Below are positions 1 through 33,834 of a DNA stretch of 33,834 nucleotides, one piece after another. Positions within the stretch are counted from its first letter, which is position 1, and each line of letters begins with the position of its first letter. The notes beneath the pieces are model-generated. The model was not told the origin of the DNA. It searched no databases and saw only the letters and a list, made by a program, of their open reading frames with translations. A program made the translations under genes and the position numbers. The stretch is from Saprospiraceae bacterium (GTDB taxonomy: Bacteria; Bacteroidota; Bacteroidia; Chitinophagales; Saprospiraceae), in contig JAHDFN010000017.1 of NCBI GenBank assembly GCA_020628145.1, positions 1 to 33,834 on the forward strand, given 5' to 3'.

Positions 1-159
1 GAAGGTGTTGTACTGGGAGAGGATTTTGAACAGGAATCCCGTTATAAGCCGGCGTCAAGAGTTGCTCATTTGGCTTTTTCATATACATTTAAAGAAGGAA
101 AGGATTTAAAAGACAGAAATAAGAAAAAAAGAAAATATGAAAGTGGGGTAGTGCATTGA
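1..159 (+). CDS. Outer-membrane beta-barrel protein, C-terminal fragment
   Basis: The frame is open from the first base of the window and ends at TGA 157-159, giving 52 residues of the C-terminus of a protein that begins outside the window. The segment RVAHLAFSYTF followed by a basic, lysine-rich tail resembles the last beta-strand and tail of Bacteroidota outer-membrane beta-barrel or TonB-dependent receptor proteins, whose final strand usually alternates hydrophobic residues and ends on an aromatic. The family assignment is an inference from one strand only; no domain can be seen. No terminator-like hairpin follows closely. Confidence 0.5.
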   Translation, partial: EGVVLGEDFEQESRYKPASRVAHLAFSYTFKEGKDLKDRNKKKRKYESGVVH

Positions 160-432
160 TTTTAGAAAATCCGTCTTGTGTCATAATGGTAATAAAGATG
201 AAAATTGAATCATGTTAAATGCGTATGCAAAAAAACTCTTCAGAACATGCTCTCACATAATCGGCAAATTCTGATGTTCTTAAATACGCCAAAGGCATGT
301 TCGTTTTTACCTTCGATGTTGACATCGCATAGTTCATTTGTTTCTTGAGGGCTGCTAGAGATTGAACCCCTCGTTTCCTAGGATATAAAAGACCACTTTT
401 TAGAATTCCTGAGAAACGCTTATTATTGCAAT
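160..432. other. Intergenic region with no recognised gene
   Basis: This 273-bp AT-rich stretch separates the barrel fragment from the amidase gene. No convincing open reading frame, RNA gene or strong terminator was seen. A short CGATG-TTGA-CATCG hairpin near 313-327 is too weak to interpret. The 3' end holds TATTATTG (421-428), a one-mismatch match to the TAnnTTTG promoter box, 4 nt before the amidase ATG. Confidence 0.4.
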
Positions 433-1818
433 ATGAAGAAAGAATTCTCCGTATTCGATGTGGGTATCCTTGAAGATTGGGATGCGACGGAAATCGCCGC
501 CAAGATAAAATCCAAGGAAATTTCCGCTAAGGAAGTAAATGATTGTGTAAGGGAAAGAACGGAGAAGGCCAACCCTGCCCTCAAAGCCATCGTTGCTACC
601 GGTTTTGAAACCAATCCTCCCCAAACGGAAGGTGTATTTGCAGGAGTTCCCATTTTTATCAAAGACCTGATTGATGTCAAGGATTTTCCGAACAGGATGG
701 GTTCTTCGGCTATTCCCCCCAAAATAAAAAAGAAAGATGATAAGGTCGTTCCACAAATTGTATCTACGGGGTGTCATGTCATCGGAAAAAGTGCTACTTC
801 AGAATTCGGCTTATTGCCTTCTTGTGAAACCTATGTGAATGGGGATACCCAGAATCCCCATCGTTTCGGATATTCCACGGGAGGTTCTTCCGGAGGGGCG
901 GGGTCCTTGGTCGCTGCAGGTGTTACCCCTATCGCCCACACGATGGATGGTGGTGGTTCTACCCGTATTCCCGCTTCATGTTGCGGCCTGATAGGCTTGA
1001 AGCCTTCAAGGGGAAGACATTGTGAATCACCGACGAAGCAATTACCCATTGATATTGTCACTCACGGTATTGTAAGTCGGTCGGTCAGGGATACGGCCAA
1101 TTATTACCATGCCATCGAACAATATGCGAAAAACAAGAATTTGCCCGAAATAGGTCGGGTGACTTCTCCCTCAAAACGCAGATTGAAAATCGGAATGTTC
1201 TATCAGTCCCCCACAGGCATCGAAAGTCATTCTGATGTGAAAGCCGTCGTTTTGGAAACCGGAAAAATCTGTGAAAATCTTGGACATGAAATAGAATACT
1301 TGGATAATCCTTATACGGATATGTTGGTCTTGGATTTCCTGACATATTATTCGATGTTGGCGAGAGGGATTAATTCTTTCGGGAAGGTGACCTATGATAT
1401 GGGGTTCAAAAAGAAAAAAGCTGAATTATTCACCCGTGAACTGGGCGCTTATTTTTCCAAATTAATGTTCCTCGCTCCCGGAGCCATGAAACGATTGAAG
1501 AAAAACCTGGTACAGGAGTATGAGGGCTTAATGGAAAAATTTGATGTGTTGTTGAGTCCCACTTTGGCTTCTCCGGTACCGGAAATAGGCTTCTTCGGTA
1601 CGGATGTCCCCATCATCTCCGCAGTAATGCGGTTGAGCAATTATGTAGCCTATACCATTGTGCAGAATGCAGTGGGAGCACCGGCGATTTCACTGCCTAT
1701 GGGATATTGCTCCAACGGCTTGCCGGTTGGGCCGCAGTTCGCCGCAAAAATAGGCGATGAAAAAACATTATTGGAATTGGCATTCGAATTAGAAGAAGCA
1801 GGAGTTTTCAAAATCTAG
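433..1818 (+). CDS. Amidase-signature family hydrolase (NylA-like)
   Basis: A 461-residue amidase signature (AS) enzyme that should hydrolyse an amide bond; the substrate is unknown. The Ser-cisSer-Lys triad of the family is visible: the lysine in FIKDLID, the cis-serine in GGSSGGAGSLVAAG, and the nucleophilic serine in DGGGSTRIPAS. The run GGGSTRIPASCCGLIGLKPS is the form seen in 6-aminohexanoate-cyclic-dimer hydrolase-like amidases rather than in GatA, and there is no gatB or gatC beside it, so a role in Glu-tRNA(Gln) amidation is unlikely. Length is normal for the family. No signal peptide, so probably cytoplasmic. The ATG at 433 lies 4 nt after a near-consensus -7 box (TATTATTG), the same geometry as at tgt. 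It stands alone: a barrel-protein tail lies upstream and a regulator downstream. Confidence 0.85.
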   Translation: MKKEFSVFDVGILEDWDATEIAAKIKSKEISAKEVNDCVRERTEKANPALKAIVATGFETNPPQTEGVFAGVPIFIKDLIDVKDFPNRMGSSAIPPKIKKKDDKVVPQIVSTGCHVIGKSATSEFGLLPSCETYVNGDTQNPHRFGYSTGGSSGGAGSLVAAGVTPIAHTMDGGGSTRIPASCCGLIGLKPSRGRHCESPTKQLPIDIVTHGIVSRSVRDTANYYHAIEQYAKNKNLPEIGRVTSPSKRRLKIGMFYQSPTGIESHSDVKAVVLETGKICENLGHEIEYLDNPYTDMLVLDFLTYYSMLARGINSFGKVTYDMGFKKKKAELFTRELGAYFSKLMFLAPGAMKRLKKNLVQEYEGLMEKFDVLLSPTLASPVPEIGFFGTDVPIISAVMRLSNYVAYTIVQNAVGAPAISLPMGYCSNGLPVGPQFAAKIGDEKTLLELAFELEEAGVFKI

Positions 1819-1999
1819 GATATTTTGACTTTATAATAATCAGGAAATCAAAACCCGTAGATGAATTTCCCTAATTATGGAATTGTTTAGGATTCGTATT
1901 ATCTTTATGGCAATCTCACAAGTTTAAATCACTTCCATACTCCAATTCCAATTTCCAACCAATTGAAAAAGATTTCCTTTTGGAATAGTCGGTATTGTA

Positions 2000-2626
2000 A
2001 TGAAACAAAAACATAGTCAAATAGAAGGAAGTTCTTTTCGGGATGAGTACGGCATCTATTCCTTGCTATTCGATTATATCCGAAATTTGGTAGATATAAC
2101 AATTGAAGATGAACAATGTATCATGAATCTCACCGAAGTGATACAGGTTCCCAAAGGGAATTTTCTTGTCAGAAAAGGAACAGTATGTGATAACGCCCAT
2201 TTTGTAGTGAAGGGATGTTTGAAAACTTCCTATACGGATTGGAACGGGAAAGAACATATCCTCCAGTTTTCAACGGAAACCTGGTGGGCTTCCGATTTTG
2301 TCAGTTTTACCGAAAGGAGTATCGGGGAATATGATATCCGTTGTTTGGAAGATTGTATGCTCATTCGTTTTTCCCATACGGATTTTGAGATGCTTTATCG
2401 GAAAATACCCGTTCTGGAACGCTTTTTCAGATTGATTGTACAAAGGGCTTTTGCCGCTTCCCAAAAAAGAATCCTCAATAATATCAATTTGAGCGGTAAG
2501 GAAAAATATCTGTTATTCTGTTCCCAATATCCGGATATGGCTCGAAGGATTCCCCAGTATATGATCGCATCCTATCTGGGTATTACTCCCGAATTTTTGA
2601 GTAAGATTAAAAGCCTTAAAAAATAA
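2000..2626 (+). CDS. Crp/Fnr family transcriptional regulator
   Basis: A 208-residue DNA-binding regulator. Residues about 40-140 form the cyclic-nucleotide-binding-type beta-roll (VPKGNFLVRKG, then FVVKGCLKTSY, then FSTETWWASDF). The C-terminus holds a short winged helix-turn-helix (IPQYMIASYLGITPEFLSKIK). This compact form ending soon after the recognition helix is common in Bacteroidota Crp-like proteins. No cysteine cluster typical of an Fe-S Fnr sensor is visible. The ligand cannot be deduced; a cyclase at 7034-9487 makes cAMP available in this cell, but no link to this protein is shown. The gene is followed by two hairpins (2630-2651 and 2708-2732) and converges on the lipoprotein gene at 2774-3655. 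Confidence 0.85.
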   Translation: MKQKHSQIEGSSFRDEYGIYSLLFDYIRNLVDITIEDEQCIMNLTEVIQVPKGNFLVRKGTVCDNAHFVVKGCLKTSYTDWNGKEHILQFSTETWWASDFVSFTERSIGEYDIRCLEDCMLIRFSHTDFEMLYRKIPVLERFFRLIVQRAFAASQKRILNNINLSGKEKYLLFCSQYPDMARRIPQYMIASYLGITPEFLSKIKSLKK

Positions 2627-2629
2627 AAA

Positions 2630-2651
2630 CCCCGCCTTTTTCAAGACGGGG
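2630..2651 (-). terminator. Rho-independent terminator, best on minus strand
   Basis: On the minus strand CCCCGTC pairs with GGCGGGG (7 bp with one G-T wobble, 8-nt loop), directly followed by TTTTTATTTTTT. It would end transcripts from the lipoprotein gene at 2774-3655. On the plus strand the stem has one mismatch and lacks a following T-run. Confidence 0.65.
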
Positions 2652-2707
2652 CGAATCGGAATTCCCCTATTACAATGAAAACCATTCCAAACCTTATTTT
2701 TCAATAT

Positions 2708-2737
2708 TCCGGGATGGAGGCTCCATCCCGGACATTT
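2708..2737 (+). terminator. Strong hairpin terminator between convergent genes
   Basis: TCCGGGATGGAG and CTCCATCCCGGA (2708-2719 and 2721-2732) form a perfect 12-bp inverted repeat around a single central base, followed on the plus strand by CATTTTTG. It is well placed to stop transcription from the Crp/Fnr gene before it enters the opposing lipoprotein gene. Confidence 0.75.
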
Positions 2738-2773
2738 TTGTTCTCATGTGACTTTATAATGTGATGGTCTCTA

Positions 2774-3655
2774 TTATCTTTTAAACAGGGATTGGATTGG
2801 GGTCAGATTGAGGTTGCCTCCAATGTTCCCTTCATGTGCATCGGAGCATCTTTCCAGTGCAGCATCTTCCATTGCATCCGAATTGATGGTTTGCTTCGTC
2901 CCGTCATCATAGGTAATCGAATAAGGGAAAACCAAATCGGGGCATTGCTGCGGGGCATATCCGGTGGCCTGCCATTCTTCTAAAATCCGGATAAAATGAC
3001 TGTGGTTATGGATAACCAGACTGTTTCCGTTGTTATATTGAACATGAAGTGGGAAATTGAATTCGAAGCAGGTCATCCCATTGATGTTCAGATTATTTTC
3101 ATTGAATGTCCCGGCATCCTTTTCGAATTCCTCCAGCATCACATAATACATCTCCTCATAAGAACCGACGGTTGCCGTCGTTCCGTTATCGAAAATAAGA
3201 TCCAAGGGGAACTCTGCGGAAGGAGGACAATCCACACCTTCCCATAGATAATCGGTAGGGAGATTAAGTGTACAGCCTTCAAGAACAGGCAATGTCTGAA
3301 TCTGGCATCGGGCAACACAGGCACTTGGAAACACCCTCCCTTCTTCAGTACAGACGGCCTTGAATAGATCATCCATTTGTTCGGGGGTGTAGGTACAAAG
3401 GATTCCATGTATGGAAATATTGATGTCCAAATCCGTTGCTTCCAAATCCACTTCTGCGAAATCATCATAACATCCACAATCATCACCGTAGGCATCCACA
3501 TAGGCTTTTGCGGCAAGAACACGGGCTACTTCCGGACTGACACCCTGATAACTTTCTTCAATCATATTTTCGAGAAAGGGTTCACAGGAAGTGAAATATA
3601 ATGCCGATAATACCAGAATGAAGATGGAACTCAATTGCTTTTTTACATTCAACAT
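2774..3655 (-). CDS. Secreted lipoprotein with Kazal-like Cys segment and three FP-DG repeats
   Basis: A 293-residue protein of unknown function. Residues 1-24 form a lipoprotein signal peptide (basic start, hydrophobic core, lipobox FTSC with Cys24). Residues 102-128 (C102, C113, C117, C128; VFPSACVARC) resemble the cysteine core of Kazal-type inhibitor domains, but the segment is short and lacks part of the fold. Residues about 143-270 contain three imperfect units built as Cys, 4-5 residues, FP, 7 residues, (D/N)G: FPLDLIFDNG at 149, FPLHVQYNNG at 201, FPYSITYDDG at 243. Similar repeats occur in other Bacteroidota lipoproteins, recalled without a search. It is convergent with the Crp/Fnr gene and divergent from the LytTR regulator. 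Probably cell-surface or periplasmic. Confidence 0.75.
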   Translation of the reverse strand: MLNVKKQLSSIFILVLSALYFTSCEPFLENMIEESYQGVSPEVARVLAAKAYVDAYGDDCGCYDDFAEVDLEATDLDINISIHGILCTYTPEQMDDLFKAVCTEEGRVFPSACVARCQIQTLPVLEGCTLNLPTDYLWEGVDCPPSAEFPLDLIFDNGTTATVGSYEEMYYVMLEEFEKDAGTFNENNLNINGMTCFEFNFPLHVQYNNGNSLVIHNHSHFIRILEEWQATGYAPQQCPDLVFPYSITYDDGTKQTINSDAMEDAALERCSDAHEGNIGGNLNLTPIQSLFKR

Positions 3656-3868
3656 GACTTAATTATTTTATTGTGATTGAATATGCTTGCGGTTGTTTTT
3701 GGCCGCTTTCATATACTGGACATCCCAATTTCATTTTCCCCCTATTCCTTGTCGGATTTTTTTAATTTTTTTTTTCACATCCACATTCAAGTCGCTATTC
3801 CGATGAATAAATCATAATTTTACATTTACCTAGTTTTAGGAAATAGAATATTCATTAAATGAACATTT

Positions 3869-4618
3869 ATGCCTACTGCCATTTTAGTCGATGATATGCC
3901 ACAAGCCCTTCAGGTATTAAGGGCCGATTTGGAAGAAACCAGCCCTGATGTAGAAATATTAGGTACTGCGGATAGTGTGGTAAGTGCTGCTAAGTTATTG
4001 AGGCAGGAAGAACCCGATTTGTTGTTTTTGGACATTATGCTTGGAGATGGTACGGGTTTCGATTTGCTTGAGATATTCCCGAATCTCCGTTCTAAGGTGA
4101 TTTTCGTTACGGCTTACGAGGAACATGCTATCAAGGCATTCCGTTTTGCTGCCATCGATTATTTATTAAAACCCATTAATCCGGAAGATTTGAAAAAAGC
4201 AGTGGATAGGGCTAAGGGGCAATTGTCCGATAGTAATAATGAAAGTATCGATATCCTGAAGGAAACCATTAAATATCCGGATTCCCTGCCTAAGCGGATA
4301 TCCCTTCATACCCAGGAAAAAATCGCCGTAGTCGAAATAGATGATATTATCCGATGTGAATCGGACGGAAACAACACCTTGTTCATCCTTCAATCCGGAA
4401 AAAAGGTATTCGTGACCAAAACCCTTAAACAGTTCGATCAGATGTTTTCCGAACATTCTTTTGTGCGGACTCACCAATCCCACCTTATCAATATTCAACA
4501 CATTCAGGAATATGTAAGGAAGGAAGGGGGCTATCTGAAAATGAAAAACGGAGATCACATTCCTGTTGCCGTAAGGAAAAAATCAGTCATTATGGATTTA
4601 TTGGATAACATAGAGTAA
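3869..4618 (+). CDS. LytTR-family response regulator (LytR/AlgR type)
   Basis: A 249-residue two-component response regulator. Residues 1-120 are a receiver domain with acidic pocket D8 and D9, phospho-acceptor D55 (LLFLDIML), T81 and K101 (LLKPINPED). Residues about 146-249 are a LytTR DNA-binding domain, with IRCESDGNNT and the FVRTHQSHLIN segment near its middle. No histidine kinase is in the window, so its partner must be encoded elsewhere. The ATG at 3869 is preceded by the small palindrome TTCATTAAATGAA, which might be regulatory. It lies 88 bp upstream of the TonB-dependent receptor in the same direction, with no clear terminator between, so it may be the first gene of a three-gene unit with the receptor and the cyclase. 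Confidence 0.92.
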   Translation: MPTAILVDDMPQALQVLRADLEETSPDVEILGTADSVVSAAKLLRQEEPDLLFLDIMLGDGTGFDLLEIFPNLRSKVIFVTAYEEHAIKAFRFAAIDYLLKPINPEDLKKAVDRAKGQLSDSNNESIDILKETIKYPDSLPKRISLHTQEKIAVVEIDDIIRCESDGNNTLFILQSGKKVFVTKTLKQFDQMFSEHSFVRTHQSHLINIQHIQEYVRKEGGYLKMKNGDHIPVAVRKKSVIMDLLDNIE

Positions 4619-4706
4619 TGTCTGATGCTTTCAATATTTTCCTTCTCCGTTTTCTGAAATCCGGAAGTAAAAGAGTAGATTTAGGATTGTTCAAGCTAGG
4701 AGGAGT

Positions 4707-7037
4707 ATGAGACTAAGGCAAATTTTTCCCATTTTTATAGGATGTCTATTCTATAGTGCCGTTTTTTCACAAGTCGATTCCATAGAATTGGAATTGGGTG
4801 AACTGGGTTTGGATGATATCAGGGAATTTGATGAAGATGAATCTGGTCAGAAAATGATCTCAGGTGGACGATTCCTCCAGAACCGGGATGACTTGCCTGT
4901 GACGGCCTTTATTATTACCAAAGAAGAAATACTCGATAACGGATATATCACACTTGCTGATGTGGTCAAGTCCCTACCCGGTTTCAGAGTATCCCAACCC
5001 GGCTCGCCTCAGGAAGGAGAAACATTCATGGTTCGGGGCTTGGTGGGTAATACTTATATGAAAATCCTGTTGGACGACGTGCCGCTGAAACCGACTATGG
5101 TACGGGGGATGCCTATCGGTGCACAATTACCCATTCGGCAGGCAGAAAGGATTGAAGTTATTTATGGCCCTTCAGGTGCATTATATGGAGCGGACGCCTC
5201 GGCCGGTGTCATCAATATCATTACGAAAAAATCGGAACGGCCTATTTATGTTAAGGCGGATTTGAGTGTCGGGACGCAAGGTTATAGCAGTATTGATGTG
5301 ATGTTCGGAGGTAAATTAGGGCAGAAGAACCATATCCTAAAATACAGCCTTTACGGAAGTAATACCGTAATGAACACCCGTCGGATTTTCTATGAAGAAG
5401 ACGAATTGTATAATCCTTCCCTTTATATCAATAATCCCAATGTGGATACGGCTTATGTGGCTAACCCGAATTATTCCGGAACGGCATTCAATCCGACACT
5501 GGGTCAGACACCACACCTAAGCCGACTTTTCGGAATCGATCTTAATTATAAGATAATCACCTTGTCGGGGCATTTGATGTATAGACGGGATCATAGTGCC
5601 GTAGGCTTGAATCCCCTAGCGGTTTCCTATGCGAATCCTAATCAGTATTATGGAGAAACAATAGGCAAGGTGAACCTGAATATTGCCAATAATTATAAAA
5701 AATGGGGTTTTAGAACCAACCTGAATTATATCCAATTCGGAACGGATGTCAATTCTTCAACCGTTTATGTAGAAAATAAATTGGGAAGGGCCATCAATAA
5801 TCTTATCCGTAATATTCCTTCACCTGCAATGAGGGATTCCATTCGTCAATTGGCTTATGAAACTTATTTTTCCGATGTCAGATACCATTATGGAGGTTCC
5901 ATAGATATGCGGATGGAACAGTTGTTCTATATACAACCTTTTAAATTTTTAAACCTGACCGTCGGAGGTAATGCTGCCATTTCATTCGGGACATTGCCAT
6001 TGGATTATCTGCCTGAAAATTATAATGGAATTAGGACTTATCTCAACAGTTTGGATTCTGAAAGTCTGTTTTATCCGGAACCTTTTGGTCGGGCGGAGTG
6101 GTATGGTTTTTTACAAGCACAATTCAATTTCGAAAAATTCCGAGCTACATTGGGCTATCAATTTTCCAACCTGCCTTATTCCATTCACTTGCCCCAGATA
6201 GCATTATTGTATAAATTCAACAATGCATTGAACATACGTGCTAATTATGGAAGAGCGGAAAGATTTCCCGCTCCCTTTTATCGAGGCAATACATTTAAAA
6301 TAAATTTGGATGAAATAAAAGAAATTGAAAAATCCAATAATGATTTGTTTCCCGAAATTACGGATGGGGCAGAATTGGGATTGAGATATAAAGTCGTGAA
6401 AAAAGGTCGGTCGGTCTTCAGTTCCGATGTTGCGATTTATTATACCCGTACAAAGAATTTTATTTCTTTTAATTTCGATAATGAAAATGAAATCGGCGAA
6501 GATGAAGTTGAATTCATTGTCGGTTATTTTAATGAGGGTAATGCACGTACCGAATTATATGGGATTCAGGCAGATTTCGAGTATAGCCTCAATCGGTATG
6601 AAATCAAACCTAAAATGCAATTGAGATTGAATTATAATTTGGGGAAAGAACAATTGCCTACCGGCAAAGGAGCATTGGATGTAGTGAGGGGACAGCCGAA
6701 GTTCATGGGGCAGTTTTCGTTGTCTTTCAGATTGTGGAAGGAAAGCATATATGTTAATTTTGTAAATAACTATGTGTCCTCACATATTTCTACAAATGTA
6801 TATTCTCAAAATGCATATGAATCATTAACGGATATGTTTACGAACGATGCATATTATACTTTGGATTTTATTTCGAGATATAAAGTGTCGAATAATTTTC
6901 AGGGATACGTGAAAATAAAAAACGTATTTAATAAAAAATATGCAGGGATAGATGCGACGGGTACGATTGATGATTTGATTTATAATCCACAATCTTTAAG
7001 AACCATAACTTTTGGCTTGAGCTATCGGATTGAATGA
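4707..7037 (+). CDS. TonB-dependent outer-membrane receptor
   Basis: A 776-residue outer-membrane transporter or receptor; the substrate is unknown. Residues 1-22 form a signal peptide ending in FSQ. A short acidic stretch follows, then the plug domain at about 60-178 (PVTAFIITKEEI, VRGL, LLDDVPL, IEVIYGPSGALYGADASAGV). The rest is the 22-strand beta-barrel, ending in the aromatic-rich strand FGLSYRIE. It lacks the N-terminal carboxypeptidase-like domain of SusC-type transporters, and no SusD gene is nearby, so a role in iron, cofactor or small-molecule uptake or sensing is more likely than glycan import. The ATG is preceded at 4698-4703 by AGGAGG, only 3 nt away; the spacing is short and Bacteroidota rarely rely on Shine-Dalgarno pairing. 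The stop overlaps the next start by 4 bp (ATGA). Confidence 0.93.
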   Translation: MRLRQIFPIFIGCLFYSAVFSQVDSIELELGELGLDDIREFDEDESGQKMISGGRFLQNRDDLPVTAFIITKEEILDNGYITLADVVKSLPGFRVSQPGSPQEGETFMVRGLVGNTYMKILLDDVPLKPTMVRGMPIGAQLPIRQAERIEVIYGPSGALYGADASAGVINIITKKSERPIYVKADLSVGTQGYSSIDVMFGGKLGQKNHILKYSLYGSNTVMNTRRIFYEEDELYNPSLYINNPNVDTAYVANPNYSGTAFNPTLGQTPHLSRLFGIDLNYKIITLSGHLMYRRDHSAVGLNPLAVSYANPNQYYGETIGKVNLNIANNYKKWGFRTNLNYIQFGTDVNSSTVYVENKLGRAINNLIRNIPSPAMRDSIRQLAYETYFSDVRYHYGGSIDMRMEQLFYIQPFKFLNLTVGGNAAISFGTLPLDYLPENYNGIRTYLNSLDSESLFYPEPFGRAEWYGFLQAQFNFEKFRATLGYQFSNLPYSIHLPQIALLYKFNNALNIRANYGRAERFPAPFYRGNTFKINLDEIKEIEKSNNDLFPEITDGAELGLRYKVVKKGRSVFSSDVAIYYTRTKNFISFNFDNENEIGEDEVEFIVGYFNEGNARTELYGIQADFEYSLNRYEIKPKMQLRLNYNLGKEQLPTGKGALDVVRGQPKFMGQFSLSFRLWKESIYVNFVNNYVSSHISTNVYSQNAYESLTDMFTNDAYYTLDFISRYKVSNNFQGYVKIKNVFNKKYAGIDATGTIDDLIYNPQSLRTITFGLSYRIE

Positions 7038-9487
7038 GGTTTTTATTAACGGTCATATTATTATTTTTTTTCCGAATTTCATTTGCACAAAATGTAACAA
7101 TAAATGATTTGTTGTTGGCTGCTGAGGATTCCATTGCACAGAATATTTTCGAAGGGGCTTATTTGAAATGTGAAGAAGCCTTGACCTTGGGTTATTCGGA
7201 TGATGATAAGGGAGGTGTTCTCCGAGCATTGAATTTGATGTCTGAAATAAATCAGAGGCGGGGGCGTTTGGACAAGGAACTCCGAGTGGAACTGGAAATA
7301 TTGGATTGGTATGAAAAAAATAATAACAAGGAAGGTGTTTATAATTCCCATCTTGAATTAGCCGCTTTGTATCAGAAACAAAAATTATATGATAAATCTG
7401 CTGCATCATATCTGTCTGCAATTAAATATGCTGAGGAGGAGGAAGAAGAAATTTATATTAAGGAAAAATTGTGTGATGTTTATTTTCTGGATGAAAGATT
7501 TCCGGCTTCACGTAGAATGCGAGCTGTTATTGTGGAGCATTATCGGAAAAGGGGAGGGGTGGAAAATGAAATGTATCATCGACAGAAAATGGCAGATGGA
7601 TGGTCTGCACAAAATAATCACGACAAGGTCGTATCGGAATATTTGAAAATATATGATATCGCTGAGAATAATTTGGATTCGGTGAATATGGTAACCGCTG
7701 AAAATAATATCGGCATTGCTTATACGAAGAAAAAAAACTATCAAATAGCTTTGGAGTATTTTAAAAGAGCGGAGGATTTTTGTGATGGGAAAGATTGGGT
7801 GGATTTATCCGTGTTGTTTTCGAATATAGGGATCGCTTATAATAATATCGGAGATAATAAAAAAGCGATCATCTATTTGGATAAGGCAAAAGAATATACA
7901 AAGAACAGTATCCTTAAAGCAGATTTGGATCACAAGGTAGCAAAGATTTATCTTGGGGATAATGATTTGTATAATGCAGAACGGAGAATCAAGGATGCAA
8001 TTTATTCCGCATCAAAAGTGAAGGGGGGAGAGGTGTTGAGCAATGTCCTTGAAACCGGAGCCGAAATAGAAAAAAGATTGTATAATTTCGAGGGAGCTTT
8101 CAATATGTACAAGGAACATTTGAAATTGGCTCGGGTGTTTCTTTTGGAAGAAGAAAAGGAAACGCAAAGGTTGTTGGAAATCAAAACACAACTCGAACAA
8201 TCCGAAAAGGAAACCCGATTGGAATTAGCTTCAAGGGAGATCGAAGCCAATAGGTTGAAAGGCGAAAAGGAAAGACTTGCTTTCGAAAAGGCTACGCTCG
8301 AATTGGAAAAACGGAATATCGCACTTGAAAAAGCAAGGAAGGAAAAAGAAAATGCCTTGCTTGAACAAAAAAGGAAAGCACAAGAAGCGGAGTTGGCTAC
8401 ACAGGCGGCGGAATTGAAAAATAAAGAACTGGAAACCGAAGCACTCAGAAAACAAAAGGAACAAGAATTGGTTTTGGCCCAACAGCGATTGGATGCGGAA
8501 AAAAAAGCAAGGGAATTAGAAGAAAGTAAACGGCAACAGGCATTGCAACGTCTTGAAATAAAAGCTTCTCAGGATAGTATTTTATTGAAGGAACAGAAAT
8601 TGTTGGCTGCCGAAGAAAAAGAAAGGAATAAACAAAAACTATTGGAAAAACAACAGGCCGTTTCCAACCTGAACCGAATCGTAGCCTTCGTTGTCGGCTC
8701 ACTTTCCTTGTTGATTATAGGTTTGGTGCTTTGGTTTTTAAGATTGTCGAATAGGAAAAATAAAGAACTGGCCAATAAGAATGAAAAAATAGAAAAACAA
8801 AAAATCGAACTGGAAGAATCCAGGGATTTGATTGTGGAAGAACAGGAAAAATCAGAGAAATTATTATTGAATATTCTTCCTGCACCCATTGCCGCCGAAT
8901 TAAAGGAAGTCGGCATGGCAACACCACAGGTGTATGAACAGGTCAGTATTTTATTTACCGATTTTGCCGGTTTTACCAAAGTGTCTTATGAAATGTCTGC
9001 GGATGAACTCATCGATGATTTAAATACATGTTTTGTAGCATTCGACGAAATCGTAGAAAAATACGGCATGGAAAAAATAAAAACCATCGGTGATTCCTAC
9101 ATGTGTGCAGGTGGTGTTCCGATTCCGCTTTCCGTTCCTCCTTCCGATGTGGTTCGGGCAGCTTTGGAAATGCAGGAATTTATGAAAAAAAGATTGGTCG
9201 ATAAGGAAAAAGCCGAACAGGATTATTGGGGGACTAGAATTGGTATCCATACGGGAATCGTTGTGGCAGGTGTCGTAGGTAAAAATAAATTTGCTTATGA
9301 TATTTGGGGGAATGCGGTGAATGTTGCCAGCCGTATGGAATCCAATGCCGAAGTCAATTCGATTAATGTCTCAGAAGAAACCTATCAATTGATAAAGGAT
9401 GATTTCGAATGCGAATATCGGGGAGAATTCCATGTGAAAAATAAAGGGATGATGAAAATGTATAAGGTGATTGAAGCCAGGGAATAA
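7034..9487 (+). CDS. Receptor-type class III adenylate cyclase with TPRs
   Basis: An 817-residue membrane cyclase expected to make cAMP. Residues 1-19 form a signal peptide. Helical TPR repeats fill about 25-370 (clear units near NIGIAYTKKKNYQIALEYF and NIGIAYNNIGDNKKAIIYL). A long, highly charged coiled coil covers about 375-545, a transmembrane helix 549-569, a second coiled coil about 572-615, then the cyclase domain to the end. Metal-binding D643 (LFTDFAGF) and D687 (TIGDSYM), adenine-selecting K683 and D756 (YDIWGN), and transition-state N763 and R767 are all present; the Lys/Asp pair favours ATP over GTP. Topology predicts periplasmic TPRs and a cytoplasmic catalytic domain. Translation is probably coupled to the upstream TonB-dependent receptor through the ATGA overlap. 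Converges on the FkbM gene with 2 bp between stop codons. Confidence 0.93.
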   Translation: MRFLLTVILLFFFRISFAQNVTINDLLLAAEDSIAQNIFEGAYLKCEEALTLGYSDDDKGGVLRALNLMSEINQRRGRLDKELRVELEILDWYEKNNNKEGVYNSHLELAALYQKQKLYDKSAASYLSAIKYAEEEEEEIYIKEKLCDVYFLDERFPASRRMRAVIVEHYRKRGGVENEMYHRQKMADGWSAQNNHDKVVSEYLKIYDIAENNLDSVNMVTAENNIGIAYTKKKNYQIALEYFKRAEDFCDGKDWVDLSVLFSNIGIAYNNIGDNKKAIIYLDKAKEYTKNSILKADLDHKVAKIYLGDNDLYNAERRIKDAIYSASKVKGGEVLSNVLETGAEIEKRLYNFEGAFNMYKEHLKLARVFLLEEEKETQRLLEIKTQLEQSEKETRLELASREIEANRLKGEKERLAFEKATLELEKRNIALEKARKEKENALLEQKRKAQEAELATQAAELKNKELETEALRKQKEQELVLAQQRLDAEKKARELEESKRQQALQRLEIKASQDSILLKEQKLLAAEEKERNKQKLLEKQQAVSNLNRIVAFVVGSLSLLIIGLVLWFLRLSNRKNKELANKNEKIEKQKIELEESRDLIVEEQEKSEKLLLNILPAPIAAELKEVGMATPQVYEQVSILFTDFAGFTKVSYEMSADELIDDLNTCFVAFDEIVEKYGMEKIKTIGDSYMCAGGVPIPLSVPPSDVVRAALEMQEFMKKRLVDKEKAEQDYWGTRIGIHTGIVVAGVVGKNKFAYDIWGNAVNVASRMESNAEVNSINVSEETYQLIKDDFECEYRGEFHVKNKGMMKMYKVIEARE

Positions 9488-9489
9488 TA

Positions 9490-10224
9490 TCATTCGAAAA
9501 TGAAATTATTTACATAGCCCTCTCCTTTCCAAAATTCCCCGTTCCCTGTTTTTTGATGTTTTTTTAAATCGAATTTTTTTAAATCCGTTTTGGTTTTGTC
9601 AAAGAAAAAATATCCTTGATATCCGAGGGAAAATAACCATTCGAAAATACCATGAATATCCCCTTCGTTCAAGTGTCGGTTTTCACATTCCATTAGAATT
9701 TTAGGATGTGATTTTTTTAAAATTCCGAATCCTCCTTCCAGTACTTTTTTTTCATGTCCCTCCACATCTATTTTTATGAAATCCGGGAAAATATTCTTTT
9801 CGAAAAAGTAATCATCTAGTGTTGTGGTTTCTATTTTGGTTTTTGTGAATTCCTCATCCGTTGTCAAACTATCAATTCTGGCTCCCGGAGATGTGGTTTT
9901 GTTTTTTCCGGGGATATGGAAAAACGCATCTCCCCTTAGATTCGAAACCCCTTTTTTTTCTATGATGATGTTTTGATGACCTGAATATATTTTTTTTAAA
10001 TAATCATAAAGTGAAGCCTGTGGCTCGAAGGCAAAAACCCTTCCCGTTTCTCCAACACTTTTTTTCATCCAATACAGATACGCCCCCTTATGGCAACCAA
10101 TATCCACTGCCGTCGCTCCTTTCTTCAAATTCAGAATAAGGTATTCTATCTCCGCAGGATCAACGGAACGACGATAACGGAAAGCCCTATGGATATACTT
10201 TATTTTTCCGAACATGTTTGTCAT
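9490..10224 (-). CDS. FkbM family SAM-dependent methyltransferase
   Basis: A 244-residue methyltransferase of the FkbM family, often acting on sugars of surface glycans. The SAM-binding motif is AVDIGCHKGAY (39-49), followed by the acidic VFAFEPQ after strand 2; the family-typical FIKIDVEGHEKKVLEGG comes near residue 160. No signal peptide. A second in-frame ATG lies at codon 4 (10215). The start is only 6 nt downstream of the perfect hairpin 10231-10266, which ends the preceding minus-strand gene; no promoter box was seen between, so expression either reads through the hairpin or starts from an unrecognised promoter. Sugar-modifying and glycosyltransferase genes lie further along (11936-14173, 16789-17739), consistent with glycan decoration. 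Confidence 0.88.
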   Translation of the reverse strand: MTNMFGKIKYIHRAFRYRRSVDPAEIEYLILNLKKGATAVDIGCHKGAYLYWMKKSVGETGRVFAFEPQASLYDYLKKIYSGHQNIIIEKKGVSNLRGDAFFHIPGKNKTTSPGARIDSLTTDEEFTKTKIETTTLDDYFFEKNIFPDFIKIDVEGHEKKVLEGGFGILKKSHPKILMECENRHLNEGDIHGIFEWLFSLGYQGYFFFDKTKTDLKKFDLKKHQKTGNGEFWKGEGYVNNFIFE

Positions 10225-10230
10225 AATAAA

Positions 10231-10266
10231 AACAATCCCGGATTCAATACTGAATCCGGGATTGTT
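10231..10266 (-). terminator. Perfect 16-bp hairpin terminator ahead of the FkbM gene
   Basis: Bases 10231-10246 and 10251-10266 are exact inverted repeats (core AATCCCGGATTCA) with a 4-nt loop. On the minus strand the stem is followed by TTTTATT. It lies 20 bp after the stop of the PKD/T9SS gene and immediately before the FkbM start codon, so it can act as terminator for the first and possibly as a read-through attenuator for the second. Confidence 0.85.
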
Positions 10267-10286
10267 AAATCAAAATCCAAAGGGTT

Positions 10287-11837
10287 TTATTTAATCATGA
10301 TTTTCTTAACCGTAGATTTATTATCCTCTATGTTGATTATTTTGAAATAATAATTCCCCTGACTTAAATCCTGAAGGAAAACCGTATTGTCTCCGGATCT
10401 TAAATGATCCAAGCTACTCACTTCACGACCTATGGCATCGAAGATGACCAATTCATAATGGCCGGTGTTTTCTTCTATTTTGATTTGTACGAAATCATCA
10501 GCAGGGTTAGGGAAGATTTCCAATGCAACTTCATTCTTAGGTGTGAAAATAGAAGTGGTGAAAGTAACAGTCACATCCGCACAATACGTATCGGAACCAC
10601 TGGAATTACTTGCCGTAAGACAAACGGTATAAGTATCCTCACTGGCATAGGTATGCATAGGATTCTGCTCTGTGGAAGTAATGCCATCACCAAAATCCCA
10701 AGACCAGGATGTAGGTTCGTTTGTAGATAAATCGGTAAAACTCACATCTCCATCATTCGCTCCATCCATATTGCTGAAAGACGCCATTGGAGCCACGACC
10801 ACCATTATCGTTTCACAGTAGGTATCCGTACCACCTAGATTGGTTACGGTCATGCAGACTTCATAAGTACCGGTTTGAGTATAGATATGTGTAGGGTTGG
10901 CCTCGTTAGAAGTCGTGCCGTCACCGAAATCCCAAGCATGACTGCTCGGCATGTTGGTGGACTGGTCTGTAAAGTCTATGCCGTCAGAGCCATTGTCCAT
11001 ATAGGTGAATGAAGCAACAGGTGCTACAACTGTTGTATTGAGGTTCGCATAGTCGATGCTGGTAACATTCGTCGTACCGGGTTCCACATTCATTGTCATG
11101 ATAGGGCCTTTGGTTTCTTCTGCCAACCACTCATATGATTCTTCAATAGCCGGACCGCCAAAACCCGCCACATCCGGCGGAACGGGAGTCCATATTCCGA
11201 AAGCCAGGGCTTCTATCTCATCAGTATAATCATCAACGATATGGTTTCTTAGTGTTTGGAAATCTCCGAATGTCGTTTGTAAGGTTCCATATCCGTCAGT
11301 GGTTACGGTTATTGTTCCTGTACGGGTGATTCGAACCGAATCAGCCAATGGAATACCGATTAACGATGCTGGAACCGTTGCGGAGAAACCATAATCATCT
11401 GAAATAGTCGTATTATAAGTGACCGGGAATTCATAAAATCGTTGATTGTTTGAATAGGGCAAGGATAAAGGTGCTCCCGTACCTAGAATATCCGATGCAA
11501 TCCCTTCCAACTCCATATGGGCGGAAGTGACATCAAAGAATAAATAAGTAGAACCGTCTCCGAAAATATCCAAGGCCAATTCGGAATTAGGGAAATCTCC
11601 ACCATTTGGCGTATTTCCGGGAAGGGCATAGACGATGTCGGAAAAAGTGTGGACATTCAATTCCGTAAAAGACCACATCATATCAGCTCCGCCTGCTCCG
11701 GGGGTAACCTCGGGCATCGTATCTGTGATGAATGAGTAAGTCTCTCCCGGAATAGCTACATCCAAGGAGTCGAATGTGATTTGTGCTTGTAGGAAAAATG
11801 GGGTAATGAATAGAAGTAGAGTCTGTAGAAATTTCAT
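10287..11837 (-). CDS. Secreted PKD-repeat protein with T9SS sorting domain
   Basis: A 516-residue exported protein. Residues 1-19 form a signal peptide (ending LQAQ). About 20-270 is an unrecognised beta-rich region. Two PKD domains follow at about 275-350 and 352-428, each with the hallmark WDFGDG, an (N/S)P-H-Y segment (NPTHIYTQTGTY and NPMHTYASEDTY) and one Cys pair. Residues about 440-516 are a type A T9SS C-terminal domain: FPNPADDFVQI, then LSQGNYYFKII and a basic end. Such proteins cross the outer membrane through T9SS and are usually anchored to the surface or released. Function may be adhesion or matrix binding; no enzyme motif was seen. It has its own promoter box (11860-11867) and terminator (10231-10266). 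Confidence 0.9.
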   Translation of the reverse strand: MKFLQTLLLFITPFFLQAQITFDSLDVAIPGETYSFITDTMPEVTPGAGGADMMWSFTELNVHTFSDIVYALPGNTPNGGDFPNSELALDIFGDGSTYLFFDVTSAHMELEGIASDILGTGAPLSLPYSNNQRFYEFPVTYNTTISDDYGFSATVPASLIGIPLADSVRITRTGTITVTTDGYGTLQTTFGDFQTLRNHIVDDYTDEIEALAFGIWTPVPPDVAGFGGPAIEESYEWLAEETKGPIMTMNVEPGTTNVTSIDYANLNTTVVAPVASFTYMDNGSDGIDFTDQSTNMPSSHAWDFGDGTTSNEANPTHIYTQTGTYEVCMTVTNLGGTDTYCETIMVVVAPMASFSNMDGANDGDVSFTDLSTNEPTSWSWDFGDGITSTEQNPMHTYASEDTYTVCLTASNSSGSDTYCADVTVTFTTSIFTPKNEVALEIFPNPADDFVQIKIEENTGHYELVIFDAIGREVSSLDHLRSGDNTVFLQDLSQGNYYFKIINIEDNKSTVKKIMIK

Positions 11838-11859
11838 ATTACTTGTTATTTTGCGGCTG

Positions 11860-11867
11860 CAAAGGTA
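11860..11867 (-). promoter_or_regulatory. -7 promoter box TACCTTTG of the PKD/T9SS gene
   Basis: On the minus strand TACCTTTG is followed by CAGCCGC and lies 22 nt before the ATG at 11837. It matches the Bacteroidota sigma-70 -7 consensus TAnnTTTG exactly. No clear -33 TTG is visible at the usual distance. The predicted leader is short, about 18 nt. Confidence 0.6.
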
Positions 11868-11935
11868 GTAATAAATTCTCTTCTTTTTTAAAATTTAAGA
11901 TGTAAGTTGTTAAGGATGAAGACCTTTGGCTGGTT

Positions 11936-12913
11936 TTAGATTTTTCCTCCCTTTTTTGCCCTGAAATAACTGATCATATCCACAATCGTAGTTTCTATAT
12001 CATATTTCTGCTCCCATCCCGTATCCCTGATTAATTTCCCCGAATCACCATAAATGATGGGTTCGTCTGATGGCCGCATCAGTATAGGATCGACGAATAA
12101 GCCGAAATCCTTTCCGATTTCATTTTTGATGATGGGGATGAGGTCGGCAATTTTATAGACTTTCTGACCACAAATATTGTATTCTTCCCCCCAACGGCCT
12201 TTTTCGGATAGAAGATGTAAGGCAATGATCAAGTCCCTCACATCGGTTAGCGAACGGCGGGTTTCGATATTACCGACCCTGAGTTTTTCTTCCCTTCCGG
12301 CTTCAATGTCAACTGCTCGTCCTGTAAAGTCGGAAAGAACGTCATTTACCTTTCTCGGCCCGGTCGTATTGAATATCCTGGCACGGATGGTTCTGATTTT
12401 ATCATTGTAGAAATATTGGTAAGCCAATAAGTCCTGAGATACTTTGGATACACCATAAGGATGAAGGGGCAATAACTCCGTTTTTTCCTTGACCGGGGTA
12501 TTTTCAGGAGTAAGGGACGCACCATATTCCGCACTGGAACAGGCCACAACCACAACCGGATCATAGTCGGGATGAGTGGCCCTTACTATCTTGATGGCTT
12601 CAAAAACATTGACGGTTCCATTCACATTGATATCCATCGTTTCCTGAGGGCGTTCCCACGAAACCGTAGGGTAGCTTTGTGCTGCCAGATGGTAGATCTT
12701 ATCCGGTCGGTATTGTAGGATGACCTTGAGTACGCCTTGGAAGTACCTGACATCGCACTCGCTCAGTATTGCCTTATCCCTCACCTCATTGATATCGGTG
12801 GTCGGTTTGTAGTAAGTACCTATGATTTGTTCCGGACCGAATCCTTTATGGGCATAGTAATCGATAAGATGGGAGCCAACCATGCCTCCTGCTCCGGTAA
12901 TATATATGGTCAT
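11936..12913 (-). CDS. NAD(P)-dependent sugar-nucleotide reductase/epimerase, Rmd-like
   Basis: A 325-residue extended short-chain dehydrogenase. The Rossmann dinucleotide motif is TGAGGMVGSHL (6-16); catalytic S126/S127 lie in ACSSAEYG, and the YxxxK pair is Y153/K157 (YGVSK). The later sequence (GNIETRRSLTDVRD, then YNICGQ, LMRPSDEPI and DTGW) is closest to GDP-6-deoxy-D-lyxo-4-hexulose reductase (Rmd) and its dehydratase relative Gmd. It would supply a deoxyhexose nucleotide sugar for surface glycans. Gmd cannot be excluded from motifs alone, and no partner dehydratase is in the window. Divergent from the GT4 glycosyltransferase, with which it probably shares a pathway. Confidence 0.8.
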   Translation of the reverse strand: MTIYITGAGGMVGSHLIDYYAHKGFGPEQIIGTYYKPTTDINEVRDKAILSECDVRYFQGVLKVILQYRPDKIYHLAAQSYPTVSWERPQETMDINVNGTVNVFEAIKIVRATHPDYDPVVVVACSSAEYGASLTPENTPVKEKTELLPLHPYGVSKVSQDLLAYQYFYNDKIRTIRARIFNTTGPRKVNDVLSDFTGRAVDIEAGREEKLRVGNIETRRSLTDVRDLIIALHLLSEKGRWGEEYNICGQKVYKIADLIPIIKNEIGKDFGLFVDPILMRPSDEPIIYGDSGKLIRDTGWEQKYDIETTIVDMISYFRAKKGGKI

Positions 12914-13024
12914 TCGAACGGATTGTGTCTAAGAAACCTGTTTATTGGCAAAATGCAATTATTTCCGATATGCTGTTGGATGATAATCAAAAAGATTTGA
13001 TCTTGCGGCCACAAATTTAAACGA

Positions 13025-14173
13025 ATGAAACCACATATCATACTCATAGGCCCCACTTTTCCCTATAGGGGAGGGAACTCGCTTTTCATGTCTCATTTGT
13101 ATGGAATGTTGGTGAAGGAATTCAAGGTGACTTTCCTCAATTTCAATTTGATGTATCCTTCCCTGTTGTTTCCGGGGAAAACCCAATTGGATGAAAGTGG
13201 TGAACATTTCGAACAGGTGCCCAGCCAACGGATTATCAATTCCATGAATCCGATTAGTTGGAGGAAAACAGCAGCGGCTATTAATCGGTTAAATCCGGAT
13301 TTGGTCGTCTTTGATTGGTGGCAACCCTATTTCGGCCCTTGCTACCGGGGCATTTCAGGAGGCTTGACAAAGGTATTGAAATCCAAAATCGTTTTCATTA
13401 CCGAAAATGTCATTTCACATGAAAGCAGAGCCATTGACAAATTCCTGACCAATTGGGGCTTGAAACACGCTAAGGCATTCTTGGCCTTATCCGGAAAGGT
13501 AGAAAAGGAATTGGCTTCCCGTACCCAGGGGCGTAAGGTCTATCGTTCTGAATTACCCAATTACGGTTGGTACACATTGGATGAAGATTTCGATAAGGGA
13601 AAAGCCAAAGAGGAATTGGGTTTCGCTAAGGATGATATCGTACTGCTGTTTTTCGGATATGTAAGGAAGTATAAGGGCTTGGATATTCTTTTGGAAGCTT
13701 TCGCCGAATTAAGCAAAATACATCCTGACTACCGTTTGCTCATTGCGGGTGAATTTTACGATCCTGTAGCACCCTATGAAAATATTATTCGTAAAAACGG
13801 TTTGTCAAGTAAAGTGAAAATCGTCAATCAGTATGTACCCAATGAAGAAGTCGCCCAATACTTTACCTTGTCCGAAGTGGTTGTGCTTCCCTATAGAAGT
13901 GCAACACAAAGTGGAATTCTGAGTATTGCTTCTGCATATGAAAAACCGGTGATCATTACGGCCGTTGGCGGACTACCCGAATTCGTTGACGATGGCCAAA
14001 CGGGAATTTTGGTTGATACTCCTGATAAGGATGCGGTTGTGCAAGGGATAAAACGATATTTTAAATTGAAACCTACAGTAGATTTTTCAGGAAATATTGC
14101 CAGGAAAAACCAGGGCAATGGTTTCGACAATATCATTTCCATTTTCAAGGAAATGTTAGCGGATTTATCCTGA
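13025..14173 (+). CDS. GT4-family glycosyltransferase
   Basis: A 382-residue GT-B fold glycosyltransferase of family 4. The N-terminal domain starts with the acceptor-side loop IGPTFPYRGGNS. The C-terminal nucleotide-sugar domain shows FFGYVRKYKGLDILLEAF, LLIAGEF and VLPYRSATQSGILSIASA; the last is the position of the E-x7-E region, here with Gln-Ser-Gly in place of the first acidic residue, as in several GT4 subfamilies. AVGGLPEFVDDGQTGILV follows near the end. No transmembrane helix, so it would act at the inner face of the membrane. Acceptor and donor are unknown. It is divergent from the Rmd-like gene (111 bp between starts), and a glycan-assembly role is inferred from that neighbour. Confidence 0.9.
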   Translation: MKPHIILIGPTFPYRGGNSLFMSHLYGMLVKEFKVTFLNFNLMYPSLLFPGKTQLDESGEHFEQVPSQRIINSMNPISWRKTAAAINRLNPDLVVFDWWQPYFGPCYRGISGGLTKVLKSKIVFITENVISHESRAIDKFLTNWGLKHAKAFLALSGKVEKELASRTQGRKVYRSELPNYGWYTLDEDFDKGKAKEELGFAKDDIVLLFFGYVRKYKGLDILLEAFAELSKIHPDYRLLIAGEFYDPVAPYENIIRKNGLSSKVKIVNQYVPNEEVAQYFTLSEVVVLPYRSATQSGILSIASAYEKPVIITAVGGLPEFVDDGQTGILVDTPDKDAVVQGIKRYFKLKPTVDFSGNIARKNQGNGFDNIISIFKEMLADLS

Positions 14174-14355
14174 ATGAACCTTTGTGAATTACCTCCTGAA
14201 AAATTGAATGTTTGTTAATGCAGCATTGAATTAATTATTCCTTCTATTCTTTGATTATATTTAACGATAGCTTAAATTAAGCTTCTAGCCCATTCCTCCT
14301 TTCCTCTTTTACCAAATGTATAGCTGTAATTCAATGCGCTTAAATTACAATCATT

Positions 14356-16770
14356 ATGAGAGCAATTGTGAATTTATGCCCCGTAGGCATGGCCGGATTG
14401 ATTATATTAATCCTTTTTATCTCATTGGATATTCAGGCACAACCCACACATGAATCTTACTGTGGAACTCCTCCTCCATCCCATGAACAGGTCAGGATTT
14501 TAAGGCATTTAATCGCTGAAAATCCAAGTGTGAAGAGATCTGAAGAACCTTATGACCTTCCCCTTCATATCTATTTGTTTTATCCCGGTTCCGGAGAAAC
14601 TCCGGAAGGGACTGAAAATGTAATCGAAAGATTCTATCAGAAATTGGAAACGACAAGACAGATGATGCCCGAGGTTTTAAGTAATTTATACGTCTGTCAA
14701 ATCGATACGATAACGGAATATGCCCCGGATGAAATAATAATTGAAGATGGAGAAGAAATTGTCATAAGCGAAGAACAGGATTTGGTCTATGGTAGTTTGG
14801 TAATCGGAGCAATGCATGATTACGTTCAGGCCGATCCCGAATTGGTGGATGATAATGCCATTCCTGTTTATATTAATTATGGAATTGCGGGACAGGGAGG
14901 TGCACCGAGTGGTATTAAATTACCGGAGTACACTTCTGCCTCATTATTGGCACATGAATTAGGTCATTATTTCGGTTTGATTCATACACATGATAATACT
15001 GCGGGCTATATTCCTGATGAAGGATATTGCCTGGCACTCTATCCTGATCATTCCTGTATAGAAAGTTGTGTGGCGATGAATATATTGAACATAGATTTTT
15101 GTTTGGATGAAGAAGATTGTGCCGGCCTTTCTATTGGACAATGCAAGGGGGATATGATTGAAGATACGCCTGTTGATCCGGGAAATGGAGCCTCGGATTG
15201 TACTGCTACGGAGGAGGAGTGTTGGATTGAAATCGAAGGAGAAGAGATTTTATATACCCCCCCGATTTATAATATAATGTCTTATTGGACGAATACTAAA
15301 ATCCGATTTTCCGAAGATCAGAAGGAAAGGATGATCCATGTTTTCGAAAATTTCAGCACCTATGATTTCCTAAGGGATGAAAATCTGCCTGAATGTTTTG
15401 GAAACCTACCTGAGAATATCCTGGTTTCGGAATATGGAACTGTTGAGAAGATTTTTTGGAATAATCAGGTCATAGAATCCGAGCCTTTCCATGATTTCAG
15501 ATTGCTGGTCAATGATGACCCGGTAACTTGTCTGGTCAATGGTTTTTTCCCTTTGGATTTGCCGGAAGGGGAAAATGTCATCGGCAACGGTTCCATTATT
15601 ATCGAACAGGGCATCATGGACTCCGAATGGAATGATGATTTCGATGCAGCTACCGGACTAACAATTATGGATGTCTATCTCATTGCTTTTCATGCATGGG
15701 AATTTTATAATTTGCCGCATTCTTATGCCTTGGTTGCTGCCGATGTTGATAATGATGGTAAGGTTACGAAGTATGATGCCCAGATGGTCGCTTGGGTTTT
15801 GTCTGGTGAAAATGAAGCATTCGAAAGTGTCCCGGTATGGCGTTTGATTCCTAAGTTGGCTTATGAAGATGTCGCATTTTTGGAATTATTTACGGCCAAT
15901 CCCTTTGAAGCAGTGTGGGATTGGACAGGAACCTTGCATGATTATAATGGTGTAAGCGACTATATGGTGCCGGTGAAATTCAACAATGAATTAGAGGAAG
16001 TCCTCTTGCATAATACATTTTCATTCGAAGCGGTAAAGTCCGGAGATGTGAATTCATCTTTTCAGGGACTCCTTCCCGGTGGTGTGGTCGAGTTGTCCGA
16101 ATCACCAACTTACATTTATCCAAGTGGGGGAATGAATGCAGGCGTAGAATTAACAGTCAATGTCGGAGTAGAAAATATAAAATCCCTTTCCGCCTTCCAA
16201 TTGGGCTTGGGGTATGATGATGCGCATTTGGAATTAATCAGCACCCGGCAACATCGAAACCTGAATGAAAATATTTTACCTTTTTTCGATTTTACAGAGA
16301 AAAATAATCTGAAATATTTATGGATGGGAGAAAAATCCCAGGAAGGAAATAATTCCGAAATAATAGAATTGAAATTCAAGGTGAAAAAAGGCTTCCATTT
16401 TTTGGAAGATGTTATTTATTTAAATCCGAAAGCAATGGATTTGGAAATTGTGGATGGGAGCAACATAGCAGAAAACCCCAGGATGGTTTTTGATGTTTCA
16501 ATTGTTGACAAGGATAATCCGATAAGTGTTTTTCCTAATCCTTCATTGGATGGAACCATCCGATTGGAATCGGAAATTTTCATTAAGGATGGATACGGGT
16601 ATGAAATTTATGATACTGAAAATAACTTGGTGGAAACAGGCAAATTCGAAAATACATTTCAGGAAGAATTACATGTTGAAAATGCCAAGAGTGGTCTTTA
16701 TCGATTGATAATTACTAATCCAAAAGGATTGCCTGTTTATACGACATCCTTTTTATTGCTGACACCCTAA
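14356..16770 (+). CDS. Secreted M43 (pappalysin-type) metalloprotease with dockerin/cohesin-like and T9SS domains
   Basis: An 804-residue exported protease. An N-terminal hydrophobic signal segment ends near QAQ (about residue 29). The zinc motif is HELGHYFGLIH (H200, E201, H204, H210), followed by DTPVDPG and the Met-turn NIMSY with M308, the pattern of M43 metalloproteases. Residues about 429-475 look like a dockerin-type EF-hand pair; the second loop is D463-x-D465-x-D467-G. SGDVNSSFQG follows near 560. Residues about 583-715 resemble a cohesin-like beta-sandwich (VNVGVENIKSLSAFQLGLGYD). Residues 718-804 are a T9SS C-terminal domain (VFPNPSLDG, SGLYRLII). The catalytic region is cysteine-rich, suggesting disulfides outside the cell. 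It stands alone, with no clear promoter box. The module names are fold-level inferences. Confidence 0.88.
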   Translation: MRAIVNLCPVGMAGLIILILFISLDIQAQPTHESYCGTPPPSHEQVRILRHLIAENPSVKRSEEPYDLPLHIYLFYPGSGETPEGTENVIERFYQKLETTRQMMPEVLSNLYVCQIDTITEYAPDEIIIEDGEEIVISEEQDLVYGSLVIGAMHDYVQADPELVDDNAIPVYINYGIAGQGGAPSGIKLPEYTSASLLAHELGHYFGLIHTHDNTAGYIPDEGYCLALYPDHSCIESCVAMNILNIDFCLDEEDCAGLSIGQCKGDMIEDTPVDPGNGASDCTATEEECWIEIEGEEILYTPPIYNIMSYWTNTKIRFSEDQKERMIHVFENFSTYDFLRDENLPECFGNLPENILVSEYGTVEKIFWNNQVIESEPFHDFRLLVNDDPVTCLVNGFFPLDLPEGENVIGNGSIIIEQGIMDSEWNDDFDAATGLTIMDVYLIAFHAWEFYNLPHSYALVAADVDNDGKVTKYDAQMVAWVLSGENEAFESVPVWRLIPKLAYEDVAFLELFTANPFEAVWDWTGTLHDYNGVSDYMVPVKFNNELEEVLLHNTFSFEAVKSGDVNSSFQGLLPGGVVELSESPTYIYPSGGMNAGVELTVNVGVENIKSLSAFQLGLGYDDAHLELISTRQHRNLNENILPFFDFTEKNNLKYLWMGEKSQEGNNSEIIELKFKVKKGFHFLEDVIYLNPKAMDLEIVDGSNIAENPRMVFDVSIVDKDNPISVFPNPSLDGTIRLESEIFIKDGYGYEIYDTENNLVETGKFENTFQEELHVENAKSGLYRLIITNPKGLPVYTTSFLLLTP

Positions 16771-16788
16771 TTTTTTCGGAAAGATTAT

Positions 16789-17739
16789 TCAAATCTCCTC
16801 GTCGATTAAATAATGATTCCTATCCGGTGCGTTCCGGGTAATCAATTCTCCGAGGAAGCCGGCAAGGAATAATTGTGTTCCTACGATAAGTGTAAGGATG
16901 CCGAGGAAAAACAAGGGGCGTTGGGTAGCACTATGTCCTTCAAGAAATAATTTGTCAATGACGAAATAGGACAGGATTCCGAATCCGATAAAAAACATGA
17001 CGATGCCCCATAGACCAAAGAAGTGCATCGGTCGTTTCCCAAATTTACTCATGAAATAAATGGACATCAAATCCAATAAGCCATTCACGAATCTTTCCCA
17101 TCCGCCGAATTTGGTGGTTCCGTATTTGCGAGCTTGGTGTTGAACGACTTTTTCCCCTATTTTCCCAAAACCGGCAGCTTTGGCAATTACAGGAATATAA
17201 CGGTGCATTTCCCCATATACTTCGATGCTTTTTACCACGTTAGAACGATAGGCTTTCAATCCGCAATTAAAATCATGAAGGTTGTCTATGCCACTGACTT
17301 TCCTTGTCGCCCAATTGAAGAGTTTTGTAGGGATGGTTTTACTCAAAGGATCATAACGCTTCCTTTTCCAACCCGATACCAAGTCATAACGTTCCTGTAC
17401 AATCATTCGGTAGAGTTCAGGGATTTCCTCCGGATTATCCTGCAAATCAGCATCCATCGTGACAACGACTTTACCGTTCGTAGCTGCAAAACCCGTGTTC
17501 AATGCACCTGACTTCCCATAATTCCTCCTGAATCGGATTCCTTTGACTTGTGGATTCCGTTTTTGCAGGCTTCGGATGATTTCCCATGAATTATCCGTAC
17601 TGCCATCATCGACCATAATGATTTCATAGCTGAAATGATTATCTTCCATTACCCGTCTGATCCATTGTTCCAATTCGGGCAGGGATTCTTCTTCATTGAG
17701 TAATGGAATGACAACACTGATGTCTAAATTTTCAGCCAT
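16789..17739 (-). CDS. GT2 glycosyltransferase with two C-terminal membrane helices
   Basis: A 316-residue GT-A glycosyltransferase of the polyprenyl-phosphate (DPM1/GtrB/ArnC-like) type. Nucleotide-sugar and metal-binding motifs are IMVDDGSTDNS and TMDADLQDNP; the family-typical FRRNYGKSGALNTGF and QHQARKYGTTKFG are present. Two transmembrane helices lie at about 237-260 and 274-300. It probably loads a sugar onto undecaprenyl phosphate at the cytoplasmic face. TACTTTTG (17744-17751) sits 4 nt before the ATG, so the mRNA may be leaderless. Two DUF4199 membrane proteins lie upstream on the same strand (70 bp to the nearer one), a pairing that may be functional. Confidence 0.9.
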   Translation of the reverse strand: MAENLDISVVIPLLNEEESLPELEQWIRRVMEDNHFSYEIIMVDDGSTDNSWEIIRSLQKRNPQVKGIRFRRNYGKSGALNTGFAATNGKVVVTMDADLQDNPEEIPELYRMIVQERYDLVSGWKRKRYDPLSKTIPTKLFNWATRKVSGIDNLHDFNCGLKAYRSNVVKSIEVYGEMHRYIPVIAKAAGFGKIGEKVVQHQARKYGTTKFGGWERFVNGLLDLMSIYFMSKFGKRPMHFFGLWGIVMFFIGFGILSYFVIDKLFLEGHSATQRPLFFLGILTLIVGTQLFLAGFLGELITRNAPDRNHYLIDEEI

Positions 17740-17743
17740 GCTT

Positions 17744-17751
17744 CAAAAGTA
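17744..17751 (-). promoter_or_regulatory. -7 promoter box TACTTTTG, 4 nt before the GT2 start codon
   Basis: The minus strand reads TACTTTTG-AAGC-ATG. The box is an exact TAnnTTTG match. With the usual distance from this box to the transcription start, the mRNA would begin at or next to the ATG. Confidence 0.5.
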
Positions 17752-17809
17752 AGGATTTGCTACAAAGTATGCTCGATGTTTGAGGGACTTATGAAGATTT
17801 TTTCAAATA

Positions 17810-18313
17810 TTATCGTTTGGTAATCGCTGCGACTAATAAACTGAGCAGGAATCCGCCGATAATCCGAAAAGGAATACCGGTGATGACTGACCATATGGTC
17901 ACGGAAAAATCACTTTTTCCCCAAGCTTCCACGTGTGAATCAAACTCGTCTTCATCTAGGAAACCTTGCTCCTTTTGCCATTCCAACCCTTCATGGGCGG
18001 CCTGCTTCATCATACTAATCAACTCCGTATCTACATTGAAAAGAATATAATAAATCAGGTAATAAAAAACCATTCCGATAATGAAGCTTAGGAAAACGGT
18101 GCGGAGTGATGATTTGAAATCCAATAATCCTTCATTGATACTCCTGTCTTTCAATGCAGCTAAAATCATAAAAGGAAGATGGATTGCATAGACTCCGAAA
18201 AAAAACGCAGGATGTATAATGAGTTCCTTGTTGACAAAATAGAATCCGAGGTGGTAAATCAATATTACCACCCCGGAAACAATGCCGTAAATAATGGCAT
18301 TCTTATTTTTCAT
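17810..18313 (-). CDS. DUF4199 family membrane protein
   Basis: A 167-residue integral membrane protein with four hydrophobic helices: about 7-27, 36-52, 72-92 and 140-163. A hydrophilic loop at about 95-135 (MKQAAHEGLEWQKEQGF) fits the DUF4199 family, which is almost confined to Bacteroidota. Function is unknown. A second DUF4199 protein is encoded upstream at 18420-19010, and the GT2 glycosyltransferase follows downstream. A 59-bp palindromic repeat copy lies directly upstream, between the two DUF4199 genes. Confidence 0.8.
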   Translation of the reverse strand: MKNKNAIIYGIVSGVVILIYHLGFYFVNKELIIHPAFFFGVYAIHLPFMILAALKDRSINEGLLDFKSSLRTVFLSFIIGMVFYYLIYYILFNVDTELISMMKQAAHEGLEWQKEQGFLDEDEFDSHVEAWGKSDFSVTIWSVITGIPFRIIGGFLLSLLVAAITKR

Positions 18314-18338
18314 TTTTTTGTTGACTGTTTTCAGAAAG

Positions 18339-18397
18339 TGAAGTTGTTTGAAAAGTGGTTTGCAATCGAATTATTGAATCATTTTTAAACAACTTCA
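18339..18397 (-). repeat. 59-bp deletion derivative of the 166-bp palindromic repeat
   Basis: Read on the minus strand, this copy equals bases 27746-27787 joined to 27895-27911 of the long element, with one substitution (T to C) in 59 bases. The terminal inverted repeats TGAAGTTGTTT(G/A)AAAA are kept; the core hairpin is missing. The junction falls at ACCA, which occurs at both ends of the missing 107 bp (27784-27787 and 27891-27894), as expected for deletion between short direct repeats in a hairpin. It sits between two DUF4199 genes. Confidence 0.85.
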
Positions 18398-18419
18398 GTG
18401 TTAAAATCCTAATATACAT

Positions 18420-19010
18420 TTAGACGGAAGGTTCTTTCTGTCCAATAGCGGCAGCCACGATACTTAATATGGCTCCACCTATCAAAGTGGCGAATCCTGT
18501 TATTAATGAAAATGAAAGGGGAGTGTACATTACGCCATAGATACCCATCATCATATCAACCTGATCATCATTCTGCCCTGAATCTACCAACATTTCTTCC
18601 ATGACATCCAACATGTTGGTCAGAAAATCGGGAGCGATGAATTGATAGAAAATGAAAAGGAAAATGGCAACTAAGATGGCTTTTATCAAAACAGAGAAAA
18701 AAGCAACTTTGAATCCTTGCCCGAAAGTGATGAACCCTCCCAAACCGTCACGATAGGCTTTTACGGCAAGGTAGTAAACAAGGGTGTAGAGGATATAACC
18801 GACAACGGCGATACCCATGCCTTTCATAATATTCCCCATGCTGAATCCATTTTCCATTTGTGCAGCAGGATCCATACCTCCTGTGAAATATGAAGTCATC
18901 GTAATGGCAATGGTGGCCAAGGCTCCTAAAATACCATACTTAACGGCAATAGGCCAGACACTTACTTTTTGTACTTGATAGTCTGGGCTGTCGAATGCAG
19001 ATTTTTCCAT
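18420..19010 (-). CDS. DUF4199 family membrane protein
   Basis: A membrane protein of 196 residues from the ATG at 19010 (MEKSAFDS), or 207 from an upstream in-frame ATG at 19043. The shorter start is preferred because the extra residues are basic and unlike the family, and 19043 lies only a few bases from the small hairpin 19048-19067. Helices are visible around SVWPIAVKYGILGALATIAI, IMKGMGIAVVGYILYTLVYYL, FFSVLIKAILVAIFLFIFY and LITGFATLIGGAILSIVAAA. The loop between helices 3 and 4 (MLDVMEEMLVDSG) is like its neighbour at 17810-18313, so they are paralogues. Function unknown. Confidence 0.8.
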   Translation of the reverse strand: MEKSAFDSPDYQVQKVSVWPIAVKYGILGALATIAITMTSYFTGGMDPAAQMENGFSMGNIMKGMGIAVVGYILYTLVYYLAVKAYRDGLGGFITFGQGFKVAFFSVLIKAILVAIFLFIFYQFIAPDFLTNMLDVMEEMLVDSGQNDDQVDMMMGIYGVMYTPLSFSLITGFATLIGGAILSIVAAAIGQKEPSV

Positions 19011-19163
19011 TTTGAATAAAGGTTTTTTATTTAGAAAAAACATTACACACTTTATTTTCCTAAAGTGCTTTATGTTTCAAAGATTATAATTTTTTTCAAA
19101 ACAGATTCTTTTTTCCGCTTAAAGATATGATTCATTGGATGAAGAGACCCGGGGGAAAGAAAA

Positions 19164-19191
19164 AGCCCAACGACAATATTGCCGATGGGCT
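19164..19191 (-). terminator. mscL terminator
   Basis: On the minus strand the arms AGCCCA and TGGGCT enclose a partly paired palindromic interior (CAATATTG) and are followed by TTTTTC. It lies 24 bp downstream of the mscL stop codon. Confidence 0.75.
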
Positions 19192-19214
19192 AGGATTCAA
19201 ATCTTCAAAAGGGA

Positions 19215-19613
19215 TTATTTTTTCAACAAATCCCTGATTTCACCTAAGAGGTCGATATCCGTCGGACCTTCCGGCTCGGCAGGTGCAGGTGGGTTGGCTT
19301 TGTTGTATGCTTTTACAATCAGAAACAAAACGAAACCTACGGTAATCAGACTGAAAATGGTATTCAGCCAAGCACCATAACGAATGGCATTTTCTGCAAC
19401 ATAATCTGCTGCTCCTTCAACACCGCTTGCAGGTGAAAGAACATACTTCAAATTGGCGAAATCCATTCCTCCTGTGAAATGTCCTACAACCGGCATAACG
19501 ATATCTCCAACGAAACCGTTGACAACAGCTCCAATGGCACCGGCAAGAATTACGGCAACTGCAAAATCGACAACGTTACCGGTCATGATGAAATCCTTAA
19601 ATTCCTTAAGCAT
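19215..19613 (-). CDS. mscL: Large-conductance mechanosensitive channel MscL
   Basis: A 132-residue channel subunit that opens under membrane tension to release solutes during hypo-osmotic shock. The family start is intact (MLKEFKDFIMTGNVVDFAVAV), with TM1 running into the conserved pore segment AGAIGAVVNGFVGDIVMP. The periplasmic loop is short (KYVLSPASGVEGAADY), followed by TM2 (LNTIFSLITVGFVLFLIVKAYN) and a cytoplasmic helix that ends in a charged bundle (LLGEIRDLLKK). Length is normal. It is a single-gene unit: its own terminator lies at 19164-19191 and no co-directional gene is close upstream. A near-match to the -7 box (TATTATTTG, one base too long) lies upstream. Confidence 0.96.
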   Translation of the reverse strand: MLKEFKDFIMTGNVVDFAVAVILAGAIGAVVNGFVGDIVMPVVGHFTGGMDFANLKYVLSPASGVEGAADYVAENAIRYGAWLNTIFSLITVGFVLFLIVKAYNKANPPAPAEPEGPTDIDLLGEIRDLLKK

Positions 19614-19915
19614 GGTTTTACGTAATTAAAAATGGTTTACAAATAATATGAAAATAATGTCTGATTTGTAAGGGTGGGTTGTTTTTGAGACCGGCGAATA
19701 CTGTGCCAGTCACAAATATGGAGGGTGTTTTTAAGAGGAAAAGTTAAATAATGGAAAATTAAAGTTTCATTTTCATGTATTTATATTCGGTTATCGGTGA
19801 CATCAAATTGGTAGGTATGACGAATGATGTTCGTTTGCAAAATGAATGCCGAGGGGAATTCGGACAAGAGAACCGCCGGGGTGAATCGAAAGGTAGTTGA
19901 GATACGTATTGAAAA
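19614..19915. other. Intergenic region with no gene seen
   Basis: About 300 bp between the mscL start and the terminator of the S8 peptidase gene. It should contain the mscL promoter, but no exact TAnnTTTG box was found. A frame reading on the minus strand through 19781-20059 overlaps the protease gene and has no family features, so it is not called. Confidence 0.4.
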
Positions 19916-19947
19916 ATCCCGAATTCTGGTTTTCCAAAATTCGGGAT
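19916..19947 (-). terminator. Terminator of the S8 peptidase gene
   Basis: A perfect 10-bp stem, ATCCCGAATT with AATTCGGGAT, has a 12-nt loop and is followed on the minus strand by TTTTTC. It lies 29 bp after the protease stop codon. Confidence 0.8.
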
Positions 19948-19976
19948 GAACTGTGTTTTTACTGCTTGGAGTTTTG

Positions 19977-21635
19977 TTATGCCTTCGGTTTAACCAATTT
20001 CTTTTTCCCTTTGGTTTTTGATGCCAGTTTAAATGCATTATATGCATTGACCACACCACCGGTTCTACAAAGTTCTGATAATTTTACGGTTTCCGATTTG
20101 CCCGGAATCTTCACTTTTTCCGAAATCGGAGCCACTGACTCCAAAATGATTTTCTTGACTTGCCCCGCCGTTAATTCAGGGTAGTATGAACGAAGTAATG
20201 CTGCTACACCTGCACATACCGGACTGGCCATCGAAGTTCCACTGTAGGAAGCGTAAGCATCTTCCTGTGGTACTGTAGAATAAATATCCACTCCGGGAGA
20301 GAATACATCTACTTTGGTCTTGCCATAATTTGAAAACCGGGCGGTCATGTCCTCTCCCTTTTGCCATGAAAGAGCACCAACCGTTATCCAATTGTGTGCA
20401 GTGTTCTTTTTCTTCAAAAGCCGCTTCTTTACATATCCGTCATTCGGATAATTATTGGAATTCTCATTGTCTTGTGCCGAATTTCCGGCAGCATGAACCA
20501 TTAGTACATCATTTTTCATAGCATATCTGACGGCGGCATCGACGGCAGCCTTATCCCAACTGTATCCTTTTCCAAAACTCATATTGATAATGGATGCACC
20601 ATTGTCAACAGCATAAATGATGGCATTGGCAATATCCTTGTCATGCTCATCACCATCAGGAACAGCTCTCAATGACATGATTTGTACATTTTCAGCAACC
20701 CCATTCATACCGATGTCATTATTTCTATTGGCAGCTATGATTCCGGCGACGTGAGTGCCGTGTCCGGCATCGGGGCCTTCTACATCGTTGTTGCCATATC
20801 CTTTTTCGTAGGAATTATCATAGTCGTCCTTAACGATATCCGCTCTTGGATTCCAATCAGGATTATACATGTGGTTTTGACCGGCAAAATATTTTTTTGC
20901 TTCGGCCAATTGGACATCCAATTGTTCTTCTACTTCGTCCAATGTCAAGCCCTCTTCCAATGCACCGGTCAATAACCTCACAGCGATGGCCTTATTCTGA
21001 TCCATTCCCGGATCTATTCCATCTATCAACTCTTGGGTGATGGGTTGATCACCGGCCAATCCTCTGGCAGCTTCCAAAGCTCCTTTGTAAAGCATTTCGG
21101 TCATTTCAAATTGTGCAGATTGAGCCTTGGAATTATTGATTTCCTTTTCTACGACATCCTTACATTCCTTATACAATTCATATTCTTTCTTCTCTTGTTT
21201 GGAAAGTCCGGAAGAGCTATTTACGTTTTCGAATTTTTTTCGATAATGGGCATAAAGACGAGTAACTTCCAAGGTTTCCGCATTCACATTCCTACCGTCC
21301 TTACCGCCAAGGAAATTCCATCCATGCATGTCATCTACATAGCCATTGTTATCATCATCTATTCCATTATCAGGTCTTTCTTTGGGATTGGTCCATATCT
21401 TCCCTTGTAAATCCTCATGCTCTATATCCACACCGGAATCGATGACTGCTACAATGACAGTATGTGATTTTTTGCCGTTTGCCAATTCCTTATAAACCTT
21501 ATTGGCACTCACTCCTCTGACTCCATCCGAAGCATAATCCTTATTGAACCAGTCTTCGGGAGCCTGCCCTGAGGCTAAATTCAAACTAAAGGCGAAAACA
21601 GCTAAAAAAATAAATTTCAATTTCGTTAATTTCAT
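19977..21635 (-). CDS. Secreted subtilisin-like serine peptidase (S8) with large insertion
   Basis: A 552-residue exported subtilase. Residues 1-23 form a signal peptide (ending ASGQ). The catalytic triad is D66 (AVIDSGVD), H292 (GHGTHVAG) and S468 (SGTSMASP); the oxyanion residue is N385 (HAAGN). D66 and H292 are about 226 residues apart, against about 32 in subtilisin, because of a charged, mostly helical insertion at roughly 110-270 (many KKE and EEQ runs). A calcium-binding-like DDDNNGYVDD follows the aspartate motif. No T9SS domain and no separate prodomain are obvious; the end is basic (GKKKLVKPKA). It is probably periplasmic or exported by Sec alone. A promoter box is at 21682-21689. 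Confidence 0.92.
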   Translation of the reverse strand: MKLTKLKFIFLAVFAFSLNLASGQAPEDWFNKDYASDGVRGVSANKVYKELANGKKSHTVIVAVIDSGVDIEHEDLQGKIWTNPKERPDNGIDDDNNGYVDDMHGWNFLGGKDGRNVNAETLEVTRLYAHYRKKFENVNSSSGLSKQEKKEYELYKECKDVVEKEINNSKAQSAQFEMTEMLYKGALEAARGLAGDQPITQELIDGIDPGMDQNKAIAVRLLTGALEEGLTLDEVEEQLDVQLAEAKKYFAGQNHMYNPDWNPRADIVKDDYDNSYEKGYGNNDVEGPDAGHGTHVAGIIAANRNNDIGMNGVAENVQIMSLRAVPDGDEHDKDIANAIIYAVDNGASIINMSFGKGYSWDKAAVDAAVRYAMKNDVLMVHAAGNSAQDNENSNNYPNDGYVKKRLLKKKNTAHNWITVGALSWQKGEDMTARFSNYGKTKVDVFSPGVDIYSTVPQEDAYASYSGTSMASPVCAGVAALLRSYYPELTAGQVKKIILESVAPISEKVKIPGKSETVKLSELCRTGGVVNAYNAFKLASKTKGKKKLVKPKA

Positions 21636-21681
21636 CTTATTGTAATTGTATTAAGAATTTTAGGCTATGGCTAAACCGGGG

Positions 21682-21689
21682 CAAAAGTA
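21682..21689 (-). promoter_or_regulatory. -7 promoter box TACTTTTG of the S8 peptidase gene
   Basis: On the minus strand TACTTTTG is followed by CCCC and lies 46 nt upstream of the ATG at 21635. It is an exact TAnnTTTG match; a -33 element is not clear. Confidence 0.45.
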
Positions 21690-21776
21690 ATCAAAATGAA
21701 AATGTATTGCATAAGACCGGATAACTTAAGCCTTCTGGCTATGGATACAAGACCTTCAGCCATATAATTAGACTCC

Positions 21777-22397
21777 TCAATCGTCTTTTGGTTGCAGATG
21801 GCTGACGTCGTTTAAGCATTCTATAACAAAACGGTTGCCATTGTAAATGGTTTTAGTGACTCCTGTATTATTATATTTGAATAAGACCATATCCTTTAAT
21901 GGTCGTTCTTCAAGGAAACAACTGATACAGGTCATTGTTCTCCCATGTGAACAAACGAGTATGCGTCGCTCTTTGCGGCTTTTGAGATATTCCATGAATT
22001 TACCAACCCTTTCACCGAGTTGGGTGGCACTTTCTCCTCCTTCGATTTTGGCGTCGTAGTTTTCCCTGTTCCAATTACCGACCAAGTCCAGATAGTTCTG
22101 TCTCATTTCGGGAGTTCCTTTGGCTCCTTCATGTATCCCCCAACTGATTTCATTCAGTTCGGGGAATTTTTCCCAAGGAATTCCATCGTCTATAAAAGGT
22201 TGGACGGTCTGCCACGTTCTTTTTAATCCGGAAGTCATAATGAGTTCGAAATCCAAATGACGGTATTGCCTATGAAGTGACGCCCCCTGTTTTATCCCTT
22301 CTTCATTCAAATCCGAATCCACTCCACTCCCTTGCACGATATGCATCTTATTGAAAAGGGTTTGGCCGTGTCGGACGAAGTAGATGATTTTTTCCAT
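21777..22397 (-). CDS. Histidine phosphatase family protein
   Basis: A 206-residue member of the phosphoglycerate mutase-like histidine phosphatase superfamily. The phospho-histidine motif is VRHGQT with H10; R60 lies in SGLKRTWQT; an acidic LNEISWGIHEG is the family's LxEixfGxxEG segment; and the second catalytic histidine is H151 (VCSHGRTM). It could act on phosphosugars or another small phosphate ester; the substrate cannot be read from the sequence. Cytoplasmic, with no signal peptide. Divergent from tgt. Its start codon is preceded by TAGATTTG-CAAT-ATG, mirroring the tgt start. Confidence 0.88.
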   Translation of the reverse strand: MEKIIYFVRHGQTLFNKMHIVQGSGVDSDLNEEGIKQGASLHRQYRHLDFELIMTSGLKRTWQTVQPFIDDGIPWEKFPELNEISWGIHEGAKGTPEMRQNYLDLVGNWNRENYDAKIEGGESATQLGERVGKFMEYLKSRKERRILVCSHGRTMTCISCFLEERPLKDMVLFKYNNTGVTKTIYNGNRFVIECLNDVSHLQPKDD

Positions 22398-22401
22398 ATT
22401 G

Positions 22402-22409
22402 CAAATCTA
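22402..22409 (-). promoter_or_regulatory. -7 promoter box TAGATTTG, 4 nt before the phosphatase ATG
   Basis: The minus strand reads TAGATTTG-CAAT-ATG, an exact TAnnTTTG match. The spacing and the CAAT spacer are identical to those at tgt on the other strand, which suggests leaderless or nearly leaderless transcripts on both sides. Confidence 0.55.
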
Positions 22410-22444
22410 AGGGAATAACGGGAATTTGATTTCATGACAAAATA

Positions 22445-22452
22445 TATCTTTG
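22445..22452 (+). promoter_or_regulatory. -7 promoter box TATCTTTG, 4 nt before the tgt ATG
   Basis: TATCTTTG-CAAT-ATG. A TTTG at 22425-22428 lies 16 bp upstream and could be the -33 element. The distance predicts that transcription starts at or next to the start codon. Confidence 0.65.
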
Positions 22453-22456
22453 CAAT

Positions 22457-23587
22457 ATGAAATTCACTATAACCGATAATGATACCTTGTCCGAAGCTCG
22501 GGCCGGGGTGATGGAAACGCCTCACGGTAAGATTGAAACGCCCATCTTTATGCCTGTAGGCACATTGGCAACAGTGAAAGCCGTACATATAAGGGAATTG
22601 GAAGAAGTGATAAAGGCCCAAATCATTTTGGGGAATACTTATCATCTTTATCTAAGACCGGGTACGGCGATTTTGGAAAAGGCAGGTGGCCTGCACCGGT
22701 TCAATGGATGGGAGAAACCTATTCTGACGGATAGTGGAGGATATCAGGTGTATTCCTTGAGCCAAAGGAGGAAAATCAAAGAGGAGGGAGTAACCTTCAG
22801 CTCCCATATAGATGGCTCTAAACATTTCTTTTCCCCTGAAAATGCAATGGATATACAACGTTCTATCGGCGGGGATTTGATCATGGCTTTCGACGAATGT
22901 ACGCCTTATCCTTGCGAATATTCTTATGTGAAAAAATCAATCGGTCTTACCCATCGTTGGTTGAAAAGGTGTTGTGAGCATTTTGATGCCGGAAATGGAT
23001 TGTATGGGTATGAGCAGGTGTTGTTGCCTATTGTACAAGGAGGGACTTACAAGGATTTGAGGGTGGAATCAGCAAAGGTTATCCGTGATTTCGATAGGGA
23101 AGCCAATGCCATCGGTGGTTTGTCGGTCGGAGAGCCGGCTCCTGAAATGTATGAGATGACAGGAATCGTTTGTGAAATTCTCCCTAAGGAAAAACCCCGT
23201 TATCTAATGGGGGTAGGTACGCCATCCAATATTTTGGAAAGTATAGCCTTAGGCATCGATATGATGGATTGTGTTTTGCCGAGCAGGAATGCCCGGCATG
23301 GATTGCTTTATACCGCAGAGGGATATATGAATATGAAGAATGCGAAATGGAAAGATGATTTTTCTGCTATTGATGAAAATTCTCCTACGGTTACGAGCAG
23401 GGAACATACAAAAGCATATCTACACCACCTTTTCAAATGTAAGGAATTCCTGGCTTTACAAATTGCAACATTGCACAATCTGAGTTTCTACCTTTGGTTG
23501 GTTGGTGAAGCCAGGAAACATATCCGGATAGGAGATTACCTATCTTGGAAAAATATGATGGTGGAAAAACTGGATAGGAAATTATGA
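22457..23587 (+). CDS. tgt: Queuine tRNA-ribosyltransferase (TGT)
   Basis: A 376-residue enzyme that swaps guanine-34 for a queuosine precursor in GUN-anticodon tRNAs. The general-base aspartate is D92 (LTDSGGYQV) and the nucleophile D271 (DMMDCVLPSRNARHG); VQGGTYKDLR and GGLSVGEP line the base pocket. Unlike canonical bacterial TGTs, the C-terminal CxCxxC zinc motif is absent: the corresponding stretch reads PTVTSREHTKAYLHHLF, although the histidine of TLHN (H340) remains. Some Bacteroidota TGTs are thought to lack these cysteines, so this may be lineage-wide. Divergent from the histidine phosphatase; the stop codon abuts the stop of the convergent lipoprotein gene. The promoter box lies 4 nt before the ATG. 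Confidence 0.94.
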   Translation: MKFTITDNDTLSEARAGVMETPHGKIETPIFMPVGTLATVKAVHIRELEEVIKAQIILGNTYHLYLRPGTAILEKAGGLHRFNGWEKPILTDSGGYQVYSLSQRRKIKEEGVTFSSHIDGSKHFFSPENAMDIQRSIGGDLIMAFDECTPYPCEYSYVKKSIGLTHRWLKRCCEHFDAGNGLYGYEQVLLPIVQGGTYKDLRVESAKVIRDFDREANAIGGLSVGEPAPEMYEMTGIVCEILPKEKPRYLMGVGTPSNILESIALGIDMMDCVLPSRNARHGLLYTAEGYMNMKNAKWKDDFSAIDENSPTVTSREHTKAYLHHLFKCKEFLALQIATLHNLSFYLWLVGEARKHIRIGDYLSWKNMMVEKLDRKL

Positions 23588-24343
23588 TTAATTGAACTCC
23601 AGGATGGTTTGGGTAAGGATATAACCGATTTCGGCTTTTTCTTCCCAGGGTTGTGTCTCTGTAAGGTTCTGGGTGTCCAATATCCATTCTTCCCGATGAA
23701 CCAATCCCACACCTTTTGCATATTTGGATTGTGAATATCTTTTTTCTATCAGGTTTTCATCATCAGCATGTATAATGGTAACGATATTGTCAAAGTCGAG
23801 AGAGCCGATGGATTCCATTGTTCCGACTTCTTGGATTTCCGAAGACCAATTCTTATACGCTTCGATGATTTCACCTTCTACGGAAATGGTGAAGTTTTCA
23901 TCGATGAATAAGGTCGCATCGAAATCAGCCCCTTCTTTGACAGGGAATACCATAGATACCAACCTTACATTTTCCTCGAAGCGTTCTGCCCGGTTATCGG
24001 TTATTTTAGCAGACCATACATCCTTGATGATCCACGGTTCAGATGGGGCTTTACGCTCGAATCTTTCCAAAACATAAATGGTATCTCCTTCATTGTCTAT
24101 TGCAGTATCTACCAATTCTTCTTTGACATATGTAGTACTTTCGATAATGATGGGAGTACTTCCGTCAAAATCATATACGGTCGAATCTACCTGATAAACC
24201 ATATATTTCCCTACTTCCAGAGGAAAGTAATCAAAACCCATATCCAAATTGAAATCATCCAATGTCGAACCTTCTCGACAAGACGAGGATAATAGGAGGA
24301 ATGAAAAGAGGATAATGGATAGCAAGTAAATTGGATTCTTCAT
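23588..24343 (-). CDS. Hypothetical secreted lipoprotein
   Basis: A 251-residue lipoprotein when started at 24343 (MKNPIYLLSIILF), with a clear signal and lipobox-like end (LLLSSSC). An open frame extends upstream to 24466, but that would place 41 hydrophilic residues before the signal peptide, and a promoter box (24376-24383) lies inside that extension, so the shorter start is preferred. The mature part begins STLDDFNLDMGFDYFPLEVGKYMVYQVDS, a start seen in Bacteroidota lipoproteins that carry a beta-barrel-like fold. No enzyme motif. Function unknown. Convergent with tgt with no intervening bases. Confidence 0.78.
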   Translation of the reverse strand: MKNPIYLLSIILFSFLLLSSSCREGSTLDDFNLDMGFDYFPLEVGKYMVYQVDSTVYDFDGSTPIIIESTTYVKEELVDTAIDNEGDTIYVLERFERKAPSEPWIIKDVWSAKITDNRAERFEENVRLVSMVFPVKEGADFDATLFIDENFTISVEGEIIEAYKNWSSEIQEVGTMESIGSLDFDNIVTIIHADDENLIEKRYSQSKYAKGVGLVHREEWILDTQNLTETQPWEEKAEIGYILTQTILEFN

Positions 24344-24375
24344 GTCCGATTTTTTATTAGGAAACGTTTCAGCAT

Positions 24376-24383
24376 CAAATATA
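24376..24383 (-). promoter_or_regulatory. -7 promoter box TATATTTG of the lipoprotein gene
   Basis: On the minus strand TATATTTG is followed by ATGCTG and lies 32 nt before the chosen ATG at 24343. It is an exact TAnnTTTG match and supports the shorter start. Confidence 0.5.
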
Positions 24384-24453
24384 TTGATATTCATGATTCG
24401 TTTAATACGAAAAGAATGCCAAATTGTTGAATTATGACCTATGCTGAAACAAA

Positions 24454-24486
24454 AAAGACCTGCCATTAGTAAGATGACAGGTCTTT
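24454..24486 (-). terminator. mnmA terminator
   Basis: AAAGACCTG and CAGGTCTTT form a perfect 9-bp stem with a 15-nt loop; on the minus strand it ends in a run of six Ts. It lies 20 bp after the mnmA stop. Confidence 0.8.
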
Positions 24487-24506
24487 ATCCTTGTTTGGGT
24501 GAGGTG

Positions 24507-25599
24507 TTATTTTAAACTCTTCATGATAATACCCCCTCCAATAACGTCATCTCCTTCATAGAAAACTACCGATTGGCCGGGAGCTACTCCCTTAACATTG
24601 GCCATGAATTCTACTTGAACTTCTTTGCCAAGATTGGTCAATCTGGCTAGCGTTCCAGGATCATTATATCGGATTTGGGTAACGGTTTCAATCCCTGTTG
24701 GAATTTCGGGGTATTTCATGGAATTGATCTTTCCGGCAATCAAACCATTCCTCAATAAGTCCTCAACATCTCCTAATACGACAGTATTGGTTTCCGGTTG
24801 GATTTCGGTTACATATTTAGGTGTCCCGAATGCTACGTTCAAACCCTTCCTTTGTCCTATCGTATAAAAAGGATAGCCTTTGTGTTGTCCTATGACGTCT
24901 CCTAGAGGATTTACGAAATTACCACCATCGACCCTTTCTTCCAGTCCTTCGACCCTTCTTTTCAGAAAGCCTCTATAATCATTATCTGGAACAAAACAGA
25001 TTTCATAACTCTCTCTTGGATAATTCGGTATAACCTCTATCGTATGCCATTTTTCTGACTTCGGGTTTGGTGAAGTTTCCTAAAGGGAACAATGTCCTAT
25101 GCATACATTCCTGACTCAGCCCCCAAAGAACATAAGATTGATCTTTTTTCAAATCCTTCGCCTTGGTGATGTATTTGCGACCGTCTAATTCATTCATAAT
25201 GGCATAATGGCCTGTGGCGATGTATTCACAACCCAATTGATCCGCTCTTTTGAGCAGGGAACTCCATTTGATATGTGTATTGCATAAAACACATGGATTA
25301 GGTGTCCTACCCGCCAGATATTCATCAACAAAGTTATCAATGACATAATCTCCGAAATCTTCACGGATGTCCACAATAAAATGATGGAATCCCAGACCTA
25401 CGGCAACTTCCCTGGCGTCATTGATAGAGTCAAGGGAGCAGCAACCTGTTTCCTTCTTACTGCCTCCCGAATTGGCATAATCCCAGGTTTTCATGGTAAT
25501 GCCTACTATTTCATATCCTTGTTCATGCAACAACACGGCGGTCATGGTACTATCGATACCTCCACTCATGGCAACTAGAACCCTTCCCTTCTTACTCAT
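24507..25599 (-). pseudogene. mnmA: tRNA-specific 2-thiouridylase MnmA, interrupted by a frameshift
   Basis: The gene product normally adds sulfur to U34 of tRNA-Lys, -Glu and -Gln. The N-terminal part (MSKKGRVLVAMSGG, ATP PP-loop SGGIDS at 12-17, catalytic C106 in NPCVLCN) reads from 25599 to a TGA at 25003-25005. The remainder continues in another frame: YEICFVPDNDYRGF, then IGQRKGLNVAFG, down to the stop at 24507. The switch lies at an (AG)4 run (25009-25016; CT on the plus strand). Five repeat units would restore KRESYEICFV, so two bases appear to be missing. As read, the short product loses the second catalytic cysteine (EIC) and the C-terminal beta-barrel. A sequencing or assembly error, a real mutation, or repeat slippage are all possible. 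An upstream in-frame ATG at 25623 is a less likely start. Confidence 0.9.
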
Positions 25600-25811
25600 T
25601 TCATTTTTTGATTTAAAATTCAACTATTTATACAAATTTCGTAAAAAAATCGTTCTAATAACAAGTCTTTGAACCTAAGGTGTCCTTGAGTTTGATCAGA
25701 AATGATGGAATTCCGATGAATATCTGAACCAACCCTTTCTATTTATCCTGCATCTATCCCAATAGTCGAAACGCTCCCGATGAATTTGTTCACATTTAAA
25801 ACACGTTCATC

Positions 25812-26348
25812 ATGTTTAAACAGAAAAAACAACGGGAAAGCAAGGAAATCAATGCCGGTTCAATGGCGGATATCGCTTTCCTCTTACTCATTTTCTTTCT
25901 TGTTACCACTACCATTAATGCGGAAAAAGGCATTCGGGTCAAACTGCCGCCATTCGTTCCCGAACCTGTTTCTGAAGATATTAATGATCGCAATGTGCTT
26001 TCTATTAAAATCAACAAGTTGAATCAGGTGTTGGTAGAAGGGAAGTCTTCCAATGTAATGGCTCTCCGTGAAATGACTAAGGAGTTCATCATGAATCCTG
26101 ATAACAGGCAGGATATGCCTTCTCAGCCCACGAGTGCCATCGTTTCCATTCAAAATGATAGGGCGACATCCTATGAAGTTTATATCCAAGCATATAATGA
26201 GATCAAGGGAGCATATAATGAATTGTGGGATGAAATGGCCCGGGAAAAATATGGTCATGAGTATGAAACACTTCCCAAAGATATGAAACAGAAAATCCAA
26301 GATCAGATTCCCTTGGTCATTTCCGAGGCGGAGCCTACGGAGTATTAA
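25812..26348 (+). CDS. ExbD/TolR family proton-channel subunit
   Basis: A 178-residue inner-membrane protein of the ExbD/TolR family, which with an ExbB/TolQ partner turns the proton gradient into mechanical energy for TonB-dependent transport or envelope functions. The short basic cytoplasmic N-terminus (MFKQKKQRESKEINAGSMAD) leads into a single transmembrane helix (IAFLLLIFFLVTTTI) that begins with the conserved proton-relay aspartate (MADIAF). The periplasmic domain has KLPPFVPEP and a longer than usual C-terminal half rich in charged residues. A second ExbD gene follows 83 bp downstream, but no exbB or tonB is in the window. Divergent from mnmA. Confidence 0.88.
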   Translation: MFKQKKQRESKEINAGSMADIAFLLLIFFLVTTTINAEKGIRVKLPPFVPEPVSEDINDRNVLSIKINKLNQVLVEGKSSNVMALREMTKEFIMNPDNRQDMPSQPTSAIVSIQNDRATSYEVYIQAYNEIKGAYNELWDEMAREKYGHEYETLPKDMKQKIQDQIPLVISEAEPTEY

Positions 26349-26358
26349 TCAGGAATTC

Positions 26359-26409
26359 TTCCAATCGGAGATGCTCGCCTATCCCTTCCATTATCCGATT
26401 GGAATTTTT
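26359..26409 (+). terminator. Hairpin with T-run between the two exbD genes
   Basis: TTCCAATCGGA (26359-26369) and TCCGATTGGAA (26394-26404) form a perfect 11-bp stem with a 24-nt loop, directly followed by TTTTT. It resembles an intrinsic terminator within the apparent operon and would allow only part of the transcription to reach the second exbD. Confidence 0.6.
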
Positions 26410-26431
26410 ATTGAATAAAAATCTTACAAAC

Positions 26432-26869
26432 ATGTCTAAATTCAAAAGAAAAAAGAAAAAGGACGAAGTACGGATCAGTACGGCGAGTTTACCGGACATC
26501 GTATTCATGTTGCTGTTCTTCTTCATGGTCGTAACGGTCATCCGGCAAAAGGAAATCATGGTCAAAATCCATTTGCCTCAAGCGACTGAAGTAACGAAAT
26601 TGGAAGACCCTCGGAAAACGGACCACATCTATATCGGGCCTCCTCGGAATACCCGGCAACAGAATGCCGCAGCCGTCATTCAGATAAATGATAAGTTCGT
26701 GAAAAAGGAAAGGGTGGCGGCTTCTATAGCCAAAGATAAGGGTGAAACAGTTGCCTTACAGGTCGATAAGGGAGTAACGATGGGCGTCGTAACCGATGTT
26801 AAACTTGAAATGCGGAAGGCTGAGAGATTAAAGGTGCATTATATTGCACATCAAGAAAACAGGGAATAA
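26432..26869 (+). CDS. ExbD/TolR family proton-channel subunit (second copy)
   Basis: A 145-residue ExbD-family protein when started at 26432 (MSKFKRKKKK), preferred over the upstream in-frame ATG at 26399 because the basic N-terminus then begins as in other ExbD proteins and 26399 lies inside the hairpin stem. The conserved aspartate is in SLPDIVFMLLFFFMVVTVI, the single membrane helix. The periplasmic domain (IMVKIHLPQATEV, then AAAVIQINDKF and VALQVDKGVTMGVV) is of regular length. Tandem, non-identical ExbD proteins are usual in Bacteroidota. Followed by the hairpin at 26874-26909. Confidence 0.88.
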   Translation: MSKFKRKKKKDEVRISTASLPDIVFMLLFFFMVVTVIRQKEIMVKIHLPQATEVTKLEDPRKTDHIYIGPPRNTRQQNAAAVIQINDKFVKKERVAASIAKDKGETVALQVDKGVTMGVVTDVKLEMRKAERLKVHYIAHQENRE

Positions 26870-26873
26870 AAAA

Positions 26874-26909
26874 AGAGCCGCTGTGGCCTCGTTCGGCTGC
26901 AGTGGCTCT
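26874..26909 (-). terminator. Bidirectional terminator between exbD2 and the deacetylase gene
   Basis: A long stem of AGAGCC plus GCTGTGGCC pairs with GGCTGCAGT plus GGCTCT (15 bp including three wobbles) around a 6-nt loop. The minus-strand copy ends in TTTTTTT and would stop transcription of the deacetylase gene (stop at 26940). An A-run on the plus-strand side suggests that it also limits read-through from exbD2. Confidence 0.75.
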
Positions 26910-26939
26910 ACTATTAATAACTGAACATTGCTTTTAAGT

Positions 26940-27587
26940 TTAAGCCGGTTGTTTTTTGTTTTGGGAAAATATTTGTTCATGTAAAGCATTGAAAACAAAT
27001 CCCTTTTCTGAAAAATATTCCAAAACACGAGGTAATACGTAATGTAGCTTATCATTAGCTTTCAAACTGTCATGGAATACAATGATAGAACCTTCCGTTG
27101 CATTTTTCAATACGTTATCCAAACACTGCTCCTGACTTATATTCGGATCGAAATCCCCACTCAGTACATCCCACATCACTACCCTGTAATGACGGTTCAG
27201 GAATTTGGCCTGACTGGGTTTTACCCTACCGTATGGAGGACGGAACAATTCGGAACGGACGGCATGTGCCCCTTTCCTTACGTTTCTTAGATAAGTGATG
27301 TTCTCTGTCTGCCAGCCATTCAAATGGTTGAAGGTATGGTTGCCGATAGAGTGTCCTTCTTCCCTTAATCGAAGTAGAAGCTCAGGGAATTGTTTGACGT
27401 TTTCCCCTACACAGAAAAAAGTCCCTTTGGCATTGAATTGATTCAAGGTTTCCATCACCCAAGGAGTCACTTCGGGAATAGGGCCATCATCGAATGTAAG
27501 GTAAATTACCTTTTCGTTAGCCGGCATTTTCCAAACAAAATTCGGAAATAGTTTTTGGACAAATTGTGGTGTTCTGACTAGGTACAT
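26940..27587 (-). CDS. Polysaccharide deacetylase family (NodB-type) protein
   Basis: A 215-residue carbohydrate-esterase 4-like protein. The catalytic motif is TFDDGP (D33, D34), the metal ligands are H84 and H88 (GNHTFNH), and RPPYG (116-120) plus the FHDS motif with H172 complete the active site. It would remove N- or O-acetyl groups from a glycan, for example peptidoglycan or an exopolysaccharide. No signal peptide is seen, although the start MYLVRTPQFVQKLFPNFVWK is common among Bacteroidota members of this family. A promoter box (27610-27617) precedes it, and the terminator is at 26874-26909. Not in an obvious operon. Confidence 0.88.
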   Translation of the reverse strand: MYLVRTPQFVQKLFPNFVWKMPANEKVIYLTFDDGPIPEVTPWVMETLNQFNAKGTFFCVGENVKQFPELLLRLREEGHSIGNHTFNHLNGWQTENITYLRNVRKGAHAVRSELFRPPYGRVKPSQAKFLNRHYRVVMWDVLSGDFDPNISQEQCLDNVLKNATEGSIIVFHDSLKANDKLHYVLPRVLEYFSEKGFVFNALHEQIFSQNKKQPA

Positions 27588-27609
27588 TGCAGTATCTATT
27601 CTTGATTCT

Positions 27610-27617
27610 CAAATATA
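27610..27617 (-). promoter_or_regulatory. -7 promoter box TATATTTG of the deacetylase gene
   Basis: An exact TAnnTTTG match on the minus strand, 22 nt before the ATG at 27587. No convincing -33 element. Confidence 0.4.
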
Positions 27618-27745
27618 TTTTAAAGTCCTTAGTTGAGTTGGATATTTGAAATTCATTATGCTCCAATTTCCAAACAGGTAATTACTAGACGAGATTTCTA
27701 TGCAAAACGCTGCTTTTCAATGAAGAAAAGTATGTACTTAACTAA

Positions 27746-27911
27746 TGAAGTTGTTTAAAAATGATTCAATAATTCGATTGCAAACCATTGACTCCTAAAT
27801 TCTTCAGCTATTTTTCGTCCCGTAGCTTTGGCTACGAAACTCAAAATCAGCTTCGACTTAGAAATCAAGCGATTACAATCGCTATTACCAACCACTTTTT
27901 AAACAACTTCA
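27746..27911. repeat. 166-bp imperfect palindromic repeat element (long copy)
   Basis: The ends are perfect 16-bp inverted repeats: TGAAGTTGTTTAAAAA (27746-27761) and its complement (27896-27911). The two 81-nt arms are equal in length around a TTTG loop at 27827-27830, flanked by CGTAGC and GCTACG. Between tip and centre the arms are related but imperfect, with a 1-nt offset over part of the length. The nested palindrome AGCGATT-AC-AATCGCT lies near 27868-27883. Non-coding. A 59-bp deletion copy is at 18339-18397, and a second family member is at 29867-30031. It resembles a MITE or palindromic intergenic repeat; no transposase is nearby. Confidence 0.85.
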
Positions 27912-27979
27912 ATATTTACGGGGCAATATTCCAAATGTTTCCACTTGGGAAATAAAGTCGCTCATCGAACCAATTTTAA

Positions 27980-27987
27980 TATCTTTG
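27980..27987 (+). promoter_or_regulatory. -7 promoter box TATCTTTG of gltX
   Basis: An exact TAnnTTTG match followed by CAT; it lies 61 nt before the gltX ATG at 28049, giving a normal leader. No -33 TTG is clear at the usual distance. Confidence 0.6.
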
Positions 27988-28048
27988 CATTTTTGAATGG
28001 AAAGGGACGAGAAATCGAAATCCCAATTATCAGATATAAAATTTGAAA

Positions 28049-29806
28049 ATGTCAAAACCCAGAGTGCGATTTGCTCCTAGCCCAACAGGTGCATTACATA
28101 TTGGTGGATTACGTACTGCACTATATAATTATCTGTTTGCGAGGAAAACAGGAGGTGCTTTTATCTTGAGAATTGAAGATACAGATCAAACCCGTTATGT
28201 TCCGGGGGCGGAAGACTATATATTGGAAGCTTTGGAATGGACTGGTTTGACATTGGATGAAAGTCCTAATGTCGGTGGGGATTGTGGCCCTTACCGTCAA
28301 TCGGAACGGAAAGAAATGTATGGACAATTCGGACACCGTTTGGTAGAAAACGGTTGGGCGTATTATGCTTTTGATACCGAAGAAGAATTGGAGGCCAAAC
28401 GGAATGAAATCGAAGCGAGCGGAGGGACATTTTCTTATAATGTAAAGACAAGGAGCAGTCTGAGGAATAGCCTTACCTTATCTGATGCCGAAGTGAGGGA
28501 TTTGTTGGATTCGGGAGCGGAATTCACCATCCGTTTGAAATGCCCAGCTGATGAAATCGTATATGTTGAAGATATTATCAGGGGTAGGGTGGAATTCCAA
28601 TCGGATTTATTGGATGATAAGGTCATGTTGAAAAGTGATGGGATGCCTACCTATCATTTGGCGAATGTCGTGGATGATTATCATATGAAAATAACACATG
28701 TCATCCGGGGAGAAGAATGGTTGCCGAGTACGGCACATCATGTTTTATTATACAGGGCTTTGGGCTGGGAGGATAAGATGCCCCAGTTTGCCCACTTGCC
28801 CCTGATTTTAAAACCTGCTCCGTCATCTTATATCAATAAGAAGAATGTGGATGTAATGACTGATAAATTCACATCGGAATTTTTCAAAAAGCATCCCGAT
28901 TATACATTTAAGAATAAAGATCAGGTACGACAAAGCATACGGGGTTTCCTTTTGGATGTGAATGAATTATCGAACCGTTTACAAATCAAACCGAAAGACA
29001 AGGAGGATAAAATCATTATCAAGGAATTTTTGAAAAGTACCCTTTTCGGGAAACTAAGTAAAAGGGACGGGGATCGTTTGGGCTTTCCCGTTTTTCCTTT
29101 AGAGTGGAACGGAGCAAATTCCGATGATTCTTTTACAGGATTCCGAGAAGTCGGATTCAATCCTGATGCATTATTGAATTTTCTGGTTTTCCTAGGCTGG
29201 AATCCGGGTACTGATCAGGAAATATTCAACATGGATGAATTGATTGATGCCTTTTCATTGGAAAGAATTGGGAAGTCGGGTGCGAGGTTCGATTATGGCA
29301 AAGCCAAGTGGTTCAACCAGCAATATCTTATCAATGGAAACGACGAGGAAATGGCTGAGGTACTCCGTCCGATGTTTGCGTCCAAAGGATGGGACGTGGG
29401 TGATGGAGAAATTGTAAAAGTAGCAGGTTTATTTAAGGAGCGGGTGGATTTCCTGAATCAGATTCCCGAAAAGGCAACATTCTTTTTTAGTGATGATTTC
29501 GATTATGATGAAAAGAATGCCCGTAAAAAATGGAAGTCCCAACATGCCGAAAAGAATTATGCCTTAATCGATGTTTTGGATACCACTTCCGATTTCTCTC
29601 CTGAAAATCTGGAAAAAATCATCAAGGGCTATATCGAATCGGAAGGACTGGGATTCGGCGATGTGATGGCTCCTTTGAGAATAGCTGTTTCAGGTGTCGG
29701 CGGAGGTCCTTCGCTTTTCGAAATCCTTTCCTTATTGGGAAGGGAGAAAACCGTCGAAAGGGTGAAAAAAGGTTATGCTGTTTTTGAAGCATTACAGTCC
29801 GTATAA
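28049..29806 (+). CDS. gltX: Glutamyl-tRNA synthetase with large insertion
   Basis: A 585-residue class I synthetase that charges tRNA-Glu. The ATG at 28049 (MSKPRVRFAPSPTG) is used; the in-frame TTG at 28043 is an unlikely alternative. The ATP-binding motif is PSPTGALHIGGLRTALYNY, and the KMSKS-like loop is GKLSKRDGDRLGFPVFPL at about 334-351. Between LILKP (252-256) and this loop lie about 77 extra residues (257-333, from APSSYINKK to EFLKSTLF), rich in Lys, Asp and Glu; most bacterial GluRS enzymes have only a short linker here, which explains the excess over the usual 470-510 residues. The insertion keeps the frame and is probably helical. The C-terminal anticodon-binding domain looks complete. 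Followed by a terminator and a palindromic repeat. Confidence 0.93.
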   Translation: MSKPRVRFAPSPTGALHIGGLRTALYNYLFARKTGGAFILRIEDTDQTRYVPGAEDYILEALEWTGLTLDESPNVGGDCGPYRQSERKEMYGQFGHRLVENGWAYYAFDTEEELEAKRNEIEASGGTFSYNVKTRSSLRNSLTLSDAEVRDLLDSGAEFTIRLKCPADEIVYVEDIIRGRVEFQSDLLDDKVMLKSDGMPTYHLANVVDDYHMKITHVIRGEEWLPSTAHHVLLYRALGWEDKMPQFAHLPLILKPAPSSYINKKNVDVMTDKFTSEFFKKHPDYTFKNKDQVRQSIRGFLLDVNELSNRLQIKPKDKEDKIIIKEFLKSTLFGKLSKRDGDRLGFPVFPLEWNGANSDDSFTGFREVGFNPDALLNFLVFLGWNPGTDQEIFNMDELIDAFSLERIGKSGARFDYGKAKWFNQQYLINGNDEEMAEVLRPMFASKGWDVGDGEIVKVAGLFKERVDFLNQIPEKATFFFSDDFDYDEKNARKKWKSQHAEKNYALIDVLDTTSDFSPENLEKIIKGYIESEGLGFGDVMAPLRIAVSGVGGGPSLFEILSLLGREKTVERVKKGYAVFEALQSV

Positions 29807-29812
29807 ATAAAA

Positions 29813-29839
29813 TGGACTCCGCTTTATCAGCGGAGTCCA
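29813..29839 (+). terminator. Terminator after gltX, between convergent genes
   Basis: TGGACTCCGCT (29813-29823) and AGCGGAGTCCA (29829-29839) form a perfect 11-bp stem with a 5-nt loop, 6 bp after the gltX stop. The plus strand lacks a T-run; the minus strand has TTTTATTT after the stem, so it may mainly protect gltX from aceA transcription. Confidence 0.65.
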
Positions 29840-29866
29840 ACCAAATCAAACCTTAACCGAGTTTAA

Positions 29867-30031
29867 TAGATGTTATCACGAAAAATTGATTATAGCCAAC
29901 CGGTTCTTTTGAAAATATGCCTGCGTTATTCCTCTCAACCGTAGCTATGGCTACGCTTTTCGACGAATGCCTTGCCTATTTCCAAAATTCCTCAGTTGTC
30001 TTACATAAAAAACATCTCGTGATAACATCTA
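29867..30031. repeat. 165-bp imperfect palindromic repeat element (second family member)
   Basis: Perfect 15-bp terminal inverted repeats TAGATGTTATCACGA (29867-29881) and complement (30017-30031). The near-central core CGTAGC-TATG-GCTACG (29940-29955) matches that of the repeat at 27746-27911 except for one loop base. The inner arms are inverted copies of each other: TTTTGAAAATATGCC on the left against TTTTGGAAATAGGC on the right, read on the minus strand. The terminal sequences differ from those of the first element, so this is a distinct subfamily of the same length. It lies in the convergent gap between gltX and aceA and has no coding capacity. Confidence 0.8.
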
Positions 30032-30075
30032 ATATTTATCACATCCGTTCTTATTGTAGGAGATGATACATTCGA

Positions 30076-31356
30076 TTAGTGGGCGAACTGTTCCTCTTCG
30101 GTACTTCCGGCCATAGCCGTCGTAGAAGAATTCCCTTGTTGTACCGTATTCTGAACGAAATCGAAATATTGTGTTCCAACAAAAGATTGGTGTTTCACGG
30201 CAGCGAACCCATCTTTGGCCAAAGCGAACTCACGCTCTTGCAATTCGGAATAACCGGCCATTCCTCTTTCCTTGTATGCTTTGGATATTTCGAACATGGA
30301 AGTGTTCAAAGCGTGGAATCCGGCCAATGTGATGAATTGGAATTTGAAGCCCATCTTAGCCAGTTCCTCCCTGAAGACCAACATTTCCTCACGGCTCAAT
30401 TTAGCCGCCCAGTTGAAAGAAGGAGAACAATTGTAAGCCAACATCTTTCCGGGATATTTTGCATGGATCGCTTCTGCGAATTGGCGTGCTTCATCCAAAT
30501 CGGGATGAGAAGTCTCCATCCACAACAAATCACAATAAGGTGCATAGGAAAGTCCTCTGTCTATTGCCTGGGGAACACCATTGGTCACTCTATAGAATCC
30601 TTCGGAGGTTCTGTCTCCCGTTACGAATCTCCTGTCTCTTTCATCAATGTCCGAAGTAAGAAGATCTGCGGCATCGGCATCCGTTCTGGCAATGATGACC
30701 GTAGGTACGCCCATTACATCCGAAGCCAAACGAGCGGCTACCAATTTATTAATGGCCTCTTGTGTAGGAACCAATACCTTTCCGCCCAAATGACCGCATT
30801 TCTTTGCGGAAGATAGTTGATCTTCCCAGTGTACACCCGAAGCACCCGCTTCGATCATTCCTTTCATCAATTCGAAGGCATTCAGATTACCTCCGAATCC
30901 TGCTTCTGCATCGGCAACGATAGGTACGAGATAATCGATATCCCCTTCTCCTGAAACGGACTGGATCTGATCCCTTCTCAATAAGGCGTTATTGATTCTT
31001 TTGACCACACTAGGTACTGAATCCGCAGGATAAAGGGATTGATCCGGATACATATGTCCGGCCAGATTTGCATCTGCGGCTACCTGCCATCCACTCAAGT
31101 ATATGGCTTCCAAACCGGCCATTACTTCCTGTATCGCTTGGTTTCCTGTCAATGCACCCAAGCCTGCGACATAATCCTGTGTGTTGAGTTTGTGCCATAA
31201 CTTCTTAGCACCCATTTTAGCCAATGTGTATTCTATATCCACACTACCTCTCAATTTCATTACATCTTCTGCAGAATAGGGTCTTTCTACTCCTTTCCAT
31301 CTAGGATTGTTTTCCCATTCGTTTTTCAGTTGCTGGATTCTGATTTCCTTGCTCAT
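30076..31356 (-). CDS. aceA: Isocitrate lyase
   Basis: A 426-residue enzyme that splits isocitrate into succinate and glyoxylate, the first step of the glyoxylate shunt. The signature loop is KKCGHLGGK (K185, K186, catalytic C187, G188, H189). Metal-binding acidic residues lie in [10 protein letters not shown] and near GVHWEDQ. Length is that of the short bacterial (E. coli-like) form. The gene follows aceB on the same strand after 69 bp, so both are probably on one mRNA. Convergent with gltX; the palindromic repeat 29867-30031 and the hairpin 29813-29839 lie downstream. It supports growth on acetate or fatty acids. Confidence 0.97.
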
Positions 31357-31425
31357 TTTATATTTTATTTTTAATAAATGACTAAATCGATTGCTGTGTT
31401 TTCAGGTTTGCTTTTATCTTCTGAC

Positions 31426-33024
31426 TCAAATCAAATCATATGCCGGTAAGGTTAGGAATTCGATGAATTCTTCCTGCTTGACCAATCGATCAAATAATTT
31501 CCAGGCTTCTTCAAACCTTCCATTATTAAACCGTTCTTCTCCTACCATTTGGCGGATGTTTTGTAATTCTTCTTCCTTGAGTTTTTCGTATAATTCCAAG
31601 GTGACTTTGCGGCCATCGTCAAGACTTGCTTCCCGTTTCAACCATTGCCAGACTTGTGTCCTTGAAATTTCCGCAGTAGCGGCATCCTCCATGAGGTTGT
31701 AAATGGCGGCGGCTCCGTTGCCTCTCAACCAACTTTCGATGTAAAGAATACCTACATTGATATTCTTTCTGAGACCCTTTTCGGTGATTTTTCCGGTAGG
31801 AACTTCTACGAGATCCTTGGCGGAAACATTTACATCATTGCGTTTATTTGTAATTTGGTTGGCGGTAGGCATATGCTCGTCAAAAATATCCATTGCTATT
31901 TTGACCAGCCCCGGATGGGCAACCCATGTGCCGTCATGTCCATTACGAACCTCAAGGAGTTTGTCTGCCGTTACTTTGGCAATTGCTTTTTCGTTGGCTT
32001 CGGGATCGTTCTTTACAGGGATGAATGCGGCCATTCCTCCCATTGCATGAACACCTCGTTTGTGGCAGGTCTGAATGACAAGTTGCGAATAGGCACTCAT
32101 GAATGGGGAATTCATGGTCACATCTCCTCTGTCGGGAACGAGGAAAGTCGGGATGTTCCTGAATTTCTTGATATAGGAAAAGATGTAGTCCCAACGACCG
32201 CAATTTAATCCTGCGGAGTGTTCCTTCAATTCGTATAATATTTCATGCATTTCAAAGGAAGCGAGTATGGTTTCTATCAATACGGTAGCTTTGATTGTAC
32301 CCTGGGGAATGCCCAAATATCCTTGGGCGAAAACGAATGCGTCATTCCAAAGCCGTGCTTCTTCGTGGCCTTCCAATTTGGGTAGATAGAAATAAGGGCC
32401 ACTGCCATTGGCTATCAGGTTTTTGGCATTGTGGAAGAAGAAAAGTCCGAAATCCACTAAGCCACCCGACATGGGTTCGCCATTGCATAGGATATGTTTT
32501 TCGGGTAGATGCCAACCTCTGGGGCGTACCATCAAGGTGGCCGTTTTTTCATTCAATTGATAAGTTTTGCCTTTGGCCGGATTTTCAAAAGAGATGTTCC
32601 GGTTAATTGCATCCCTCAGGTTGATTTGACCTTGGATGGCATTATCCCAATTAGGGGTATTGCTATCTTCAAAATCAGCCATGAAAACTTTCGCTCCTGA
32701 ATTCAAGGCATTGATAATCATTTTACGATCTACGGGGCCGGTTATTTCAACCCGTCTATCCAACAGATCGGGTGGGAGAGGGGCAACTTTCCAATCTCCT
32801 TTACGGATATGTTCTGTTTCGGGAAGGAAATCGGGCATGTTTCCTCTGTCGATGGCATCTTGTTTGTTGGCTCTTTTTTCCAACAAAGATGATCTATGGT
32901 GTGCGAAATTCAGATGTAATTCTTTTAGGAAGAGCAATGCTTCCTTGGTGAGAATCGTGTCGAATCCTTCTTTCAAATCACCTCGGACTTCGACACCTTC
33001 TACAATGGTTAAGGTATCCAACAT
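31426..33024 (-). CDS. aceB: Malate synthase A
   Basis: Condenses glyoxylate with acetyl-CoA to malate, the second step of the glyoxylate shunt. From the ATG at 33024 (MLDTLTIVEGVEVRGDL) it has 532 residues; an in-frame ATG at 33081 would add 19 residues (MTKPNLTYCFF) unlike family N-termini, so the shorter start is favoured. Features of the A isoform are MVRPRGWHLPEKHILC and the malate synthase signature SAGLNCGRWDYIF; FMADFEDSNTPNWDN and FLVPDRGDVTMNSPFM surround the active site. First gene of an aceB-aceA pair. Divergent from an XRE-family regulator, with two 12-bp direct repeats between them. Confidence 0.95.
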   Translation of the reverse strand: MLDTLTIVEGVEVRGDLKEGFDTILTKEALLFLKELHLNFAHHRSSLLEKRANKQDAIDRGNMPDFLPETEHIRKGDWKVAPLPPDLLDRRVEITGPVDRKMIINALNSGAKVFMADFEDSNTPNWDNAIQGQINLRDAINRNISFENPAKGKTYQLNEKTATLMVRPRGWHLPEKHILCNGEPMSGGLVDFGLFFFHNAKNLIANGSGPYFYLPKLEGHEEARLWNDAFVFAQGYLGIPQGTIKATVLIETILASFEMHEILYELKEHSAGLNCGRWDYIFSYIKKFRNIPTFLVPDRGDVTMNSPFMSAYSQLVIQTCHKRGVHAMGGMAAFIPVKNDPEANEKAIAKVTADKLLEVRNGHDGTWVAHPGLVKIAMDIFDEHMPTANQITNKRNDVNVSAKDLVEVPTGKITEKGLRKNINVGILYIESWLRGNGAAAIYNLMEDAATAEISRTQVWQWLKREASLDDGRKVTLELYEKLKEEELQNIRQMVGEERFNNGRFEEAWKLFDRLVKQEEFIEFLTLPAYDLI

Positions 33025-33094
33025 TGTTAAAACTCGGTTGTGGTTAATAAAAAAACAATAGGTAAGATTAGGTTTGGTCATGCAATATACATGT

Positions 33095-33124
33095 TTTCCA
33101 CTAAAAGCGAAATTTCCGCTAAAA
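33095..33124. promoter_or_regulatory. Candidate operator: two TTTCC(A/G)CTAAAA direct repeats
   Basis: TTTCCACTAAAA at 33095-33106 and TTTCCGCTAAAA at 33113-33124 are 11/12 identical and start 18 bp apart, close to two helical turns. They lie between aceB and the divergent XRE regulator, where an autoregulatory and aceBA-controlling site would be expected. A weak -7-like box (TAACTTTA, 33145-33152) for the regulator lies about 20 bp beyond. No binding evidence is available. Confidence 0.45.
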
Positions 33125-33181
33125 AAATAATTTTCATTTTTTGTTAACTTTACGCATGGTTAAGTTGTGCTTCATAGTTGT

Positions 33182-33834
33182 ATGATTACAGATAATGAGA
33201 TATTAAAGATGATTTTCGGCTTCAAGGTGAAGTACCTGCGGCAGAAAAAGGGACTGACTTATCAGCAATTGGCTGAGAAGGCGGGTATGTCTTTGTCATA
33301 TATCCATGAGGTGGAAAAAGGTAAGAAATATCCTAAACCCGATAAGATCAATTTATTGGCAGGAGCCTTGGGTGCTTCCTATGACCAAATGGTCTCGACT
33401 AAGGCAGATAAGAAATTACAGCCGATTATTGATTTATTGACTTCCGATTTTCTGAAGATTTTTCCTTTGGAGATGTTCGGGATTGATACGCATAAATTAT
33501 TCGAGCTTTTTTCCAATACACCGGACAAGGTGAATGCTTTTATCAGTACCCTTTTCAATATTACGAGAAAATACCAGATGAAAAGTGATGCTTTCCATAA
33601 AACGGCATTACGTTCTTATCAGGATATGTATGATAATTATTTTCCTGAATTGGAAGCCAGGGCCAAATCTTTTAAAGAGGAAAATAGAATAAAAGATAAA
33701 TTCAAATATTCGGAAAAAGAACTCAAGAAAATCCTGAATAAATCTTACGGAATAAAAGTGGATGATGTAAAACTCCAGGGCCTTCAAAAAATCAAAGGAG
33801 TACGATCTTATTTTGATGAAAAGAAAAAAATACT
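33182..33834 (+). CDS. XRE-family regulator of aceBA (RamB/ScfR-like), partial
   Basis: The open frame from ATG 33182 runs to the end of the window (217 codons, no stop). Residues about 8-60 are an XRE/Cro helix-turn-helix (FKVKYLRQKKGLTYQQLAEKAGMSLSYIHEVEKG, read in two parts: LRQKKGLTYQQLAEK and MSLSYIHEVEKGKKYP). The following region (FNITRKYQMKSDAFHKTALR, SYQDMYDNYFPELE) fits regulators with a C-terminal ImmA/IrrE-like or ScfR/RamB domain, which is cut off here. RamB-type proteins control acetate and glyoxylate-shunt genes in actinobacteria. The divergent position next to aceB-aceA supports the same job, but this is inference. Confidence 0.8.
   Translation, partial: MITDNEILKMIFGFKVKYLRQKKGLTYQQLAEKAGMSLSYIHEVEKGKKYPKPDKINLLAGALGASYDQMVSTKADKKLQPIIDLLTSDFLKIFPLEMFGIDTHKLFELFSNTPDKVNAFISTLFNITRKYQMKSDAFHKTALRSYQDMYDNYFPELEARAKSFKEENRIKDKFKYSEKELKKILNKSYGIKVDDVKLQGLQKIKGVRSYFDEKKKI

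Follow-up and report, generated by a model that had tools for sequence, protein, structure and literature searches.

MITE-like element families with different ends and a common core hairpin in Saprospiraceae

The window elements and their families

The window, a stretch of 33,834 nucleotides from a draft genome of a Saprospiraceae bacterium (contig JAHDFN010000017.1), carries two long palindromes, which the original prediction placed at 29867-30031 and 27746-27911. Both are present there, the outermost base on each side being part of an AAT duplication. The first, referred to here as family A, is an element of 163 bp (29868..30030) flanked by the target duplication AAT at 29865..29867 and 30031..30033. 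Its limits were set by this duplication. Its terminal inverted repeats, AGATGTTATCACGA, occupy 29868..29881 (plus strand) and 30017..30030 (minus strand), and the core hairpin CGTAGC-TATG-GCTACG, located by a core pattern search and by covariation, lies at 29940..29955. The second, family B, covers 164 bp (27747..27910) between AAT duplications at 27744..27746 and 27911..27913. It was likewise delimited by its target duplication, and has the ends GAAGTTGTTTAAA. Its core, CGTAGC-TTTG-GCTACG, was found at 27821..27836 by the pattern search. The two therefore differ, as claimed, by 1 bp in length and by one base of the core loop (TATG vs TTTG). For both, the minus strand is the better-pairing one. 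A third element, mini-B, is a 57-bp coreless derivative of B on the minus strand (18340..18396), flanked by AGT at 18337-18339 and 18397-18399.

No open reading frame of at least 80 aa overlaps either of the two window palindromes. The A element sits between the 3' ends of two genes that we take, from their translations, to be gltX and the isocitrate lyase gene, while B sits between two divergent genes. A search of Rfam 15 with positions 27600-30200 (E <= 1) gave no match to the elements and one sub-threshold match outside them (29087-29112). The heptamer ATATTTA does follow both elements on the plus strand, as had been noted, but it consists of the duplication AAT plus ATTTA. It is not a common flank: on the right side it occurs in 2 of 120 copies (99 A-type and 21 B-type), only the two of the window, and two further A copies have it on the left side at the same offset. 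This flank is a coincidence.

The source genome (a 4.3-Mb draft in 340 contigs) contains at least 31 A-type copies of full length, of which 23 belong to the AGATG class and 8 have AAAGG ends, together with at least 8 full-length B copies. There are also many truncated copies, both at contig ends and within contigs. Of nine genomes from the genus, eight have A matches and all nine have B matches (E <= 0.001); copy numbers are lower bounds, since 40 candidates per genome were scored where more existed. The most first-look A candidates among the nine, 209, were observed in G008 (a 4.4-Mb draft), of which 40 were scored.

Exact 3-bp direct repeats flank 80/99 A-type and 13/21 B-type copies, an interrupted copy (L033) and a wrongly delimited one (L114) being counted as misses. 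When the flanks were shuffled 2000 times, such repeats appeared on average in 38.5 A-type copies and never in more than 51; for the B-type copies the average was 1.8 and the highest value 6. No duplication signal was detected at 2, 4, 5 or 6 bp in the same 99 and 21 copies. The exact duplications of A read ANT in 78 of 80 cases, and those of B are more varied. A TA target of the IS630 type, suggested by the outer bases TA..TA, was rejected because the 3-bp reading fits 80/99 copies and 2-bp flank agreement is limited to 2/99. Recombination systems acting on single strands, of the IS200/IS605 or integron attC type, generate no target duplication, and the 3-bp duplications of A and B speak against this assignment. 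One copy with AAAGG ends, in G002, is flanked on both sides by TAT and is embedded in a reading frame that matches DDE_Tnp_1 weakly, at 17.7 bits, below the cut-off of 23. When its flanks are joined, the frame runs 30 codons beyond the junction. These 30 codons presumably represent the missing part of an IS1182-like transposase. Short, noncoding, bounded by terminal inverted repeats, present at multiple sites and flanked by target-site duplications, A and B are MITE-like mobile elements of Saprospiraceae.

Two A copies of the source genome have a particular setting. L033 (G000:C280) is split by an unrelated element, also MITE-like and 134 bp long, whose ends are CTAAGTACAGGACAAAA and whose duplication, GTCTTACAT, measures 9 bp. 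L061 (G000:C1) lies within a terminator-like palindrome (gcatagaaa ... tttctatgc).

A-type copies rarely overlap called ORFs of at least 100 aa: 0/23 of the AGATG class and 0/8 of the AAAGG class in the source genome, and 1/66 in the other genomes. For B in the source genome the figure is 2/8. Copies of A are often close to stop codons, with 30 3' ends vs 8 5' ends of ORFs within 12 bp, a count based on crude ORF calling that includes overlaps to 30 bp and in which an insertion can itself end an ORF. According to the same crude ORF caller, the better-pairing strand shows no clear bias in orientation to neighboring genes, with 82 cases of the same sense and 58 of the opposite sense for A (p 0.05), and 14 and 15 for B. 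L033 and L114 were omitted from all context counts, and L159, L181, L176 and L167 also from those of neighbor orientation and ORF ends.

The common core and the different ends

The core is not a chance hairpin between unrelated sequences, an outcome that would have refuted the original prediction: a search of the 4.3-Mb genome gave 30 occurrences of the pattern CGTAGCTNTGGCTACG and 0 of its reversed control, and further copies with the core exist. Among 60 genomes, the 16-base pattern has 47 exact copies distributed over 6 of them, the reversed control giving 0 in all 60. Those of the source genome belong to 14 AGATG-class A, 8 AAAGG-class A and 8 B copies. Elsewhere, exact cores are carried by 12 A-type elements of G003, by one B and one A-type element of G007 and by one B element of G006. 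Two more lie between quite different ends, in single elements of family E (G005) and family D (G015, from another genus). All 47 are located within MITE-like elements and none stands alone, four of them (L011, L020, L104 and L108) ending at a contig end with one arm visible. Among named genomes the A core was matched in 24 contigs, all of them Saprospiraceae MAGs. Viral sequences gave one match to the A core, which is not an element as far as examined, and 0 matches to the B core.

Clustering by terminal sequence, the check that had been proposed, confirms that the core recurs with different ends (the A classes, B, D and E). The ends of A and B were described as unrelated, and indeed no likeness is detectable (z 1.45, an overstated value because related rows were shuffled independently). 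Family D is represented by a single copy seen in G015 (178 bp, ends GAGTCCACTCC, 6-bp duplication ATCTAT) and family E by a single copy seen in G005 (161 bp, ends ATACCCAAG, no clear duplication); their ends are unlike those of A and B. Other combinations occur. B' (G001) retains the ends of B together with its central 50 bp but has different arms. Family F (L162 of G005 and L169 of G008) combines a centre resembling that of B with the ends GAAGCTRTTTGA or nearly so, flanked by TTA on both sides in L169 and by TAG and TAA in L162.

Within A, the end classes are AGATG, AAAGG, AGACT and AGACG/A/C, and most copies have matching ends on the left and the right. The inner sequences of 27 representatives (<93% identity) of 97 A-type rows were used to build a tree, L033 and L114 being omitted from both the tree and the end-class table. 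The end classes require 6 changes on this tree, where the minimum is 3 and shuffled labels need 13.4. A single clade is rejected for AGATG (p 6e-24) and is not rejected for AAAGG (p 0.34). The classes thus largely track the inner sequence, which does not agree with a swapping of ends as modules within A. The A ends mostly drift along with the element and diverge gradually. End-specific mobilizers, the other suggestion made for these elements, fit this better than end swapping; they also fit the differing ends and the differing duplications, predominantly ANT in A, varied in B and of 6 bp in the one D copy.

The original prediction also proposed that the core is the recognized part. The corresponding model, in which the mobilizing enzyme reads the core and the ends are exchangeable, would explain why an identical core is found in elements with different ends. 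It would also accommodate a hairpin insert of G003 elements, which occupies one position in all three end classes concerned and has the same sequence in AAAGG and AGACT and a similar one in AGATG. However, B elements that lack the core and measure 55-58 bp occupy six sites in the source genome, four of them with exact 3-bp duplications, so the core is dispensable for B mobility. One internal junction is common to five of them and differs by one base in the sixth (L055); this is most simply explained by a single deletion whose product then transposed. Other junctions are found in additional short forms that also have duplications (L052, L082 and L178). Moreover, the stem CRTAGC..GCTAYG is retained in 25/27 A representatives but in 9/21 of the gathered B sequences, the pairing of the other 12 often being retained with other letters, as in B' (CGTAGT..ACTACG). 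The stem is also replaced in L053 and interrupted in L115, L167 and L227. Recognition of the core for mobility is therefore largely refuted for B, and we regard it as very improbable in general.

Several inserted palindromes were observed in individual copies. L115 (A, G005) and L227 (B, G002), members of different families, have a nearly identical extra palindrome, ATCCCGATAGCTATCGGGA, in the core loop. The B copy L167 (G006) has CCGCGTAACGCGG inserted in its core loop and CTGCCTGCGCAGGCAG in its right arm.

Pairing and strand bias

Covariation was analyzed in 22 of the 27 A representatives (five with inserts or a gap were omitted) and in 11 of the 21 gathered B/B' sequences. The terminal repeats were left out of the counts, since one enzyme reading both would make them covary. 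On the plus strand of A, both-side changes occur in 12/29 of the pairs inside the terminal repeats (50 cells vs 13.4 when shuffled). On the minus strand they occur in 17/38 inner pairs of A (72 cells vs 18.5) and 17/50 inner pairs of B (30 cells vs 9.1). Structures slid along the alignment gave at most 15 (A plus), 17 (A minus) and 8 (B minus) cells, a control over which the real structures are favored because they were derived from the same alignments. Each element as a whole forms a single long hairpin, and compensatory changes across the genus have preserved its pairing.

The two strands do not pair equally well. The consensus fold reaches -46.3 kcal/mol on the minus strand vs -27.3 on the plus strand for A, and -54.6 vs -18.9 for B. 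Single sequences were folded for the 27 A representatives and 18 of the 21 gathered B/B' sequences (L016, L181 and L224 were omitted). The minus strand is more stable in 45/45 of these and in 4/4 sequences of D, E and F, and its z is the stronger in 39/45, the exceptions being 4/27 A and 2/14 B. Raw strand energy was nevertheless discarded as proof of strand selection, as ordinary windows differ by similar amounts: in 7321 ordinary 170-nt windows of the same DNA, the energy difference between strands has a mean of 6.4 (sd 4.9), with several values above 15.

The nature of the mismatches is more informative on this point. An A.C mismatch on the plus strand is a G.U pair on the minus strand. In Watson-Crick-only folds, the 1x1 mismatches give A.C vs G.T ratios on the plus strand of 43:8 or 43:9 for A, 20:0 or 27:1 for B and 5:0 or 4:0 for B', the paired values corresponding to the two strands folded. 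Counted once per column pair, they become 16:3 for A (p 0.004) and 8:1 for B (p 0.04), though a single sequence underlies many of these 16 and 8 pairs and the counts are not independent, the copies being related. With loops to 3x3 counted on the folded minus strand, A gives 61:39 (p 0.035). The plus-strand consensus structure shows a weak bias, with 15 G.U vs 26 A.C cells (p 0.12), or 9 vs 18 without the terminal repeats (p 0.12). Conserved G.U pairs are found in B at columns 22-146 (11/11), 36-133 (9/11) and 74-91 (10/11). For the remaining families, the G.U:A.C ratios of single mismatches on the better strand are 2:0 (D), 0:1 (E), 1:0 (F1) and 1:1 (F2), which give no support on their own. 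Taken as moderate evidence from a small sample, the mismatch bias suggests that one strand is under selection, either as RNA or as single-stranded DNA. With wobble pairs, the pairing of an RNA could be maintained even as the DNA ceases to be a perfect, unstable palindrome.

These features could have arisen in ordinary MITEs, an explanation that we consider possible though rather unlikely. The palindrome would then be a leftover of inverted repeats and the paired changes the product of template switching from arm to arm, with no selected RNA or single-stranded DNA; the shared core would reflect descent or exchange between elements. A foldback structure is usual for bacterial MITEs, according to the pertinent part of PMC2229807, and local palindromes have been gained within A and B elements. 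Outside the core, the left arms of A and B (11 and 9 rows) are alike (0/300 column shuffles scored as high, z 3.0), as expected from descent, whereas their right arms show no resemblance (87/300 as high). Common descent of A and B is therefore only suggested, the likeness outside the core being confined to the left arm. Furthermore, copying between arms is strand-symmetric and leaves the excess of A.C over G.T in the column pairs of both families unexplained. It should also erase the conserved wobble positions.

Strand-biased mutation, for example cytosine deamination of an exposed strand, might instead have produced the G.U-type mismatches without selection. The base composition of the better-pairing strand agrees with this in part: in 33 aligned sequences C is less frequent than G (12.2% vs 19.4%), but T is not raised over A (32.3% vs 36.1%). 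At five variable wobble pairs of A (minus-strand columns 28-141, 35-137, 38-134, 50-122 and 51-120), the alternatives are mostly A-U/U-A rather than G-C (51 vs 6 cells), and the both-side changes would be left without explanation. We consider this origin improbable.

Mobilization, known systems and a possible role of the hairpin

A transposase acting on the A or B ends was searched for in the nine genomes of the genus. PF13359 gave matches in 0/9 genomes and PF13586 in 2/9, both under the cut-off. PF01609 gave 11 matches in 8/9 genomes. None of the 11 PF01609 and neither of the two PF13586 loci has A or B ends in the stretches checked, which extended to at most 1500 bases on each side and in several cases ended at contig ends. 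Seventeen of 64 places with A ends in the source genome are lone ends, the others lying in known copies. Inspection by eye revealed no second end or transposase at these, nor at the B ends inspected in four genomes (30 places in three of them, reversed control 4). As insertion sequences present in many copies are often missing from fragmented MAG assemblies, failure to find a transposase is weak evidence of absence.

Some transposase loci lie near such elements or resemble each other. An insertion sequence of the DDE_Tnp_1 type (L109:1283-2604, G000:C235) adjoins an AAAGG-class copy. It was rejected as the partner of A because its ends, like ATCAATAGT, are different. In L280 (G005), the inverted repeat around the DDE_Tnp_1 match is similar to that of L109. 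L137:1240-1620 (G004:C31) contains the remains of transposase-like reading frames, with a 13/14 match to the B end about 250 bases off and facing away; it is a weak lead and not a partner.

The ISL2 group of the IS5 family, suggested by the ANT target, was considered as a candidate source of the A mobilizer. An ANT rule for ISL2 was not found by literature search, and excerpts of PMC12730594 and PMC3196728 do not settle it. The ANT preference itself is found in A, but no IS5-type transposase was found between the same ends in the 9 genomes, and A is for this reason not assigned to the ISL2 group.

Literature searches found no report of this Saprospiraceae family. A MITE from the same phylum as the A/B host is reportedly present in Porphyromonas gingivalis. 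MITECca01 of Cardinium is likewise a MITE of this phylum. However, it derives from an IS982 element of that genome (excerpt of PMC9769881), a kind of parent not found for A and B. That transcripts of bacterial MITEs can form long stem-loops is well established (described in sections of PMC2229807, PMC10969869 and PMC3049150). In the same sections, neither one hairpin common to elements with unrelated ends nor a wobble strand bias is mentioned.

The BOX and RUP elements of Streptococcus pneumoniae are, like A and B, short, high-copy, intergenic and flanked by target duplications, and their terminal repeats also pair in an RNAalifold consensus fold. They differ in sequence and in host phylum. 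The proposed partner of RUP is IS630-Spn1, with a TA target, whereas A and B have a 3-bp target, ANT in A, and no partner found. No core common to families with different ends appears in the relevant parts of the two texts, while A, B, D and E share one (PMC3049150, PMC2229807). The Correia/NEMIS elements of Neisseria resemble A and B in length (~107 and 155 bp), in their long stem-loop and in an internal part of 50 bp that some forms have and others lack. However, this part carries an IHF site, whereas the A/B hairpin is found in other families too, and the ends differ (excerpt of PMC2229807). The ERIC elements of enterobacteria are ~127-bp palindromes whose influence on mRNA varies with their orientation and hence with the strand that is transcribed, another likeness. 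Their sequence and host are different, and a core common to other elements is not described in the section of PMC2229807 concerned. GTAG-tagged REPs are short palindromes with GTAG, often downstream of genes, but their GTAG tag is unpaired (excerpt of PMC3733652). The palindrome of such REPs measures 20-40 bp and occurs by itself. Membership in that group was rejected for the core, which has GTAG inside the stem and is always part of a larger element (0/47 copies standing alone).

Our preferred reading is the following. A transposase supplied in trans would act on the element ends and insert the element at ANT with a 3-bp duplication; A and B are separate families, each with its own ends and probably its own mobilizer. 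The selected form would most likely be a single strand, an RNA hairpin with the core as its apical stem-loop, and the RNA strand would be the one reading CGTAGC-CNNA-GCTACG in most A copies. As this stem-loop is common to elements with different ends, it may have a role other than end recognition, for example as a target of a host RNA-binding or processing factor. As a whole, we find it reasonably probable that these are trans-mobilized MITE families in which the hairpin is retained, selection acts on a single strand (RNA) and the core does not serve end recognition. A stronger version, in which MITE families depending on different transposases, with unrelated ends and target duplications of 3 or 6 bp, share one strand-specific RNA hairpin with an apical stem-loop that is usually CRUAGC-CNNA-GCUAYG, is put forward tentatively.

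The usual definition of a bacterial MITE rests on its ends. Elements with diverse ends and a common hairpin, in which compensatory and wobble changes on one strand preserve the pairing, would make the idea of a selected RNA testable, together with the question of what in the host reads the hairpin, and the coreless derivatives of the same genome offer a natural comparison. If the shared RNA hairpin is real, the RNA and not the ends would be the common feature of these elements, for instance as the substrate of one host factor that would protect, process or exploit it.
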